Shown here one piece after another: positions 1 to 64,000 of a stretch of 64,000 bases of DNA. The stretch covers positions 1 to 64,000 of IMG/VR virus record IMGVR_UViG_3300027741_000048; one strand, given 5' to 3'. The translations under genes and the position numbers were made by a program. Under the pieces are notes generated by a model. It did no database searches. It saw only the letters and a program-made list of their open reading frames with translations, and was not told the DNA's origin. The first letter of the stretch is position 1. Every line of letters begins with the position of its first letter. This stretch comes from a virus.

Positions 1-225
1 AGAAAGCAACAAAACTATAAATTTAATATTGATCAAAATTATGCATCTAATAGTTTAAAATCAATTATACAAATCGGAGCAAGTAATGCGTATCCGGGTA
101 GAAATCTCGTTAATATGGAAATTTCAGAAATCCTTGTGTTTAATACCCCTTTAAATGATGTGGCGCGTAGTACGGTGTCGAAATATCTTGTGGATAAATG
201 GAGTCTATCGTTAAGATCAGACTAG
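1..225 (+). CDS. Tail-fibre/lectin-like protein, C-terminal end (partial)
   Basis: The reading frame is open from the left edge to a TAG at 223-225, giving the last 74 residues of a longer protein. The visible part has the pattern of the final strands of a concanavalin A/LamG-like lectin domain: an 'IQIGASNAYPGRN' strand, then 'EISEILVFNTPLNDVAR', then 'VSKYLVDKWSL'. Such domains end many phage fibre and adhesin proteins and bind surface glycans. The next structural gene follows after 30 bases on the same strand, so it belongs to the tail-fibre cluster. The N-terminus and full domain structure lie outside the window. Confidence 0.7.
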   Translation, partial: RKQQNYKFNIDQNYASNSLKSIIQIGASNAYPGRNLVNMEISEILVFNTPLNDVARSTVSKYLVDKWSLSLRSD

Positions 226-242
226 TGTCTCTTTAGACTATT

Positions 243-250
243 AATAAATA
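243..250 (+). promoter_or_regulatory. Late-promoter-like octamer AATAAATA
   Basis: AATAAATA ends 5 bases before the ATG at 256. It differs from the T4 late -10 consensus TATAAATA by one base, and the same octamer precedes several other + strand genes here at similar spacing. Confidence 0.45.
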
Positions 251-255
251 TAAAC

Positions 256-3200
256 ATGGAGGTAATTACCCTCAACTCATCGTACTACATTGGCTTATCA
301 TCGGAATATACTCCTGATGAGACTGTTACTTTTAATCAAGATACCTATCATATGGAGCAGGGGATGTCGTTCCCGCTCGCAAAAGCTTTTCAGTATACAA
401 ACGACACCACAACAAATAATTACTCTAATCTTTTTCTCACAAAAAACACACCATTGACTGGTATACTTGATATCGTTGACTTGAATCCAGTTGATGAAAA
501 TGTTTTTACTACGTATCTGGCAATGCTTGCAAAAGACGGTATAACCGATGCATCGCGATTTATGGTGATTCAAAACGCTGATCCAGCCGTTGATACAGCT
601 CAGGTAAGTATATCGGGTACGAGAGGTCTTATTAATAGTAATTATATGTTTACTATTAATTTAATTAGCGATACACTCTGTAAAATAAAACATAATAATG
701 TAAGTACAACGCGGTATCTCACAGTTTCCTATAATGGTAATTTCTTTTTTACAACTGACACCGGTGAAGATTATTTGCAAGATAAAAGCTCACAGATTTT
801 TTATTACACTTATGACCGCAACGGTGATTATATTACATTATATAAAAATATTGGCGATGTAGCGTACTTTGTGACGTACACACCAGGCTCAACAGGTAGC
901 GGTCTTAGTCTAAATGCTGCAGTGTCTGGTACACCTGACGTTCAGTATACAAATTATACTATTTTTAAATGCTACTCTAGGCAAGATACCTCAAATATTG
1001 CGAGATTATATGATCCATGGGTAGCATATACACGAGGTACTGATACCAATACGCTGACTATCGATCCGGTAAAGAGTGTACAAGCGCCTAATTCAAATCT
1101 TCTTCTTAACAGCGAATACCTGACACTAGCAAACGATACAAGCTTAAAGTTAAATGCACTGTCTCTTAAAAATACAAACACACCTGAAAATTTTCAATCA
1201 AGAAACAACCCGTTTTACGAAAACAAATCTATCTTTTTTCATGAAAATAGTGTACAGTCTAGAGAGTATAAAAAACTCTTTACAGGGTCAAATCAAGCGC
1301 TTGGTGATGATAACATTACTCTTGGTTACGAATCCTATACCACAGATATTGTTTTACGTAAGGATTCTATAACATACTTCCATGTTCCTAATAACATATA
1401 TCCCTTTAAGCAGCTAAACATTAATGACTCAGGTTTAGTACAAGCCGGTGCTATTGCTGGTGACCATCCTATAAAGTCTGATAAAATTTTTAAAAAATTA
1501 GCGATTGCAAAAGATACATCACCCTTTGGTGTAACTAGTGAAGAAGCGACAGGTGCTTTTCTTTGTAGTTGGCTTTCCGGTGGATCTGACCTAACCCTGT
1601 CTCCTGTCTGGGTTGATAGATACTACATACCATCAAAAATAACAGCAGCTGCAGCACTTACTAGCAGACCAATACACGCCATAACGTATACCACGGTATT
1701 TGAAAGCCTATGTCGGGAGATTCCTGTCATACCTATGACCGGTGAAGTCTTTGATAAGCCATCAGATCTTATTTTCGAGCCTGGTACCTATTACGCATAT
1801 CACCACTACGGTCCAAGTGATGTAAGTAAGTATATTGATACTTTTAATACATTCCTTGTAGATAAAGGACTGCCGTATTATTATGATCTTACGTCAAACG
1901 TATTAACTCTAACGTCTGTAAATAACGATTATGCTTTTTACGGTAATAATTATGCTATTACATCACCACTGACAGGTATACAGGAATCAAATCAGTTTAC
2001 AATGTCGTTTGATATGTATAACTCCGATTGGACAAAGCCATTTGGTTATCAAATTATCGGAAATCTTCTTAATGACGGGTTTGGTATTTTTAATGAAAAT
2101 GTAGTTACACCGACAATTTTTGTTAATGCACCGTTAAGTTTAAATATTCTAAACACGGATTTTAAGCAAATTAAAAAAATAGATTATACGCAAAAGCCGT
2201 TAATTTTTATTCGGTCTAGATTTGGTGAAAATTATAGTGTAATATTTGCAGATGGATCGGTTTCACAGTATACTTGTGACGACTTTTTAGTTAGTACAGA
2301 TACAAGTAACGTAAAGCTACTTTCTGCAGCTGTTGAATATATTAATATAGATTCAACTGCATTTGTTCTTTGCTCCGGTGTTCAGGCAGGAGGATACAAT
2401 AAAGTTATACAGATTAATTTACAGACAAACACATCAACTTCAATTGACTCATCGTCACTTGCAGTAAGTGCGGTGTTCGTACCTAGCGCAGGTTCTGCTG
2501 GGTTCAATACTGCAAGTACTATTGATTATTTAAACAATAAATTCTATTTTACACCAGGTAGTTTTTCTCGCAGGATTAATAACGATATTTACTATTTAAC
2601 AGACAACAGATATACGATTAATGCTTGGTATAATATAGAGTCAAGTGGTACACAAGTCCTGACAGCTTTTAAATCAAAAGACCAGATAGTTGATTTTAAT
2701 ATTGATTTTGATGGAAATATTTGGGTAGTTACATGTACAGAAAAATATTATAAATTCACTCAACAAAAAGAACTACTTCTTTCCGGTACCCTTACATCAA
2801 ACACAACAATTACAACAACCATATCCTTGACTGGTAATGGCGTAGACAGATCGTTCACCTTGTCAAACAGTGGCTCACCAATACCAGGTGATTATATTGT
2901 AAATAATAGTAGTGGTGTAAGGCTCTTACCGGCTTTAGACTATACAATCTCAGGTAGTACAAATAATACTATAGTATTTTCAACACCACCTGGTAATAAT
3001 ATAGTCTATACCGTAGCACGTACTTATATTATTGACGCTTTTAAGAGTAGGGGAATCGACTTTACAGCAGAATTTGCAAACGGTAAATATATTGACCAGG
3101 TATTATTTGTACGTACAAATTACAATACTAGCCTTACGCCTATTACAGGTTATCAATTCGCAACATTTACCACAAACGGACAACCTTTAACAAGTGTTTT

Positions 3201-3906
3201 TTACCCCACGTTAAGTGCAAAGTTGGCTCTAACGAATTCGAAATATTTACGCAATTACGTGTTAGACACCTACCCAGACTCAAACCTTAATATTAAAGCA
3301 GTTACAACAAATGTATATGATCCATCTGATATTTCGGTGAATGAAATTATATATAATCTATCAGCGCTTGATCCGGGTTATCATCATTTTGCTATTCGCT
3401 TTGATTCTTATCACGGATATATGACGCTATTTATTGACGGTAGCCGTCTTGGTGAGGTGCAATTTCAACCGAGAAAATATAAATTTAGCAATCTCGTGTA
3501 TCGTCCGTTTGTTGTAGGCTCATCGTGCTTTAATAATTCAACACCATTATTCGAGTATTTACAAAAAAATAGTTACCTTATCGAAAATACAAGAATAAAA
3601 AATTTCTGCATATATAACACCCCTCTCAACGACTACGATATTATCATGCATGCTCGTAGAAATCAGACAATACACGATGTTCATTTTAACGTACCTTGTG
3701 GCCGAAGAAACTATTTAGAAGAGATAGAGCGTTATTTTAAAGCTAATGTACCGGGTAGTAAGTCGACGACATATAATATCGTTCTACGTAATACTGGTAT
3801 TACAAACAGTAATCTACAAAAACAGATAGAGCAATATTTGCTAAATACGATTAAAAATTCGGCACCTGTTTATGCAAAATTAAATACTATTAAATGGGTT
3901 AACTAG
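256..3906 (+). CDS. Large virion tail protein with C-terminal lectin-like domain
   Basis: A 1216-residue protein rich in Thr, Ser, Asn and Tyr with almost no charged helical segments, typical of beta-rich phage tail fibres. Residues near 1030-1130 look like a LamG/concanavalin fold: 'LDPGYHHFAIRFDSYHG', 'MTLFIDGSRLGEVQF', then 'IKNFCIYNTPLNDYDI'. The last 60 residues are more polar and helical and end 'AKLNTIKWVN', perhaps a docking segment. Its stop abuts the next gene, which starts at 3908, so the two are probably co-expressed. No enzymatic motif was seen. A role in the distal tail or baseplate periphery is inferred from composition and position. Confidence 0.6.
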   Translation: MEVITLNSSYYIGLSSEYTPDETVTFNQDTYHMEQGMSFPLAKAFQYTNDTTTNNYSNLFLTKNTPLTGILDIVDLNPVDENVFTTYLAMLAKDGITDASRFMVIQNADPAVDTAQVSISGTRGLINSNYMFTINLISDTLCKIKHNNVSTTRYLTVSYNGNFFFTTDTGEDYLQDKSSQIFYYTYDRNGDYITLYKNIGDVAYFVTYTPGSTGSGLSLNAAVSGTPDVQYTNYTIFKCYSRQDTSNIARLYDPWVAYTRGTDTNTLTIDPVKSVQAPNSNLLLNSEYLTLANDTSLKLNALSLKNTNTPENFQSRNNPFYENKSIFFHENSVQSREYKKLFTGSNQALGDDNITLGYESYTTDIVLRKDSITYFHVPNNIYPFKQLNINDSGLVQAGAIAGDHPIKSDKIFKKLAIAKDTSPFGVTSEEATGAFLCSWLSGGSDLTLSPVWVDRYYIPSKITAAAALTSRPIHAITYTTVFESLCREIPVIPMTGEVFDKPSDLIFEPGTYYAYHHYGPSDVSKYIDTFNTFLVDKGLPYYYDLTSNVLTLTSVNNDYAFYGNNYAITSPLTGIQESNQFTMSFDMYNSDWTKPFGYQIIGNLLNDGFGIFNENVVTPTIFVNAPLSLNILNTDFKQIKKIDYTQKPLIFIRSRFGENYSVIFADGSVSQYTCDDFLVSTDTSNVKLLSAAVEYINIDSTAFVLCSGVQAGGYNKVIQINLQTNTSTSIDSSSLAVSAVFVPSAGSAGFNTASTIDYLNNKFYFTPGSFSRRINNDIYYLTDNRYTINAWYNIESSGTQVLTAFKSKDQIVDFNIDFDGNIWVVTCTEKYYKFTQQKELLLSGTLTSNTTITTTISLTGNGVDRSFTLSNSGSPIPGDYIVNNSSGVRLLPALDYTISGSTNNTIVFSTPPGNNIVYTVARTYIIDAFKSRGIDFTAEFANGKYIDQVLFVRTNYNTSLTPITGYQFATFTTNGQPLTSVFYPTLSAKLALTNSKYLRNYVLDTYPDSNLNIKAVTTNVYDPSDISVNEIIYNLSALDPGYHHFAIRFDSYHGYMTLFIDGSRLGEVQFQPRKYKFSNLVYRPFVVGSSCFNNSTPLFEYLQKNSYLIENTRIKNFCIYNTPLNDYDIIMHARRNQTIHDVHFNVPCGRRNYLEEIERYFKANVPGSKSTTYNIVLRNTGITNSNLQKQIEQYLLNTIKNSAPVYAKLNTIKWVN

Positions 3907-3907
3907 C

Positions 3908-5530
3908 ATGAATATTAACACGATAATACAACAGCAGGGAATAATTTATGATCGTAGTTTGAACACTACACTTACATTACCGTACTCTGGTTTTGAAACA
4001 ATAAAGCTAAAACAAAACGAATCCGTAACAAATTTTAATATTAATAGTATTATTACTAAATTATACGAAAACTATTTACAACTCTACAAGTATACACATA
4101 TAGCGTCAAACGTTATGCCTATTACCTCTGTAGCAATGCTCGGTGTGAGTGCCGGTGTACTATCGTTCTACCGTAGCATAAGCACAAGTCAACTCGATGC
4201 GTTTGGAGCTGCAGGGTTTCCAGGTATTGGGTCAAGTAATGTTTTAACTGTCAGATACAACCCTGAAACAGACTCATATGCAATCTTTACGACTAACGGC
4301 AATAATACCCTACTAGCGTTTACTGCAGATAGCTCTTTTACAATGGTAGCTTCCGCGTTGAGTGCGAGATATACATCAAACTCTATCAATGCTACACCTT
4401 GGCAAAATATAACTGATTTGACATTTGATGGTGATAACTCACTCTATGTACTTGATTCTGATGCTAATAGCATTTATAAATACAACGCTTCTGGTTTTTT
4501 AACAAACGATAATATTTTAAAAAATAAACTCGTCTATACGTCGTATATTGGTGGTAAAGGTAACTATAATGATAATACAAAGTTTAATAAACCTAATAGT
4601 ATTGCCTATTATGATTCTGAAATATACGTTCTCGATGCAGGTAATAGTTGTATAAAAAAATACGATACTAATTTAAACTGGGAAATAACATATCGGTTGT
4701 TTAGAGATTTCTTGCAATCGCCTCCGTTACAAATTGGTTTTAGTAAAATGGGTGTTCCTTTTGTACTGTTAGCTAACAATCAATTAATACAGTATAGTAA
4801 TGATTTTAATACTAAGCAGATATACAGTGTAATACCTCTTTCAGGTGATAATAGTACTATAAAAAAATTTACTTTCTCTTCATCAGACTCTAATGTATTA
4901 TATCTTTATTCAAATAATTACGTTTATAAGTGTTTAATTAGCGATCCGGCAGATTTTATTGGTAGATATTCTTTAAGTAGATTTCGTGTTAACACCACAG
5001 AGACAATTAATGCAGTGGCTTCAGTACCTGTTGTGTTTAACAATCAACCGAGTGATTGTAACTTTATCTTAAGTACTGGCGGAGCTGGTGGGAAAATATG
5101 TTTGTATTATGATAACATAAATACAGTCAGCGTTCTTGCGGATGAAGAATTTGACGTATACCCGCTAGACGTTATTAAAATTAACCCCGATGAGTATTTA
5201 CAGAATTGGGTCATTAATAAAGCTATTTCTAAGTTATTGTTAAATCACATGAGATTGCGCGATAATATTGTGGAAAAGCTTATCTATAAAAAAGATATTA
5301 TATCAGGTGATGTATTGCTTTCAGGTACAAGGTATTTTGTACCGAGTGAGATGGATACAATGGCTTTTCATCAGGAGATTACAAATTATATAGGAATAAA
5401 CGAAATATTTCAAAATACAACAGTTAACCGCCCGTTCGAATATATATACAACATTCAGATTAATCTGTTGAATATTCTACAAGCGGAAAAGCAAAATTAC
5501 TTTGATTTATATCAAATAGCGTATTTTTAA
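3908..5530 (+). CDS. Tail-associated protein with NHL-type beta-propeller
   Basis: A 540-residue protein. Its middle (about 170-300) carries NHL/SMP-30-like propeller blades: 'ITDLTFDGDNSLYVLDSDA', 'NSIYKYNASG', then 'PNSIAYYDSEIYVLDAGN' followed by 'SCIKKYDTN'. The C-terminal ~100 residues are helical and polar. The gene starts one base after the previous stop, suggesting translational coupling. NHL propellers bind proteins or polysaccharides, so a structural or receptor-contact role in the tail is plausible. The propeller call rests on visible repeat spacing and the tail assignment on neighbours. Confidence 0.55.
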   Translation: MNINTIIQQQGIIYDRSLNTTLTLPYSGFETIKLKQNESVTNFNINSIITKLYENYLQLYKYTHIASNVMPITSVAMLGVSAGVLSFYRSISTSQLDAFGAAGFPGIGSSNVLTVRYNPETDSYAIFTTNGNNTLLAFTADSSFTMVASALSARYTSNSINATPWQNITDLTFDGDNSLYVLDSDANSIYKYNASGFLTNDNILKNKLVYTSYIGGKGNYNDNTKFNKPNSIAYYDSEIYVLDAGNSCIKKYDTNLNWEITYRLFRDFLQSPPLQIGFSKMGVPFVLLANNQLIQYSNDFNTKQIYSVIPLSGDNSTIKKFTFSSSDSNVLYLYSNNYVYKCLISDPADFIGRYSLSRFRVNTTETINAVASVPVVFNNQPSDCNFILSTGGAGGKICLYYDNINTVSVLADEEFDVYPLDVIKINPDEYLQNWVINKAISKLLLNHMRLRDNIVEKLIYKKDIISGDVLLSGTRYFVPSEMDTMAFHQEITNYIGINEIFQNTTVNRPFEYIYNIQINLLNILQAEKQNYFDLYQIAYF

Positions 5531-5569
5531 TATTGTTTGATTTTAATGTTCTTTTACTAAATAATAACG

Positions 5570-7696
5570 ATGGCAATACCAAATATCACATCTGATACAA
5601 TAATAAAGCTTTTAGTTAGACGTGGATTAGACACAGATCGTGTAAAAACTACATTAGCTAATGGTGAGTTAGGGTATACTACAGATGAAAAGCGTCTCTT
5701 CGTTGGCGATGGATCAACTCCAGGCGGGAAATTAGCTGGTAATCTCGGTGGCGTTGCAGCAAAAGGAAAAGAAAATCTTGCAACATATTCCCCACAGTTT
5801 ATACCACGTTCTGGTGATCTTTTATTTGAGCAATTCGATAGTAATGGGAATAATTCCAATATCTTGTTTATCTACGGTAACCAGCAATGGGTAAATGTAC
5901 ACCCTGTTTATAGCCCTGCTTTCTCGTATAACGGTATAGCAGGAAACACTTCAACTGGTGGGTTGGGATTTAATAAACAATATTTTAACTTAGATACTGC
6001 TACAGGTTATTTTGGTATTGGTACTACAGTAGCTCCTCAAGCTAAACTTGATGTCAACGGCAATGTAAATGTAAGTGGTAATTTAACTGTACCGACTGCG
6101 AATTTAACGCAAGGTTACGTAACCAATAGCATCAGTCAGTCCACTCAAATAACTAACAAACTCTATGTTGATTCAAAGTTTTTACCGCAGTCAGGTTTTT
6201 ATTCTTTAATACAACCCTGGGTACATACAAATTTTGTAAATGTTAGCGGTGATACTATGACCGGTAATTTAGATCTCGGTCTTAATAATTTTGTAATTCT
6301 TAGTGCGGCTCCTGTTAACCCCAAGCACTCTACAAATAAACAATACGTTGACGACTTAGTTGCCGATGCTATTGGTACTTCATCAGCCTTTGGTAGTTCG
6401 AGATTTGTTCCTATATCAGGAGGCGCTGTGGTACGCGGTCCGTTGACGTTCTCACCTTCAATTAACAGCCCAGGCGGGCCTGCGATATACATATCACAAA
6501 CAAACAATCAACAGGTTGTATTTAAAATCGACGATACCAAGCTTAATACAAAGCCACTAATCGTTGACAACTATGGTGCTGTTGGCATAGGTGATACCCC
6601 GCCATATGGTGGTCGGACGCAACTATCTGTGTTTGGTAACGCTAGTGTAACACAATTATTGACTGCGGCTAATATTGTTGCTGGTAACTCGCTCGGTGTC
6701 AACATTAATACACCACTTACAAAGGCACATATCGGTGGCGCGCTACGTGTTGATAGTGAGACGGTTAGTCCGTATACACAATCGGTTAATAGTCAATCCT
6801 TACAAGATGTAAATTACCGTACAAATACATATCTTGTGCTGCCCGGTGACCCAGCAGGAGCTGCTACTGATTGGTGCTATCTACGTCAAATAGGTAGCGG
6901 TGATTACTACACTCTTTCTTTTGATTTATTTGATAATCCAAATTCAAATACTTCAGGACAAGCTTTTGCTATACGTAACATTAATGAAACGACATCTACG
7001 ACACAAGTTTTGACACGTTTCTTAATCGACGGTGTTGGTAATATCGGTATTAACACCAATGCACCGACTCAGAGATTAACCATTAATGACGGTAATATTC
7101 TTCTCAATACTAATAGTACAGGGTTATATTTTACCGATGCAAGTAATTCGCATCCATATATGGTAATGCAGGGTGATAATAATTTTGTATTTTACGGTAC
7201 TAATTCTACTGGTGGTCAAAGACCGATTTGGAGTGTGTTCCAACGAAGTGATAGCTCTACCTTTAGAATTAATACGTCAGCTTCTGTATCCGGCTCTCTT
7301 AGTACCACCGGTAACTCGGTTATAGGTGGTAATTTAACCGTCAGTAATGGACTAGCAGTAAACAGTGGTGGGTTAACGGTTAACGGTACGATAAACGCTA
7401 CTGGTGATATTACAGCATTCTATACTTCTGATGCACGTCTGAAAGATAATATCAAGCCTATTACCTGTGCGCTAGAAAAAATTGATAGTATACAGGGTGT
7501 GGAGTTTGATTGGAATCACGAGCTCTCCGATCATACAGGACATGATATCGGTGTACTGGCTCAAGAAATAGAAGAAGTGTTGCCTGAAGCTGTAATTACA
7601 CGTGATAATGGCTATAAAGCAGTTCGTTATGAAAAGCTAATACCTCTTCTTTTACAAGCCGTAAAAGAACTCAAAGCTCAATTAGCATCAAAGTAA
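5570..7696 (+). CDS. Tail fibre with peptidase S74 intramolecular chaperone
   Basis: A 708-residue fibre protein. The N-terminal 75 residues resemble phage tail-fibre heads ('LANGELGYTTDEKRLFVGDG'). The body has repeated beta-rich motifs such as 'YFGIGTTVAPQAKLDVNGNV' and 'VGNIGINTNAPTQRL'. The last ~90 residues are a chaperone of endosialidase: 'TSDARLKDNIKPI', 'GHDIGVLAQEIEEVLPEAV' and a C-terminal helix with 'YEKLIPLLLQAVKEL'. In this family the domain trimerises the fibre and then cuts itself off at the Ser of the 'SD' pair, here about Ser620. The cleaved product should be a mature fibre of about 619 residues. Confidence 0.85.
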   Translation: MAIPNITSDTIIKLLVRRGLDTDRVKTTLANGELGYTTDEKRLFVGDGSTPGGKLAGNLGGVAAKGKENLATYSPQFIPRSGDLLFEQFDSNGNNSNILFIYGNQQWVNVHPVYSPAFSYNGIAGNTSTGGLGFNKQYFNLDTATGYFGIGTTVAPQAKLDVNGNVNVSGNLTVPTANLTQGYVTNSISQSTQITNKLYVDSKFLPQSGFYSLIQPWVHTNFVNVSGDTMTGNLDLGLNNFVILSAAPVNPKHSTNKQYVDDLVADAIGTSSAFGSSRFVPISGGAVVRGPLTFSPSINSPGGPAIYISQTNNQQVVFKIDDTKLNTKPLIVDNYGAVGIGDTPPYGGRTQLSVFGNASVTQLLTAANIVAGNSLGVNINTPLTKAHIGGALRVDSETVSPYTQSVNSQSLQDVNYRTNTYLVLPGDPAGAATDWCYLRQIGSGDYYTLSFDLFDNPNSNTSGQAFAIRNINETTSTTQVLTRFLIDGVGNIGINTNAPTQRLTINDGNILLNTNSTGLYFTDASNSHPYMVMQGDNNFVFYGTNSTGGQRPIWSVFQRSDSSTFRINTSASVSGSLSTTGNSVIGGNLTVSNGLAVNSGGLTVNGTINATGDITAFYTSDARLKDNIKPITCALEKIDSIQGVEFDWNHELSDHTGHDIGVLAQEIEEVLPEAVITRDNGYKAVRYEKLIPLLLQAVKELKAQLASK

Positions 7697-7707
7697 ATAC
7701 TTAAAAA

Positions 7708-8844
7708 ATGGCTAATAATACCAACCCTCTTCCGTTGAGTGGTAACGCTATTTCACTACAAGAAATAGCAGATGCTTTTTATTTATATAAGACATATACC
7801 GATGGTAATGCTACCACCATCGAAGATTATTATGGTGACTTAATTAAACAGCAGTTTGATTATTTACCACCATCGCTGCCTGTTCCAACAACTACTGAAC
7901 GTACGATTAACATTGGATCATTTCACGGTAAGCAGATAATACTACCTATTAATCTTACTATCACAACAACTGTAAATAACTATAATTTATTCGATAACGC
8001 GAATGCTGCGGCTTTATCAAAGTATGGAATTGGTCTCACCACCGCTGATATTCCTTTTTATATTACATTGACTAATAAAAGTATTATTACATCCACTAGT
8101 ATCAGTGCACCAGCACTCGATATTGGTAAAAGCTCTGACAGTACGAAAATATTTAACAGTCGGACAGTTATCTTTCTGTATAATGATAGTACGGGTACGA
8201 TAGTCGGTGCTACAGATACAACGCCAGATAGGTATTTTGCAAGCGATGGAACTAATGGTCATGCTACGCAGACATTTACTGTAAATGAAGGAGAGACAAG
8301 TGTACGATATAACCTTGCAGGTGCAGGCGGTTATGGAGCAGGTGGTGCTCAAACTGATTGGAAGGCAGGCTATACTTACGGTGGTCATGGCGGTAACGGT
8401 GAACTTTTAACAGGGTCATTAGCTGTGTCGAATAATGATATCATTACATTAGAACGTGCCACTTTAAAATTAAACGGCACTGTTGCAGTTGCTGCAGGTA
8501 ACGGTGGTTCAGCAAACGGCGGTAATAACGGTGGTTCTGCAGGTAACGGACGAGGTGGGGGGGGAGGATCAGGTGGTGGTCCTAATGACGGTCGTGGTAA
8601 AAATCCTAGCTCAGGTCAGCCCGGAGCACCTGCAGGTGGTAACGTATCATATACACCTAATTTACCCGGAGGACCTGCAATACGTCTACTTTTCCCTGTA
8701 ACAGTCGTCAATAACGGTAAAATAACCGGGGGTTATGGTAATCAAGGAATAGCAGGGATCAACGGCTATTCTATTGTAAATAAACAATATCTTCTCGGTG
8801 GTAATATAGGTGGTAGCGGGGTTGTATCGGGGCCCTACGTTTAA
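7708..8844 (+). CDS. Glycine-rich distal tail adhesin candidate
   Basis: A 378-residue protein. The first ~190 residues are an ordinary beta-rich structural segment. From about residue 205 the sequence is extremely glycine-rich ('AGAGGYGAGGAQ', 'GGHGGNGELL', then long Gly/Asn/Ser tracts) and closes with 'GGSGVVSGPYV'. Glycine-rich loops of this kind form the tip of gp38-type adhesins in T2/S16-like phages, where they contact the receptor. It follows the S74 fibre gene directly, as adhesins often do. The coding strand carries a run of eight G (8557-8564) in the glycine tract. Receptor binding is inferred from composition and position. Confidence 0.5.
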   Translation: MANNTNPLPLSGNAISLQEIADAFYLYKTYTDGNATTIEDYYGDLIKQQFDYLPPSLPVPTTTERTINIGSFHGKQIILPINLTITTTVNNYNLFDNANAAALSKYGIGLTTADIPFYITLTNKSIITSTSISAPALDIGKSSDSTKIFNSRTVIFLYNDSTGTIVGATDTTPDRYFASDGTNGHATQTFTVNEGETSVRYNLAGAGGYGAGGAQTDWKAGYTYGGHGGNGELLTGSLAVSNNDIITLERATLKLNGTVAVAAGNGGSANGGNNGGSAGNGRGGGGGSGGGPNDGRGKNPSSGQPGAPAGGNVSYTPNLPGGPAIRLLFPVTVVNNGKITGGYGNQGIAGINGYSIVNKQYLLGGNIGGSGVVSGPYV

Positions 8845-8881
8845 GCATTGCCATTTCGTGTATGTTTTTTAAATATATTAT

Positions 8882-9463
8882 ATGAAAAAATTAGCTCTTA
8901 TTGCTTTGTTTTTTATTAATGGCTGTACAATATATACTGAAAAACAATCCGAGGCATTGAGTCAAAATGTTTATGCAACAAACGATGCCCTTGATAAAGC
9001 GAGGGTTGATTTAGCTTGGTTTTATTCAAACGAATCGACAAAATTTATTAAAATACCGAAGAGCCGTATAGTGATCAATTCGATATACGAATCAAACAAT
9101 GCGTCGAATAAACAGACTGTGGAATCAAAAACACGCGTCGTTGTTGTACCGTCACAGTATAGAAATGATAAAGTAGTTGTTGTTGGGTCTGAAGAGTATC
9201 AGAATCTCTTGAAAGACCGTGAAATAAAAAAACAGCTTGAAAAAGATAATACTAATATGAGTAATCAACTCAAGATTAATGAGCAAGAGTTACTCAAGCA
9301 GCAAAACATGCACGATAAATTGGTACAGGATTTAAACCATCTACAGTCCCGGGTCTATAAAAAAGACGCAATAATCTTAAAGCTTATTATTGCTCTTGGT
9401 ATTACATGGTTGTTAATAGCAGGGTACCTCTATCTTAGAATTAATAGACTGCTCTTCTTTTAA
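8882..9463 (+). CDS. Candidate unimolecular spanin (u-spanin)
   Basis: A 193-residue protein with both anchors expected of a one-piece spanin. The N-terminus is a lipoprotein signal: basic 'MKK', a hydrophobic core, then 'FINGC' with Cys15 as the lipidated residue; Asn at -2 is slightly atypical. Residues about 103-160 are strongly heptad-like and charged, suggesting a periplasmic coiled coil. Residues about 163-185 form a transmembrane segment ('IILKLIIALGITWLLIAGYL') followed by Arg residues. Topology would be outer-membrane lipoprotein plus inner-membrane anchor, as in phage T1 gp11. It directly precedes holin-like and endolysin genes. Alternative: a generic membrane lipoprotein. Confidence 0.6.
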   Translation: MKKLALIALFFINGCTIYTEKQSEALSQNVYATNDALDKARVDLAWFYSNESTKFIKIPKSRIVINSIYESNNASNKQTVESKTRVVVVPSQYRNDKVVVVGSEEYQNLLKDREIKKQLEKDNTNMSNQLKINEQELLKQQNMHDKLVQDLNHLQSRVYKKDAIILKLIIALGITWLLIAGYLYLRINRLLFF

Positions 9464-9471
9464 TACATTGT

Positions 9472-9479
9472 AATAAATA
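9472..9479 (+). promoter_or_regulatory. Late-promoter-like octamer AATAAATA
   Basis: AATAAATA ends 7 bases before the ATG at 9487 of the holin candidate. Confidence 0.4.
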
Positions 9480-9486
9480 TTTTTGT

Positions 9487-9945
9487 ATGCTTGAAGGACT
9501 TGCAAATGTCGCACGATCAGCGGTTGCTTTTCTTCAAAACGGAAAAGCACCTCCAAATACACCGGCGTATTTGGAAAAAAAAATGGAAGATACTAATCAC
9601 TTAGCTTCCAAAAAGTTTTTTATAATAATGACATCGTTACTCATTATAGTCTCGATGTTCTTTATAGCAGTTGGTATTTTGTTTTTTATTCCAAAAGATC
9701 ATGATATAGTTATAACAACATATGCAACAATTTTTACAAAGATTATGGAGCAAATTGCTCTTGTTATTTCTGTTTACTTAGGTGCTCAAGGCCTTGTTGA
9801 CATTAGATATAACAGTTCTTCTAATGCAAATGTTTCTGGAGAAGCTCAATCAATACAAGAAACTACTAAAGAAGAAAAAAATATTAATGTAAATGAACAA
9901 GTTTTGTCTAATAACGCAAAAGAGGCTGACTATATAATAGAATGA
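9487..9945 (+). CDS. Holin candidate, two transmembrane segments
   Basis: A 152-residue membrane protein. Transmembrane segments are visible at about 43-68 ('FFIIMTSLLIIVSMFFIAVG') and about 76-104 ('TIFTKIMEQIALVISVYLGA'), with a polar, acidic C-terminal tail of about 45 residues. The gene sits between the u-spanin candidate and the endolysin, and its stop overlaps the endolysin start by 4 bases (ATGA). That context and the two-span topology fit a holin, which would permeabilise the inner membrane and release the endolysin. No holin family was recognised by sequence, so the call rests on topology and position. Confidence 0.5.
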   Translation: MLEGLANVARSAVAFLQNGKAPPNTPAYLEKKMEDTNHLASKKFFIIMTSLLIIVSMFFIAVGILFFIPKDHDIVITTYATIFTKIMEQIALVISVYLGAQGLVDIRYNSSSNANVSGEAQSIQETTKEEKNINVNEQVLSNNAKEADYIIE

Positions 9946-10553
9946 AAACACCATCTCCTGAAACATTAAAGCTATTGCTTGATTATGAAGTAGGGGGCGG
10001 TAAGCCATACTACGATAAATATCTTTCTAAATTTACTTGGCCTGGCGGAGCATCAGGTCCTACTATCTGTATCGGTGTTGATTGTGGTTATTATACAAGA
10101 GATGAGCTATCTGCAATATTTCATTTTTTAGCAGATGATCAGATTAAACTAATACAGGGTGCTAGTGATAAAACAGGAGCGAGCGGTAAGGAATATACAA
10201 AAATATTGAGAGAGGCAGGCATTACTGTTTCCTGGGACCAGGCGACAGAGATATTTGAAACACTCACTTGGCCTAAGTTTACAAAATTAGCAGAAAAATC
10301 ATTTCCTGGTTTAGATAAGCTATGCGATAACGCATATGGAGCTATCGTGTCATTGGTTTTCAATCGTGGAAATAGTATGACAGGAGATAATAGGTTAGAG
10401 ATGCGCAATATAAGAGACTTAGTACCTTCAAAAGACTATAAAGGCATTGCTAAAGAGCTTAGAAATATGAAAAGACTTTGGAAGGGAAAAGGATTAGACG
10501 GTCTTATTGAAAGACGAGAGGCAGAGGCTAAATTAGTTGAAACGTGCGCTTAA
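9942..10553 (+). CDS. Endolysin, pesticin/T4-lysozyme-like muramidase
   Basis: A 203-residue protein with a muramidase pattern: 'LLLDYEVGGGKPYYDKYL', then 'WPGGASGPTICIGVDCGYY'. Glu16 is the likely general acid. Thr41 and Asp47 fall with the 6-residue spacing of the pesticin-type catalytic Thr/Asp pair. A later 'AIVSLVFNRGNS' segment matches the conserved 'L.SfvfNrG' of phage lysozymes. There is no signal peptide, so export would depend on the holin encoded just upstream, which overlaps by 4 bases. It would cleave cell-wall peptidoglycan at lysis. Confidence 0.8.
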   Translation: MKTPSPETLKLLLDYEVGGGKPYYDKYLSKFTWPGGASGPTICIGVDCGYYTRDELSAIFHFLADDQIKLIQGASDKTGASGKEYTKILREAGITVSWDQATEIFETLTWPKFTKLAEKSFPGLDKLCDNAYGAIVSLVFNRGNSMTGDNRLEMRNIRDLVPSKDYKGIAKELRNMKRLWKGKGLDGLIERREAEAKLVETCA

Positions 10554-10572
10554 TAATCGTAAATAATATATA

Positions 10573-10770
10573 ATGAGTAATCTCATAAACGAGTTTTTTG
10601 ATCTTAATAAACCGTGCCCAGATAAAATTCCTAATTGTCAACAACTTAGAGACGAATACCAGAAAGCACTTGACGAGAAACGTGCATCTAGATGTAGTGC
10701 ATGTGAAGAGCTTAAAATTAAAACAAAATATATGGAGATAGCCTGGAATGCATTTATAAATACGATTTAA
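10573..10770 (+). CDS. Small Cys-containing protein of unknown function
   Basis: A 65-residue ORF following the endolysin by 20 bases. Four cysteines occur in spaced positions ('KPCPDKIPNC' and 'SRCSACEELK'), which could bind a metal or form a small structural unit. It runs into the convergent gene at 10767 with a 4-base overlap. No family recognised. A weak (A/T)-rich 'GTAAATAA' element precedes the ATG. Confidence 0.5.
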   Translation: MSNLINEFFDLNKPCPDKIPNCQQLRDEYQKALDEKRASRCSACEELKIKTKYMEIAWNAFINTI

Positions 10771-11243
10771 GCTATTTTTTTATTAACGTATCTATAGTAC
10801 CTACAAAATTTTGTTATATACGCACGCTCAAATTGTCGTGCATCTATTTCGTGTTTATTACGGTAATATGCGTTTGTGTTGTCTTCAACATCTTCATCTG
10901 TATAGTTAAACTCTGATACGCCTACCTTGTATATACGAGATTGCATCCAGTGCCTAAACTCGTGTAAAAATGTCTTAAATATCTCTATCTTTTTTTGCTT
11001 GGTAGAATATACCCGAGTATACGGTTCATCGCATATATGTATCTTATCAGTTTTAAAAGTATAAGTGCTTTGTTTGCCTCCGTATATAACCTGGATAGTA
11101 ATTACTTTACGCCGAACTGTTAGAGATGGTTCGAATTCAGCAAAGAGGAGCGTTATTGCAGTTTCCATAGCGTGTACATCAATATCATGCTCTTTAAACC
11201 ATGGTATTGATTTTTTTGTAGGCTTTAACTTAAATACAACCAT
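10767..11243 (-). CDS. Putative HExxH zinc metallopeptidase
   Basis: The ATG at 11243 is preferred; the open frame extends upstream only to a TTG codon with an unlikely hydrophobic leader. The 158-residue product has a zinc-peptidase signature: 'TFLHEFRHWMQ' (His94, Glu95, His98) and, 34 residues later, 'KHEIDARQFE', whose Glu132 could be the third zinc ligand. The protein is basic and has no signal peptide, so it should act in the cytoplasm or virion. It resembles small phage-encoded minimal metalloproteases in motif only; the substrate is unknown. It is transcribed divergently from the gene at 11288. Confidence 0.55.
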   Translation of the reverse strand: MVVFKLKPTKKSIPWFKEHDIDVHAMETAITLLFAEFEPSLTVRRKVITIQVIYGGKQSTYTFKTDKIHICDEPYTRVYSTKQKKIEIFKTFLHEFRHWMQSRIYKVGVSEFNYTDEDVEDNTNAYYRNKHEIDARQFERAYITKFCRYYRYVNKKIA

Positions 11244-11287
11244 AGAGTCTTGATAATTAGAGATTACACCTATAATATATAATATAA

Positions 11288-11482
11288 ATGGAAAATACAA
11301 CTACAAACAATGATATTATTGAAGTTATTACCGATCTCAATGTTTCGGATATTAAAAGTATTGATCTTATTATCGATAAATGTTTGCAAATAAATGTTTT
11401 TGCACAAGAGAGCATAGAAGACGTTAAGCAATTGTCTGTAAAGGTAAAGATCTTATTACAAAACCTAGAAAAACAGCTATAA
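11288..11482 (+). CDS. Small acidic protein, unknown
   Basis: A 64-residue ORF with mostly helical, acidic sequence ('IIEVITDLNVSDIKSIDLII') and a Lys/Leu-rich end. Its start lies 45 bases from the divergent metallopeptidase start, so the two probably have back-to-back promoters. No family recognised. An imperfect inverted repeat overlaps its end (11461-11497, AACCTA...TAGGTT) but has no clear U-tract. Confidence 0.45.
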   Translation: MENTTTNNDIIEVITDLNVSDIKSIDLIIDKCLQINVFAQESIEDVKQLSVKVKILLQNLEKQL

Positions 11483-11523
11483 CGTACGTTTTTAGGTTAT
11501 TATAGAGAATTAAATATTCTATA

Positions 11524-11733
11524 ATGACGGGAATAGTCGCAATAGCTTCTATATGCGAAGAGTTTACAGAAACATTGCTTGTTGATAGCAAAAAGAACAG
11601 TATTATCGTTAATGTTAGCAAGCAATGGTTTAGTACGCTCAATCAACGCTTACTCTCTATGCAGTGTAAGTTAATACATAAGTCTCCGATTAATAATGGA
11701 TACACATGTACGTATCTTTATGTAGGAAGATAG
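11524..11733 (+). CDS. Small protein, unknown
   Basis: A 69-residue ORF with mixed alpha/beta character ('MTGIVAIASICEEFTETLLV', then 'YTCTYLYVGR'). The start is preceded immediately by an AT-rich inverted repeat (TATAGA at 11501-11506 and TCTATA at 11518-11523). It sits in the same direction as the following nuclease gene, 36 bases downstream. No family recognised. Confidence 0.4.
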   Translation: MTGIVAIASICEEFTETLLVDSKKNSIIVNVSKQWFSTLNQRLLSMQCKLIHKSPINNGYTCTYLYVGR

Positions 11734-11768
11734 TAGCATTCCATGTATAGTGATGATAATATCATATT

Positions 11769-12458
11769 ATGTTGATTTTTGATCCTATCTCGCATTTATA
11801 TAAAAATGAATTTACCGGTGAGTTATATATTTCTGCTACTACATTAATACATAAATTCAAAAAGCCGTTTGATTCCGATCTTATGGCAAAACGGGTAGCG
11901 AAAAAAGAAGGTACAACTGCTGAAGAAGTACAAGCGCGCTGGAAAGAAGATAACAATAAGAGTAAGGATTACGGTACTGAATTACATGCAGCTGTTGAGC
12001 AATATTTAAAGACTGGTATAATAGGAGACCAAAAATATCAAGAATTTATACAAGCGTACCTCGATCTTGATGTTGTTTCTCGAAAAGATGATCTTTTAAT
12101 CGAGCATAAATTACATTCACATGAATATAAAATCGCAGGCACGGCAGATTTAATACGTCTAGAAAAGAATGGAGGCTTTAGCGTGTTCGATCTAAAGACT
12201 AACAAGCGATTTAATTATCATAATCAATATAACGAGTATTTATTACCACCTTTACAGCATTTAACAGCTAGTGAGTACTCAATCTATTCTATTCAGCTTT
12301 CGCTTTACGCGTATATGTTTCAAAATATGACAGGTAGACGTGTTAATAGTATCGGTGTTACCTATTACGATAGGAATACCAAAAAATTTACATATTATCC
12401 TATGTCGTTTATGAAATATGAGATAAAGGCTATACTCGATTATTACTCCACATTATGA
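11769..12458 (+). CDS. PD-(D/E)XK nuclease, RecB/Cas4-like
   Basis: A 229-residue protein with the RecB-type nuclease order of motifs: a helix with 'YGTELHAAVEQYL' (motif His), 'YKIAGTADLIRL' (catalytic Asp), 'FSVFDLKTNKR' (the D-x-K element) and 'SIQLSLYAYMF' (the Gln-containing motif). These bind Mg2+ and cut DNA, commonly in recombination or end processing. The length fits a stand-alone exonuclease domain without a helicase. Its stop overlaps the next gene by 4 bases (ATGA). Substrate polarity cannot be told from the sequence. Confidence 0.75.
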   Translation: MLIFDPISHLYKNEFTGELYISATTLIHKFKKPFDSDLMAKRVAKKEGTTAEEVQARWKEDNNKSKDYGTELHAAVEQYLKTGIIGDQKYQEFIQAYLDLDVVSRKDDLLIEHKLHSHEYKIAGTADLIRLEKNGGFSVFDLKTNKRFNYHNQYNEYLLPPLQHLTASEYSIYSIQLSLYAYMFQNMTGRRVNSIGVTYYDRNTKKFTYYPMSFMKYEIKAILDYYSTL

Positions 12459-12928
12459 AATTTATAGATCTAATACTACAGAATAGTCAAATAAAAGAAG
12501 CTAAGCTATATGGGCCTTCTAAAAAAGCGTCCGAGCGACCAGAAACAGGGATTACGATACAAAATACCTCAGCTTTTTATGTTATTAAAGACTGTGCAAC
12601 GCTTGCAAATAAATATCTACCACATTTTGTCTTCGGACACTACGCAAACCCTTTCGAAGTACTTAAAGATAAATTTACTCGCGATGATATAAGTGAGTTT
12701 GTTGCTGAAGCTAATTCCGATATAGTATTGAATCAGCTTTTAACACTTATTTTAGAAAAAATTAATAAATCTACAGCTATATCTAATATTCAGCCTACAA
12801 TAAACACAAACACTACAAGCAATTCATCCGATCCATACGGTGACTACGAATCTTACGCATTAGCTCAACAGCAAGCACATCCGCAGGATACGGTATCGCT
12901 TCTCTGCGCAGCTTTTAATGCGATTTAA
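12455..12928 (+). CDS. Hypothetical protein coupled to the nuclease gene
   Basis: A 157-residue protein translationally coupled to the PD-(D/E)XK nuclease gene through an ATGA overlap. The N-terminal ~110 residues look folded; residues about 112-145 are a low-complexity Thr/Ser/Asn and Gln/Ala linker, followed by 'DTVSLLCAAFNAI'. No catalytic motif or family recognised. The coupling hints at a role with the nuclease, which is inference only. Confidence 0.5.
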   Translation: MKFIDLILQNSQIKEAKLYGPSKKASERPETGITIQNTSAFYVIKDCATLANKYLPHFVFGHYANPFEVLKDKFTRDDISEFVAEANSDIVLNQLLTLILEKINKSTAISNIQPTINTNTTSNSSDPYGDYESYALAQQQAHPQDTVSLLCAAFNAI

Positions 12929-12934
12929 TAAATA
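12927..12934 (+). promoter_or_regulatory. Late-promoter-like octamer AATAAATA
   Basis: AATAAATA overlaps the end of the preceding gene and ends 7 bases before the ATG at 12942. It favours that ATG over the in-frame ATG at 12918. Confidence 0.4.
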
Positions 12935-12941
12935 TAATATA

Positions 12942-13298
12942 ATGAATTTAATAACACCGTTTCTTAAAATACAAAACCAGCTAAGAATTTTTCACTGGCA
13001 AACGAAAAGTTACGCACAACACAAGGCGTTTGGTAAAGCGTATGAGTCATTAGACGACTTAGTTGATCAATTCGTAGAGGTATATACAGGAAAGTATGGT
13101 AGAACGAAAGCAAATATTAAATTTAATATTGAATTAGATAATTTATCAGGTGATTATATTAAAATTATTGATTCATATATTCATTATTTAAACGAATTAA
13201 CGAACCAGCTTAGTGATATTGATACAGACTTACTCAATATACGAGATGAAATGTTGGCTGTATTGAATCGTCTTAAGTATTTGCTGTCGCTTTCTTAA
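12942..13298 (+). CDS. Dps/ferritin-like four-helix protein
   Basis: A 118-residue all-helical protein. The segment 'QNQLRIFHWQTKSYAQHKAF' followed by 'YESLDDLVDQFVEVYTGK' has the His-Trp and His/Glu spacing of the first helices of Dps and related ferritin-like proteins. It matches a family of small phage proteins of this fold. Dps proteins bind iron and DNA; whether iron ligands are complete here is not certain. The start at 12942 is chosen because a late-like octamer precedes it and the conserved region starts just after. It ends 3 bases from the convergent giant tail gene. Confidence 0.55.
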   Translation: MNLITPFLKIQNQLRIFHWQTKSYAQHKAFGKAYESLDDLVDQFVEVYTGKYGRTKANIKFNIELDNLSGDYIKIIDSYIHYLNELTNQLSDIDTDLLNIRDEMLAVLNRLKYLLSLS

Positions 13299-13300
13299 TA

Positions 13301-16300
13301 TTAAAAAGTTAAATTCGCACCAAGTGTGGTTTTATATAGCGTGTCGAGTTCTTTTATAGTGTTGGTCGCTGTTTCAGGGGTATTTGGATAAAGAGAAGCT
13401 GTATTACTACGGTATACTAAAGCGAAAGCTATATTACCAAAGTAGCCACCTCTTGCAAACGGATCATCACTATATGTACCAAACATTAAATTGCCTGTCG
13501 TCGTTGCAGGTACTGTGGTAATATCAGCTACGGTGTCTGTTGTTGAGATAATAGAACCGTTCTGATATACAAGTGCTGTCTTGTAATTGGAGCCGATAAC
13601 TCCATAAGAGTTAAAATTAGTACTCGAATTAGCAGTAAGAGTCGTCGTGGTATTAATAAAATCATATTCACTTACACCGTTTCCGTTGTTTGGTATAATC
13701 CAAACCCATCTTCCACTTAAACTAGGACCAGAAGCTGTCATAAGTTGCTGAATAGAGCCTTCATCTGCTGTCGGAGCTTGTGCAACAACGTAAGAAAGCA
13801 TATGCTTGTACGCAAAATCGCTATTATTACTATTAATTCTACCACTATTCTGATCACCGCTATTACCGACTAATCTGACTCCATTTACCGTCCATGCATA
13901 TTCTCCGTAAATTGTAGCGCTTGATCCTTGCGTCATGCCACCGAGTGGGTATATTGTTGTGCCTACGCCTGCGTTTTGATCGCTTATCATTGGCCAGCAT
14001 ATAATATTGTTCCAAAAGCCTAGGCCTAAGTTACGCTTTATGCCTGTGACGAAGTCGTTTATTGCCTGCCGGCTGCGTACATCAGATACACCTGCGCGTA
14101 GTATATATTCCCATGCGTCAGCGTCATACGCTGTAATGTCGCCTATTTGACCATTACCGAATGTGTATGTGAATAGTGATTGGGTTTTATCTACAAATCC
14201 TGTATTATTGCCAATAACAGCGAAAGTATCGAAGTAAGGTCCGACAGATGGGTTTAAATCAGTATCGCGATAGTTTTGGAAATTTACATGATATGTGTCG
14301 GTAGTAGGCTTATGTAACGTACATGCAATATTTGCTATTTCGTTATTGATATACTGGAATCTGTTTGTAACAATGTAGAAACAGTTAGCAGCATCTTTTG
14401 CTAGATATGTTAATGTATAGTACCCTGTATCGTCGCTATAATTTAATACAGGCTTTTCGATTTTAATAATATCTATTTCAACACCAGCTCCAAAAAGCGA
14501 GAATACTTGTAAATCAGAAAACTGTAAATCAGATGTATTTTTCTTTGGATAAATTTGCGTAGCATGGTTATTACTCAAATCAATTCTATATATAATGGGA
14601 TATATAACCTTATAGTTTGTAGCACTCGAGCTATCGGTTAATAGCGTCGTCTTACAAAATGTAAGCATATTGTCATGTTCATCAAACCAAACGCTGGAGA
14701 ATTTTTCAAACGCAGGTAACGTATTACGGTTAAACACGTTATTATTAGTTTGTGCACCAATTATATGCGAAGTGTCGTGGTCAAAACTTATTTTTTGAAA
14801 AACTAAATAGTTTTCAGTTTCGAATTGAATAATATCGTAGTAAATATCAAAGTTAATTAACTTGTTTTTTATTTCGTCAGCGGCTTCCGTTGTAAAATTA
14901 ATAAGCAGCCCGCTAAGTGCGGAAGAGACAGGGCTAATTTGGGTGCTATTATTATTTCTAAAATAAAATGAACCATATTCCGCTGTGCGTGTTTTATACA
15001 AGGTATTAGGTACAGTTTTTAATGCTGATAGCGATAAATCGACTATAGTATCTTTGTTATTCAGGCGGAGATCTTTAAAGTTTGACGGTTCAGCATATGA
15101 ATACGAATATGGTTCAGTTACAACAAAATACGGGCACCGAGGACATGGTTCTTGATTTGTTATATCGATAAAAGCACTACCATCATATTCTGTAATTCCT
15201 GTATATGTATTAGGGTTAATTAAAAAGCTCCCTGGGTAACTAGCTGTTGAAATACGATACGGTGCTTCGTAATTAACAGCACCGTCAGCTAGTTCATTGT
15301 AGTAAAATATAGATGAGGTTGGATTAAAGTTAGGGTCATCGCTCGGTATATCAGGTAGCGGGGCACCAGTCTGCTTAACGAATGTAAAGCCGTCTTTTAT
15401 TGAGCAATTATATGTACTATCAGCGATGGTCCCGAGATTATCAAAAACATATCCAGCGTTCGATATGAAGTCATACGATTCAAGCACTATAGCATCATTA
15501 TCGTCTTCAAATGTATTAGGTGCTACACTTGTTCTTAACGTAACGCCGGAGAAATTAATATAAGTGCCGTTTAATTCTGGTAGATTGGTATAAATCGGTC
15601 CACTAGCTATACTATAGTTAAAATCATAATCTTGACCACACAGCGTGTCTTTAAATGTATAACCATCGAGTATAAAGTCGATAGCGCTACTTATTTTTGG
15701 CGTTATAGTAAATTGTTTACCGGTACCGGTTTTATAAAGCCCGTATTCGTTGCCATATATGTCAGTCTTGTACTGAAAAAGTGTTTTGTCGTTAAATGTT
15801 AATAATGTACCAATACGCTGTTCTATAGGATAACGATTAATCGGGGATAACGTGTATATATCAGGATTTGACCATATGTCGTTTAAATCACCGGTGAAGA
15901 AGCTCTGCGAATCCGTATATCGCGAAAGACCGAACTCACTAGTATTTAATGACTGCTCACGAGATTGATATGCGCGAAATGTCTGTAGATACGGGTCAGA
16001 TAATACTTCACCAGCGCTATACTGATTAGAAAAATCTATTTTATTAAAATAATTATTTTCAGAAAATATAAACGGCGTGGTAAAGTCAACTTTCGTGTTA
16101 CCGGATACGTTGCCGTATTTCTGTGGGTCGGGGAAATAATACAACGTACCGGGTTGTAGCTTATCAATATTTACTTGCGGTGTAAAATCAAAATTAGTAA
16201 AATTTACTAAACCAATTTTATCGGGTTTAAAAAATAGCCCTAACTCCTTGCCGGTTTTAAAGAACTCTTCACTGGGTACTGCAGCTATAGATGGATATCT

Positions 16301-17326
16301 TCTATTAAGATAGTGCGCGTACACATTATCCGCTGTAAATAACTGACCAGACGCATATGTGGTTCCTGTTGATGTGGCAGATGTTGTTATGTAATAGAAA
16401 TCTGAACCAGCATATTTCTTAGTTATAGAAGCTTGAGTCTGTAAATTAAGATTTGTCCGTTGACCGTCGTTAATTGTACTAATAAAGTCGCTATCCTTGA
16501 GGAGTGTTAGTTGCGATGAATCAACAAGTGGGTCTATTGTAAAATTATCACCAAGTTCAGCCAAATAAAAAGGATACGATAATATTGCACGAACGATACT
16601 TTGATTAATATTGGTAAATAAATTTGGGTCAATATCAACCTGGTTTAATTCAAAATAATCTTTACGTAGTCCAGTAGTTATATTATACGCGGAGGATGGT
16701 AAAAGTGTACTAACATCTCGATAATCAGGGTATGTGTCGTATACATCTTCTACTTCTATGACGAGATTATTCAATATACTAGAAAGAGAGGTCTTATAGG
16801 TTGTAAGTGTAGTAGCAACATCATGTGACTCTGTTGCTTTAGCGAAGCTTGAATACAGCAACGTTTCGATACCAACGTTTGATCCTTTTAAATTATACTG
16901 AACAGCAGCGGTTTTAGCATCTTCACGTAACTCGCTATAGTACAAACAGATATTTTTTATTTTTTTTGCAAAAAACGGTACTGCTATAGCGAGATCTCGA
17001 CTATTTGATAGGTCTAAATTTAAAAGATATCGTTGCTCGTCATTACTCGTATAATTAATAATAACATTATTAATAAGGTCTAAATAATATTGCTGCACAC
17101 CGCGCGCTGCGTCTTCACGAGACATTCCCTTAGCTTCATACCAGTTGTTTAAATAGAGCTGGTATCGATTTAAGAATTTATCCGTTGATGTAAAAACCTG
17201 AGTATTACGTTGCAGCCATTGAATGAAAGTAAGTGGTTTGTCATTATCGATAGGATGCGTAGGGGGGGTTAGGGATGTAATTGAATCATCTAACCGTCCA
17301 TCAATGAATGTCAGTGGTTCCGCCAT
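13301..17326 (-). CDS. Giant virion tail protein with C-terminal lectin-like domain
   Basis: A 1341-residue protein, the largest in the window. The first ~120 residues are helical ('LTFIQWLQRNTQVFTSTDKF', 'GMSREDAARGVQQYYLDL') and could dock to the baseplate. The rest is beta-rich and Asn/Tyr/Thr-rich. A short 'EPCPRCPYF' cysteine pair lies near the middle. Residues from about 1100 look like a concanavalin/LamG domain: 'GLGFWNNIICWPMISDQN' and 'YKTALVYQNGSIISTTDT', ending 'FGNIAFALVYRSNTASLYP'. It shares direction and short spacing with the next large tail protein and gp6-like wedge gene. No enzyme motif seen. Confidence 0.55.
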   Translation of the reverse strand: MAEPLTFIDGRLDDSITSLTPPTHPIDNDKPLTFIQWLQRNTQVFTSTDKFLNRYQLYLNNWYEAKGMSREDAARGVQQYYLDLINNVIINYTSNDEQRYLLNLDLSNSRDLAIAVPFFAKKIKNICLYYSELREDAKTAAVQYNLKGSNVGIETLLYSSFAKATESHDVATTLTTYKTSLSSILNNLVIEVEDVYDTYPDYRDVSTLLPSSAYNITTGLRKDYFELNQVDIDPNLFTNINQSIVRAILSYPFYLAELGDNFTIDPLVDSSQLTLLKDSDFISTINDGQRTNLNLQTQASITKKYAGSDFYYITTSATSTGTTYASGQLFTADNVYAHYLNRRYPSIAAVPSEEFFKTGKELGLFFKPDKIGLVNFTNFDFTPQVNIDKLQPGTLYYFPDPQKYGNVSGNTKVDFTTPFIFSENNYFNKIDFSNQYSAGEVLSDPYLQTFRAYQSREQSLNTSEFGLSRYTDSQSFFTGDLNDIWSNPDIYTLSPINRYPIEQRIGTLLTFNDKTLFQYKTDIYGNEYGLYKTGTGKQFTITPKISSAIDFILDGYTFKDTLCGQDYDFNYSIASGPIYTNLPELNGTYINFSGVTLRTSVAPNTFEDDNDAIVLESYDFISNAGYVFDNLGTIADSTYNCSIKDGFTFVKQTGAPLPDIPSDDPNFNPTSSIFYYNELADGAVNYEAPYRISTASYPGSFLINPNTYTGITEYDGSAFIDITNQEPCPRCPYFVVTEPYSYSYAEPSNFKDLRLNNKDTIVDLSLSALKTVPNTLYKTRTAEYGSFYFRNNNSTQISPVSSALSGLLINFTTEAADEIKNKLINFDIYYDIIQFETENYLVFQKISFDHDTSHIIGAQTNNNVFNRNTLPAFEKFSSVWFDEHDNMLTFCKTTLLTDSSSATNYKVIYPIIYRIDLSNNHATQIYPKKNTSDLQFSDLQVFSLFGAGVEIDIIKIEKPVLNYSDDTGYYTLTYLAKDAANCFYIVTNRFQYINNEIANIACTLHKPTTDTYHVNFQNYRDTDLNPSVGPYFDTFAVIGNNTGFVDKTQSLFTYTFGNGQIGDITAYDADAWEYILRAGVSDVRSRQAINDFVTGIKRNLGLGFWNNIICWPMISDQNAGVGTTIYPLGGMTQGSSATIYGEYAWTVNGVRLVGNSGDQNSGRINSNNSDFAYKHMLSYVVAQAPTADEGSIQQLMTASGPSLSGRWVWIIPNNGNGVSEYDFINTTTTLTANSSTNFNSYGVIGSNYKTALVYQNGSIISTTDTVADITTVPATTTGNLMFGTYSDDPFARGGYFGNIAFALVYRSNTASLYPNTPETATNTIKELDTLYKTTLGANLTF

Positions 17327-17334
17327 AACAATAT

Positions 17335-20300
17335 TTAGCTATTATATGTAATGTTGGTAGCGGAAGTAAATAACCGGAAGCCTTTTGTTAGTTCATAACT
17401 TAACATATTCTGTATAATACCGTCATCTACACTCCAGTCGGTGTAGGAGCTATTCTGTGGTGTAAGGGTGGTCATGGGATTATACCAATCAATGATATAA
17501 TCGTAAAAGGTATTATTATTGTTAGAAATATATTCATAAAATTCATAATATTCACTAATAGCTGATCCTGTTACTGTATTGGGTATTACCAGAGGCCATC
17601 CCCAGCTAGATGTATATGCGGATAACGGGTAGCCTGTAATAGTATCAGTTATTGTTAGTATGGATGATGTTATGGTATTTGTATTTACGAGTGAGTAAAT
17701 ACCTGAGAATCGCTCATAAGCAACGACAGGTTTATCAAAAGAAAAAACACCAGATATAGGATCAATTCTAGAGCCTAAATTTATACCGTACGTATCGTTT
17801 GATGCTATAGTTCCCTGTTTATTAAAATTGCTTGCGTATTTATTTTGCGTTCCCCATAGATTACTCTGCTTAATAGATAAAAGATCAACAAGGCGCTTGA
17901 TTTGTGGGGGGTAAAGATAATTATAATCTTGATAGTTAATACTCAGTTCATTACAGAAAGAAATGAGTGCATCGATGTTGCTCTTATCAATGTCAGATCT
18001 ATTATTAACGAAGTTGCTTATTTTTTCGTAAACAGTTTTTCCTAATTCGTATGGTTGAGCTGAAAAACCACCGACAATTGTACCGAGGAACTCATTAAAA
18101 AATACTTGTTTATCTAAAAGTGTTTCTTGATATCGTAATGAATTATAAAAACTAGCTGCGTTCCAATCTTCATTTATTTTAGATACGTTATACTGACCTG
18201 TTGATGGAAAAATGTTGAATAATGTTGATGAGCCTGTAATTGTTCTTATTGTGCTAACAGGTGCAGAGTATTTATTAATCCAATGATACCCGTTCCAATC
18301 ACCTAGTGCTTGAAATTGCTTTTGACCGCTACTGTAATTAACTGCTGATACGGCAGGTAATATAACATCTGGATATGTTAATTTAATACTATAACTGTAA
18401 CTTAAATTCGTGGTCGGTGTTTTAGCACTAGCGTCAATTAAATAAAGCGCTTTATCTGCGTTGTTTATTACCCAAATATTATTACCAGTATCGCATGTTA
18501 TTCCACCGATGTTAGAGTTATAATTATTTTGTATGTTATTACCGGCACCGGCGGTAAAATCTGTACGCGTGCGTGTCACACCATCGACGCGTGTTATTGT
18601 TTCGCGGTTGTGTGAGATCCATGCGTTTTGATTACCATCAATGGTAATATTATTGATTAATTTAAAGCCTGAAAGCGGATAACCTGTAACAATATTTCCG
18701 TATGTATCAAACTTATAAAGCAAATCGTTAGCTGTGGTAAATGAGTCGCGTACCACATTGAGGTTCTGAGCTGTCACCCAAACAAACGTATTTCTATCTA
18801 TACAAATTTCATCAGGTACAATAAAATCGGGAAATTTATATTTGTATAATATATCAGCGTTAAAGTCAAAATTATCTACACCTCTATATTTGATTAAAAA
18901 GTTATTAACAGGATGACTGTACGATATCCAGATATTGTTATCATGATCAGCGTCTATAGAGCTGGGTAAAATAGTACCGTCGCCGGCAAAACCGCTATAG
19001 CTTGAATAATCACTCGACGTGAGCATGGTTTCAGTAAAGTCAGGGCAAGCAACGTTAACTGCGTATCCATTTGTTGTGTCAAATTTTAATGCCGAGCCGC
19101 TATCGATAAGTGTTACCCATATATTATTCTGCCCGTCGAGTGTAATATAGTTCGGCGTAGCAAAGAAGCGATTACCCTGATCGTCGAGACCTCTATAATC
19201 AATATACCGTATCTGGTGGTTTATTAGTGTTGGTACGCTCGAGAGTGAAAAATAGTAAACCGGCTCGTTTGTGTCTTGACTATAGTAAAGAGGTTGTAAT
19301 ATACCGTTGTAGTCAATACGAGAAATGCGGTCGTTTATTGGATCACCAATCCAAGTCTGATAATCGTCATCGTAACCGGGTCCCTGTGGTGCCATAGCGA
19401 TAGCATATGTATTACTGTCATTAATATCGATTAACGGTTCGTTATTTGTAAATGTTACAGTTTTATTACCGTCTAAGCCGTTGTATGTTTCTTGGCGAAG
19501 TATTCTAAAAAGAGAACTATACTGCGGTATTGCTATCCAACCAACAAGTGAATCTTTTTGATAAAAAGTCGGTTCTACAATAGTTATACCGGCAGTGAGT
19601 ATGCAGTTTTGTGAAGATTGTGACGCTACAAAATATCCTTTATAAAAGCTACCAATTGATTGTGGTGCTTCAGGTGTAAAATCTTCGTAAAATGTAACAC
19701 CCTGTACGGTACTTGTATCACCGCTTTCATTAATTTGTACAACACCGAGTTGAACATTGTAGGATGTAAGTGGTGAGGTAGAATTATTTACAACACTTGA
19801 GGACGAAAGCGGTGGGTAATTCTTGGTTGTATATCCGCGTTCATCTTTTAACTTTATTAAAAACGGTATTTGTGTTTCTTGCCAACTAACGTACGGTATA
19901 TTAAAATTTGTAGCTGATAATATACCTTCACCGTCGATCCCAGTTGTTGTGATACTTAAACGGTTAGCAGGGTTAAAGCGTGTCTTAATTCCAGGAAATA
20001 CTATAGGATCGGTGTTTTGTATACCATACGGTGGGTAATTAACGGTGTCGAATATATTTCGGCTCTCCGTTAATGCGTCATTAAATTTAGAACTATCAAC
20101 AGTTGCAAAAATAAAAACTGGGTGATCTTCTGTGGTTAGATTTCCGGGTACATCATCAGTATAGAGAAACTGGCATGTACCTGTTGTACCTACAAATACA
20201 CTACCTTGATCGCTTTGATTACAGTATTGTAGCGTATTATCTACAATGCTAACAAAAAGCTGTGTTTGCTGCGCTGTTAGACTATTAATAAGTGTATAGC

Positions 20301-20889
20301 TTGTAGTTCCGTCGTCACTTGTTTCTTGCTTATAAAATCTACTGAGCGGACGAAGATGCAGCCACTTATCATATGATGTTTGTTTGAGGTAATTGTAATC
20401 GCCTCGGGCTCCGGATGCATATAGATTGATCGTAAACCCGGTTGCGCTTAGCGCGTTATAATTTTGCCAACTGTAATTTGCGTTAATTGTAAGTGGGCCT
20501 ATCAACCTACCAACTGGTACATCGTAAATAAAACTTTTGTAATCTTGAAACGTAATTTGAGTAGAGATGTAATCGTATACGCTAATAGAGCATGAATATA
20601 TATTATCGTAAGCGTTACCATAGCGATCAAAAACAGTAAGCGATACGTCGTATTTACCGGGCCACTTAAATCTATGTGTAGGTGATATATCAGTAGAAAA
20701 TTCACCATCTCCAAAATCCCATCGTAATGATTTATTTGAAATAATGTTATCGCCTGATAACAAGCTTGACGTGGTAAAGTCGGGTGTAAAGGTTAGTGGT
20801 GTATTTTCAAGTGTATACGTTGAAACAGCGCTTGTATTAGTGTAGTCAAGCGCGTCAAATTTAACATACGTATAGTTATTGTTAGGCAT
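17335..20889 (-). CDS. Giant tail protein with PKD domain and beta-propeller
   Basis: A 1184-residue protein. Residues about 50-105 form a PKD domain: 'LRWDFGDGEFSTDISPTHRF' then 'WPGKYDVSLTVFDRYGN'. The middle has repeated propeller-like blades with an Asn-Ile/Ala-Trp core: 'ITLDGQNNIWVTLIDSG', 'IDADHDNNIWISYSHP', 'ITIDGNQNAWISHNRE', 'ITCDTGNNIWVINNAD'. The C-terminal third is polar and less repetitive. PKD domains and propellers mediate protein or glycan contacts, consistent with a peripheral tail component. It lies 8 bases upstream of the 1341-residue protein gene and 5 bases downstream of the gp6-like gene. Confidence 0.6.
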   Translation of the reverse strand: MPNNNYTYVKFDALDYTNTSAVSTYTLENTPLTFTPDFTTSSLLSGDNIISNKSLRWDFGDGEFSTDISPTHRFKWPGKYDVSLTVFDRYGNAYDNIYSCSISVYDYISTQITFQDYKSFIYDVPVGRLIGPLTINANYSWQNYNALSATGFTINLYASGARGDYNYLKQTSYDKWLHLRPLSRFYKQETSDDGTTSYTLINSLTAQQTQLFVSIVDNTLQYCNQSDQGSVFVGTTGTCQFLYTDDVPGNLTTEDHPVFIFATVDSSKFNDALTESRNIFDTVNYPPYGIQNTDPIVFPGIKTRFNPANRLSITTTGIDGEGILSATNFNIPYVSWQETQIPFLIKLKDERGYTTKNYPPLSSSSVVNNSTSPLTSYNVQLGVVQINESGDTSTVQGVTFYEDFTPEAPQSIGSFYKGYFVASQSSQNCILTAGITIVEPTFYQKDSLVGWIAIPQYSSLFRILRQETYNGLDGNKTVTFTNNEPLIDINDSNTYAIAMAPQGPGYDDDYQTWIGDPINDRISRIDYNGILQPLYYSQDTNEPVYYFSLSSVPTLINHQIRYIDYRGLDDQGNRFFATPNYITLDGQNNIWVTLIDSGSALKFDTTNGYAVNVACPDFTETMLTSSDYSSYSGFAGDGTILPSSIDADHDNNIWISYSHPVNNFLIKYRGVDNFDFNADILYKYKFPDFIVPDEICIDRNTFVWVTAQNLNVVRDSFTTANDLLYKFDTYGNIVTGYPLSGFKLINNITIDGNQNAWISHNRETITRVDGVTRTRTDFTAGAGNNIQNNYNSNIGGITCDTGNNIWVINNADKALYLIDASAKTPTTNLSYSYSIKLTYPDVILPAVSAVNYSSGQKQFQALGDWNGYHWINKYSAPVSTIRTITGSSTLFNIFPSTGQYNVSKINEDWNAASFYNSLRYQETLLDKQVFFNEFLGTIVGGFSAQPYELGKTVYEKISNFVNNRSDIDKSNIDALISFCNELSINYQDYNYLYPPQIKRLVDLLSIKQSNLWGTQNKYASNFNKQGTIASNDTYGINLGSRIDPISGVFSFDKPVVAYERFSGIYSLVNTNTITSSILTITDTITGYPLSAYTSSWGWPLVIPNTVTGSAISEYYEFYEYISNNNNTFYDYIIDWYNPMTTLTPQNSSYTDWSVDDGIIQNMLSYELTKGFRLFTSATNITYNS

Positions 20890-20894
20890 TTACG

Positions 20895-22751
20895 TTAAAC
20901 GGTTTGCAGCTGTTGAAGTGATGGTGTAATAACTGTAATTTTATTTGTAAAATTTAGCGCGTCCTTAAGATACGGAAATTTAAAATAAGGGAGATTGAAG
21001 TTTTGAGCGTGTATAGCTATATCTGTATACGCATAAACAGGATTATAAATTAAAAGACTTACACCTGGTACGGTTATTGTCTGACCGTTAATTACACGCT
21101 GCGTAGCTACACTCCGTACACCGTTAATAGCGAGTATCTGATTTGTTAGATCAGTTATTTGTATGGCGAGACCAAGATTATCGTTTGTTGTAGCAAAATA
21201 ATTCGTAAATACCTTTGATACTAATTGCTTGATTGTAATCGGATCTGATTGTGATGTTGGGTCACGTGTGATAATTAGTGATGTGGTGTCGCCGATATTC
21301 GGTGTGAGCGGTTCAATACCATCAGTGATACCGAGATTAACTTCTACGTACACAGGATCGTTAATAATTATCTCTGTTGTTGTTAATTTGACGTTAGTGA
21401 GACTGTTTATAATAAGTTGTTTTTGCGCAGCGTTGAGATAATTGACTCTTGTTGTAGCAGACGATGTTTTGACGAGCTTTGGTACTGTGTAGATGTAAAC
21501 ATTGTTAAAATTCGACGAATCTGCAAATTTTGCATGACTTAATAACACTCTTGAGTCAAGATTTGGTTTTGTTACACCGATATCAAAGAAGTATTTTAAA
21601 TGACCGGTTAAATAATCCCAGTTGTTGACAACCTGTGTAGAGACAATTATATTGCTGAAGTTTGTAGAAATATAGTGATTAAAATCTTCTGCTGTAATTA
21701 ATCTATACTGGCTCTTAAAAGCGTTTTTTGCATTATTCTGAATATTCGACACACTCTCAATGTCAGCGTAGCTTGTAGATGTGTCTGTGTTTGCAAAGCT
21801 TATGCTTGTAGCTTCAGCAGGTGTTAAAAATTGAAGATTTGGTGATGTTGTGTTAGCAAGTATTGCGTTATAGCGTGCGGTGTTATAAAAGTAGAGCTGT
21901 TTGCTGTTGAGGAGACCTGGACCAACTTCACCCTGTTTACCGCTTGATTGTAGGTAATAGACTGCAACCTGCGATCCTGGTTGTAATTGCTGACCGTTGA
22001 TGCTGTTACCAAATTTTATTTCATATCGCCCGCTTTCATTTAATCGAATTTCGTATTTTAATGCGTTGGATTTCTCTAAGAATAATGACGGCGTTGGTGT
22101 CCATTTTTGCCAAATAGCCCCGACATCAGGTGTTTTAACGTAAACGCTTGTATTAAAATGATCAATAATTACATTAGCTCCGTTACTACCGACTACCGTT
22201 AGAGTAATAGTTTCAAATGGCGCGCCTGTCGCTGTATATGTTGGATATTCAACAAATGTACCTTGATATAATACGTTATTTTCTTGTAGATCAGTTAGTG
22301 TACCTGCCGTTGCTGTAGAATTAGTAAACGTTATATCGTTATTAAACGAATACACTGTACCGTTAATATTAAAGTATGAAAACCGAGGAATCGTATAAAT
22401 TCCTACAGGTAACCCACCGTTCGACGAGGCGTTGAATGGTAATACTGCTGTTTGCGCACCAATTGGATTATATCCAATAAGCTTTACGATCTTATTAATA
22501 TTTTCGTATAGTTCAGCAGTTGAAAATGTACTCTCTGCACCTGTTCTGTTAAGATAAAACAAGAGCACATGATAGGCGTAGGCTATAATATCGATAACCG
22601 AGGATAGATTACTACCCTCGTATTTTTGATCTGTATAGGTGTTAGTGGAGTTTAAACGCTTTATGATTAAGCTTTTTAGGCTTAATGCGTCAAAAGCTGC
22701 ATATCCATCTATCGGTAGATTAAAGTCGTCGTGTTGATTATTAGTTGCCAT
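20895..22751 (-). CDS. Baseplate wedge protein, gp6-like (baseplate J family)
   Basis: A 618-residue protein matching the T4 gp6 pattern. An N-terminal 'YEGSNLSSVIDIIAYAYHVL' helix is followed by 'AELYENINKIVKLIGYNP' and a beta-rich middle. The C-terminal half is baseplate-J-like ('YRLITAEDFNHYISTNFSNI', 'YFATTNDNLGLAIQITDLTN'). Gp6 dimers form the inner ring of the wedge and join neighbouring wedges. It lies 8 bases downstream of the gp25-like gene, reproducing the gp25-gp6 pairing usual in contractile systems. Confidence 0.8.
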   Translation of the reverse strand: MATNNQHDDFNLPIDGYAAFDALSLKSLIIKRLNSTNTYTDQKYEGSNLSSVIDIIAYAYHVLLFYLNRTGAESTFSTAELYENINKIVKLIGYNPIGAQTAVLPFNASSNGGLPVGIYTIPRFSYFNINGTVYSFNNDITFTNSTATAGTLTDLQENNVLYQGTFVEYPTYTATGAPFETITLTVVGSNGANVIIDHFNTSVYVKTPDVGAIWQKWTPTPSLFLEKSNALKYEIRLNESGRYEIKFGNSINGQQLQPGSQVAVYYLQSSGKQGEVGPGLLNSKQLYFYNTARYNAILANTTSPNLQFLTPAEATSISFANTDTSTSYADIESVSNIQNNAKNAFKSQYRLITAEDFNHYISTNFSNIIVSTQVVNNWDYLTGHLKYFFDIGVTKPNLDSRVLLSHAKFADSSNFNNVYIYTVPKLVKTSSATTRVNYLNAAQKQLIINSLTNVKLTTTEIIINDPVYVEVNLGITDGIEPLTPNIGDTTSLIITRDPTSQSDPITIKQLVSKVFTNYFATTNDNLGLAIQITDLTNQILAINGVRSVATQRVINGQTITVPGVSLLIYNPVYAYTDIAIHAQNFNLPYFKFPYLKDALNFTNKITVITPSLQQLQTV

Positions 22752-22759
22752 ATATTATA

Positions 22760-23269
22760 TTATTGTGTAGAGAAAGCAAACCCCGAGGTACTTAATATCC
22801 CATTTAACTGAAAGCTAGAGCTTCCTAATGTAGGGACGGTTATAACTATGTTTACTACATATTGATGATTATCAGGGTCTGCTAATACTTGCACTTTCTT
22901 AAGTGTAACGCGTGGTTCGAATGTAGTTGTACCCGAAGCAATTTGATTGCCTATGAGTTGCGCGGTGTTTTCACTACATTCTTCAAATATATATTGTAAA
23001 AGATTAAGACCAAAATAAGGATTAAGAATTTTTTGACCCGGTACAGTATTAAATAAATTTAATAATGAGTTTCTAATAGCTCCTAAATTATAATCGGCTT
23101 TTATGTCGATAATTTCCTCTTCTCGTTGAAGTTCATTATTCTGTGTATAAGCACCGAACGGCGCTTTACCGAAAACTGGTGTAAAATCTAAATGCATATC
23201 ACAGTATACAAAGCCATTTGGTAGTGAAGCGGGTTTTTGTGATATAGATTGTAACTTAATAGTAGCCAC
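22760..23269 (-). CDS. Baseplate wedge protein, gp25-like
   Basis: A 169-residue protein of the GPW/gp25 family. Key segments are 'DYNLGAIRNSLLNLFNTVPG', 'QKILNPYFGLNLLQYIFEE' and 'TTFEPRVTLKKVQVL', whose Glu-Pro-Arg is the family signature. Gp25 joins wedge to hub and helps start sheath assembly. It begins at a GTG codon; no better ATG lies before the conserved region. A TATAAATA octamer precedes the GTG by 5 bases. The gp6-like gene follows immediately. Confidence 0.85.
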   Translation of the reverse strand: MATIKLQSISQKPASLPNGFVYCDMHLDFTPVFGKAPFGAYTQNNELQREEEIIDIKADYNLGAIRNSLLNLFNTVPGQKILNPYFGLNLLQYIFEECSENTAQLIGNQIASGTTTFEPRVTLKKVQVLADPDNHQYVVNIVITVPTLGSSSFQLNGILSTSGFAFSTQ

Positions 23270-23274
23270 GTATA

Positions 23275-23282
23275 TATTTATA
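23275..23282 (-). promoter_or_regulatory. Late promoter octamer TATAAATA
   Basis: An exact T4 late -10 consensus on the minus strand, ending 5 bases before the GTG start of the gp25-like gene at 23269. Confidence 0.6.
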
Positions 23283-23325
23283 CCGTTTTCTTCGTTTCAA
23301 TATAATGGTTTATTGACACTAGAAC

Positions 23326-23333
23326 AATAAATA
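23326..23333 (+). promoter_or_regulatory. Late-promoter-like octamer AATAAATA
   Basis: AATAAATA ends 3 bases before the ATG at 23337, back to back with the minus-strand octamer at 23275-23282, making a divergent late promoter pair. Confidence 0.5.
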
Positions 23334-23336
23334 ATA

Positions 23337-23942
23337 ATGATGAAGAAAAGACGTTTTATTGAGTTATATGAGAGCTGGTTATTAAGAAACAACCATAGTG
23401 GCTTTCTCGTTGGTGATATTGTTAAATTTAAACCAGATGCTCTTAAGCATGAATACGTAAAAACTCAATCAGATGAAATTAAAAAAGCGATAGAGCATCT
23501 CTTCAATTGTAAGGGTACCGTCCGCATTACCAATGTCATTAACAAATACCCTGCCGTATTCGGTGCAGGTAATAGTGATAATTTTGGGCCTAATTTTTCT
23601 GTTGAAGTCTCAGAAGACGAAGGCGGTGGTCGCCTAGGTACTAGTGCTGTTGTTCACGCTAACATGATTGAGCGTATCGATACTACACCTAATCTCGAGC
23701 CGGTACCAGATAAAGCAAAATATCAACCAAGAATCAATATCAAGCCAGTACCTGTAAAGGATGAAGCAGAAGAGGTACCTTTCTATTCACCAGCTCGTAC
23801 ACGTACTTCTGATATCGGTGGAGGTAAGCTTTCTAGCGGCGATCGAACCCTTAAAAATGTTAACGTAAAAATCCCTGCAACACCTAGCACCGGTGCTGCT
23901 GACCCTGCTCAGTATACAGCAAATTATCTACCTAAAGCTTAA
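23337..23942 (+). CDS. Unknown protein, candidate head or late structural protein
   Basis: A 201-residue basic protein. The N-terminus 'MMKKRRFIELYESWLLRNN' is an amphipathic leader of the kind seen on capsid-targeted proteins of T4-like phages. Next comes a folded region ('GFLVGDIVKFKPDAL', 'GTVRITNVINKYPAVFG'), which could be a small beta barrel, and then a Pro-rich disordered tail. It is a single + strand gene between minus-strand operons with its own late-like promoter, and its 3' end overlaps the convergent clamp loader by 11 bases. No family recognised. Confidence 0.5.
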   Translation: MMKKRRFIELYESWLLRNNHSGFLVGDIVKFKPDALKHEYVKTQSDEIKKAIEHLFNCKGTVRITNVINKYPAVFGAGNSDNFGPNFSVEVSEDEGGGRLGTSAVVHANMIERIDTTPNLEPVPDKAKYQPRINIKPVPVKDEAEEVPFYSPARTRTSDIGGGKLSSGDRTLKNVNVKIPATPSTGAADPAQYTANYLPKA

Positions 23943-24864
23943 TATCAGAAAGCTGAATTAAGCAAGCGTAGCAGTTTAATTCCTGATCTACGCAAAAGGC
24001 TGATCTATACAAGTATTCAGAAATTGCTAATAGGTAGAGTCGCTTTAAATCTGAGTTCTTCTCCGCTTCATCAATATAGTTAAAAAGATTACGCAATAGT
24101 AGTACGTAATCAGAATTAAAAGTATGCTCACTTTCAATTAGCGCTTTGCGAAGGGTGTCAGTATTTTTTCTCTTCACCTCTCTAAAAATTAGCTCTAGTA
24201 CTTTATTGTTTTTTGTATCTTGTAGGACGAGAGTACCGGAAGCAGAAAACTTCTGTAATTCATTAATACACTTGCGAAGATCAGGATATGTACCTTTTAC
24301 GAACTCGACAAACTTTACCTTTTGATCTTCACCGATTGAGATACCTTCTTTCTTTAAGATAACCGCACACCTCTTTACAGCAGCATCGAGAGGCGGTGTT
24401 AGGTCAAAGCTCTGACAACGGCTTCTTAGAGCTGGTATGATTCTATAGCTATAATTCGCTGTAAGAATAAACCGTGTGATACCGGCAAACTCCTCCATCG
24501 TATTTCTTAAAGCGCGTTGCGCGTCAATAGAGAGTCCATCGGTTTCGTCTAAGATAATAACCTTTATCTTACCGTCAATGCTCATCGTCTGAGCAAACCC
24601 TGTCACTTTCGTTCTAATAGTATCGATACCGTTTTCATCTGATGCGTTGATATAAAGATATTGACAGCCGAGAATATCATTGACAATAATTTTAGCGCTT
24701 GATGTTTTACCTATGCCTGGTCCTCCAGTAAAGAGAAGATTAGGTATTTCTTGCTTATTCTTATATGACAGTAATGTATCACGTACATCGCTTGTGCAGA
24801 TAAAGTCCTCTAATGTATGAGGCCTGTACTTTTCGCACCAAATATTATCAAAACTATAACTCAT
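23932..24864 (-). CDS. Clamp loader ATPase subunit, gp44-like (RFC family)
   Basis: A 310-residue AAA+ protein starting at the ATG at 24864 ('MSYSFDNIWCEKYRPHTLED'); the open frame extends upstream into dUTPase but the family begins at this point. Motifs: 'GGPGIGKT' Walker A at 47-54, 'VIILDETDG' Walker B at about 102-110, sensor 1 'RFILTANYSYRI' and the 'RSRC' arginine finger element. With gp62 it loads the sliding clamp on primed DNA in T4; no gp62 was identified in this window. The start lies one base after the dUTPase stop, so the two are coupled. Confidence 0.9.
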   Translation of the reverse strand: MSYSFDNIWCEKYRPHTLEDFICTSDVRDTLLSYKNKQEIPNLLFTGGPGIGKTSSAKIIVNDILGCQYLYINASDENGIDTIRTKVTGFAQTMSIDGKIKVIILDETDGLSIDAQRALRNTMEEFAGITRFILTANYSYRIIPALRSRCQSFDLTPPLDAAVKRCAVILKKEGISIGEDQKVKFVEFVKGTYPDLRKCINELQKFSASGTLVLQDTKNNKVLELIFREVKRKNTDTLRKALIESEHTFNSDYVLLLRNLFNYIDEAEKNSDLKRLYLLAISEYLYRSAFCVDQELNCYACLIQLSDIKL

Positions 24865-24865
24865 T

Positions 24866-25318
24866 TTATCGTCCGGAAGAACCAAATCCCTTTTCGCCTC
24901 TATCGGTCGTTTCAACCTGACCCCAAGCAACAGGCATATGAGTATTCATATAGATGACAAATTGTGCAATACGATCACCCGCCTTAATCTCATAGTCCAC
25001 ATCTGTATTATTGTATAATTTAATACCTGCATCGCCTCGATAAGCATTATCAATAATACCTGGGTGCGGTGTTATACCGTATTTAAACCCTAGACCAGAT
25101 CGTGCTTCAACCTTAACCCAATAACCTTCTGGTATACTAGCAAACTTCAACCCTACGTTTACAATAGCGCTACCACGTGCCGGTATTGTTTTATCTTCTA
25201 TACTATAAACATCATAACCGGTATCAGATTCGTGATTCTTAGTAGGAAGCTTGGCAAGATCGTGCGTCTTCTCAAACTTTAAAATAGGCAAGTATTGGAT
25301 ATTAGGATCGATTGACAT
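24866..25318 (-). CDS. dut: dUTP diphosphatase (trimeric dUTPase)
   Basis: A 150-residue protein carrying all five trimeric dUTPase motifs in order: 'DTGYDVYS', 'ARSGLGFKYGI', 'GIIDNAYRGD', 'KAGDRIAQFVI' and 'RGEKGFGSSG'. It hydrolyses dUTP to dUMP and pyrophosphate, keeping uracil out of phage DNA and feeding dTMP synthesis. The length is normal and nothing is missing. It is the first gene of a two-gene unit with the clamp loader. Confidence 0.95.
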   Translation of the reverse strand: MSIDPNIQYLPILKFEKTHDLAKLPTKNHESDTGYDVYSIEDKTIPARGSAIVNVGLKFASIPEGYWVKVEARSGLGFKYGITPHPGIIDNAYRGDAGIKLYNNTDVDYEIKAGDRIAQFVIYMNTHMPVAWGQVETTDRGEKGFGSSGR

Positions 25319-25360
25319 ATACTTTGTATAATAATATACCTTTAACTAAAATCAACCCCT

Positions 25361-25368
25361 AATAAATA
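25361..25368 (+). promoter_or_regulatory. Late-promoter-like octamer AATAAATA
   Basis: AATAAATA ends 10 bases before the ATG at 25379. Confidence 0.4.
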
Positions 25369-25378
25369 TATCGACAGT

Positions 25379-25846
25379 ATGGACGATAAAACAAATAATG
25401 AAGTAGGTACTCTTCTTGATCAACTTCAAGCAGTTAGCTTAAATGCAGAGCGTGTACGTGAGGAGAGAGATCCTCTAAAAAAAGAAGACTTAGAAAATTT
25501 TGTTATAGAAAAAGGCGGTACCTTGGTCGAGGATGCCTTGGAGATGATTGCAACAGTTAAGGATTTTATTATCTCTGCTCCGAATGCTGAAGATGTAGGT
25601 GCGCTCGCTGATTTGATTAGATCGGCTTCTTCTGCTATTGATGCACTTAATCGTATAACAGTAACTGATAAAAAGTCTGAGACATCCATTAAACTAAAAG
25701 AAATGGACATTGCGTCGAGAAAGGAATTACAACGGTCGGATAACGAGCAGAAACTTCTAGCTACAAGAGAAGAAATATTTAAAATGCTTGTTGATAAAGC
25801 TAAGCCAATAGAAGCTGAAATAATCTCAGATAAGAAAATAAATTAA
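25379..25846 (+). CDS. Helical protein, possible small terminase subunit (gp16-like)
   Basis: A 155-residue, almost wholly helical protein. The central part 'DALEMIATVKDFIISAPNAE' followed by 'VGALADLIRSASSAIDALNR' resembles the central helical pair of T4 gp16, where a helix ending in a 'NA/NS' turn is followed by 'ev.a.L......n..Ll.l'. Length and charge pattern also fit gp16 (164 residues). Gp16 forms rings that stimulate the large terminase ATPase. The similarity is by eye and weak, so a generic coiled-coil protein is the main alternative. It is a lone + strand gene with its own late-like promoter. Confidence 0.35.
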   Translation: MDDKTNNEVGTLLDQLQAVSLNAERVREERDPLKKEDLENFVIEKGGTLVEDALEMIATVKDFIISAPNAEDVGALADLIRSASSAIDALNRITVTDKKSETSIKLKEMDIASRKELQRSDNEQKLLATREEIFKMLVDKAKPIEAEIISDKKIN

Positions 25847-25860
25847 TCTTTAATAAGGTA

Positions 25861-27093
25861 TTATTTACCGGCCTTGTTATTATTCTGTGAAGCAGGTCCT
25901 TTATCGCACTTTGTAAATTCGTCATTAATAGCTTGCCAAATTTGATTAGGGTCAGGTACAAGGCTTTTGAGCTCGTCTTCAATATTGTGAAGTGCATTAA
26001 TAATATTTGACGTAACGTCTTCATATTCTTTTTTAATATATTTCTCTATATCGTCTAATTTTGGAAATTTAATCTGTGTTAATTGTTTAAACGATGGTAG
26101 CTTAATACTAGGTGGTACGAAGTTACAAATAATGGCTTTGACTTGCTTCTCTAGAGATATCAATCCCGTTAAGCTTGTAGGTGGGCCGTTATGATATATA
26201 TCTGTAGCAAGGCTAAAAATATTTGACAACGATCCGAGATTAAATTCACCACCTTGTAGAGAGGGTAAACTACCTTGTATATTAAGTACCTTAGCGGCTT
26301 GACCGATAAGGCCTTCGACTGATCCTATTGGGTTTTGTAATAGATTAGTTAAATTTGATGTTCCAGGTATTTGACCGAGAGCGTTTTGTGCAAATTTAAG
26401 TCCAGGTATTTTTGCGACTGTTTGTGTTATTTGTGTTGTTGGTATTACTTGATTCGCTAATCCTGTAATTGTTGTGCCTACGTTTATTTGTCCGTTATTA
26501 TTGAATAGATTACTAAATGTCTGTACACCGCCTGAGGTAACAGTCTTTGTAAATTGTGAAAAACGAGTACCGAGACTATTTGCTGCTGCTGATGTACCAG
26601 ATGAAAATTGTAAACCAGCGGAGTTTTGTGTCGCAGAGCCAGGTACTGATGATGGTAATCCAATACCGTTTTCAAGTTGTTTGAGTATATTGTTGCTTGC
26701 GTCGAAATTACGTGCATTACCTACTTGATTTATTTGTATGCTAATAGCGGAAAGTGAAGAAATTGCTCTGTATGCTGTAGACGTGTTAGTATTAATTTTC
26801 TTTCCCAATAAATCTACCATTATCCAAGTACCTTCCACGTTAATTTGATAATTTAAAGGAGCAATAAATTGTCTGTTACTATATTGGCCTTGCGTTTTTT
26901 GCTGTAATGCTGCGATACCAGCGGTTTGTGCTTGTGTAGCTGCATTGAGCGCTTGTTGCTGTGGTGAAGCAGCTAAAGTTTGCGCTGCTGGCGCTAGCTG
27001 TTTATATGGATTTGGAGATAACCCTGGTTTACCAAGAACATTATCAGCGTTTTCAAGATATGTTAAATTAGATGAAAAGACGTTAGTAGCCAT
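25861..27093 (-). CDS. Tail/baseplate protein of unknown type
   Basis: A 410-residue protein rich in Gln, Asn, Leu and Ala. An Ala/Gln-rich helical stretch lies at about 28-65, followed by a short folded strand region ('FIAPLNYQINVEGTWIMVDL'). A long low-complexity stretch with Gly/Asn/Gln and a helical, charged C-terminal ~80 residues follow ('LDDIEKYIKKEYEDVTSNII'). It is the last gene of the hub operon, 5 bases after the lysozyme gene stop, which suggests a hub-associated or tail-tip role. No family recognised. Confidence 0.5.
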   Translation of the reverse strand: MATNVFSSNLTYLENADNVLGKPGLSPNPYKQLAPAAQTLAASPQQQALNAATQAQTAGIAALQQKTQGQYSNRQFIAPLNYQINVEGTWIMVDLLGKKINTNTSTAYRAISSLSAISIQINQVGNARNFDASNNILKQLENGIGLPSSVPGSATQNSAGLQFSSGTSAAANSLGTRFSQFTKTVTSGGVQTFSNLFNNNGQINVGTTITGLANQVIPTTQITQTVAKIPGLKFAQNALGQIPGTSNLTNLLQNPIGSVEGLIGQAAKVLNIQGSLPSLQGGEFNLGSLSNIFSLATDIYHNGPPTSLTGLISLEKQVKAIICNFVPPSIKLPSFKQLTQIKFPKLDDIEKYIKKEYEDVTSNIINALHNIEDELKSLVPDPNQIWQAINDEFTKCDKGPASQNNNKAGK

Positions 27094-27098
27094 ATAGA

Positions 27099-28757
27099 TT
27101 ATGCTTTAGGTGGTATAGCAGGAGTAAAGCTTCCTTGTATCGCTATTGCATTATTACTGCGAGCTTGATAGTTTGCTGTTGCAGCTGTGGGTTTGAGATA
27201 ACTTTTTGCAAAACCCACGGCTGCAGTACTCACGTCAGGTGCATTAATCATACCAGAATAACCACCTCTTTTATAGAAGGCCGGTTCTCTAAAGAGCGCT
27301 TCTATCTGTGTTTGCGCGGATACATTATTAGGCGATTCTCCTTTACTTACAGCATACGCTCTCATGCGCTGTAAGATATCTTGATTCTCACCGAGTAACC
27401 CATATCCTATACCTTGATCGTGTGATAAGTTTGTTCTAAATGATGATTCTTGAGCTATATTACCGCAAATAGCAGATGCGACCTGTCTTGCTTGAGCATC
27501 TGTTGCTCCTTGTTTTAGAGCTTCGTTGTATGCGGTATTATATGCTATAATTGCGTTTTGCGCATCTACTTTACTACTTAACCCTAATTGTTTTTTAACG
27601 AGCTCGGGATCTGCATCTGCTCCGAGATAAACTGATGTAGGTGGTGCACTGTTTGCTGTAGTGGTATATGTGGTTTCACCTGTTGTAGGATCGTATATAG
27701 CAGCACTTAATATACCACCTTGTTGTGATTGTAGATACGCAGTATGTTCTAGTGCGTATGCTGCTTGTGCGTCAGCTGCTTCTTGCGCTGCAATTTCCTG
27801 AGAAGCAGCTGCACTCTCTTCTGATGTTACAATAGTGAAATCCTTATCACTTGGTTGAATAGGAAAGATATCTCGAAGATTTAAAGCTGTCTGGTTACCG
27901 ATATTACTCAAATACTGTATAAATCCGAATAGCTTTGCTTGCTTAAAAACGCCTGCAAGAGTACTCTTAAATGCGTCTAATTGTTTGTTTATATTTACAA
28001 ACGTGGGTAAGTCGTTAATTAAATTTAATCCGTGTGATGTTGTTGCATCTGCTGCCATATTTTGCTGTAGAATAGGTGTAGTATATGCTATACCCATTAG
28101 ATTACGTCTCATGACAACAGTGTTTTTTCTACTTAAATTATAAGCCAGGTTTCTTGCTGTAGCGCTGAGTTTATTGTCTATGGATGCAGAGTACGGTACC
28201 GGTACACCGTAATAATCTTGATTAATATCAAAAATAGGTAGTGTGGTATCGAGTTGTATATATTTTGAATTTACTATTGTACCTATGGTATCGCTTATGT
28301 TGTCGAAATACCCTTCTTGTTGATTGAAGGTACTGTTATTGAAGGCGTTTTGCGAAAAAAGAGATGCACCAGGTAATTGGTTTGTTAAAAGATTTTGACT
28401 ATAGTATTCTGTTTTTGATTTATATGAAGTAATTTCTTTATTACTATAAGATAGTTTTTGATACCAGTAGAGAATACTTTCTAAAGGAAAGTCTGCCTGT
28501 CTGAAGTAGGTGTTTACCGCATTATTGTAGAAACCGCAAAGGGCAGTAATTACATCGCTTTGTTTAAAAGCGTTTCTGTAATCTATAGCAGCTTGTATTT
28601 CACCATCTGAAACAACTTCGGAAGGAAATATTTGACGTAAAGTTGTATAATCGGAAAGAGATTTTAAATCATTTGTTACATCGGTATCAACGAGATTAGG
28701 CGCTACGGTTAACTCATTATCGTTTGGTAAGCGTTGTGCGTATGTTGAAGTGCTCAT
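27099..28757 (-). CDS. Baseplate hub protein with C-terminal tail lysozyme domain
   Basis: A 552-residue protein. Residues about 410-545 match the phage tail lysozyme pattern: 'VASAICGNIAQESSFRTNL' with Glu437 as likely catalytic acid, 'DQGIGYGLLGENQDILQRM' and 'FYKRGGYSGMINAPD'. The N-terminal 300 residues are a structural region and about 315-345 is an Ala/Glu-rich helix. Functionally this parallels T4 gp5, which digests peptidoglycan locally during injection, though no gp5 beta-helix is evident. The start has a Shine-Dalgarno-like AAAGGGA. The gp27-like candidate lies just upstream. Confidence 0.7.
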   Translation of the reverse strand: MSTSTYAQRLPNDNELTVAPNLVDTDVTNDLKSLSDYTTLRQIFPSEVVSDGEIQAAIDYRNAFKQSDVITALCGFYNNAVNTYFRQADFPLESILYWYQKLSYSNKEITSYKSKTEYYSQNLLTNQLPGASLFSQNAFNNSTFNQQEGYFDNISDTIGTIVNSKYIQLDTTLPIFDINQDYYGVPVPYSASIDNKLSATARNLAYNLSRKNTVVMRRNLMGIAYTTPILQQNMAADATTSHGLNLINDLPTFVNINKQLDAFKSTLAGVFKQAKLFGFIQYLSNIGNQTALNLRDIFPIQPSDKDFTIVTSEESAAASQEIAAQEAADAQAAYALEHTAYLQSQQGGILSAAIYDPTTGETTYTTTANSAPPTSVYLGADADPELVKKQLGLSSKVDAQNAIIAYNTAYNEALKQGATDAQARQVASAICGNIAQESSFRTNLSHDQGIGYGLLGENQDILQRMRAYAVSKGESPNNVSAQTQIEALFREPAFYKRGGYSGMINAPDVSTAAVGFAKSYLKPTAATANYQARSNNAIAIQGSFTPAIPPKA

Positions 28758-28758
28758 A

Positions 28759-30465
28759 TTAGTATCCCTTTGATATTAAGCCAGCTAAGCTTCCATCAGC
28801 GACAGAATTATCAAAAGTGTTATCATATTGATGGAAATTGTACGTCTTTACGCAGTGTATATCATTATAATATTCGTTACCTTTAAAGATATGATTAACG
28901 CCGATAATAAAATATACACCTAATAATTTATTGTCAAATTTACTTATTGGTACGGCCCCGTCTCTGTCAATACCAATAAATCTACCGGCTTGACGGTGAG
29001 TTGATCCAGGTAATCGGAATGACATCAAATTATTAGTAAAGACACTTGCATATAAAAATTTATTTTTTCCAAATGCTAATCTTTGATCGGGATTTTGTTG
29101 TACGGTAGAAAAGACGTGTTTTATATTTTTATTTAAATACCGATACTGACCGGGTGCGAAGTTAGGATATGCAGGTTTACTGTTTGTACTCGGCATAGTA
29201 TTGACGTAATTGCTTTGATAAGTCTTCATAGCTTCCACTACACCGTTTCGTATAACATCGATATTAAACTGTTTGTTCTGATTATCATAGCTATGTACCA
29301 TATACGGTACTAATTTGTTCTGTGATATCGCGCCTGCCATATTATCATAAGAATAACTCTTAATAGTACCAATTCGATCAAAATAGAGTTCACCGGCTGG
29401 TGTAAAATAAGACGCGTTCTCTGAATGTGCGTCTTGGTTAGTAAAGCCACCAAGCTTAACTGTTTCAAGATATAAATCCCCCCCAACCCCGCTACTATAT
29501 GCTTGTCTAAAGTATTGAGTAATACTCTTAAGAGAAAACTGTCTCGGGTATCTCTCTAAGCGTAAAATACAATAGTCGTAATTACTCGCAACATTTGATA
29601 CATGTCGTGATAAAATATAATTTACACAGTCAATCGCTTTGTAATTTGCAGGTGTGGAAAAAAATAGTTTCGAACCGCCGATATCCCAATTAACGTTACC
29701 GTTATCCTGTTCTTGTTGTGTGAGTGTATTAACATCTTCTACACCAGGTACTGATGTACCTATATCAGCGGTATAACCGTCGTTAGTTGGAAACGTTGCT
29801 TTGATAAATTCTCTTAATATAATACCTGTATTAATACCTGCTTCAATAGTTTTTGGATCTTGACCGCTTGCTGTAGTTGTAAGACTAGTAGCATTACCTG
29901 TAGTTGTGTCTTGTATAGTTGCTGTTGTAAACTGTACGTTTTTTTCTAACATTAACTGATAATAAATATCCCAGAAATATAATTTTTTAAATTTCTTATC
30001 CGGCTGATCACCTGGTATCTCCTCACTGTTATAGACAACAAAGTCATAAGTCATTCTAAATAGCTTCTGTCCATCTTCCGGGCCCATACTAGAGGCATTT
30101 GTCTGATCGAATTGAGGCATAATTTCTATTCGAAGTATATCCCTGGATTCTCCTTGAAAGAGAAAGCCGGCGCTCTGATCTTGCGCATTCGTTGCATTAT
30201 TATAGTCGTAATATGATGGATTTGTAGGTGCTACTAGGTCAGGCGTGTCTCGCTCAAGAATATCAAAAGAATTATCTACAACAATAAACCCCTTATGGTA
30301 AAAATCACTTAGCATATCTTCTATTTGAAGAGCCTTTATTGCAGATGGCTTTATATCCTGTGACACCGATTGATCACCAGCAGCTGCTATAACCGTTATC
30401 TTAAAAATATAATGGTTATTATTAATTAGATGCGTATACCCATCTGTTGGTGTAATTGTATCCAT
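28759..30465 (-). CDS. Baseplate hub protein, gp27-like candidate
   Basis: A 568-residue protein of mixed beta structure. The N-terminal part ('YIFKITVIAAAGDQ', 'ALQIEDMLSDFYHKGFIVVD') resembles hub proteins that build tube-like domains. Later parts ('YKAIDCVNYILSRHVSNVA', 'FDNKLLGVYFIIGVNHIFKG') are typical of hub or gpD-like folds. It is one base upstream of the lysozyme gene and follows the gp53-like gene, consistent with the gp27 position next to gp5. Direct similarity to T4 gp27 was not evident, so the name rests on order and size. Confidence 0.5.
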   Translation of the reverse strand: MDTITPTDGYTHLINNNHYIFKITVIAAAGDQSVSQDIKPSAIKALQIEDMLSDFYHKGFIVVDNSFDILERDTPDLVAPTNPSYYDYNNATNAQDQSAGFLFQGESRDILRIEIMPQFDQTNASSMGPEDGQKLFRMTYDFVVYNSEEIPGDQPDKKFKKLYFWDIYYQLMLEKNVQFTTATIQDTTTGNATSLTTTASGQDPKTIEAGINTGIILREFIKATFPTNDGYTADIGTSVPGVEDVNTLTQQEQDNGNVNWDIGGSKLFFSTPANYKAIDCVNYILSRHVSNVASNYDYCILRLERYPRQFSLKSITQYFRQAYSSGVGGDLYLETVKLGGFTNQDAHSENASYFTPAGELYFDRIGTIKSYSYDNMAGAISQNKLVPYMVHSYDNQNKQFNIDVIRNGVVEAMKTYQSNYVNTMPSTNSKPAYPNFAPGQYRYLNKNIKHVFSTVQQNPDQRLAFGKNKFLYASVFTNNLMSFRLPGSTHRQAGRFIGIDRDGAVPISKFDNKLLGVYFIIGVNHIFKGNEYYNDIHCVKTYNFHQYDNTFDNSVADGSLAGLISKGY

Positions 30466-30466
30466 T

Positions 30467-30847
30467 TTATTTTAGGGAGTCGTTAATCTCTTTTAAAATT
30501 TGTGGTAGAAATTGAGGTTTAATAATCTTAATAACAGTACCGCTTTTCGGTATCTTAAACGGGTTGTATACCTTATTTGTCAATAATATCAACCACCATA
30601 ACTCAATCGTCTTATATGCATTAAAGCTAACCATTGTCCAAGGTTGACTGCTTTTAATTGTCATATAAAAAATAGCGCGTGGATCAATCTGATCAGGTAG
30701 ATAAATGGATTGAATTAAATTATAAAAATACTGGCTATCTGCTGTAGTGTATAATTTAAAGATCTTTTCATACCGGTTTGTATTTAAATTCGGTAGCGCT
30801 TTAATATTGTTTTGATACTTACCTAGATCCATGTATATATTTAACAT
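30467..30847 (-). CDS. Baseplate wedge protein, gp53/LysM-like
   Basis: A 126-residue protein. The centre 'YKTIELWWLILLTNKVYNPF' then 'IPKSGTVIKIIKP' has the layout of the LysM-like core of T4 gp53 ('...YGNPQLYWVLLMCNDNYDP'). Gp53 clamps neighbouring wedges around the hub. Two starts are possible: the ATG at 30847, or the ATG at 30832, which has a TTAAATAT element just before it and gives 'MDLGKYQNN'. Neither has a clear Shine-Dalgarno sequence. Confidence 0.6.
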   Translation of the reverse strand: MLNIYMDLGKYQNNIKALPNLNTNRYEKIFKLYTTADSQYFYNLIQSIYLPDQIDPRAIFYMTIKSSQPWTMVSFNAYKTIELWWLILLTNKVYNPFKIPKSGTVIKIIKPQFLPQILKEINDSLK

Positions 30848-30870
30848 GGATATATTGTTTTTAAACGGTA

Positions 30871-32067
30871 TTAGCCTCCGCCAAGAGTACCAGCTTCAAC
30901 GACATTATGGTTAGTTATAAGGTGTTGCATGAAGTTTTTACTATTAGCAGTCATACTTTTTAATGAAATGCGCACTTTATAAGCATCTGGTATAATTGCT
31001 GTAATCTGTGATATATAAGCTGTTGTGCTAAGGTATTCACCGATTAAATCGCCAGCAAATTCTGAAAATGTATTACTTGATGGCACTTTTATAATCATCT
31101 CGCGACGCGATCCTACAAAATCGACCGTCAAGCCTGTTACATAGCAGAATGGGAAGAACTTAACACCCGGTACTTCAACTTGATAGATAACCGGTTGATC
31201 GACTGTATTGTTACTTGTCTTACCAGGACGATTTTGATATAATAATAAGAAAAGAAGTTGCCAGTTTCTTACAACGTCATCATATGTTACAGATCCCGTA
31301 TTAATAAGTGGGAATTCAATATTAATATCCTCACCTTCAGACGGGTAATTATAGAATTTAGTTTTTTCTATATATGTAATTTGTGATGGATTATTAATTG
31401 ATGCAGCTACTTCTGCGAATTCTGTAATATAACCTGCGGCTTGACCAAGAAGACCTTGTACACCACCGAGATTAGCAGCATCAGAAAACGCATTTGCTTG
31501 TTGTGCGTGATTATTATCGAAATAAGGTAGCTTATAAACCCACCCTGTTGGATCCGTTAAATATAAATTTTGATAAGGTTGTAGCCAATAACTTGATGTT
31601 ACGGTAGGGTTGTTATCATCACCGTAACCGGAAATATTTCCAGCGATATTGTTTATTGTCTGCACACCTAATTGCGCGAGGTTACCGGCACCTTGGATGA
31701 ATCCTTTAATGGTTGGGTTAGTTGTATATGACTCTAAATTACTGACCGTTTGATCTATTCCATTGGATGCCTGACCGAGGGAATATTTTAATTGGCTTAT
31801 AAGAGCGTTTGTTCTGAGTTTTCTTTCGGTTAATAAAATATATGGTACTTCTTGTCTATTAAGATTTGAGTACGTCCAATAAAAACTATTAACAACATCA
31901 ACTAAATTTGATGTCTTTAGGGTATTTACCGTTGCATTGTTTGCGCCTATGCTTGCAGGTACAATTGTCGGTAATGTAACGGTGTTAGCGTTTGTTAAAT
32001 CATTAAGACTTATAGAGCTAGTAATGCTCGCTGGTGTATCGGTAAATGTCCATAAATAATTGGCCAT
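30871..32067 (-). CDS. Tail tube/baseplate junction protein candidate
   Basis: A 398-residue protein. The first ~200 residues contain hydrophobic helical stretches ('GNLAQLGVQTINNIAGN'). The C-terminal half is beta-rich with a tube-like pattern: 'FFPFCYVTGLTVDFVGSRRE', then 'AIIPDAYKVRISLKSMTANS'. The 'iPdAy.V...Lksl' ending is common in T4-like tube-initiator and junction proteins such as gp48 and gp54. Position between the tape measure and gp53-like genes supports a role at the tube-baseplate junction. Exact counterpart uncertain. Confidence 0.45.
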   Translation of the reverse strand: MANYLWTFTDTPASITSSISLNDLTNANTVTLPTIVPASIGANNATVNTLKTSNLVDVVNSFYWTYSNLNRQEVPYILLTERKLRTNALISQLKYSLGQASNGIDQTVSNLESYTTNPTIKGFIQGAGNLAQLGVQTINNIAGNISGYGDDNNPTVTSSYWLQPYQNLYLTDPTGWVYKLPYFDNNHAQQANAFSDAANLGGVQGLLGQAAGYITEFAEVAASINNPSQITYIEKTKFYNYPSEGEDINIEFPLINTGSVTYDDVVRNWQLLFLLLYQNRPGKTSNNTVDQPVIYQVEVPGVKFFPFCYVTGLTVDFVGSRREMIIKVPSSNTFSEFAGDLIGEYLSTTAYISQITAIIPDAYKVRISLKSMTANSKNFMQHLITNHNVVEAGTLGGG

Positions 32068-32084
32068 AATATTATTTAATTACA

Positions 32085-34706
32085 TTACGCTAGTACCGAT
32101 TGTCTAAACATAGTACTGGTCATAGGTGTGGTGTTAAAGTTTGTTGGGCTATTGACCGTACTGACATTAACAGTACTATTACTTTCAAGATTTTGTATGA
32201 CGTCTATTAACTGCTTTGTATATTTTGCGGTTTGTTTTTGATACTCAAGCATGCTTTTCAAGAAGTTTGTATGCTGTTTGAGAGCTGTATGCATTCCGTC
32301 TAAATTATCACTATCTTGCTCACCCGTGTCATCGTCCTGTTGCTTTGTTGAGTAATCATTTTGCGTATTCGGTGTAACGCGTGCTACCCATAAAGGGCGT
32401 GTTGTTGAAGCTTCATCATCATCTTCAATAGCATGTGTAAAGTTTGTTGGTGGTTGAGATGCTGCTGGTAACACCGCGGGCGATGGTTGCGCCGATGCAT
32501 TAGCTGTTGAATTCTGCTGCTGCGGTGCAACAGGGACCTGTACAGGTGTATTAGAGGGTAGAGTTTGTGGCGGCGGTGTAGCTGTTGACTGAGTGACAGA
32601 AATGCCTAACAGCTTTGCTACTTGTGATTTTAAACTCCATGGTCCGACCTTAATGTCAGGTACCATATCGAGCACAGCACGGAACAAGCTATCTTTCATG
32701 TTATCGAAAAAGCTTGTTATACCTGACGTTACATCAACCGTAGCTGCTTTTGCACCGTTAGCAATGAGACCACCTATATATTGTAATGGTGTTATAGCTT
32801 CACCGAGAAAGCCGAGCACATCGCCCCACTTACCATCCGCAATAGCTTCACCTGCTTTAATTATAGGACCTATAATAGGTATCATCTTTGCTTTATCATA
32901 CAGCCAAGATGCTACGTTACTAATAATATCTCCTGCAGCTACAGCTGCTGAAGCTACAACAGGGCTAGCTTTTTCATAAAGCCAACTCAAACCTTGCCCG
33001 AGAGGCTCAATTGCATCTCCAAGATTAGATAACGCTGCATCCCAATTACCATTAAACAACGATTCACCCGCTTTAATTAACGGGCCAATAATAGGCACAA
33101 GTTTAGCTTTTTCATAAAGCCATTTTCCGACACCGAGAGTAAAATTACCTATGGCAGTTGCTGTAGACATAGCGCCTTCCGTTATAGTTTCACGGTTATC
33201 TACAAGCCAATTAACAACTGACTTAAGACCCGACTTTGTATATACGTTGCCGAGGTAACCAAGAACTTTATCCCATTTACCTTCGCCAATCGCGCTACCC
33301 ATTTTAATCAATGAACCAATAACAGGCATATCTTTTACTTTATCATATATCCAGTTACCTATATCCTTTATTATGGATAGCTTCTTTGCAGATCTTTCCT
33401 TGCCTGTTCCTTCACCAGCCTTAAAATCTAAAAATGCATTAAACGCATCCAAGCCAATTGACAATACTGTGCCGAGTCCTGGTACAACAAAATCAATTAA
33501 ATTAACCATTGCTGAAAGTGTATCAATAATACCACCAACTGTATCTCCTGAAGTAAAGCGTGACCACGCAAACGAGAGGCTCAGAATTGTACCAATAATA
33601 GGTATGTGCTTGAGAACGTTCTTGCCAAAAAATTTAGAAAGCATTTTAAGAGCAATAGAAAAACCACCTTTTGCAAATATTTTCTCCAATCCTTTGAGCG
33701 GACCTGATTCGAATAAACCACCAATAAACGATACCAAACCACCGATAAGAGCTCCTGCCCCTAATAATAAAGGCATTAGCTTTTTCCACCATGGTTCGTC
33801 TTTTTTTTCTTCCTTTTTATTTAAACTGTTTGATAAAATTTTTTCTAAATTATCGTTGGTAGCTTCATTTCCTTCAATTAAACGCTTTACATTATCACCA
33901 AATAAATTTTCTAAGAAAACTCTTGTTTCGCTTGGAAAGAGAACATTAATTTCTTCATGATGATACGGTGATGTATTTGTAGCTTCAGCTTTTTTAGATG
34001 TTGTTTTTAGTTGCTCTTTTGTATCGTCGTTTTTATTGAATAATCTTGTTACTGGTGCTAGTAAATTACTAATTAAAGATTTATTATTTTCTTCTACCGG
34101 CTTAACATCCTTTTTTATTTGTTTGTCTGTTTCTGTATTAGTTTTTCCGCTAATTTTTTCTATTCTTTTTTCGTCATATTCTCTTGCTGATCTTTCTTTA
34201 GATGTTTGAGATTTATTGTTTATTGCTGCAGCAACATCAGAAAGCGTACCTTCAAAGAATTTCTTTGTTTCAGGTGATAGTGTAATACCTGTATGTTCTT
34301 TTGCTTTATTAGTTGCGTCAACAACTCGCACAGGTAAAACTTTTAAGCTGCTTGGAATATTAGCTAAAGACGATGAAACTAATTTAATTTCCTGTAAGCC
34401 ATTATTAGATTTATCTTCTTTTTTTATTTGCGTTGTTTCGCTTTTAGAGGGTGCTGTGGCGTTCTTGCTATCGCTTTTTTTAAAAAAAGATTTAAGTTCA
34501 GAAAATTTTTGATTAGTGTCATTATGACGCTCTGTTAAAGCATCAATTTTTTGGCCGATAAAGCTTTGTAGCTTATCAAGTGACTGCTTTTGTGTAGACA
34601 ATAGTCTTTCAAGACCCTTTTCAAACGCTTGAAAGGTATCGTCTTTGTGTATCCCGAGAGAATCGGATACAGCGGCTTGAAACTGTTCAAATGTGATACC
34701 ATCCAT
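32085..34706 (-). CDS. Tail tape measure protein
   Basis: An 873-residue protein with tape-measure character. It has a charged, coiled-coil N-terminal third, a hydrophobic segment at about 310-335 ('LMPLLLGAGALIGGLVSFIG') and a helical middle. A repeat 'WLYEKAK.(V/I)PIIGP(L/I)IKAGE' recurs three to four times. A Pro/Gln-rich linker near 715-760 precedes a C-terminal coiled coil. Tape measures set tail length and reach the host membrane during injection. It lies between the assembly-factor genes and the tube-junction gene, as expected for a T4-like hub region. T4 gp29 is shorter (590 residues). Confidence 0.65.
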   Translation of the reverse strand: MDGITFEQFQAAVSDSLGIHKDDTFQAFEKGLERLLSTQKQSLDKLQSFIGQKIDALTERHNDTNQKFSELKSFFKKSDSKNATAPSKSETTQIKKEDKSNNGLQEIKLVSSSLANIPSSLKVLPVRVVDATNKAKEHTGITLSPETKKFFEGTLSDVAAAINNKSQTSKERSAREYDEKRIEKISGKTNTETDKQIKKDVKPVEENNKSLISNLLAPVTRLFNKNDDTKEQLKTTSKKAEATNTSPYHHEEINVLFPSETRVFLENLFGDNVKRLIEGNEATNDNLEKILSNSLNKKEEKKDEPWWKKLMPLLLGAGALIGGLVSFIGGLFESGPLKGLEKIFAKGGFSIALKMLSKFFGKNVLKHIPIIGTILSLSFAWSRFTSGDTVGGIIDTLSAMVNLIDFVVPGLGTVLSIGLDAFNAFLDFKAGEGTGKERSAKKLSIIKDIGNWIYDKVKDMPVIGSLIKMGSAIGEGKWDKVLGYLGNVYTKSGLKSVVNWLVDNRETITEGAMSTATAIGNFTLGVGKWLYEKAKLVPIIGPLIKAGESLFNGNWDAALSNLGDAIEPLGQGLSWLYEKASPVVASAAVAAGDIISNVASWLYDKAKMIPIIGPIIKAGEAIADGKWGDVLGFLGEAITPLQYIGGLIANGAKAATVDVTSGITSFFDNMKDSLFRAVLDMVPDIKVGPWSLKSQVAKLLGISVTQSTATPPPQTLPSNTPVQVPVAPQQQNSTANASAQPSPAVLPAASQPPTNFTHAIEDDDEASTTRPLWVARVTPNTQNDYSTKQQDDDTGEQDSDNLDGMHTALKQHTNFLKSMLEYQKQTAKYTKQLIDVIQNLESNSTVNVSTVNSPTNFNTTPMTSTMFRQSVLA
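32840..33356 (-). repeat. Imperfect tandem repeats in the tape measure gene
   Basis: Protein repeats of about 72-77 residues begin at Trp codons whose first bases are 33353, 33122 and 32906; a partial copy starts at 32984. Each has the form 'W(I/L)Y(D/E)K(V/A)K', 'P(V/I)IG', 'IK.G...' then '(G/N).W(D/G)..L..LG'. The copies differ at the DNA level, so they are old duplications. Confidence 0.7.
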
Positions 34707-34739
34707 CTAGTATATTTATCTAGAAAGATGAGAGATAGC

Positions 34740-35501
34740 CTATACGCTAAAAAAGCTACCGTCGATCTCAACACTCGAATCATCAAGCGTTGTAAATTTA
34801 TTTTCCAGGTCTCTATAAGTTTTAATAAACTCAAGAACTTTATTAGTTAATGTTGAGGGAAACTTTTCTACAATGGCTATTCTATCGTCAATTTTTAGCT
34901 CCGAAAATACTGACGTATGTTCTGTATCTTCTACTGTTACTGTAACGGATTGAATAAATTTTATTATTTCGTGTATAAAAAGCTCTCCAACAAGGCCTTT
35001 AATGTCACGTTCTTGTGTAGTTTTTAGCTTATTAATTGTTGCTATACTTGTGTCACGATCTACACCAAGCTGTGCTGCTTTTAGTTCAACACGAAGACTA
35101 TCTACTGTAATAGTTGTAAATAGGCTTTCTTCTTGTATTGTAATATTTGGAATGGAATTAATAAGATCGATGAGATTGATCTCTACGTCTTTTGTTTTAT
35201 AAATTTCGTTAAGACCATGTGCACGTAGTGTCAGAGCAATAACATTACGATCAAATGTGTACAGTGAATTGATGTCAACGTTTTCGAGATTATTTTCTTC
35301 AATAATTTTGTAAAACGCAGTAATAAAGGCTAATTTAGTAAGCGTTTCATCAACAGATGATTTTAAGAGTTCCTTTTGCTGCTTAAGGTTTAAGGTCTTA
35401 AATTTTGCTATTTTCTTAAGAGAAGGTATGTATACACTGATGCCTGTTGATTTATTAATCGCATCTAGCTGTTTTAAAACGTCGTTTACGTTGTTGCTCA
35501 T
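34740..35501 (-). CDS. Baseplate hub assembly protein candidate (gp26/gp51-like)
   Basis: A 253-residue protein. Its N-terminal half resembles T4 baseplate-assembly proteins: a beta strand pair 'ISVYIPSLKKIAKFKTLNL' followed by 'KQQKELLKSSVDETLTKLAF' and 'FDRNVIALTLRAHGLNE'. This echoes gp26, where 'v.lPs.gk.l.fR......ee.ll' is followed by helices. Such proteins help hub assembly and may not stay in the virion. It lies between the tape measure and a second protein of similar layout (35514-36392), which may be a paralogue. Identification is by layout. Confidence 0.4.
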   Translation of the reverse strand: MSNNVNDVLKQLDAINKSTGISVYIPSLKKIAKFKTLNLKQQKELLKSSVDETLTKLAFITAFYKIIEENNLENVDINSLYTFDRNVIALTLRAHGLNEIYKTKDVEINLIDLINSIPNITIQEESLFTTITVDSLRVELKAAQLGVDRDTSIATINKLKTTQERDIKGLVGELFIHEIIKFIQSVTVTVEDTEHTSVFSELKIDDRIAIVEKFPSTLTNKVLEFIKTYRDLENKFTTLDDSSVEIDGSFFSV

Positions 35502-35513
35502 ATAGATATATAA

Positions 35514-36392
35514 TCAGGGATGGCCAAGATTCAATGGTTGCTGTGCGTTTTGCGCGTTTTTCTCTTCTTTCTTTTCGTCTCTATATAGGTTAATGTATGT
35601 AAGTAACTCCGCTGGTGTTGAATATTTTACTAAGCTATAGCTCATATTTAGTTTATGAATTAATGAGTATTCAAGCTCGTACACTGATAATAGATCTCGC
35701 TTAAAACATAACTTTAAAAATTCTATAGTTGAACCAGTGAAGATATTAAGAGGTATTTTTATTATCGGTTTTTGACTGCCGAATGGAGAGCGTATATCGA
35801 GGATATATATATCTTCTAATTGCTTATTAAAATCAAGTAAGTAGTTATTAATGTCGTTTAGTACATTAATAGGTAATTGATCTATAATTTGATTTGTGCA
35901 AACAATCTCTTTATTGCGAATGTGTATGCGCTTAATTAATGTCTTAAGTAAATCATCCTCAGTTGGCGTTATTAGTGTATTGGGCATACCAAGAGTTATA
36001 GAGAGCCCGTTGTCGTAAGTTTTTACATACTTAAAGATATCATCTTTTAAGTTGAGTGTCTGTAATTTATCAATAATATCAGAGATACTAGCAGTATATT
36101 TGAAGGTACTTTTTGTCTCCGGACATGTAACAGTTAGTTCAAGATCAGGTGCGATGCAAACTGCACGAATTGTTAATAATAATATAATTTTATCTAAAAA
36201 CGAATACGCAATTGTATTAAATTTATTGCTACAAAGAGAATTTAGTATGTTATTAAAGAAATTAGCGATAATTTGATTGTTATCATTTGTAATACACTTC
36301 ACTAAATGTTTATATACGTGAAAATGTAGCTCTTTAATCTCTTCTACACGATTTTCACTAGGTAGACTTACCGTATACGTAAATTGTGACAC
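35514..36392 (-). CDS. Second baseplate assembly protein candidate (gp26/gp51-like)
   Basis: A 292-residue protein starting at GTG. The opening 'FTYTVSLPSENRVEEIKELH' followed by 'VYKHLVKCITNDNNQIIANF' fits the same layout as the gene downstream: a short beta 'LPS' element, then a helix. 'IILLLTIRAVCIAPDLELTV' resembles the 'd..f.l..lRa.s.G' core of gp26/gp51-type proteins. It ends with a polar 'EKKEEKNAQNAQQP' tail. Its location just downstream of the tube-like cluster and next to the tape measure supports a role in hub assembly. Confidence 0.4.
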   Translation of the reverse strand: MSQFTYTVSLPSENRVEEIKELHFHVYKHLVKCITNDNNQIIANFFNNILNSLCSNKFNTIAYSFLDKIILLLTIRAVCIAPDLELTVTCPETKSTFKYTASISDIIDKLQTLNLKDDIFKYVKTYDNGLSITLGMPNTLITPTEDDLLKTLIKRIHIRNKEIVCTNQIIDQLPINVLNDINNYLLDFNKQLEDIYILDIRSPFGSQKPIIKIPLNIFTGSTIEFLKLCFKRDLLSVYELEYSLIHKLNMSYSLVKYSTPAELLTYINLYRDEKKEEKNAQNAQQPLNLGHP

Positions 36393-36424
36393 AGATTATT
36401 TAGAATTTACTATATATAAATCAA

Positions 36425-37330
36425 TTACCCTAGTATAGATGTTAATCTTTGACCTGAAAATAGACTTGGATTGAGTATTGATGGTACACCGCTTGTCTTA
36501 AATTGATTGATTATATCAATAATCGGTAGATAAAGACCGTTAGATACTGTATAATTCGAATAAGTCCACCGTGTATTGTAGTTCATTAGCTTTTCTTCTG
36601 TATATTCGAGTGTCTCTTCATTGATATTGAAGGGTACGCAATTGTAAAAATGCCAGGCTTTACGTGGTGTCTGTGATACACCCGCACGTGTACGTGTATA
36701 TTGCATAATGTGCATGTTTGTCTTCATGTTTTTTAACGCCTCTACAGGATTATTGGGGTCTCGCGCTACGTAACCGTAGTGAGATGCTAAAATGATCCAA
36801 GGTCTTACAACAAAGTCAATAAAAGATGTGTTAGTCTCTCTAAATTGTACATCAATAACGGGTGCTTCACGTTTTCTACCGCCAGCGAGTACACCAGGTA
36901 GAAAGCCTCTGTTGTTTTCTACAGAAATTTGCTCAACATCATAGCTTTCATTAGGTATAGTAACAGAGCTTGCAAAAAGACAGCCTATAATTCGTTGAGC
37001 TGGTGATGATGTTAATATATTAATAGCATTATCAATATCAAAACCAGTTTTTGATCCATCTATACGCTCTAATCCTTGTATAATTGATGTCTGAAGACCG
37101 GCTGGGTAGCTATCAAATAATAAAATCCACTGCGTAGACATAGGAATCGCTGTAAACCAGGATTCCATTTGCGTGAGAAAATAATCTCTGGTACTTACAA
37201 CCGGTAGGGCAGGTAAATTAAACCCAAATAGGTTCGCAAATTGCGGTTGAGATAGAGGATTTGAACCTGTAGCAAGGCCTACTATATTCTGACCAAGACT
37301 TGCTAGTGTACTGGTTATCGGATCGATCAC
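36425..37330 (-). CDS. Tail tube terminator/junction protein, gp54-like
   Basis: A 301-residue protein starting at GTG. The middle follows the T4 gp54/gp19 fold pattern: 'LFASSVTIPNESYDVEQISV', 'APVIDVQFRETNTSFIDF', 'PWIILASHYGYVARD', then 'AWHFYNCVPFNINEETLEYT' and 'NTRWTYSNYTVSNG'. In T4 gp54 comparable elements bind polymerised tube subunits to the baseplate. It is downstream of the tube gene in the same operon. The N-terminal 60 residues are an extra hydrophobic segment. Confidence 0.6.
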   Translation of the reverse strand: MIDPITSTLASLGQNIVGLATGSNPLSQPQFANLFGFNLPALPVVSTRDYFLTQMESWFTAIPMSTQWILLFDSYPAGLQTSIIQGLERIDGSKTGFDIDNAINILTSSPAQRIIGCLFASSVTIPNESYDVEQISVENNRGFLPGVLAGGRKREAPVIDVQFRETNTSFIDFVVRPWIILASHYGYVARDPNNPVEALKNMKTNMHIMQYTRTRAGVSQTPRKAWHFYNCVPFNINEETLEYTEEKLMNYNTRWTYSNYTVSNGLYLPIIDIINQFKTSGVPSILNPSLFSGQRLTSILG

Positions 37331-37364
37331 TTAATTATTTAAGCGATTGCTTTATTTTTACTAT

Positions 37365-37928
37365 TTACTGCCGTCTTGTAAAGTAATGATACGCCATTGT
37401 AGCGGTGAACTCAATCGTTTGACCTGTTCCGGCGGCCATTGAGTATGTAAGTGCACCAACAGAACGTGGCGAGGCACCTACGAGGCTGTATTGAGCGATA
37501 CGATTCAGTTGGTTATCAACTTGCAAGAGTGTGATAATTGATGTTTGCTTTGGTGTTAGGTAGTCACCTGTACTATTTGCATCATCAAATGTATAGCGTG
37601 ACCAATCTTCAAATTTCTGTCTAATTAAGGAATTAGCATCAGCATAAAACGTAATACTATAGCCTTCTGAACCAGGATAAACAGCATTACCGGGCATGTT
37701 GAAGTTGAGACCCATATACGGTACAGGTACGTTCGTTATCGCGCGTTCAGGTAGGGTTGCTGTTTTTGCATAGATGAGATCATCTTCATTAAAAGTTATG
37801 ATCTGTCCAGCTGCGTTAGTAGCACCACCTGTGTTTATGGAGAGTACGCGAAAATTAAAATCACGGGAAAACTCTCTTGTAGCTGCTATTCTATAGAAAT
37901 TTTGAATCGTTTGGTTTGTATCAGCCAT
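37365..37928 (-). CDS. Tail tube protein, gp19-like
   Basis: A 187-residue protein with the tail tube fold pattern: 'SRDFNFRVLSINTGG', 'DLIYAKTATLPERAITNVPV', 'GSEGYSITFYADANSLIRQK' then 'WSRYTFDD', and a C-terminal 'TIEFTATMAYHYFTRRQ' strand. Size is close to T4 gp19 (163 residues). It stacks as hexamers inside the sheath. The gene follows the sheath gene with 32 bases between them, as in T4 (18-19). A 'CTAAATAA' element precedes the ATG. Confidence 0.85.
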   Translation of the reverse strand: MADTNQTIQNFYRIAATREFSRDFNFRVLSINTGGATNAAGQIITFNEDDLIYAKTATLPERAITNVPVPYMGLNFNMPGNAVYPGSEGYSITFYADANSLIRQKFEDWSRYTFDDANSTGDYLTPKQTSIITLLQVDNQLNRIAQYSLVGASPRSVGALTYSMAAGTGQTIEFTATMAYHYFTRRQ

Positions 37929-37960
37929 AGTATGTAATTATTTAGTTGTTAGTAATATGA

Positions 37961-40282
37961 TTATCCTGTAATTTCAGCGAAGTTTTGATCTGTTCTTGTT
38001 GCATAGAAGTTAACAAGAATAAACTCTGCTGTTCTTGTCGGCTTGAGGTAGATGTCAACGACTAATGTGTTATCATCTATAACAGCCGGTGGGTTATTAC
38101 GTTCATCGCATACGATTAAGAAGTCGTATAGACCGTTTGTATTCTTCGCATTCGTAAAGATTGGTGCGAGTGTGTTGACAACTTGTGTTCTTGTGAACAG
38201 CGTATTTGGCTCAAATACGAATTGACGTATTGTGTTATTTGTCTGCTGTTCGAGTGTTAGGAACAATCTACGTACGTTAATGCGATCAAATGCGCTTGGT
38301 TGTTTGAGTGATGTCTTCTGGCCAAAAACCACATATCCTTCGTTAGGGAGATTCACGACAGGGTTGAGTGATATCTTATAGAGAAGATCGCGCTCTGATT
38401 GCTTCGGATAAACGGCGAGATCTGTAATACCGTTCACAACGCCTCTTGTTACACCTGCTGGTGCGTACCATGGATGTGCATTGCTATCGACGTTAGCCAT
38501 GATCGAAGCGGCAAATCCAGAGAACGGTACCCATATAAGGCCATTAGTTGAAGAATCTGCAACTTGTACGCAATTTGCGTATACAGCTGTATAGCTATTA
38601 TTTAGCCAGCTAAACTGATTACGTAGAGGCCAATAGATGTTATTTGAGAAGTTTAAGGTTGGATTACTAAGAGTCTTGACGTTGTTTTCAACAAAAATAT
38701 TAGTTAATGGATCGGCGATGAATAGGTGATCTTTGCGGCGATTTGCTGCGAAGTTAATAAACTCATCTGCAACAGCTCTATAATCAAGAATAATTTTTGC
38801 AGGTGTTGCGTTATCATCTTGCGTATAGGCGTCAATAAGATTAGGATATGGCACTGTATCATCAAAACAGCCTGATGTAGTTGCAGTGTTTGAATTTGCA
38901 TAGATGGTACCTAGCCCTGCCTCTGCTACAATAGTTAGTGGGTATAATTCGGTGTTTTCAATCGTATCTAACAATCTCGACACCTTGCCAGGAACGTTGC
39001 CAATAACTTTTGTTGTTAAGTCGACGGAGTTGTAATCGCCGAGTGCGACTAGTTTATCTGTTGTACCGTATGCGTTGATTAAGTTTGCATAAACTGCTGC
39101 ACTACATCCTCCATATACAGCGAATGTTGAGAGAGGTATATTATCGGTTAACCGATTCTTATTAAGAAAACGTACGGATTTTGTTGGCTTACCGTTATTG
39201 TCGAGCCAGGTGCCGACGTTTTGATTTGAGATATACGGATTAACGAACACTTCAATATTTTTTGACGTATCGGTAATATCACCGACGAAAAAGCTTTGTG
39301 CAGGTCCGCCTTGGGAAGAGTTAATCTTTCTGTAGTAATCAAGTGAACCTGTATATCCTTCTTGTAAGGTATAACCGAGCGTTGTTGCATCCGGTGTATA
39401 TCTAGATTTAGCTAATTTAAATACACCGATATTAATTGTATCGTTAAAGCCACTTACAGAAATATCAAAGGTATTGACATTTTCCATGACTTCGGAGATA
39501 CTCTTAGTCACTGATGCAGTCGCAGCTGAAAGGGTAAAGTCAAGTCTTGTTGTTGGTACGATACTATAACCACTATAGTTCTGGTTGCCGATAAATGTAT
39601 CCTGGGTGTTTACCGTATAAACACCTGAGAAGTCATTATAGGCAGGAGAAATAGGTCTCAACGCTGTATTATCGATAACGCCTAGATATGTACCTTCAAG
39701 AATATTATTAATTGAAGCTTGTGATTTATTTAAAACAATAAGACCGGCTTGGCCGAGACCGGTAACTGTGGTAAACGACGTTACGCCACCGCCATCTGTT
39801 GCCCATGTAAAGGCAGCGCCACGGCGAATATCTATTACCTGCTGCTGTGAGAGACGCACGTGTGTTGGTGCGCCGAAGTAATATGTAACGTTACCGCTTG
39901 TAGCTATAGCTGATGTGGAATATTGAAAATTTGTTGCTGTTACACCGTTCTGTAGTGAAACTGCAGGGTAAACAAGGGCACTATACTGTGTTGAAGTACC
40001 GATACCGAGGTCAGAGCCGTACGGTATGCGGTATGTTAATACGTTTGCTGTTGATTGAAATACTGCTTTCGCTGTTTGATAAAAATAACGTTCGGCTGCA
40101 TTTGTCGGTGTTCCATATATGTTTTCAAAATCACCAAGGGAATTTATATATGTTGGTGTCGATGCTGGTCCGCTGGGTGCAAACCCTGCGATAAAAACCG
40201 TCGTCGGTGAAGCAAGTTGTGCTCTTTGTGAAAAGTCAGTTTCTGTAAATTGTATACCGGGACTTTGAATTGTACGTGCCAT
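37961..40282 (-). CDS. Tail sheath protein, gp18-like
   Basis: A 773-residue protein opening with the sheath signature 'SPGIQFTETDFSQR' and 'TTVFIAGFAPSGPASTPTYI'. The C-terminal domain is typical: 'EGYVVFGQKTSLKQPSAFDR' then 'INVRRLFLTLEQ', and 'DIYLKPTRTAEFILVNFYAT' at the end. T4 gp18 is 659 residues, so the protein has about 110 extra residues, probably in the outer domains. It contracts to drive the tube through the envelope. An exact TATAAATA octamer lies 6 bases before the ATG, fitting strong late expression. Confidence 0.92.
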   Translation of the reverse strand: MARTIQSPGIQFTETDFSQRAQLASPTTVFIAGFAPSGPASTPTYINSLGDFENIYGTPTNAAERYFYQTAKAVFQSTANVLTYRIPYGSDLGIGTSTQYSALVYPAVSLQNGVTATNFQYSTSAIATSGNVTYYFGAPTHVRLSQQQVIDIRRGAAFTWATDGGGVTSFTTVTGLGQAGLIVLNKSQASINNILEGTYLGVIDNTALRPISPAYNDFSGVYTVNTQDTFIGNQNYSGYSIVPTTRLDFTLSAATASVTKSISEVMENVNTFDISVSGFNDTINIGVFKLAKSRYTPDATTLGYTLQEGYTGSLDYYRKINSSQGGPAQSFFVGDITDTSKNIEVFVNPYISNQNVGTWLDNNGKPTKSVRFLNKNRLTDNIPLSTFAVYGGCSAAVYANLINAYGTTDKLVALGDYNSVDLTTKVIGNVPGKVSRLLDTIENTELYPLTIVAEAGLGTIYANSNTATTSGCFDDTVPYPNLIDAYTQDDNATPAKIILDYRAVADEFINFAANRRKDHLFIADPLTNIFVENNVKTLSNPTLNFSNNIYWPLRNQFSWLNNSYTAVYANCVQVADSSTNGLIWVPFSGFAASIMANVDSNAHPWYAPAGVTRGVVNGITDLAVYPKQSERDLLYKISLNPVVNLPNEGYVVFGQKTSLKQPSAFDRINVRRLFLTLEQQTNNTIRQFVFEPNTLFTRTQVVNTLAPIFTNAKNTNGLYDFLIVCDERNNPPAVIDDNTLVVDIYLKPTRTAEFILVNFYATRTDQNFAEITG

Positions 40283-40288
40283 ATAAAG

Positions 40289-40296
40289 TATTTATA
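40289..40296 (-). promoter_or_regulatory. Late promoter octamer TATAAATA (sheath gene)
   Basis: An exact T4 late -10 consensus on the minus strand ending 6 bases before the sheath ATG at 40282. Confidence 0.65.
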
Positions 40297-40323
40297 AATT
40301 TTTGATTTAATTTTTTTTGGTTA

Positions 40324-40938
40324 TTAGAGATTTTCTATATCAGTTATCGGTGTAACTACAAGCTGAGAGTAGCTCATGGTAAATTTTGATTCAAGCTCTC
40401 CACCGTCTCTATGCGAGTAATTTATACCACCTAGTGCTATAGGAAACGCATTAGTATATTTAAATTCCACAACTCTCTTATTATATTCATCGAGTCCAAA
40501 AATTGAAACAGTCGCTTGATACTGAGAATGCAATGCTGTTGATGCTGGATCAATAGCAGATCTCGTTTGTAATGTTAATTTATTAACATCGTATAGTCCT
40601 GCTTCATCATTATTAAGCGTGTTAAGCCACGTGTATATAACCCAATAGTTGTTAAATCGGTTATCAACTGTAAAATTTATGTCAATAGGCGGGTACGGGT
40701 CTCTAGAGTGACTGGTTATATTAAGCGTCTGACCAGAAAAGCGAGTTGCAGTGGGAGGAATTGATATATCTGGTACTATAGCGCCAAAAATGGAAAACTG
40801 TAATGTATCAGGCATTATGCTTGTTAGATTTCGGTCAAACTTTGATGCAACCTGTTTTAAAGCAGTCGGGATATTCATGACAAATAAAAATTTGTCTTTT
40901 CTTGTCTTATTAAATGGACTCTGTGTGTATGTATTCAT
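40324..40938 (-). CDS. Tail-tube-like protein, possible tail completion factor
   Basis: A 204-residue protein with tube-like strands: 'DKFLFVMNIPTALKQVA', 'FSIFGAIVPDISIPPTATRF', 'PYPPIDINFTVDNRFNNYWV', and 'AFPIALGGINYSHRDG' near the end. It therefore looks like a third tube-fold protein beside the gp19-like and gp54-like ones. Located between terminase and sheath, it may cap the tube or sheath. In T4 no extra gene sits there, so this is a difference from the T4 order 17-18-19. Confidence 0.5.
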   Translation of the reverse strand: MNTYTQSPFNKTRKDKFLFVMNIPTALKQVASKFDRNLTSIMPDTLQFSIFGAIVPDISIPPTATRFSGQTLNITSHSRDPYPPIDINFTVDNRFNNYWVIYTWLNTLNNDEAGLYDVNKLTLQTRSAIDPASTALHSQYQATVSIFGLDEYNKRVVEFKYTNAFPIALGGINYSHRDGGELESKFTMSYSQLVVTPITDIENL

Positions 40939-40939
40939 T

Positions 40940-42478
40940 TTAATATAGTGTCGTCCACCCTTGTTGTTCGAGATTTGTAAGATCTGTATGATCAGGCGTA
41001 TCTCCTATATCAAAAATAATAGGCATCGGTATTCCTTGATCAGGGTTTTTTTCGTTGCTATATATTGATGTAGGGTTGATAAAATATTTAATCCCGTAGT
41101 CGAGTGATTTAATGGCTTGTGGTCGCTTGTTATCATCAAGCTCGGTGATCTCGTAATATTTCTCGGTAATTTCGTTTTCTAGTATCATTAATGACCAGAT
41201 TAAACTCATTACGCGATCGTCCCAGTTATCAGACCCGGGCTTAGCAGCCCATGTACCGTTTGGATAACGTACGAAATTTCTAAGTTCATTAAGTGTTTTT
41301 AGATCACGTATACGGACAACATTAAGCTCGTTTATCCAGTATCGCATGTTCGTGATACCCTTGTATTTTGTATTAGTATGAGCTACAACACCGATTTTAT
41401 TAAACACTTTATCACCGGCTTTTACACCGTAATTGACAATATTCTCGTAATTCAATGTACTTTTTAATTGATCCACAACTTGTGCGCCGCAATTATTTCT
41501 CTCGATTAAAGCAGGCGGTGAACCCCAGTGTTGTAGTATCTCGTGTAGTTTTGTAGTGAAATTATATGGACTGATGTTACGGTTATGATATATTGCCACT
41601 TGCTCAACGTTACGTAAATCAGTTATATCTAATACCTGAACAACAGAAGCTGCTTCACCGACGCCTTCGGATATATCGACACCGACTACATATAATCTTT
41701 CCTTACTAGGCTCAGACCATAGAAGGTAATGACCGTCGTCAAATACAAATCTCGGCTCTGTACAATCGGCCTTTAGCCTGTCGAAGAATTCTTCATTAAT
41801 CGCACTTTCACCAGATTGATGAAACACATTTCCGAATTCTTGATCAAATGCTTCTCTACTTCCTAATTCTCGTATTGTATTCTTTTTCCATTTCTCATCT
41901 CTTCCAGGTATCTCCCACCAGTCGACACGCTCTGCTTTCCAGCCATTATGCTTTTCTGGGTCTGTCTCCTGAGCTCCTGAATATAATTCGTAGAACAAAT
42001 TATTTGAACCATTCGGTGTACTAGCTACAAAGATCTTAGATTTCTTAGATGATGAAATAATCGGATAAACCGATCGCCAAAAATCCTCGACCATATGATT
42101 ATCAATGAACGCTAACTCGTCAAGGATAAGGCATTGATGACTTAATATACCGTTTGCGTAATATCTATGGCTGTCTTTTACATCGAGAATCTCGTACACT
42201 GAGTCTGTATTTGTATATGTTTCAATTTTGTCTATTTTTATATTCGAAAATAATATATCACCAACTTTAAGGTCTTTTGCATAAATCCATTCGAATGCGG
42301 TGTTTTTTATAATTTTGTGTTTTGGCGTGCAGACTAATTCTCTTCCGTTTGAAAATGTAAATTTAATCTTATCTGTATTGCTTCCAATAATAACACCTTC
42401 AAAATTCTTGAACCCGTCGTCTGTCAAGATTTCATAATCTGTATTTTTTAAAATCTTATAATTATTAATGTCAGCCAT
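40940..42478 (-). CDS. Large terminase, C-terminal part with split-intein C-fragment
   Basis: A 512-residue protein. Residues 1-115 are the C-terminal half of a split intein ending 'YANGILSHQ'. From Cys116 the terminase resumes with Walker B 'CLILDELAFID', then 'KIFVASTPNGSNNLFYELY' (motif III region). The RNase H-like nuclease follows: 'YVVGVDISEGVGEAASV' (Asp), 'ALIERNNCGAQVVDQL' (Glu) and 'DNWDDRVMSLIWSLM' (Asp). It needs trans-splicing with the product of the gene at 42553-44256 to make an intact ATPase-nuclease. It has its own ATG and lies 74 bases downstream of that gene. Confidence 0.9.
   Translation of the reverse strand: MADINNYKILKNTDYEILTDDGFKNFEGVIIGSNTDKIKFTFSNGRELVCTPKHKIIKNTAFEWIYAKDLKVGDILFSNIKIDKIETYTNTDSVYEILDVKDSHRYYANGILSHQCLILDELAFIDNHMVEDFWRSVYPIISSSKKSKIFVASTPNGSNNLFYELYSGAQETDPEKHNGWKAERVDWWEIPGRDEKWKKNTIRELGSREAFDQEFGNVFHQSGESAINEEFFDRLKADCTEPRFVFDDGHYLLWSEPSKERLYVVGVDISEGVGEAASVVQVLDITDLRNVEQVAIYHNRNISPYNFTTKLHEILQHWGSPPALIERNNCGAQVVDQLKSTLNYENIVNYGVKAGDKVFNKIGVVAHTNTKYKGITNMRYWINELNVVRIRDLKTLNELRNFVRYPNGTWAAKPGSDNWDDRVMSLIWSLMILENEITEKYYEITELDDNKRPQAIKSLDYGIKYFINPTSIYSNEKNPDQGIPMPIIFDIGDTPDHTDLTNLEQQGWTTLY
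42134..42478 (-). other. Atypically split intein, C-terminal fragment (IntC, 115 aa)
   Basis: Residues 1-115 of the downstream terminase gene. They contain block B 'GRELVCTPKHKI' (Thr51, His54), 'AKDLKVGDILF', block F 'DSVYEILDVKDSHRYYANG' and block G 'ILSHQ' followed by +1 Cys116. Because block B lies here and not in the N-fragment, the split falls between blocks A and B, as in AceL-TerL-type inteins. The last intein residue is Gln115 in place of the usual Asn; the penultimate His114 is present. Confidence 0.9.
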
Positions 42479-42482
42479 ATTA

Positions 42483-42560
42483 TTAGTTTTTACGTTTTCC
42501 GGTACCGCGTAACCAATTATCCGGAATTGCAGTATTTGGATGAATAAGCATCTTAATCAT
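42483..42560 (-). other. 25-codon ORF in the terminase gene fracture
   Basis: An ATG overlapping the stop region of the upstream terminase gene opens a 25-codon frame ending at TAA 42483-42485. Its end, 'IPDNWLRGTGKRKN', is faintly like the 'IPEGW.kGr' segments of some phage homing endonucleases. It may be a relic of a free-standing endonuclease that once occupied the fracture, or chance. Confidence 0.25.
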
Positions 42561-44256
42561 TTATTATTTTCAATTGAAGCTCTGTATTGTTCTTTAATTT
42601 ATTAGCGAGGTCATACATACTAACTTGAAATACCTCATGTGTAACTTTATCTCTTAAAGTAACTAGTGTTTCACCTGCAACACAATTACAGCTATCACCA
42701 CGACCAGCGTCGCTACTCGTTGTGCTTATACCAATACTCGACCCGTTAGACAAGGTCATTGACGTTTTACCGTATTCGAGTACACCAGGCTTTAAGTAGT
42801 TTGGAAGCTTCTCATACGCCATTCTTATTCGTTTGAATATGTTAATAGCTGTTTGTTCCTTGTTAGCTACTACAAGTATTCTCTGATCTTCCTGAAAGCA
42901 TGCAACCCAAAGAGCGTAGATTGTCATAAGGGTCGTATTATGCGTAGGAATCAGTTGTCTACCGGCTAAATAGAGGCTGTCTTTACTGTCTACCGTAATA
43001 CATCTAACTGGTGTGGATGGAACTTCGATGATACTTTTTATATAGTGCCATTGTGATCGGTAATTGGATTGCACTATATGCGGCTTGAGTTTTAATCTGC
43101 TCTTTTTAAAAGAAAGTCTGCAAATACATTCAATAGGAGTGAATGTTATTGATGCGCATGGTGAGCAATTTACTCCTTTAAGTGTTGGTACATATTCTTT
43201 ATATGATACCTTATAACCTAAACTCTCTACTAATTGCTTTACTTGTTTTACTAATTCAATATTTGTATTATAGAATTGACATATGCCGTTTTTATTAATA
43301 TACCCGTCACTATCTATTAGCCCTTGTAGGAGCGACAGTCGCTGTACTCTATCAGCTAGCAAATAATCGCTAGGTATATGCTTATTATTTTTAAGATTGT
43401 ATTGGTTAAGTAAAGCTGATAGGCTATGTGTTTGAATGTTTTTTTCTGTACTAATCCTTAATGTATAAACATCTGTACTGTATTCGTGTAATAGTAATTT
43501 ATTAAATTGAGTTTGTTGAGTTTTGAGAATATCGATGATTTCGTTTATATCGCGTCTACCTACTGTTAGAGATCCACTAGCGCTAGTTCCGTCACCTAAC
43601 CATAAACCTAATACATATGGGTCAATATCTAGCTTTCTCGTTGTTCCTGAAACTCCGTTTATGCACGTGGGTATTCTATGATTTGGTTCGTTGCTATTAG
43701 GTACGAATAGTGTGTTGAATATTTCTGTTGTGGTTTTTACGGTGCCGATTGTTTTTCTTTCACTTCTTGCTTCTGTATACCAGAGGTGCTCGGCATCAGC
43801 TATTATTTCTTCACCGTTGTCAAAAATTACTTTATAGCATTTTCTATCTTTTAGAACGTCATGCGCATACAAAACATTGCATGGCATGCCGTCAGCTCCA
43901 TAGACTTGATCACCAGCCTTTAAATCACCCATCGTCGACCAGCCTGTTGGTGTAAGTATCGGTGTGTTGAGAGCGAGTGCTTTACCTATCTGACGGCTAG
44001 CCAATAAACACACGAATCGATTATCGCGTAGTGATCTAAGTATTTTTTTCTGACAGAGGTGTAGCTGTATTTTTATTTTACCTTGATCGAGGTTTGTAAT
44101 ATAAAAGAAATTTTCCGCAAAAAACAAAATGTTTTTTCTGCATTTATCAATGTCCTTTATCCACTCAGGGTTTGACTGATAGTCAAACGCTGCATCAGGC
44201 GTGGGTAGATTCTCGTTACCAAGATAATATTGCTGTTTTTCCTTTTTAGTAGGCAT
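42553..44256 (-). CDS. Large terminase, N-terminal part with a class 3 intein and split-intein N-fragment
   Basis: A 567-residue precursor. Residues 1-92 and 441-524 are terminase: 'CLLASRQIGK' joins 'TTLMTIYALW' to rebuild Walker A 'SRQIGKTT', and 'SSDAGRGDSCN' leads toward Walker B. Residues 93-440 are a complete intein. Residues 525-567 are the N-terminal half of a split intein, after which translation stops. Joining the 92- and 84-residue exteins to the 397-residue C-extein gives a terminase of about 573 residues, close to T4 gp17 (610). Start at the only early ATG. It is divergent from the head gene at 44281, 24 bases away. Confidence 0.92.
   Translation of the reverse strand: MPTKKEKQQYYLGNENLPTPDAAFDYQSNPEWIKDIDKCRKNILFFAENFFYITNLDQGKIKIQLHLCQKKILRSLRDNRFVCLLASRQIGKALALNTPILTPTGWSTMGDLKAGDQVYGADGMPCNVLYAHDVLKDRKCYKVIFDNGEEIIADAEHLWYTEARSERKTIGTVKTTTEIFNTLFVPNSNEPNHRIPTCINGVSGTTRKLDIDPYVLGLWLGDGTSASGSLTVGRRDINEIIDILKTQQTQFNKLLLHEYSTDVYTLRISTEKNIQTHSLSALLNQYNLKNNKHIPSDYLLADRVQRLSLLQGLIDSDGYINKNGICQFYNTNIELVKQVKQLVESLGYKVSYKEYVPTLKGVNCSPCASITFTPIECICRLSFKKSRLKLKPHIVQSNYRSQWHYIKSIIEVPSTPVRCITVDSKDSLYLAGRQLIPTHNTTLMTIYALWVACFQEDQRILVVANKEQTAINIFKRIRMAYEKLPNYLKPGVLEYGKTSMTLSNGSSIGISTTSSDAGRGDSCNCVAGETLVTLRDKVTHEVFQVSMYDLANKLKNNTELQLKIIND
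42556..42684 (-). other. Atypically split intein, N-terminal fragment (IntN, 43 aa)
   Basis: Residues 525-567 of the upstream terminase gene: Cys1 in 'CVAGETLVTLRDKV' (block A), then 'SMYDLANKLKNN' and a short charged tail before TAA. Block B is absent. The insertion point, between 'GDSCN' and 'CLILDELAF', aligns with the residues just before Walker B of T4 gp17 ('RGNSFAMIYIEDCAFI'). Confidence 0.9.
42937..43980 (-). other. Class 3 intein (W-C-T) with LAGLIDADG endonuclease in the terminase Walker A
   Basis: Residues 93-440 (348 aa) of the terminase precursor. It begins with Ala ('ALALNTPILTPTGW') instead of Cys or Ser. It carries the class 3 triplet: Trp159 in block B ('DAEHLWYT'), Cys419 in block F ('PVRCITVDS') and Thr438 in block G ('PTHN'). 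In that class the block F Cys is the first nucleophile. Two LAGLIDADG motifs, 'VLGLWLGDGTS' and 'LLQGLIDSDGY', keep the acidic residues Asp222 and Asp317, so the homing endonuclease looks intact. Terminal His439-Asn440 is followed by Thr +1. Confidence 0.92.
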
Positions 44257-44261
44257 TTAGA

Positions 44262-44269
44262 TATAAATA
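44262..44269 (+). promoter_or_regulatory. Late promoter octamer TATAAATA (head gene)
   Basis: An exact T4 late -10 consensus ending 11 bases before the ATG at 44281. Confidence 0.6.
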
Positions 44270-44280
44270 ATTAGGCAAAT

Positions 44281-45135
44281 ATGAACAAATCACGTGAACT
44301 CGTTGAAATGGGTGAGTTTTATAAGTCCTCTGTATTTACAGAATCAGTTAAAAACGTCCAATCAAAAAAAGCAACAAAGAAGGGATTTCCTAAGGACACC
44401 TTTCCTACATCAGGTAAAACGATCGATGGTGATACCGTAAAAACAACTAAGGCATTTGATAAGGCAGGCCCTAATGCTAATAAAAACAAAGAAGCTCTTA
44501 AAGCGCCTCTTGAACCTGGTTCAAAACAAACATTTACTGGTGTTGAAAATTTCTCACAAGAATCTAAAAAAATACAAAAAGAGAATATAAATACTTTTAT
44601 GAATAAATCTATTTTTGATGAATTATTTGAAAACGTAATGAGCGGCGCACCTATGTCACAAGATGACGTAGAGCATACAGATGCTGAAGCTCTTGATCTT
44701 CCAGGTCATGAAGAGATGCCAGGTGACGAGGGTGAAGTAACAATTACTCTTGATAAAGAGACAGCAAAGAAGCTTCATGATGTTCTCATGAGCGTTCTCG
44801 GCGAAGAAGAGCCGGAGAGCGAAGAGCATGAGGGTGAAGATGAAAGCGATTCTATGGAAAGTGAAGATGAAGAGGTTGCTTTTGAAGCAACAGATATCAA
44901 GGAGCTTTCCGATGAGCATGGTAAGAAGCTCATATCAAAGGGTGCACATAAGGTAGCTAGTACTGTTACATCCGACGTCGATGGCAAGGAAGGCAGTGGT
45001 GATTCACAAGGAATCGTTAACGATGGTAAGCCACAGCCTCTCAAGAAGGTAGTCGGTGGTGGTGTTCCGTCAAATAAGGTTGCTGGTAAGGTAACAAGCG
45101 GTGTAAAGAAAGATCTCTTTGCAGCAGCTAAGTAA
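44281..45135 (+). CDS. Acidic prohead core/scaffold-like protein candidate
   Basis: A 284-residue protein with a Lys-rich N-terminal third and a strongly acidic middle (about 140-205, runs of Glu and Asp such as 'GEEEPESEEHEGEDESD'). A Gly/Lys/Val-rich tail ends 'KKDLFAAAK'. This charge layout resembles T4-like prohead core proteins. Sequences of L/I-x-E type, which T4 gp21 protease cuts, occur (for example 'DELFEN' and 'DIKEL'). It precedes a gp14-like neck gene, and a perfect terminator follows it, so it is expressed as a single-gene unit. Scaffold function is inferred. Confidence 0.45.
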   Translation: MNKSRELVEMGEFYKSSVFTESVKNVQSKKATKKGFPKDTFPTSGKTIDGDTVKTTKAFDKAGPNANKNKEALKAPLEPGSKQTFTGVENFSQESKKIQKENINTFMNKSIFDELFENVMSGAPMSQDDVEHTDAEALDLPGHEEMPGDEGEVTITLDKETAKKLHDVLMSVLGEEEPESEEHEGEDESDSMESEDEEVAFEATDIKELSDEHGKKLISKGAHKVASTVTSDVDGKEGSGDSQGIVNDGKPQPLKKVVGGGVPSNKVAGKVTSGVKKDLFAAAK

Positions 45136-45160
45136 TAAATAAAAAATAGATTATAAATTA

Positions 45161-45189
45161 AGGGCCTTCGAAAGAAGGCCCTTTTTTTT
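45161..45189 (+). terminator. Rho-independent terminator, GNRA tetraloop
   Basis: A perfect 9-bp stem AGGGCCTTC/GAAGGCCCT closed by a GAAA loop (45170-45173) and followed by a T8 tract (45182-45189). It lies 26 bases after the stop of the acidic head gene. Confidence 0.95.
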
Positions 45190-45203
45190 GCTTAAATATA
45201 TCT

Positions 45204-45527
45204 GTGAATACCTTTAAAGAATATACGAGAAAGAAAGGTGTAGCTAGACATAAGCGCGATAATATCGGAGTTAGTAATGCTACAAATCCGAACATGAAGC
45301 ATGCAGCGGATGTCGTGCCAGTATGTCACCGTGTAGACAATAATGCTGTTCAGGAGTTCGAACAGCTTAAGCGAATGCAGCGTGGTACGAAGACTATAAA
45401 CTTGCAAAAAGCACGGAAGCTCAAAGATCAATTTAAATTGAAAGGTTTCTCTGGTGTGCTAGGTAATACAGGGATTCAACTCGCACCTCATCAGGAGTCG
45501 GGGTTTTTTGTTTTAATAAAGCGATAA
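45204..45527 (+). CDS. Small basic protein with capsid-targeting-like N-terminus
   Basis: A 107-residue basic protein starting at GTG. The N-terminus 'MNTFKEYTRKKGV' resembles the capsid-targeting leader of T4 internal proteins ('MKTYQEFIAEA'). The rest is Lys/Arg-rich ('KARKLKDQFKLKGF'), suiting a DNA-associated internal head protein. It starts 14 bases after the terminator T-tract, with a TTAAATAT element between, and ends 3 bases before the gp14-like gene. No family recognised. Confidence 0.45.
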   Translation: MNTFKEYTRKKGVARHKRDNIGVSNATNPNMKHAADVVPVCHRVDNNAVQEFEQLKRMQRGTKTINLQKARKLKDQFKLKGFSGVLGNTGIQLAPHQESGFFVLIKR

Positions 45528-45530
45528 AAG

Positions 45531-46277
45531 ATGAGTATTGAAACTAAAGATTACTATAGCGGTGGACCTGGTGGTGACAACTCTCCTCAGGTATATCCTA
45601 TTACATTTACTGATAATCAATGCTTTAGATATACAGATAAAAGCGCTAATCAAAGTGAGAGAATTATTTACTCCAACTATTGGCGTGAAATGATTAACCT
45701 GTACGGTCAACGGGTTAATTACTATGTAAGTACCGTGAGTATACTTTCTGCAGATATGCTCTACGGTGAGCAACCAACAGCTCAATTTGCTCCTCCTCTT
45801 CCCCTTGTTATTGCTGTAAATTTAAACGAGAACGCACTTATGCTTAGTAAGTACGGGTTACTCTCTGAGGACGAAGTAACAGCGTTTATTCATATCACAG
45901 CGTTTTATGATAGATTCGGATGGAACGCAGAGCCAAAATCTGGTGATGTTTTTCAATTAACGGAATATGGTAGCGATCGACCAGGCGGGCGGGATGGTAG
46001 GTATTATGAAGTAACGGAACGACTCGATCAAGATATAGCGCAAATTAATCCGCTTGCCGGTCACTATGTTTGGCTACTTAAGTGTAAGCGCTTTGAATGG
46101 TCATTCGAACCTGGGTTATCAGCAGATGCTGTTAATAGTCAGGTCTTTGATGATACAAAAAATCAAACCGTGTCTGGCGCCTATAAACCGTATAGCTTTA
46201 GTGTTGATGACGCATCAAAACAAATATTTGATTACACACAAACTGACTATAGCGACGTATATGGTGGTTATAGTTAA
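45531..46277 (+). CDS. Neck protein, gp14-like
   Basis: A 248-residue protein whose middle aligns by eye with T4 gp14 (256 residues). 'VNYYVSTVSILSADMLYGEQ' matches the gp14 'YYVPREYVSPDLIFGED' region; 'SEDEVTAFIHITAFYDRFGW' and 'PKSGDVFQLTEYGSDRPG' match the strand pair; 'GRYYEVTERLDQD' precedes the C-terminal part. Gp14 is part of the neck joining head and tail after DNA packaging. It follows the small head protein gene by 3 bases. Confidence 0.7.
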   Translation: MSIETKDYYSGGPGGDNSPQVYPITFTDNQCFRYTDKSANQSERIIYSNYWREMINLYGQRVNYYVSTVSILSADMLYGEQPTAQFAPPLPLVIAVNLNENALMLSKYGLLSEDEVTAFIHITAFYDRFGWNAEPKSGDVFQLTEYGSDRPGGRDGRYYEVTERLDQDIAQINPLAGHYVWLLKCKRFEWSFEPGLSADAVNSQVFDDTKNQTVSGAYKPYSFSVDDASKQIFDYTQTDYSDVYGGYS

Positions 46278-46588
46278 CAGGTTACAGCGTCGTGTGTATT
46301 GCTGAAGTTAATTCGCTTAATTTTGAATTCTGGTATTTGTTCTATTTCTTCGAGATCTGATTTCATTGAGAGAAACCGCTCTTCGATATATTTTTGAAAC
46401 GCAAGTGGCTTAATCCAGTCAATATTATTAGCATCGGTGTTGCGTCGTTTAATCTGCTCAACTCGTTTACCGACAAGCTCAATACCTTCTAACAGACAAA
46501 GCCATCTGGCGTATTCATCATACGACATATTATGTTGTTGTGCTTCAGCCTCTAGTGCTAGTGTATTTTTTGATAGTATCGATTGCAT
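46274..46588 (-). CDS. Helical protein, unknown
   Basis: A 104-residue, helical, charged protein ('MSYDEYARWLCLLEGIELVG' then 'KRVEQIKRR'). It overlaps the 3' end of the convergent neck gene by 4 bases and the upstream gene by 44 bases. An internal ATG near 46531 is an alternative start. No family recognised. Confidence 0.45.
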   Translation of the reverse strand: MQSILSKNTLALEAEAQQHNMSYDEYARWLCLLEGIELVGKRVEQIKRRNTDANNIDWIKPLAFQKYIEERFLSMKSDLEEIEQIPEFKIKRINFSNTHDAVTC

Positions 46589-47003
46589 ATCCGAGTATTA
46601 TGTATGAAATTTTTAAAACGTCAATAATATTCTGCTCTTTATTTAAAGTATTAATAAAGTGGTGTAGTGATTCTGTACTTGTTATTACACTCCTTATGTG
46701 GGTAGAAAAGACCTTTACTAATTCTGTCTTTATATTATCGTCGATTTCTGAAGCTACAATCGCTTTTGTAATAATGTCGTTATAAAGACTTAAAAAATTT
46801 TTTAGGATGTTTTTATCAAGGTTTATATTTTGTTTAGGGTATACAGCACCATCTTCAAAGTCTTTATAATTCGCTGCTGGTGTATATTGTTTAATGCTAT
46901 TGATAATTTTTGACAAACTTACAGTCTCTTCAGTAGCAGGTAGACAGATTTGACTAGGAGCCACATCTGTGGTGAGGTTACTTATACTTTCAGGAATTTC
47001 CAT
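46545..47003 (-). CDS. Helical protein, unknown
   Basis: A 152-residue protein with an acidic, loosely structured first third and helical remainder ('NILKNFLSLYNDIITKAIVA', 'VLKISYIILGYAIDTIKKY'). It overlaps the membrane-protein gene upstream by 14 bases and the downstream gene by 44, so the three form one minus-strand unit. No motif recognised. Confidence 0.5.
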   Translation of the reverse strand: MEIPESISNLTTDVAPSQICLPATEETVSLSKIINSIKQYTPAANYKDFEDGAVYPKQNINLDKNILKNFLSLYNDIITKAIVASEIDDNIKTELVKVFSTHIRSVITSTESLHHFINTLNKEQNIIDVLKISYIILGYAIDTIKKYTSTRG

Positions 47004-47421
47004 CTTTAAACTGTTCGGTTATTTGCGTAGGTAGGTTAATCGTACTAGCAATTGTTTCTGTTATTAACGCTGTTTCAGGAATTACATACACACTTACATT
47101 TTTTTGGCAATAATTACATTTATAACTATTAGCTGTATTAAGAGTAATAGGTACAAACTCGGTCTTTTTTAGTGAACAGGGACATGTCACCTCCATGCCC
47201 TGTAAGGAAAATTCGCGTATGCGTTCATTTTCGAGTTTTTTGTTTTTTAACGCGACAAAAGCATCGAGACACGTAAGAAAGCAATAGTTTAAGCCAATTT
47301 GTATAATAATACCTAACAACAAACCATATATAATAGGTACGCCGAAATATAATAGTATTACGCCAATAAGACTAGCTATTAATAAAAGAGCGGTTAATTG
47401 ATATATTAATTTCTTTACCAT
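46990..47421 (-). CDS. Membrane protein with zinc-ribbon-like tail
   Basis: A 143-residue protein with two adjacent transmembrane segments at about 5-48 ('LTALLLIASLIGVILLYF' and 'IIYGLLLGIIIQIGLNYC'). A soluble domain follows, carrying 'VTCPCSLKKTEFVPI' and 'SYKCNYCQKNVSVYVI', two CxC/CxxC knuckles typical of a zinc ribbon. It should be an inner-membrane protein with the ribbon in the cytoplasm. It overlaps the next gene by 14 bases. Function unknown; host membrane takeover or superinfection exclusion are possibilities without direct support. Confidence 0.5.
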   Translation of the reverse strand: MVKKLIYQLTALLLIASLIGVILLYFGVPIIYGLLLGIIIQIGLNYCFLTCLDAFVALKNKKLENERIREFSLQGMEVTCPCSLKKTEFVPITLNTANSYKCNYCQKNVSVYVIPETALITETIASTINLPTQITEQFKDGNS

Positions 47422-47453
47422 TACTCTAAAATATAGCGGCGCTCAACGTAAAA

Positions 47454-47834
47454 TCAAGCTTCCTTGCCTACTATTTTAAATATTGACTCTAGCTCTTTTT
47501 GCGATGCCTCAAGATGTTTAATTATTGCTATTAATTCTTTTTGAGCTTTTGTATTTTTTGTAAGTGCGGGTGATTTAAGAGCTATCTTAAAATCTCTTAT
47601 TGTGTTGGTCGTGTCAGTTGTTAGGTCTCCGAGTATAGATACGATGTTTGGGAGTGGATAGGGGAGTACGTTATCTGCTTTAGAATCATTTGGGTTCTGC
47701 TTAGTGAGACCGGGTGTATTACTGAGGATATCGTTAAATTTTAATCGCTGTGAATTAAATTCACGTGCAGCTTGACCGGATACCCATTTATTATAGGCCA
47801 TGGTTACATCTTCAAATAGTACTTTCTTTTTCAC
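47454..47834 (-). CDS. Hypothetical protein
   Basis: A 126-residue protein starting at GTG, with the element TAAATATT shortly before it. The N-terminal part is basic ('MKKKVLFEDVTMAYNKWVSG'); the C-terminal half is a helical coiled-coil-like segment ('KAQKELIAIIKHLEASQKEL'). It is divergent from the + strand gene at 47868. No family recognised. Confidence 0.45.
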   Translation of the reverse strand: MKKKVLFEDVTMAYNKWVSGQAAREFNSQRLKFNDILSNTPGLTKQNPNDSKADNVLPYPLPNIVSILGDLTTDTTNTIRDFKIALKSPALTKNTKAQKELIAIIKHLEASQKELESIFKIVGKEA

Positions 47835-47854
47835 CTAAAATATTTAGTCTCGAC

Positions 47855-47862
47855 AATAAATA
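47855..47862 (+). promoter_or_regulatory. Late-promoter-like octamer AATAAATA
   Basis: AATAAATA ends 5 bases before the ATG at 47868. Confidence 0.45.
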
Positions 47863-47867
47863 CATAT

Positions 47868-48284
47868 ATGAGTTCTTTTAGCTCTAAATTCTCTTATATT
47901 TTAGAAGCTGATGATGATCAGCTTAAACCAACAACCGATAAAGAAGCCATGGCTCAGCAATTAGATACTGCTGAGCCGAAGGATTTTGATGTCAAGCCAG
48001 CAACCACAGCGGCGGCCGCTGAACGTGCAGCAAGAGTTGATCACGCAAAAATAGAGCAAGCAAGTGAGTTAAATAGTTGGATTAACCACATTGATGAATT
48101 TATTGAATTTCTCAATGGCACAAGTGACGGCTCGGTGCAGTCTAAACTACACTCTGCATCATGTGATACGATGTTCGAAGATATTGCAAGAAGTGAAAAG
48201 AAGAAGATTGCGCGTCTTGCAGCTGAATTAAGTTCACTAAGTGAAGCGTTTAAGGGTTATCTAATCTCGTCAAACGATCGCTGA
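47868..48284 (+). CDS. Small helical protein, candidate head-internal protein
   Basis: A 138-residue protein with the leader 'MSSFSSKFSYILEADDDQL', a hydrophobic-acidic start like capsid-targeting sequences of T4-like phages. An Ala/Thr/Lys-rich linker (about 30-62) and a helical C-terminal half follow ('LNSWINHIDEFIEFLNGTS', 'KKIARLAAELSSLSEAFKGY'). It is a lone + strand gene with a late-like promoter and overlaps the convergent primase gene by 15 bases. No family recognised; head location is inference. Confidence 0.45.
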   Translation: MSSFSSKFSYILEADDDQLKPTTDKEAMAQQLDTAEPKDFDVKPATTAAAAERAARVDHAKIEQASELNSWINHIDEFIEFLNGTSDGSVQSKLHSASCDTMFEDIARSEKKKIARLAAELSSLSEAFKGYLISSNDR

Positions 48285-49301
48285 TAGTAGTAGTTTTGCT
48301 TTCAGGCCTTGGTGCGAGTTATTTACTATAAAATTAGGTGATATTTCATCGATTTGTACATGTACGCAGGCGTCGTTTATATCCTTAAACATTTTACCTA
48401 ACTTCTCCGGCCAAATAAAAACAGTCTCACCTTGATCGATTAGTATTTTTGTTTTTTGTCTGCTAGCCTTATCAAGCCACTGACTATCTAATACCCAGAT
48501 ACGCTTATGTAGCTTAAAGCTATTGATCTGTGTCTGCTGTAAATTAGAAAACATATGCGTACTCTTTTCGTTAATACCAGCAACAGCTGTACCGTTTCTT
48601 ACAAAGAATGCATCGATAGGGCCTTCAAATATAAAAATATACTCTAAATCAATAGATAATTTATCAAGGTTATATAAAGCCTTTTCACCATTAACTTTGC
48701 TTAGATATTTTGGTAGTTTTATTCGTGAATCCTCTACTATGGTTCTAGATTGGTAAAAAATAATATCCTCTCGTTCATTGTAAAACGGTATTACTAGTCT
48801 GTTTTTATGTAGCCTATCTGTTAATGATAACCATAAAGCTTTTGGCCGGTTAACAGCAGTATCGAGTCTTCTTGCTTTTATTACTTCAAGAGTCTTCTTA
48901 ACAATAGGCGTATCTTCAAAAGCTGAAACCTGATGTGTATCAAACAGATTAATGCAATCAAGTGGTAACTTGTGCGTATTTTCAGGTAAGCTTTCCTCAA
49001 TAACATCTTTGTATATATCGACAGGTAAACGATCATATGTTTTTATTTCATTTAGTATTTCTCCATACGACTGACGCGATACTTCAATTATCCACTTTAT
49101 AGGATCGCTATACCATCCGCAATTATGACAACAAATGATGTTATTATCAACGACATAATAACATCTTCTTTTTTTAAGCCACGATTTACCTTCCCTGCAA
49201 ATAGGACAACCGGCTTCATACGTATTTGTAATCTTTTTATGCTTAGGATAACCAGCGTATTGGTAGAACTTTTGTATAATATATTCTTGAGGAAGAATCA
49301 C
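48270..49301 (-). CDS. DNA primase, DnaG/gp61-like
   Basis: A 343-residue protein starting at GTG. An N-terminal zinc-binding domain shows 'AGCPICREGKSW' (Cys32, Cys35) and 'IICCHNCGWYSDPIKWIIE' (Cys57/58, Cys61). A TOPRIM core follows, with 'YIFIFEGPIDAFFVRNGTAV' (catalytic Glu) and 'RIWVLDSQWLDKA' (the acidic D-x-x motif region). It would make RNA primers for lagging-strand synthesis with the helicase at 53620. A TATAG-N5-CTATA hairpin lies 8 bases before the GTG. Confidence 0.85.
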   Translation of the reverse strand: MILPQEYIIQKFYQYAGYPKHKKITNTYEAGCPICREGKSWLKKRRCYYVVDNNIICCHNCGWYSDPIKWIIEVSRQSYGEILNEIKTYDRLPVDIYKDVIEESLPENTHKLPLDCINLFDTHQVSAFEDTPIVKKTLEVIKARRLDTAVNRPKALWLSLTDRLHKNRLVIPFYNEREDIIFYQSRTIVEDSRIKLPKYLSKVNGEKALYNLDKLSIDLEYIFIFEGPIDAFFVRNGTAVAGINEKSTHMFSNLQQTQINSFKLHKRIWVLDSQWLDKASRQKTKILIDQGETVFIWPEKLGKMFKDINDACVHVQIDEISPNFIVNNSHQGLKAKLLLSAIV

Positions 49302-49309
49302 ATTATAAC

Positions 49310-49324
49310 TATAGCGGCTCTATA
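49310..49324 (-). promoter_or_regulatory. Inverted repeat before the primase start
   Basis: On the coding strand TATAG-AGCCG-CTATA can form a 5-bp hairpin ending 8 bases before the primase GTG. The 3' arm CGCTATA is shared with the larger palindrome at the same distance before the DNA polymerase GTG. A translational operator is possible. Confidence 0.4.
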
Positions 49325-49344
49325 ACTATATTACAAGAGAAAAA

Positions 49345-49530
49345 TTATTTTTCTTTTTTGCTTAAATCTGTTACTGATACAATACCTTTGCGTATGAATG
49401 TACCTGATGCCGGGTCGATATATTCAGCTTCAACAATTTCTTGCTGGTTACGAATATATGTACGTAATTTCGGTCTCACCGGTTCACCGCTAATAGGTGA
49501 TTGTATAATTCTTGGTTGTATGAAATCCAT
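49345..49530 (-). CDS. Small protein, unknown
   Basis: A 61-residue basic protein ('SPISGEPVRPKLRTYIRNQQ', then 'EAEYIDPASGTFIRKGIVSV'). The compact beta-rich look with a Gly-Pro-rich first half suggests a real folded unit. It lies between the primase and the next minus-strand gene with short spacing (43 and 8 bases), in one operon. No family recognised. Confidence 0.5.
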   Translation of the reverse strand: MDFIQPRIIQSPISGEPVRPKLRTYIRNQQEIVEAEYIDPASGTFIRKGIVSVTDLSKKEK

Positions 49531-49538
49531 ATAGTTAC

Positions 49539-49841
49539 TTATGCGTTATTACTTAAAGCGGTAGCTTTATTTTTTTTATACTGCTTATAGCAGATCTTAT
49601 AAACGCTGCGAGGTAGTTTTTCAACTATCTCTAATATGCTGTTCTGTATTCCAAATTTAAACTTATCTTTCGGTATCACGCGTATATTCATCTCCGGTAA
49701 GGCAAGAAAGTTATATGCATTGTTTTGCTCTTCAGCATATATAAGTAATTCACCTAAAAAAGCACCAGCGGTGACCGCGTATATGACTCTAGGTTTAGGT
49801 CGATCTTTTTTAAAAAATGTTTCTAGTTTACTCTTGATCAC
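49539..49841 (-). CDS. Small basic protein, unknown
   Basis: A 100-residue protein starting at GTG. Pattern 'RVIYAVTAGAFLGELLIYAE' then 'YNFLALPEMNIRVIPKDKF' suggests an alpha/beta fold, followed by a Lys-rich helical tail ('KICYKQYKKNKATAL'). It overlaps the upstream gene by 14 bases. Similar small proteins are common in T4-like phages, but no function can be assigned. Confidence 0.5.
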   Translation of the reverse strand: MIKSKLETFFKKDRPKPRVIYAVTAGAFLGELLIYAEEQNNAYNFLALPEMNIRVIPKDKFKFGIQNSILEIVEKLPRSVYKICYKQYKKNKATALSNNA

Positions 49842-50163
49842 CGCTATCTAAATGTGAATGAAAAAATTTGTTTATAAGAGTCACGAGAGAATCAGCTTCT
49901 TGCTGATTATGCGCGGATATACAATGTATAGGGTCGCCTTCAAAGGTGTAACCAAGTATAATAAACGATGAAAGATATTCCTCGACAACACTTGATAGGT
50001 TTTTTAAATCTCTTTTTATACCCTTTATATCTTCTGCCTTTTCCTGAAAGGACGCTATCATAGCTTTACGAATAGCTTCTTTTGATTCTGCATCTAAATC
50101 ATGATTTATGTTTTTACTATCATCAGATTTATTGCGGTTGTTTTGATCTTTACCCTTCATCAT
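49828..50163 (-). CDS. Small protein, unknown
   Basis: A 111-residue protein. The first 35 residues are charged and disordered; then comes a helix ('ESKEAIRKAMIASFQEKAED') and a folded end ('FIILGYTFEGDPIHCISAHN', 'EADSLVTLINKFFHSHLDSG'). It overlaps neighbours by 14 bases at both ends, an arrangement repeated in this operon. No family recognised. Confidence 0.5.
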   Translation of the reverse strand: MMKGKDQNNRNKSDDSKNINHDLDAESKEAIRKAMIASFQEKAEDIKGIKRDLKNLSSVVEEYLSSFIILGYTFEGDPIHCISAHNQQEADSLVTLINKFFHSHLDSGDQE

Positions 50164-50512
50164 GATTATTTAATCTTTTTGATAAATAACGCGACTTACC
50201 GTGATAATCAGTATTATTCGTAATACCGCGCGAAATTAAATAATCAATTATAACTTCTATACTATCTGTTTTAATATTATAGTTTTTTGGTATACGTATA
50301 CCACCGTCGTTGAACTCAAAGAGTACCTCATTTAATTCATTTTTATTAGTGTAGCATGTTATAAAAACAGAGCTCTCTGATGGATTAACTAGTACGACCC
50401 ATCTTCTTGGATCGCTTTTAGCGAATACTGAAAAAAGACGTACTACGACGAACCCGTTATCACGTAGTCGTTTTATAAAATAACCGGGTGTCTTAAGTTT
50501 ATTTTTGCTCAT
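50150..50512 (-). CDS. Hypothetical protein near the sliding clamp
   Basis: A 120-residue alpha/beta protein ('GYFIKRLRDNGFVVVRLFSV', 'DPRRWVVLVNPSESSVFITC', 'SIEVIIDYLISRGI'). It begins 12 bases after the sliding clamp stop and overlaps the next gene by 14 bases. Its position in a replication operon suggests an accessory role. The size would allow a transcription or clamp co-factor such as gp33, but no similarity to gp33 was seen. Confidence 0.45.
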   Translation of the reverse strand: MSKNKLKTPGYFIKRLRDNGFVVVRLFSVFAKSDPRRWVVLVNPSESSVFITCYTNKNELNEVLFEFNDGGIRIPKNYNIKTDSIEVIIDYLISRGITNNTDYHGKSRYLSKRLNNHDEG

Positions 50513-50524
50513 AAAGAATAGTTA

Positions 50525-51259
50525 TCAATTTTGTAACGCAGATGCAATAAATTTTATGTTTGTTGTTTCCGTGTTAGCATCTATAATTAATAGACCGCGT
50601 TTTGCGGCAAGCTCAATACTTACAAGCTTAAATTTCATAAAAGATAGTATTCTGAAGAGCTCAAATTTTAACGGTATACTTATACCTATTTGTTCACCGG
50701 TATAATCGGAAGATATTTTAATACCATAAGAATCGGTATTAGCACGAGACTTATCCGTGAGCTCACCAGTCACATTATTACCATCAAAAGACAAATATAT
50801 TTTATCGGTATCAGTTGCTATGGTACTGCCTTTAATGAGTGAATTAAGTGATGTAAAAGAGATAGTAAACTTACCATCAAACGTAATTTGTTTAAGCTTT
50901 TCTAAACTAATTTGCTTAGGGGTTTTAATGATATTATCTTCGTAAAGATGATACTTAAATCTTACATCACTTGATGTATAGCTAATATTATTGTTTGATA
51001 TGTCTAGGTTGCAATTATTACTCTCAATACATGAAAGAATACGGCAGAGTTTTTTAAGATCGGGTATGTTGAGGTTCTTTTGTACATCAGCTTGTATATT
51101 ATTGTACTCTGCATACACAACTAATGAATTATCATTATTTGATATAATGGATGTAGCTTTATCGTTATCTATTTTTATCACAGCGCAATCCGCAATACGA
51201 CTCAGCGGTGTGATAAAACTATTTAAAAAGTCTTCGCAATTAGGTATACAGAGTATCAT
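50525..51259 (-). CDS. Sliding clamp, gp45-like
   Basis: A 244-residue protein, close to T4 gp45 (228). It shows the alternating strands and helices of a PCNA-type clamp: 'VVYAEYNNIQADVQKNLNIP' then 'LKKLCRILSCIE', 'ISYTSSDVRFKYHLYEDNII', 'LEKLKQITFDGKFTISF' with 'LIKGSTIATDTDKIYLSFDG', and a final 'FELFRILSFMKFKLVSIELA'. It would encircle DNA and tether the polymerase and, in T4, late transcription factors. Gene order ssDNA-binding protein, small gene, clamp on the same strand supports the call. Confidence 0.75.
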   Translation of the reverse strand: MILCIPNCEDFLNSFITPLSRIADCAVIKIDNDKATSIISNNDNSLVVYAEYNNIQADVQKNLNIPDLKKLCRILSCIESNNCNLDISNNNISYTSSDVRFKYHLYEDNIIKTPKQISLEKLKQITFDGKFTISFTSLNSLIKGSTIATDTDKIYLSFDGNNVTGELTDKSRANTDSYGIKISSDYTGEQIGISIPLKFELFRILSFMKFKLVSIELAAKRGLLIIDANTETTNIKFIASALQN

Positions 51260-51303
51260 ATTATTAATAATAAGCTCTTTATTCGCTCTATCAAGCGTGA
51301 CTT

Positions 51304-51732
51304 TCAGGTAGGTTGCTTAGATGCAGCAATATTATCTAATATTTTATCAATCTTTCTCTCAACTCTTTCAAGCCTATCAAAGAGTTTATCTATAGTTGCG
51401 GATGTAGTAAAATCTAGTTCTAGTTGATTTTCGTCTTTTTCCGGTAATTGCGTAGCAACAGACTGCGGTGTAATGATTACAGCTGGTTGTGGCTGAGCTT
51501 CTATAGGAGTTAACGTTGCTGGCTGTGTGGGGGTACTTACCGGGGCTGTAGGCGGTGCACTAATAGAGTTAAGCACCGCATGTGGATCAATACTAAAACC
51601 CTGTAATGTATTATTTTTTGAAATAATATTTTTATCAAGTTCTTTAAGCTCACCTAAGTTCTGACCCAAAAACTGAAGAGTCAAAAACTTTAATTGATCA
51701 GGGGTAAGCTCTTGATCGTTAAACGTATCCAT
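51304..51732 (-). CDS. Pro-rich linker protein between SSB and clamp genes
   Basis: A 142-residue protein with three parts: a helical N-terminus ('TPDQLKFLTLQFLGQNLGEL'), a Pro/Thr/Gln/Ala-rich disordered linker (about 58-98), and a C-terminal coiled-coil-like helix ('IDKLFDRLERVERKIDKILD'). Just before the helix is 'ENQLELDFTT', which resembles clamp-binding QLxLxF peptides. Sitting between the ssDNA-binding protein and the sliding clamp genes, it may bridge replication or transcription factors to the clamp. No family recognised; the clamp motif is a suggestion. Confidence 0.45.
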   Translation of the reverse strand: MDTFNDQELTPDQLKFLTLQFLGQNLGELKELDKNIISKNNTLQGFSIDPHAVLNSISAPPTAPVSTPTQPATLTPIEAQPQPAVIITPQSVATQLPEKDENQLELDFTTSATIDKLFDRLERVERKIDKILDNIAASKQPT

Positions 51733-51734
51733 TA

Positions 51735-52598
51735 TTATTCTAGACCCTTGAGAAGATCTGCGATATCATCGCTGTCTAAGCTCGTTGGTGCCTCCTCCTT
51801 GGGGGGAGACTGTATTTTTGGTGTAGTTGTTATAGCAGGTTTTGATACGGTTTCTGCTTCACTATCATACGTGTCTTCTACATCAGTAGTGCAATGATAA
51901 TGCGTGTTAAGAGTCTCTTTAAGCTCATCATAGCTCTTAACCGTAAGGTAGGACTCAAGATCAAAAACACTATTATAAATTTCTTGAATTTTGTTATCGT
52001 CTATACCAGGGATCGCCTTTGGAAGAGCAAATTTTGATGAAACATATGTTGGATAATCTCCCTGCTTTTCAACCTTAATTCTAAAATTACATCCATTTGG
52101 AGATAAGTCAAAAATACGTGGGCCGAAATCTGCAGCGTCGTCACCCTCAATAGCATCCATAATAATCTTATTAAGCTGACGTCCAAAACGAAGTACCTTA
52201 ATCTGACCGTTGTTCTCTGGACGTGCTGGGTCATCAACAACATACACATTAACAAGCCAGTTTTCCTTGCGATTGAGAGCACGAGCTTTATCCTTTTCTT
52301 CCTCTGTACCGTTACGACGGATACGGTAGCCCTCTTCGGCAATAGGGTCGCGCTGATTCCATGTTGTAGGGCTTACGACATTAATAAGCTTACCATCAGC
52401 AAAGCTGTTCCAGCCATAAGAGTAATAATGTAAAAATGTCTTGTTTGGATCTTTGATGTTAGGGAGAATACGAACTGTAAATGTATTACCGGCGTCGGTG
52501 CGTAAAAAATCTTTGTATTTTGTATTTGTGCTCTCAGTTTGCTTAGTGAGTGCGGACTTAATGCTGTCGAACATTGACGATGTGAATGTATTGCTCAT
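51735..52598 (-). CDS. Single-stranded DNA-binding protein, gp32-like
   Basis: A 287-residue protein with the gp32 architecture. The N-terminal cooperative segment is followed by an OB core ('DAGNTFTVRILPNIKDPN', 'FLHYYSYGWNSFADGKLI', 'VYVVDDPARPENNGQIKVLR') and an acidic C-terminal tail 'SLDSDDIADLLKGLE' that recruits partners. The cysteines of the T4 gp32 zinc loop are absent: the equivalent stretch reads 'VSPTTWNQRDPIAEEGYRIR'. It coats ssDNA during replication and recombination. The gene lies downstream of a gp59-like candidate. Confidence 0.85.
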   Translation of the reverse strand: MSNTFTSSMFDSIKSALTKQTESTNTKYKDFLRTDAGNTFTVRILPNIKDPNKTFLHYYSYGWNSFADGKLINVVSPTTWNQRDPIAEEGYRIRRNGTEEEKDKARALNRKENWLVNVYVVDDPARPENNGQIKVLRFGRQLNKIIMDAIEGDDAADFGPRIFDLSPNGCNFRIKVEKQGDYPTYVSSKFALPKAIPGIDDNKIQEIYNSVFDLESYLTVKSYDELKETLNTHYHCTTDVEDTYDSEAETVSKPAITTTPKIQSPPKEEAPTSLDSDDIADLLKGLE

Positions 52599-52632
52599 AT
52601 ATTTAATATAGTATATTGTAGTGTCTGATTAA

Positions 52633-53283
52633 TCAACTAGTTATTTTCTTTAAGCCTAAATCAACAAGTTTTTTGGCTTTTTTTGAAGCAAAGTATCTTA
52701 AACGAAATGTCGGCAGATTGTTTATAAAATCTTCGCTAAGAATAAACTTAATCATTTCCATGTCATATTGTCTTAATACTCGTTCAAAGTTCGAAAAGCC
52801 GAATAAGCTATAAGTGTTTATTTTATGTTCTTTCAAATGTATAATAAAAGAATGGGTGTTTTCGGGTTTATAATTAATATAATCGGGTACATTTATGTTT
52901 TGTTGACGGCAAAATGTATTAATAAATTTGAGAGATTCAATAATAGTTTGTAATTGTTCCGGTGTATCTGGATCGAGGTTGTCTTGCTTCTTTTTGAATG
53001 TCGTATAAGCTTTTACAGCTTTAAGTGTTGTAAAATAACTTAGATCAAAGTACTGTTCGTCAGGATATATGTTAAAAGGCGCGTATATAAAGTCTTCAAG
53101 TTTTATATGTGAATGTTTTGTAAGGAAAGCTGATATCTTTTTTAAATAGATAAAATTTTTATCTTGTATATCGGAAAAATCTTTTCTTGCTCTAAACGGT
53201 TGATTTTTTTGTTTTCTTGAAAACCGTAAATGTGTGTTATAAATGTGTTTTTCAAATTCGGTAAGTTCGATTTCTGAAGGCAT
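52633..53283 (-). CDS. Helicase loader candidate, gp59-like
   Basis: A 216-residue helical, basic protein, nearly the size of T4 gp59 (217). A segment 'KPENTHSFIIHLKEHKINTY' then 'SLFGFSNFERVLRQYD' lines up with the gp59 'NPKVQSSYIFKLLQSNIIS' region. The gene sits directly upstream of the gp32-like gene, as gene 59 does in T4, and downstream of the DnaB-like helicase. Gp59 loads the helicase on gp32-coated forks. The match is by eye and distant. Confidence 0.45.
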   Translation of the reverse strand: MPSEIELTEFEKHIYNTHLRFSRKQKNQPFRARKDFSDIQDKNFIYLKKISAFLTKHSHIKLEDFIYAPFNIYPDEQYFDLSYFTTLKAVKAYTTFKKKQDNLDPDTPEQLQTIIESLKFINTFCRQQNINVPDYINYKPENTHSFIIHLKEHKINTYSLFGFSNFERVLRQYDMEMIKFILSEDFINNLPTFRLRYFASKKAKKLVDLGLKKITS

Positions 53284-53285
53284 GT

Positions 53286-53576
53286 CTAATATATGATAGC
53301 GTTCTGCTTAGCAGAATTCAAATATTTCATTATATATTTGCTTTTATGTAAGCTAGGATCAAACGATAAAAAGGCTTGTACAGCAGCAAAATCACTATTA
53401 ATGTCGCAATATATTTTAAATAATTCTCTAACTTCTTTGTTTTGTAACATGAACAAAAATACATTTGCGAGATTTAACTTCTTTGTATGCATCAATGTTA
53501 CATACGAACAGAAGGCAAGAAACAGATGTTCCTGCTCATAGTTCATAAGAGGTGTATTTATTGTTATCGATTTCAT
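53286..53576 (-). CDS. Small helical protein between helicase and gp59-like genes
   Basis: A 96-residue, all-helical protein ('YEQEHLFLAFCSYVTLMHT', 'NLANVFLFMLQNKEVRELFK'). It stands where T4 has gene 33 (order 33-59-32), and the size is similar (gp33 is 112 residues), but no gp33 sequence features such as the C-terminal clamp-binding tail were found. It starts 43 bases after the helicase stop and ends 2 bases before the gp59-like ATG. Confidence 0.4.
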   Translation of the reverse strand: MKSITINTPLMNYEQEHLFLAFCSYVTLMHTKKLNLANVFLFMLQNKEVRELFKIYCDINSDFAAVQAFLSFDPSLHKSKYIMKYLNSAKQNAIIY

Positions 53577-53619
53577 CGTCGATAACTAGTTATTACTAAT
53601 TAGTAGTAAATCAATGTTT

Positions 53620-54933
53620 CTAAAGAGATAGCGCTGCTAGTGCATTAATACTCGATGAACTTGCTTCTGTGTCGTTAACATGCTCATCTTCGGTCAGCGT
53701 AAGAGTAGAATAATCTATTCTCAAAATGCATTGTCCGAAATTTTGTCCAAATCTATTCTTCATCATTCCCATCTTAATTACTCCGAGCTCTCTATCTGTA
53801 GGTTCTTGCCAGATACTCATTATTACGTCAGCTGTCATTGCTAGTCCAGAGCTTTCAGAAATTGTCTCCATGCCTGGGTCCGATACACCGAATCCGCTTC
53901 TATTAACCTGTGTTGCAGTAATGATAGGACAGTTAAAAATATACGTTAACGCTCGGACTTGCTCGGTGATCTTTTTAACTTTCTCATAACTATTACCGTC
54001 ACCCGGGTATGTGAGAAGATTTACATAATCGAGTACTATGGCGTCGAATTTTAACCCCTGGTTTCGTAGTTTCTTAATATAAGATTGTAAATAACCTACA
54101 GTAATAGTTGATGGAGGGAATTCTTTAATAAGAATTTTTGCTTCTGGGTTATTGCCTGCGTAATCCTCAAGTGATTGCTTTAGTGTTGGTAGTTCTGTAC
54201 GCAATTTACTGAGAGGAATTTTAGTAATATTCGCACTAATTCTTTGCGCGTAAACCACTTCCGGCATTTCAAGAGATACTAGTAGGACGGATTTGCCTTG
54301 CTTTGCAATATTGACAGCTACATTGCCGAGGAAAATACTTTTACCGATGTTTGTTTCGCCTGTAAAAACGTAAAGTGCTCTACCGTCTTGGAGAAAACCT
54401 CCACTAATTTTTTCATCCAGCCAATTCCACCCTGTAGGAATGTAGTTGATTTGCGAGCTTAAGTTATCAATAAGCTTATCAACATCATTGAGCAGGTCAA
54501 GTCCTGTTTCTGTGGTTAAGGATATATTACATGAACTTTCGAATTTCTCTAAAATTAGAGACGCGTCCATGCCAGGCTTCTCTACTACCTCGAGCATAGT
54601 ATGGTAAACTGCCTTTTCTTTTAAGAAAGTTTCCGTATTCTGAAATAGTTCATCGTTATTAATATTCTTATCAATATCTTTTATTTTGTCTACAACGCGT
54701 TTGTAAGAATCTTTTAGCTCATTCGTCGTAAGACAGGACTTAATCTCGGTAAGAGTCGGGCAAGCATTTCTACGCTGAAAATACTCTTTAATAATGTTAA
54801 AGATTACCTTGATATCACTATCTTTAAAATATATCGGTTTAATAAAATCAATAATAGACGCAAGGTAGGTTTCGTCCTTTAGCGCTCTATATACTATAAC
54901 ACTTTCAAAAAAATCGTGATCGATTTTCGACAT
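53620..54933 (-). CDS. Replicative DNA helicase, DnaB/gp41-like
   Basis: A 437-residue RecA-fold hexameric helicase. An N-terminal helical domain (1-~160) is followed by 'IPTGWNWLDEKISGGFLQDG', Walker A 'TGETNIGKSIFL' (192-199 core), 'KSVLLVSLEMPEVVYAQRIS', Walker B 'FDAIVLDYVNLLTY' and the sensor/arginine region 'IITATQVNRSGFGVSDPG' and 'KMGMMKNRFG'. It unwinds the fork 5'-3' and works with the primase at 48270. T4 gp41 is 475 residues. No intein is present. Confidence 0.93.
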   Translation of the reverse strand: MSKIDHDFFESVIVYRALKDETYLASIIDFIKPIYFKDSDIKVIFNIIKEYFQRRNACPTLTEIKSCLTTNELKDSYKRVVDKIKDIDKNINNDELFQNTETFLKEKAVYHTMLEVVEKPGMDASLILEKFESSCNISLTTETGLDLLNDVDKLIDNLSSQINYIPTGWNWLDEKISGGFLQDGRALYVFTGETNIGKSIFLGNVAVNIAKQGKSVLLVSLEMPEVVYAQRISANITKIPLSKLRTELPTLKQSLEDYAGNNPEAKILIKEFPPSTITVGYLQSYIKKLRNQGLKFDAIVLDYVNLLTYPGDGNSYEKVKKITEQVRALTYIFNCPIITATQVNRSGFGVSDPGMETISESSGLAMTADVIMSIWQEPTDRELGVIKMGMMKNRFGQNFGQCILRIDYSTLTLTEDEHVNDTEASSSSINALAALSL

Positions 54934-54958
54934 CTTTTTATAATAAAAGCTTTACTTG

Positions 54959-55648
54959 CTAATTGCTAGCGTATTCACTTAGGAACTTTGTTTGGTTCTC
55001 ATTAAACGTTTTGTCGTTGAGATCACTCAATCCCGGTGATCCGTGAAACGTAAGAATTGGTATAACACCGAGCTTGAGCTTCTTCTTATTAGCATCAATA
55101 CAACTGGATATGTCGTAGTGGTGGAATGTATAATTTTCATTAAATCTCCAGTTTACTTCACGTACTTTTGCGGTATCAACAGACATGAATGCACCGTCTA
55201 AGATAGCTACACGCGCAGGCGTCGGACCAAAGCTAGTGATTGATGTTGTATTGTTGTTAGATACAAAATGGCCAGCAAACCCTCTTAGGTTACCACCTTG
55301 AAACCCTCCGCACATAATATGCCAGAGAGCAGGTGCCTTAATAATAGGATTAATACCACCGGCTAATCCTAAAATATTATACGTATTATGACCTATCTCA
55401 AGCTTTTTTAAAAAACCAGCGTCATCAATCCACATATCATCATGTGTAAAGAGGATAATATCAGATACGCTTTTATCTAACACCTTATTATATATCTTAC
55501 TTAGACTGTCTGTATTCTGCGTTTTAAACGTCAATTTATCCAACACACTAACATGAAATTCGCGTTCGAGCTTAGCTAAGCTCTGATATAGGTAAGTCTG
55601 CTTGTAGTCGGTTTTTTGTGTACAGGAGAAAATTGAGATTGTTTTCAT
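54959..55648 (-). CDS. Glycosyltransferase, family 2-like (GT-A fold)
   Basis: A 229-residue protein with a GT-A layout: 'MKTISIFSCTQKTDYKQTYL', 'DIILFTHDDMWIDDAGFLK' (the Asp-Asp metal site), 'ARVAILDGAFMSVDTAKVRE' (acceptor loop) and 'FHHYDISSCIDANKKKLKL', closing with 'IPILTFHGSPG'. It would transfer a sugar from a nucleotide donor, but the acceptor (DNA base, virion protein or host surface) is unknown. Its ATG overlaps the stop of the glutamine amidotransferase gene by 4 bases, implying linked function. Confidence 0.75.
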   Translation of the reverse strand: MKTISIFSCTQKTDYKQTYLYQSLAKLEREFHVSVLDKLTFKTQNTDSLSKIYNKVLDKSVSDIILFTHDDMWIDDAGFLKKLEIGHNTYNILGLAGGINPIIKAPALWHIMCGGFQGGNLRGFAGHFVSNNNTTSITSFGPTPARVAILDGAFMSVDTAKVREVNWRFNENYTFHHYDISSCIDANKKKLKLGVIPILTFHGSPGLSDLNDKTFNENQTKFLSEYASN

Positions 55649-56331
55649 AATAAAAAGAACGGTGAGTTTTTTGTAAAGCCTCCGACAGATGTTATCCCTT
55701 CGAGAGTTATTTGATATAAGACGCCTTCTTCCAGGGAAGTAAAATTAGTCTCTGGAAGAGATGAAAAGGTATTATTAATCAGGTCTGCGTAAATAGTGCT
55801 ACCAGATCTCGCAATGAAAGTATTATGTGTTACTTTATTATAAATCCATAATCCAAATGTACCTTCGAGTTTTGAAAGAATTTTACAAATAAGATCGGTT
55901 TCGCTTAACCCTGATTCGTCGCTTTCTTGCGCTAACAAGGCAGGTATTACTGACGAATCAACCTCATTAAATGTATTTTTATCTCGAACTTGGTTTTTTA
56001 GTTTAATGTCATTAGTTAATACGCCATTGTGCGCGACAACCCACATATTGCATTCAAATGGGTGTGACGTTTTTCGATCAAAGGAACGTTTAGAGCTTGT
56101 CGGTGCCTGTGTATGTCCTAGATAATAATAAAAATCGGATGGTCGCATTGATACACTACTATTTTGAATTGACATATTTTTTGACAATTCAACAACGCTT
56201 TCTTCTTTAACGATAGCGTCGTATGCATGACTTAAAAATAAACCGCCGTATGCAAATGTACCACGTTCTTTATTTTTATTATAAAGTTTGCTGTATTTAG
56301 CAAACTCGTTGGATCCAAATATTCCGCAAAT
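55645..56331 (-). CDS. Class II glutamine amidotransferase with an apparent ATT start
   Basis: The frame runs from an ATT at 56331 and gives 228 residues: M(ATT)-'CGIFGSNEFAKYSKLYNKN', then 'ERGTFAYGGLFLSHAYD', 'DFYYYLGHTQAPTSSKRSFD', 'MWVVAHNGVLTND' and 'LEGTFGLWIYNKVTHNTF'. Class II amidotransferases need Cys as residue 2, so the codon before it must start translation. No ATG, GTG or TTG lies between the upstream in-frame stop and this Cys. A strong Shine-Dalgarno AGGAGG sits 8 bases upstream. The first ATG (56187) would delete the catalytic Cys. The enzyme releases ammonia from glutamine for a partner enzyme. It overlaps the glycosyltransferase gene by 4 bases. Confidence 0.8.
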   Translation of the reverse strand: MCGIFGSNEFAKYSKLYNKNKERGTFAYGGLFLSHAYDAIVKEESVVELSKNMSIQNSSVSMRPSDFYYYLGHTQAPTSSKRSFDRKTSHPFECNMWVVAHNGVLTNDIKLKNQVRDKNTFNEVDSSVIPALLAQESDESGLSETDLICKILSKLEGTFGLWIYNKVTHNTFIARSGSTIYADLINNTFSSLPETNFTSLEEGVLYQITLEGITSVGGFTKNSPFFLL

Positions 56332-56374
56332 AGCGTTACCCTCCTCTCCTGTTTGAATAGCTAATATTCATAGT

Positions 56375-56434
56375 ATGAATTATTATATCTATAAAATAAC
56401 CAATATCAATACAGGAAAATTTTATATTGGTTAA
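56375..56434 (+). pseudogene. GIY-YIG homing endonuclease relic
   Basis: A 19-codon frame reads 'MNYYIYKITNINTGKFYIG' then TAA. This is the exact start of GIY-YIG endonucleases (Y-I-Y-K-I-T-N, then G-K-x-Y-I-G). The +1 frame continues with 'VNIIVKARLYLDILKFNIE' until 56516, which has some likeness to the next part of the family, so a frameshifted remnant of about 48 codons may be present. The catalytic Arg/Glu region is missing. Confidence 0.6.
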
Positions 56435-56504
56435 TATAATAGTCAAAGCTCGGTTGTATTTAGATATTTTAAAATTTAATATCGAACTTCTGCATATGGA
56501 TAAG

Positions 56505-56512
56505 AATAAATA
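56505..56512 (+). promoter_or_regulatory. Late-promoter-like octamer AATAAATA
   Basis: AATAAATA ends 10 bases before the ATG at 56523. Otherwise the 191-base gap 56332-56522 holds only the GIY-YIG relic and the Shine-Dalgarno region of the divergent gene. Confidence 0.45.
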
Positions 56513-56522
56513 ATTCAAGCAT

Positions 56523-57419
56523 ATGAATCGTGATTCACATTTAATTTTTGAAGCATATACGCAGCGTTTAACGGAAATGGCTCTTAAGACAGATTATACA
56601 AAGGTCCGTGAAGCTATCATTAATGGTCTAAAGGGCAGATCAGGTAATTCTTATCTCTTTAAGACAGTTGCAGATAAAACTGGACAGAGTGTAGAAGAAG
56701 TTGTTGATGTACTTGTTAAGCCTGTGATCGACGCGTTATTCCCAGGTGGTGTATTCTCATCGACAGGTGAGAGAAAGGACCAGGTCAGTAAATTACAAAA
56801 TTCGATTCATCAAGAGCTTGCAAGACAGTACGGCAGTGCTGTATCAGGTTATACAGCGAGAATTATTAAGAATTTTATCGATAATGTTATCGAGACAGTA
56901 GATGATGAAGTTGAGCAAGGAGAGCCTGTTTCAGATGCTAAGAATGACGTTGTAGCAGCGATTGCACAGGTTGCTGATAAATCTGAAGAAGAGGTAAATA
57001 GTGGAGCTACGCAGGAGCAGCCATTAGAAGTAGATGCATCTACAGAAGGTAGCGCCGGTGGCAATGCACTATTACAGCATGCTGTTGATCAGGTTGGTGA
57101 TGGTATTAATGAGGATGAATTAATTGATATTCTTAAACAGCATATCGTACAGAAGGATTCTGATGTTAGTGAAGCACGTGCCAAAGGCCAAGCAAAAGGT
57201 GTTATTAACAAGCTTATTGCATCAAACGTCCTTACAAAAAGAGGTACATATCTTGAACCTGGTGAAAAGGCTGATGAGTTTGCCGAAAAGGGTGATTTAT
57301 CTCTTGTCGGTGCTAGTGAAAAAGAATATGCCGCGCGTGAATTCGGTGTTGGTAGTCGACCGACATCAGGTCGCCAAGTCTTCGGCGGCGAAGACAGATT
57401 CGGCGGAATGTTCGGTTAA
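56523..57419 (+). CDS. Acidic helical protein, candidate head-internal or scaffold protein
   Basis: A 298-residue protein. The leader 'NRDSHLIFEAYTQRLTEMAL' resembles capsid-targeting N-termini of T4-like phages. The body is helical, with a central acidic, Ala/Glu/Ser-rich stretch (about 128-180). The end is Gly/Arg-rich and repetitive ('FGVGSRPTSGRQVFGGEDRF' then 'GGMFG'). It is a single + strand gene between minus-strand genes with its own late-like promoter, overlapping the convergent queC by 4 bases. No family recognised. Confidence 0.45.
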   Translation: MNRDSHLIFEAYTQRLTEMALKTDYTKVREAIINGLKGRSGNSYLFKTVADKTGQSVEEVVDVLVKPVIDALFPGGVFSSTGERKDQVSKLQNSIHQELARQYGSAVSGYTARIIKNFIDNVIETVDDEVEQGEPVSDAKNDVVAAIAQVADKSEEEVNSGATQEQPLEVDASTEGSAGGNALLQHAVDQVGDGINEDELIDILKQHIVQKDSDVSEARAKGQAKGVINKLIASNVLTKRGTYLEPGEKADEFAEKGDLSLVGASEKEYAAREFGVGSRPTSGRQVFGGEDRFGGMFG

Positions 57420-58132
57420 ACCTTACCGAGTAAGTGATCCCAGGGTATATTTCTAGAATATTTAAGAGGATCCTCAATACCTGCATCTATAAAGCCCTTA
57501 AGTCTCAAAGCACATGCTGTGCATTCTCCGCATGCTTCTTCAAGACCTTCATAGCAAGTCCATGTATGACTAAAGTCAACACCGAGCTTTAATCCGAATT
57601 CAATAATCTCCTTCTTTGAGAGACCAATTAATGGAGCTTCAATGGTAATTTTATTTCTCCTATTCAAAACAGTTATATTATTAATAACTGATAAAAACTC
57701 TGGCGATCCATCCCAATATCCTGCGACAGAGTCAGCTTGAGCTGCACCGTGATATACAACACCGGCACCGAAGCTTTCAGCGTATGAGCATGCAATGCTC
57801 AAAAGCATCATATTTCTAAATGGTACGTAATTAACTGTTTGCGGGTCACCCATTACATCTTTCGCTTTAGCAACATCAATAGTATGATCTGTTAACGATG
57901 AACTCTTAATACTATTAAAAAATGGTAACTCTACTACATTGCTAGTACGTATTTTACTATTAACGGTTTCGTTAACATTATTAATCTGCCAACTAGCGTA
58001 TTCTAATTCTTTCTTATGTCTTTGACCGTAATCAAAAGAGATGACATGTACATCATCAAACTTTGATGCCGCTAAATGCAGTAGTACAGTACTATCCATA
58101 CCACCGCTTACTGGCACTACAACCTTACTCAT
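57416..58132 (-). CDS. queC: 7-cyano-7-deazaguanine (preQ0) synthase QueC
   Basis: A 238-residue protein starting at the ATG at 58132 ('MSKVVVPVSGGMDSTVLLHL'), which overlaps the uvsX stop by 8 bases; the longer frame is unlikely. The PP-loop 'SGGMDST' binds ATP. 'YVPFRNMMLLSIACSYAESF' and 'VYHGAAQADSVAGYWDGSPE' are family segments, and 'CYEGLEEACGECTACALR' supplies the four zinc cysteines. QueC converts 7-carboxy-7-deazaguanine to preQ0. In phages this feeds 7-deazaguanine DNA modification. Other pathway genes (folE, queD, queE, dpdA) were not seen here. Confidence 0.93.
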   Translation of the reverse strand: MSKVVVPVSGGMDSTVLLHLAASKFDDVHVISFDYGQRHKKELEYASWQINNVNETVNSKIRTSNVVELPFFNSIKSSSLTDHTIDVAKAKDVMGDPQTVNYVPFRNMMLLSIACSYAESFGAGVVYHGAAQADSVAGYWDGSPEFLSVINNITVLNRRNKITIEAPLIGLSKKEIIEFGLKLGVDFSHTWTCYEGLEEACGECTACALRLKGFIDAGIEDPLKYSRNIPWDHLLGKV

Positions 58133-59252
58133 TTTCAAGTACCTCGAGATTATCACCGCTTACTTCAGCGCTGTTATATTTATAATCTTCAGCTAGCCGC
58201 TTATCTAGTTCAGGAATAATAAAATCTTCAAAGAAAGATATATCCTTAACAAAATTCTTTGCATAACCAAGTTTATCGCCCTTCTTATATTTACCTGAAT
58301 CCATACCGACAACATAGGTAGAACCGGTTTGTTCGATAATACCACGAGCGGTAGCCATTTGAAGAAGACCACTGTATTTGTTAAGTCCAGACTTAAAAGA
58401 AAGATACATCTCAGCTTCAAGAAAAGGCGGTACAAATCGGTTCTTAACTGTAAGTGCGCGAATAGTAGTACCAGAGTATTTGTTAGCTTCTGCAAGCTTA
58501 GTTGTATTTACTGCACCTGAATCACCTTCACCTTCTTTTTCATTTCTCTTTGCAAGCTGTACAAGAATACTCGCCATATAAACAGGACCTGATCCACCGG
58601 ATTGAGTTTTAACTAAAGACGGAAACATGGCACCAGGATCAGAATATGTATGATTGGTAAAGAGAATCGTTACACCCGCTTTACCTGCCTTATATGTAAG
58701 GGTTCTGAGCATCGATTTAAGTGACTTTGCTCTTAGACCCATATCAGCTGCTGATTTATCCTTAGCAATATCGTCAATTTCCTTTTGTGATGATAGATTA
58801 CCGAGACTGTCAATACTAATAATAAACTTACCCTGCTGACCTGCTTCAATTACACTATCAAGAAATGCTGATATTTGATTACGACATTGATCAACAGTAT
58901 AAACTGGAACATATTTTGTCTTACTAGCATCAAGTCCTACGCCTTTCGTCGATCCTTCGTCAATAGCAAACTCCGTATCGAAGATAACGGGAATAACGTC
59001 TTGCTTCTGAGCGTTAGCAAGAATCTTATTAACAATAAATGTCTTGCCTGTCATTGACTCACCGGAAAATCCTATTATACGCCCCTTCGGTACTCCGCCT
59101 TTTCTACAGCTGCCTCCAAGTATAGCGTTCAGTGCATAGCAGCCTGTATCGTACCAGGTGTCAACGTTAGAAAGAGCGTTGTCATCGAGAAATGAGGCCT
59201 CAGCATTCATTGAATCAAGCTTTTTGAAAATGTTATCAATTTCTTTACTCAT
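58125..59252 (-). CDS. uvsX: Recombinase UvsX (RecA-like)
   Basis: A 375-residue protein. The start is taken at the ATG at 59252 ('MSKEIDNIFKKLDSMNAEAS'); a TTG two codons upstream is less likely. Motifs: Walker A 'GFSGESMTGKTFIVNKIL' (core about 64-71), 'PVIFDTEFAIDEGSTKG', Walker B 'KFIISIDSLGNLSS' and loop regions 'RAKSLKSMLRTLTYKAGKAG' and 'TILFTNHTYSDPGAMFPSL'. It forms filaments on ssDNA for strand exchange and recombination-dependent replication. The C-terminus is acidic. T4 UvsX is 391 residues. Confidence 0.92.
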   Translation of the reverse strand: MSKEIDNIFKKLDSMNAEASFLDDNALSNVDTWYDTGCYALNAILGGSCRKGGVPKGRIIGFSGESMTGKTFIVNKILANAQKQDVIPVIFDTEFAIDEGSTKGVGLDASKTKYVPVYTVDQCRNQISAFLDSVIEAGQQGKFIISIDSLGNLSSQKEIDDIAKDKSAADMGLRAKSLKSMLRTLTYKAGKAGVTILFTNHTYSDPGAMFPSLVKTQSGGSGPVYMASILVQLAKRNEKEGEGDSGAVNTTKLAEANKYSGTTIRALTVKNRFVPPFLEAEMYLSFKSGLNKYSGLLQMATARGIIEQTGSTYVVGMDSGKYKKGDKLGYAKNFVKDISFFEDFIIPELDKRLAEDYKYNSAEVSGDNLEVLENE

Positions 59253-59289
59253 ATACAAATAGTATCATCTCTTATTCTAAAAAATCAAC

Positions 59290-59318
59290 AAAAAAAAAAA
59301 GCGGGCGCAAGGCCCGCT
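59290..59318 (-). terminator. Rho-independent terminator
   Basis: On the minus strand a 7-bp GC-rich stem AGCGGGC/GCCCGCT with a 5-base loop (59300-59318) is followed by about ten T (plus-strand A-tract 59290-59300). It lies 30 bases after the stop of the gene at 59348 and before uvsX, so it separates the two. Confidence 0.92.
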
Positions 59319-59347
59319 CGAAAAACGCAGATGTTTTTTAATACTTC

Positions 59348-59722
59348 TTAATTATCGTCAAAAAGCTTGACAACGGGAGGCTCGGTGCTTCCTGGTGCTG
59401 CAATCACAGGCTGCTCAGTAAAGAGCTTACTGTACTGCTCGATAAGACGAGCGTCGTTATCAATGTCGACGCCAATTACGACAGTTGCGTAATTATACTT
59501 CCAAACAGTTCCGTTTGCCTTGCTCTTTTCTCCAACGAATTCGCGGAAATAGAGTGGAATAGTCTGGACGTTAAGCTGTCCCTGCTGGGTCGGCTGGACG
59601 TGAATAATTGCTGGGTTCTTTACTGAGAACGTACCGTCGCCGTTGTCACCGAGAAACTCACCGATAACCGTGCGGCCGATATGATCAATAAACGTTGTTA
59701 TGTTGTTTGCTGTTTCGCTCAT
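59348..59722 (-). CDS. Small beta-rich protein, highly expressed replication-region gene
   Basis: A 124-residue protein with mostly beta strands ('TVIGEFLGDNGDGTFSVKNP', 'LNVQTIPLYFREFVGEKSKA', 'YNYATVVIGVDIDNDARLIE') and an acidic Pro-rich tail 'STEPPVVKLFDDN'. The compact barrel-like pattern resembles small Sm/OB-type proteins of T4-like phages, but no function is established. The 'KLFDDN' end is like a clamp- or partner-binding peptide. It is flanked by DNA polymerase upstream and a strong terminator downstream. Base composition is less AT-rich than its neighbours, suggesting high expression. Confidence 0.5.
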   Translation of the reverse strand: MSETANNITTFIDHIGRTVIGEFLGDNGDGTFSVKNPAIIHVQPTQQGQLNVQTIPLYFREFVGEKSKANGTVWKYNYATVVIGVDIDNDARLIEQYSKLFTEQPVIAAPGSTEPPVVKLFDDN

Positions 59723-59759
59723 ACGTGAATATATTAACTATAACTTAACTAAAAATCAA

Positions 59760-62348
59760 CTAGTTCATACCTAAAAGATCGAAAAGATCTATTTGCATGT
59801 CGTTGCCTGGCTTTTTTATCTGCCAATTAACAGCTTCATAAAAACGCTCGATAACAGAGTAGATAATCGTTTCAAACATCTTTTCATAATCGATTTCAAA
59901 AACCGCTTCAAATTCTTTTGGATAGTAGTATTTGTAGCCAACTACTGATAGGCCAAAGCTATTTGGCTTACGTACCTCAATAAATCGTACTTTGTCTCCT
60001 GAGGTAAGTTTCTCATATTTTCTCTCAATACCGAAGCGATCAAGCAGGACGTTGTGGTAGTACGCTGCTTTGACGTGCTTAGGCATGCCCTTGACGGTCT
60101 CGAATCCATTACATTTATTGGCGTACTTTTCGTAGCCTTTTACACCCATGACATACGCAATGTCCTCGATAGGCAGACTCTTAAAGATATCATAGGTCTC
60201 GTTAAAGACCTTGTTAGTCTGATTGTAGTCCTTGGTTAAAAGCATTGTCTCGATAATTTTCTTTACATACGGCTTGATAGGTGCAGGCATGGTTGTACGC
60301 ACTACCTCAACACCTGTGTATTTGAATTTCTTCCCTGGTATGCCTTCTACATCGAGTGTATGTAGAACGTATCGTTTTTTAGCTAAGAAAAGACCTGCAT
60401 TGGCGATTGCTTCTCGTTTAAATACAAGTCTGCAATCTTTCGAACCAAGAGCGCTTCTTCCCCAGCTCGTAATTTCTTTGTTTAGATGCGCTTCAATGTC
60501 TTCAACAGCTTTATAATATTCCGGTGCTACATCGCCGTTTTTATCAAAGATAGGAATCTTTTTCGCTTCAACGAGATGCTTGATAGAGATATAGCTCGAA
60601 TCTGTATCATTGTAGATAATCGGAGAATTTGTTTCAAGATAATCGTCAGACAGTCCTGTATGCTTCTTGATGTAGTCGGTTAATATTCGGTTCGATTCTT
60701 TAATTACCGCTTGTCCTGTTAGTGTAATGGAATTAGCAAGATCATCGTCACCGAGCGGGCTGTGCTTGTTACCAAAATATCCGTACACCGTGTTCATCAA
60801 GATTTTAATAGTGTGTTGACGTATATTAAGACGGTCTATTTCAATCTGTAATGTATGATACTCAGGTGTATTCTCCTGTAACGTTAAGAGTTTTTTCTTC
60901 GCTTTTGTTAGCTGCTTTTTAACTTCGACACGCTTGTTGTAGTAGTAATCAATTGTGTCAGGTATGATTCCTTTCTCCTTCTGCGTGAAGAGAATCTTTG
61001 CTCGAGATATGGCGATCTCCTCTTGCTTCACGAATGCAGCGAATTTCTCATGCGTTAGTGTAAATGTCTGACCGTTTACGTGCTTAATGGTTATATCCTT
61101 ATCCGTCTTATCGGTAATCTTGCCGATTTTCGTCTCAGGAGAGAGATTAAGCGTAATCATTGTATTTGGATATAGACTGTTTGCATCGAGTGAGATGATA
61201 TGCTCTTGAAATCCTCGTTGCGGATCAGCTACGTAAGCACCTTTATTCTTTGTATCGTCTTTTACATCCTTTATAAAAGTTGGAATACGTTTATCCTTTA
61301 AGCGTGCTCGAATTGCGCATAGCCCTGTAATTACAGAAAGCGAGCCAAGAGCTCCCTCGAATGTAGTTAGACCGGCGTATGCTATCATACGTAACAGCTG
61401 TATATACTGTAGCTTTTGTTCTAATCTTACGAGAAGGTTAACGTCCTGGATGTTGTAGTCAACAAATGTCTCCCAGTCGTTATCTGCTAGTTCTGTGAGA
61501 TTCTGATCACCGTAATCAATCTTACGTTCATTCAACTCAATTTCTCCAATCGCATCGAGCTTATACGACTCGCGCAGGGTTTGACAAAACCGTTTATACA
61601 CGTCAAGATAATCGACGCAGGATAAACCCTCTACATACCATTTGACCTGCTCTTTACCGTACTTACCGAGAAACGTTCGTGATCGTAGCGAACCAACCGG
61701 AGATAACTCTTGCATAGCTTCTTCGCCAAGTATTTTCTTTACACGATTTATAACATACGGTACATCAAAGAATTCTGAGTTCCAGCCAGAGAGAATATCG
61801 CAGTAATCTTTCGTAAAGAAATTAAGAAACTTGCGCAGTAGTTCTTCTTCGTTTTTACAAGCAGTGTATATTACGTCATCTGATTTCGTTGTATACGGTT
61901 TAAGTCCCCAGGAGTAGAACTTCTTAACCAATGTATCGTATATAGTTATAATATTAATAGTATCGGTGGGATCTTGCGGGTTCGGAAACGCATCTGGCGA
62001 ATACGTCTCGATATCGATAAAATACACCTTGAGCGGAAACTTAGTGAAATCTGGCTTCTCATTCTCCTGCCAGTATGCGTCAATAAGGAATTGCTGATAG
62101 ACGTTAAAGTTCTCGAAAACACGCGTAACTTTGTTATCTTTGAGATAACGTGATCGATCGTATTGATTCTTAAAGCGCTTCCGCTTTAGCTTAGTATTAA
62201 AGATACTCTGAGCGTCAGCAGCGTTGTTTGTTTCAAGATAAATATATGGTTCGTATGTACTCGGTAACGTAATTCGCTTACCGTTCTCGTCCCACGTATA
62301 TAAATTTATACATTGTTGCTGTGATGAATATGAAACATTTCTATACAC
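59760..62348 (-). CDS. DNA polymerase, family B (gp43-like)
   Basis: The GTG at 62348 is preferred as start (862 residues); a TTG at 62384 would add 12 hydrophobic residues encoded by the palindrome. Exonuclease motifs: 'VYFIDIETYS', 'LSGWNSEFFDVPYVINRV' and 'DYNIQDVNLLVRLE'. Polymerase motifs: A 'SLDANSLYPNTMITLNL', B 'IKILMNTVYGYFGNKHSP' and C 'IIYNDTDSSYIS'. The C-terminal 'QIDLFDLLGMN' is a likely clamp-binding tail like that of T4 gp43. It replicates phage DNA with proofreading. No intein is present. T4 gp43 is 898 residues. Confidence 0.93.
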   Translation of the reverse strand: MYRNVSYSSQQQCINLYTWDENGKRITLPSTYEPYIYLETNNAADAQSIFNTKLKRKRFKNQYDRSRYLKDNKVTRVFENFNVYQQFLIDAYWQENEKPDFTKFPLKVYFIDIETYSPDAFPNPQDPTDTINIITIYDTLVKKFYSWGLKPYTTKSDDVIYTACKNEEELLRKFLNFFTKDYCDILSGWNSEFFDVPYVINRVKKILGEEAMQELSPVGSLRSRTFLGKYGKEQVKWYVEGLSCVDYLDVYKRFCQTLRESYKLDAIGEIELNERKIDYGDQNLTELADNDWETFVDYNIQDVNLLVRLEQKLQYIQLLRMIAYAGLTTFEGALGSLSVITGLCAIRARLKDKRIPTFIKDVKDDTKNKGAYVADPQRGFQEHIISLDANSLYPNTMITLNLSPETKIGKITDKTDKDITIKHVNGQTFTLTHEKFAAFVKQEEIAISRAKILFTQKEKGIIPDTIDYYYNKRVEVKKQLTKAKKKLLTLQENTPEYHTLQIEIDRLNIRQHTIKILMNTVYGYFGNKHSPLGDDDLANSITLTGQAVIKESNRILTDYIKKHTGLSDDYLETNSPIIYNDTDSSYISIKHLVEAKKIPIFDKNGDVAPEYYKAVEDIEAHLNKEITSWGRSALGSKDCRLVFKREAIANAGLFLAKKRYVLHTLDVEGIPGKKFKYTGVEVVRTTMPAPIKPYVKKIIETMLLTKDYNQTNKVFNETYDIFKSLPIEDIAYVMGVKGYEKYANKCNGFETVKGMPKHVKAAYYHNVLLDRFGIERKYEKLTSGDKVRFIEVRKPNSFGLSVVGYKYYYPKEFEAVFEIDYEKMFETIIYSVIERFYEAVNWQIKKPGNDMQIDLFDLLGMN

Positions 62349-62356
62349 AAAAATTA

Positions 62357-62376
62357 ATATAGCGTATACGCTATAT
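62357..62376 (-). promoter_or_regulatory. Perfect 20-base palindrome before the DNA polymerase start
   Basis: ATATAGCGTATACGCTATAT is its own reverse complement and lies 8 bases before the GTG at 62348. As RNA it can fold into a stem of about 8 bp with a TATA loop close to the ribosome-binding region. T4 gp43 represses its own translation at a hairpin in the same place. Confidence 0.55.
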
Positions 62377-62380
62377 CTTA

Positions 62381-63625
62381 TCAAGATATAATATTATTAA
62401 CAGCGTTGATGAGCTTCCTATCTTTATGACCGTACGGTAATGTATGCAACTCAACGTACTTGTTGATATTATCTTCATTTTCCAACCAACGGCTCTCGGA
62501 TATCTTTCTCATCTTTGTACATATATTCATGTATCTACCCTTTTTCGAGAGAACATCGTCGACGATATCTATCATCTCTTCACCGGTATCAAACTTATAC
62601 GGTGCGTTTTCGTATGTAACAATATTCTGACATGCAATTGGCAGACCATAGCTACATGCCTCGACGAATTTAAGATCAGACTTTGCTTTATTGAAAGTGT
62701 TATTTTGTAAAGGCGCTACCATCATATTAACATTGAGGTTTGCGATTTTTTCAGGGTATCTATAGAGAGTCTCCCATGGGTGGTATTCGAACTCTCTACT
62801 CTGTATAAGATCATGCAATGGAAGAGGATATGCGCCTAAGAATACCCATTGATACTTGTCTTTTGTAGCGCGTATGACTCTATTAACATGCGCAAAATCG
62901 TCGTTTTGACCTACTCTATTATCAACATCAAAATGAGCTCCGGATCCTGCGTAGAGAATTCTTGGCTTCTTCTGATACCTATCATAGTTCTCAGATATTC
63001 TCTTTTCGTTGTAGTAATTACCCATCCAAAATTTCGGTGGGTAGTTTGGTATAACGGTAACATTCTTATTATTTGTCTTGCTCTGGTAATATTCCTTCAT
63101 GAAGTCACATGTTACAGTAATCTCATCACATAACTCCATGATCTCTTGCGCTGTTTTCCTGATTATCGGGTCGGTAAAGGCTGGCTTGAATTTATTATAC
63201 TCAGGGATATCTTCACTGAAGACAAGATCATCAATCTCATAGATAATTCTAAAACCGAGTTCCTGACTTACTTTTTTAAGAAATTTTATAAATTCAAGCT
63301 GATGCGTGGTAGCCTGTCGTTGTATACGAACGCATTTTGCTCCTCTAAAATAGTTAGGATCAAAACACATCATTGTACTACCATGGACAACCTGCTTCTG
63401 ATGAGCGTTAAGTATATGCTCCGGCCAGATCATTCTCCAAAAACCACAGCCACTATAATCTGCATAATAGTTAATTACGCGCTCAAGAGAGAGCTCCGGA
63501 GGCTGCGGAAGAGGTTGCTGCGCCATAATCGGTTGACTACCCGCAGTAGCAAAAGGCGATGGTCCGAACGGTGAGGGAGAGAACGGTGAAACAAAAGGCG
63601 ACGGAAAAAACGGACTTGTAATCAT
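62381..63625 (-). CDS. Glycosyltransferase, GT4-like (GT-B fold)
   Basis: A 414-residue protein. The first ~35 residues are a low-complexity repeat of 'SPF' units. The body shows GT-B features: 'GFRIIYEIDDLVFSEDIPEY', 'CDEITVTCDFMKEYYQ', 'VTVIPNYPPKFWMG', 'PRILYAGSGAHFDVDN', 'YQWVFLGAYPLPLHD' and 'KSDLKFVEACSYGLPIACQN', the last being the donor-binding E-x7-E-like region. It would transfer sugar from a nucleotide donor; the acceptor is unknown. It overlaps the upstream TTG of the polymerase frame by 4 bases. Confidence 0.75.
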   Translation of the reverse strand: MITSPFFPSPFVSPFSPSPFGPSPFATAGSQPIMAQQPLPQPPELSLERVINYYADYSGCGFWRMIWPEHILNAHQKQVVHGSTMMCFDPNYFRGAKCVRIQRQATTHQLEFIKFLKKVSQELGFRIIYEIDDLVFSEDIPEYNKFKPAFTDPIIRKTAQEIMELCDEITVTCDFMKEYYQSKTNNKNVTVIPNYPPKFWMGNYYNEKRISENYDRYQKKPRILYAGSGAHFDVDNRVGQNDDFAHVNRVIRATKDKYQWVFLGAYPLPLHDLIQSREFEYHPWETLYRYPEKIANLNVNMMVAPLQNNTFNKAKSDLKFVEACSYGLPIACQNIVTYENAPYKFDTGEEMIDIVDDVLSKKGRYMNICTKMRKISESRWLENEDNINKYVELHTLPYGHKDRKLINAVNNIIS

Positions 63626-63635
63626 ACTTAGTTAG

Positions 63636-64000
63636 TTATAGTGATGAGTTATTAAAATCAATACGTCTCGTTATACCATTACTCTTTTCAAGATATATAA
63701 CATCACCGGTTGCAGCTTTTACGCTTTCTTTTCTATGACTGATAACCATTATACTTTCATCATACTTATCAACACGCTCTTTCAGAACGTTAATAACCAG
63801 CTCAATACCTCGCGCATCAAGACTTGAATCAAATAGCTCGTCATAGATACTAAAATTAAAACACACATCACCCTGAAGACGTCTCATATCCATAAACGCA
63901 AATAAACACGCTAAGTCAATATTCTTTCTTTCAGCTCCGCTAAAATTAAAGTACGAGCATATCTTACCCTTTACATCAACGATTTCTTCTTCAAAATATT
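63636..64000 (-). CDS. Recombination nuclease large subunit, gp46/Rad50-like (partial)
   Basis: The frame is open to the right edge and gives the C-terminal ~121 residues of an SMC-type ATPase. Visible are the ABC signature region 'FNFSGAERKNIDLACLFAFM', Walker B and D-loop 'FSIYDELFDSSLDARG', and the H-loop 'IMVISHRKES'. The internal ATG at 63893 is not the start. With gp47 such proteins resect DNA ends for recombination. The N-terminal Walker A half lies beyond the window. Confidence 0.85.
   Translation of the reverse strand, partial: YFEEEIVDVKGKICSYFNFSGAERKNIDLACLFAFMDMRRLQGDVCFNFSIYDELFDSSLDARGIELVINVLKERVDKYDESIMVISHRKESVKAATGDVIYLEKSNGITRRIDFNNSSL

What the first reader, a model, noticed from the sequence alone, without database searches (positions are those of the whole stretch)
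55645..56331. Amidotransferase gene that must start at ATT
The catalytic Cys of class II amidotransferases is residue 2. The codon before it is ATT, the in-frame upstream stop is 13 codons before that, and no ATG, GTG or TTG lies between. AGGAGG sits 8 bases upstream, an ideal Shine-Dalgarno. ATT starts are very rare (infC is the classic case) and are tied to discrimination by IF3, so this could be a deliberate low or regulated start.
Basis: partly seen in the sequence, partly recalled or inferred. Interest (0 to 1): 0.7.

Follow-up and report, generated by a model that had tools for sequence, protein, structure and literature searches.

The report
Phage gene with AUU start switch
In a family of freshwater phages whose genes almost all lack a ribosome-binding (Shine-Dalgarno) site, one DNA-modification gene repeatedly carries a very strong site together with the rare start codon AUU instead of AUG, which looks like a deliberate translational control still to be tested in the laboratory.

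Summary
The gene at 55645-56331 (minus strand) is a class II glutamine amidotransferase of a T4-like phage, and ATT is its only workable start. It is not a read error: of 98 distinct viral homologues, 41 start with ATT, 57 with ATG and none with any other codon. All 41 ATT genes have a strong Shine-Dalgarno (SD) 8-10 nt upstream; only 2 of 57 ATG genes have comparable pairing (Fisher p about 1e-25). Start codon and SD change together at least six to eight times on the tree. The phage otherwise lacks SDs: pairing at gene starts is weaker than in mock regions, and in the window this gene alone has an extended SD (-16.9 kcal/mol). That is the signature of Bacteroidia, where rpsU (bS21) is normally the only strong-SD gene and is read by bS21-free ribosomes. 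Many ATT phages carry a bS21-like gene 3 kb downstream, but this link is confounded by shared ancestry. Best reading: AUU removes ordinary SD-independent initiation, so the gene is read mainly through SD-anti-SD pairing. Host and mechanism are unproven. The start codon is nearly certain, its SD-coupled nature well supported, the bS21 switch a testable hypothesis.

The parts
55645..56331 (-). Class II glutamine amidotransferase (228 codons, ICGIFG...), probable 7-deazaguanine (QueC-partner) amidotransferase
   Evidence: Pfam GATase_6 / GATase_7 above cut-offs; homologues keep Cys2, HNG and Asp motifs
56329..56331 (-). ATT start codon
   Evidence: also ATT in 41 of 98 distinct homologues
56340..56345 (-). 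Shine-Dalgarno AGGAGG, 8 nt from ATT; core of purine run AGGAGAGGAGGG 56339-56350
   Evidence: duplex with GAUCACCUCCUUUCU -16.9 kcal/mol, only extended SD in the window
56368..56370 (-). in-frame TGA stop that bounds the 5' end of the frame
56336..56371 (-). 11-codon upstream ORF (ATG...TAA, MNISYSNRRGG) in another frame; its AUG sits where SD-less relatives have their start AUG
   Evidence: conserved in L010-L013, L023, L053
56381..56387 (-). TATAATA promoter-like box kept in both leader types (inferred)
54959..55648 (-). Downstream glycosyltransferase-like gene, ATGA overlap with the amidotransferase (possible translational coupling)
   Evidence: order kept in relatives
57416..58156 (-). 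QueC, 7-cyano-7-deazaguanine synthase-like
   Evidence: Pfam QueC 3e-60
56523..57419 (+). Divergent gene of unknown function sharing the intergenic region

Best explanation
The gene encodes the amidotransferase partner of phage QueC, in a pathway that puts 7-deazaguanine bases in phage DNA (inferred from the genes present), and translation truly begins at AUU (shown by comparison, not by protein data). The phage's other genes are read without SD pairing, as in Bacteroidia. Here a very strong SD is paired with AUU. I infer that AUU is nearly useless to ribosomes that start without SD pairing, so the gene is read only when the 16S rRNA tail is free to hold the mRNA, that is by ribosomes lacking (or carrying an altered) bS21. 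The gene would be low on normal host ribosomes and rise or fall with bS21 state during infection. Shown: start codon, SD, their co-evolution, SD depletion elsewhere. Inferred: the switch, its trigger, a Bacteroidia-type host.
For: 41/41 ATT homologues have SD duplex energy of -10.2 kcal/mol or stronger; only 2/57 ATG homologues reach -9.5, p about 1e-25. SD core to ATT spacing is 8, 9 or 10 nt in all, even where the promoter box is 37 instead of 5-6 nt away, so the purine block follows the start codon, not the promoter. ATT/ATG changes 8 times on the tree, at least 6 on well-supported branches, with SD changing the same way in 4-5 independent pairs and the opposite way in none. Two further distant ATT+SD members turned up in an unbiased scan. 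SD pairing is depleted at other gene starts (window plus rest -1.66 vs mock -2.75, p 0.007), while Pelagibacter phage HTVC008M uses SDs. In F. johnsoniae bS21-deficient ribosomes favour strong-SD mRNAs, and Flavobacteriales typically have one strong-SD gene, rpsU (PMC9976891); 80/80 Flavobacterium rpsU starts checked here have -18 to -23 kcal/mol but AUG. A bS21-like ORF lies 3 kb downstream in 23/31 ATT loci vs 4/50 ATG loci (PDB match).
Against: Host not identified: no CRISPR spacer found in a sample of 395 genomes from the phylum of a Bacteroidetes MAG, and the Bacteroidota promoter motif TAnnTTTG is not enriched (16 vs 28 expected). The bS21 association is confounded by ancestry (3 changes only); the window's own 79 kb record has no bS21, and some SD-less ATG phages carry one. 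Most ATT relatives pair at -10 to -13 kcal/mol, weaker than the < -13 reported as characteristic of rpsU. L055 and L106 have an SD-like site with ATG. No expression data exist.
Confidence: 0.5

Rival explanations
1. Simple dose setting. The strong SD and the weak AUU start balance each other to give a fixed, low output; no switch and no special ribosome is involved.
For: In S. aureus an extended SD with AUU gives about 10% of the AUG output (cvfC1, PMC13009471). E. coli pcnB is limited by its AUU start (title cited in PMC13009471). SD-less, near-leaderless AUG relatives could have a similar low output by another route.
Against: Does not explain why only AUU and never GUG, UUG, AUA, AUC or CUG appears in 41 cases, nor why an exceptionally strong SD appears in a genome that otherwise avoids SDs.
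Confidence: 0.32
2. IF3-discrimination control of the infC type: AUU is used because IF3 rejects it, so output tracks IF3 level or growth state.
For: AUU is the infC start and its role in IF3 feedback is established (Sacerdot et al. 1996, cited in PMC2268962); AUU alone is used here.
Against: Does not by itself explain the obligatory coupling with SD in an SD-less genome; no IF3 gene in 17 related phage records.
Confidence: 0.1
3. The AUU is not the start: the 11-codon upstream ORF feeds the frame by +1 frameshifting at GGG UAA C (AGG AGA GGA GGG UAA C resembles the prfB slip site) or by termination-reinitiation.
For: The uORF is conserved in the window's leader family, and its stop overlaps the SD and lies 4 nt before ATT.
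Against: 35 of the 41 ATT homologues lack this leader family; in 24 the SD core begins 5-6 nt after TATAAT, leaving no room for a uORF. ATG-type relatives need no propeptide.
Confidence: 0.05
4. Sequencing artefact, or a start elsewhere (for example TTG 56187).
For: None found.
Against: ATT recurs in dozens of independent contigs; Cys2 is invariant.
Confidence: 0.02

Closest known systems
rpsU (bS21) of Flavobacteriales, translated by bS21-lacking ribosomes (PMC9976891)
   Same: One exceptionally strong SD in a genome depleted of SDs; similar purine block (GAGAGGAGG in both the window leader and many rpsU leaders)
   Different: rpsU starts with AUG in 80 of 80 loci checked and encodes bS21; here AUU and an amidotransferase, in a phage; pairing is weaker in most relatives
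E. coli infC and pcnB (AUU starts)
   Same: AUU start used to limit or regulate expression
   Different: Cellular genes in an SD-using host; here the coupling to an otherwise absent SD is the point
S. aureus cvfC1 (AUU) and ccpN (AUA) with extended SD (PMC13009471)
   Same: Extended SD conserved together with a non-canonical start; first gene of an operon (cvfC1)
   Different: S. aureus uses extended SDs generally; no alternation with an SD-less AUG state is described in the passages read
Phage Gat-QueC, e.g. phage 9g (PMC6884629)
   Same: Amidotransferase plus QueC in a 7-deazaguanine DNA-modification pathway
   Different: Separate genes here; in distant relatives the amidotransferase lies directly downstream of queC

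Membership tests
Class II (Ntn) glutamine amidotransferase | Catalytic Cys directly after the initiator residue | tested here: met
   Cys2 in 98 of 98
Class II (Ntn) glutamine amidotransferase | GATase domain match and conserved HNG / Asp motifs | tested here: met
   GATase_6 2.9e-9, GATase_7 2.9e-6; AHNGVLTN and EVDSS columns invariant or nearly so
Class II (Ntn) glutamine amidotransferase | Removal of the initiator Met and glutaminase activity | not testable with these tools
   needs protein
Split Gat-QueC 7-deazaguanine DNA modification | QueC linked to the amidotransferase, with FolE and QueD | tested here: met
   QueC 57416-58156; FolE and QueD in the rest of the record; queC near or adjacent in relatives
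Split Gat-QueC 7-deazaguanine DNA modification | QueE and DpdA present, modified base in DNA | not tested
   not searched specifically; the record is a fragment
AUU-start regulated genes (infC/pcnB type) | AUU the only possible start, evolutionarily kept | tested here: met
AUU-start regulated genes (infC/pcnB type) | Output depends on IF3 | not testable with these tools
   needs reporter assays
Bacteroidia rpsU-type SD control | Single exceptional SD in an SD-depleted genome | tested here: met
   window and G016; depletion. In G018 two other genes also have SD-like sites, within mock background
Bacteroidia rpsU-type SD control | Pairing stronger than about -13 kcal/mol | tested here: inconclusive
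   window -16.9; most ATT relatives -10 to -13 with a generic 16S tail
Bacteroidia rpsU-type SD control | AUG start and bS21 product | tested here: not met
   AUU, amidotransferase
Bacteroidia rpsU-type SD control | Host is a Bacteroidia member | tested here: inconclusive
   SD-depleted starts agree; no spacer, and no promoter support

The most novel reading that the evidence does not exclude
A phage uses an SD-plus-AUU 'AND gate' that is silent on normal Bacteroidia-type ribosomes and opens only on ribosomes with an exposed anti-SD, created or titrated by phage-encoded bS21 from the same operon. It would be a phage exploiting specialised ribosomes to time one DNA-modification gene.
Probability: 0.27. 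Interest if true: 0.92.

Novelty: new variant of a known kind. Interest (0 to 1): 0.74.

Why it matters
Non-AUG AUU starts are known from a handful of cellular genes. Here one phage gene family switches repeatedly between AUG without SD and AUU with a very strong SD, giving a natural experiment on what start codon and SD each contribute. If the SD-dependent switch is real, it would show phages using ribosome heterogeneity (bS21) for gene control, suggest a function for phage-encoded bS21, and make an open question testable with existing F. johnsoniae bS21 strains. In practice, annotation that allows only ATG/GTG/TTG will truncate or miss these genes and lose the catalytic Cys.

Tried and rejected
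Rfam found no RNA family in the leader (only sub-threshold chance matches). The 52-nt DNA match to a Dhakavirus Seg-like endonuclease region is an AT-rich stretch upstream and was not pursued. The idea that the leader is a mobile cassette in front of other genes was tested by pattern scans: all 5 exact hits lie before this same gene. Phage-encoded IF3 was not found. The phage tRNA-Met (G018) shows no initiator-type GGG/CCC anticodon stem. bS21 adjacency as an independent correlate failed for lack of independent changes. Host by CRISPR: nothing convincing. Genome contigs held no homologue of the amidotransferase. Paper searches found no earlier report of AUU starts in phage amidotransferases, but the library is open-access PMC only.

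Full report
What is there. The reading frame, the upstream TGA, the absence of ATG/GTG/TTG and the AGGAGG 8 nt before ATT are exactly as described. The product is a 228-residue class II glutamine amidotransferase (GATase_6 and GATase_7 above Pfam cut-offs). The window is a T4-like phage: gp32, DnaB-type helicase, UvsX/RecA and family B polymerase lie around it, in a 79 kb virus record. QueC lies next to it, and FolE and QueD are in the rest of the record, so a 7-deazaguanine DNA-modification pathway is likely. In distant relatives the amidotransferase follows queC directly, which makes it a split version of the Gat-QueC described in phage 9g (PMC6884629).

Is ATT real? Homologues from IMG/VR gave 98 distinct starts: 41 ATT, 57 ATG, nothing else. 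Cys2 is invariant. In 36 of the 41 ATT genes no in-frame ATG, GTG or TTG exists before the upstream stop, and in some the stop is only 2-3 codons before ATT. A read error or a hidden start is excluded in practice.

The pattern. Every ATT gene carries a strong SD (duplex energy -10.2 to -16.9 kcal/mol with the tail GAUCACCUCCUUUCU); of 57 ATG genes only L055 and L106 come near. The SD core ends 8, 9 or 10 nt before ATT in all 41. In the common ATT leaders the SD core begins 5-6 nt after a TATAAT box; in the window's leader family it is 37 nt away, yet the SD-ATT spacing is unchanged, so the purine block belongs to the start codon, not to the promoter. In ATG relatives with the same box, the ATG mostly lies 3-9 nt behind it and there is no SD, which suggests near-leaderless mRNAs (inferred; no transcription starts are mapped). 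A maximum-likelihood tree built without the first residue needs 8 ATT/ATG changes, at least 6 on starred branches, and the SD changes the same way in 4-5 independent pairs and the opposite way in none. The number of independent pairs is too small for a formal 5% test. An unbiased scan of the full virus collection for GGAGG, any codon, then C-[GA]-I-F-G gave 48 ATT genes with open frames, including two distant members (L342, L383) not seen before; the ATG hits there are other, mostly longer amidotransferases.

The genome context. In the window, 0 of 55 first-ATG starts reach -8 kcal/mol (mock region 3), and the amidotransferase is the only gene with an extended SD. Mean pairing at starts is weaker than in mock regions for the window and for five related genomes; for window plus the rest of its record p = 0.007. 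Pelagibacter phage HTVC008M, by contrast, uses SDs, and cyanophage P-HM2 shows no such depletion. SD depletion with one exceptional SD gene is what is published for Flavobacteriales, where that gene is rpsU, read by ribosomes lacking bS21 (PMC9976891). I checked 80 Flavobacterium rpsU loci: all start with ATG and have -18 to -23 kcal/mol by the same calculation. So the phage gene resembles rpsU in its SD but differs in its start codon.

bS21. PF01165 matches occur in 15 of 24 related records, and phmmer links the protein to bS21 structures. A bS21-like ORF lies 3.0 kb downstream in the same orientation in 23 of 31 ATT loci and 4 of 50 ATG loci. This is not independent evidence: it changes only three times on the tree. 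The window's own record has no bS21, but it is a fragment.

Mechanism. I propose that AUU closes the door to SD-independent initiation while the strong SD opens it for ribosomes with a free anti-SD. This explains why the two features occur together and why AUG is used when the SD is absent. What frees the anti-SD during infection (bS21 shortage, phage bS21, or something else) is open. The simplest rival is dose setting without a switch; in S. aureus an extended SD plus AUU gives about 10% of AUG output (PMC13009471). An IF3-type control is possible but untested. The window leader also has a conserved 11-codon upstream ORF whose stop overlaps the SD region; frameshifting or reinitiation from it is unlikely to be general because most ATT leaders have no such ORF.

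Limits. The host is unknown: SD depletion suggests a Bacteroidia-type host, but promoter motifs and a spacer search gave no support. Energies use a generic 16S tail. All functional statements are inference from sequence.

Noticed in passing
window 56336-56371 (-): Conserved 11-codon upstream ORF (MN..YSNRRGG stop) in the leader; its stop overlaps the SD region, and its AUG aligns with the start AUG of SD-less relatives.
   Followed up: partly
window 56380-56431: 52-nt match (85%) to DNA in a Seg-like homing endonuclease gene of Dhakavirus-type phages; AT-rich with inverted repeats.
   Followed up: no
L172 14366-15019 (-) and 17691-18362 (+): FolE and QueD homologues in the remainder of the phage record, completing part of a 7-deazaguanine pathway.
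   Followed up: partly
L175-L184 near position 1420-1650: bS21-like proteins with an extra N-terminal segment (KKKCTDKxY) and a divergent C-terminus, in the operon of ATT-type phages between a small conserved gene and a gp32-proximal gene.
   Followed up: partly
window and relatives, upstream regions: T4-type late promoter motif NATAAATA enriched about fourfold upstream of genes (140 vs 36 expected).
   Followed up: no
L053 vs L055: Closely related pair in which one has ATT with a -16.9 SD and the other ATG with a -9.8 SD-like site; a good pair for a reporter test.
   Followed up: no
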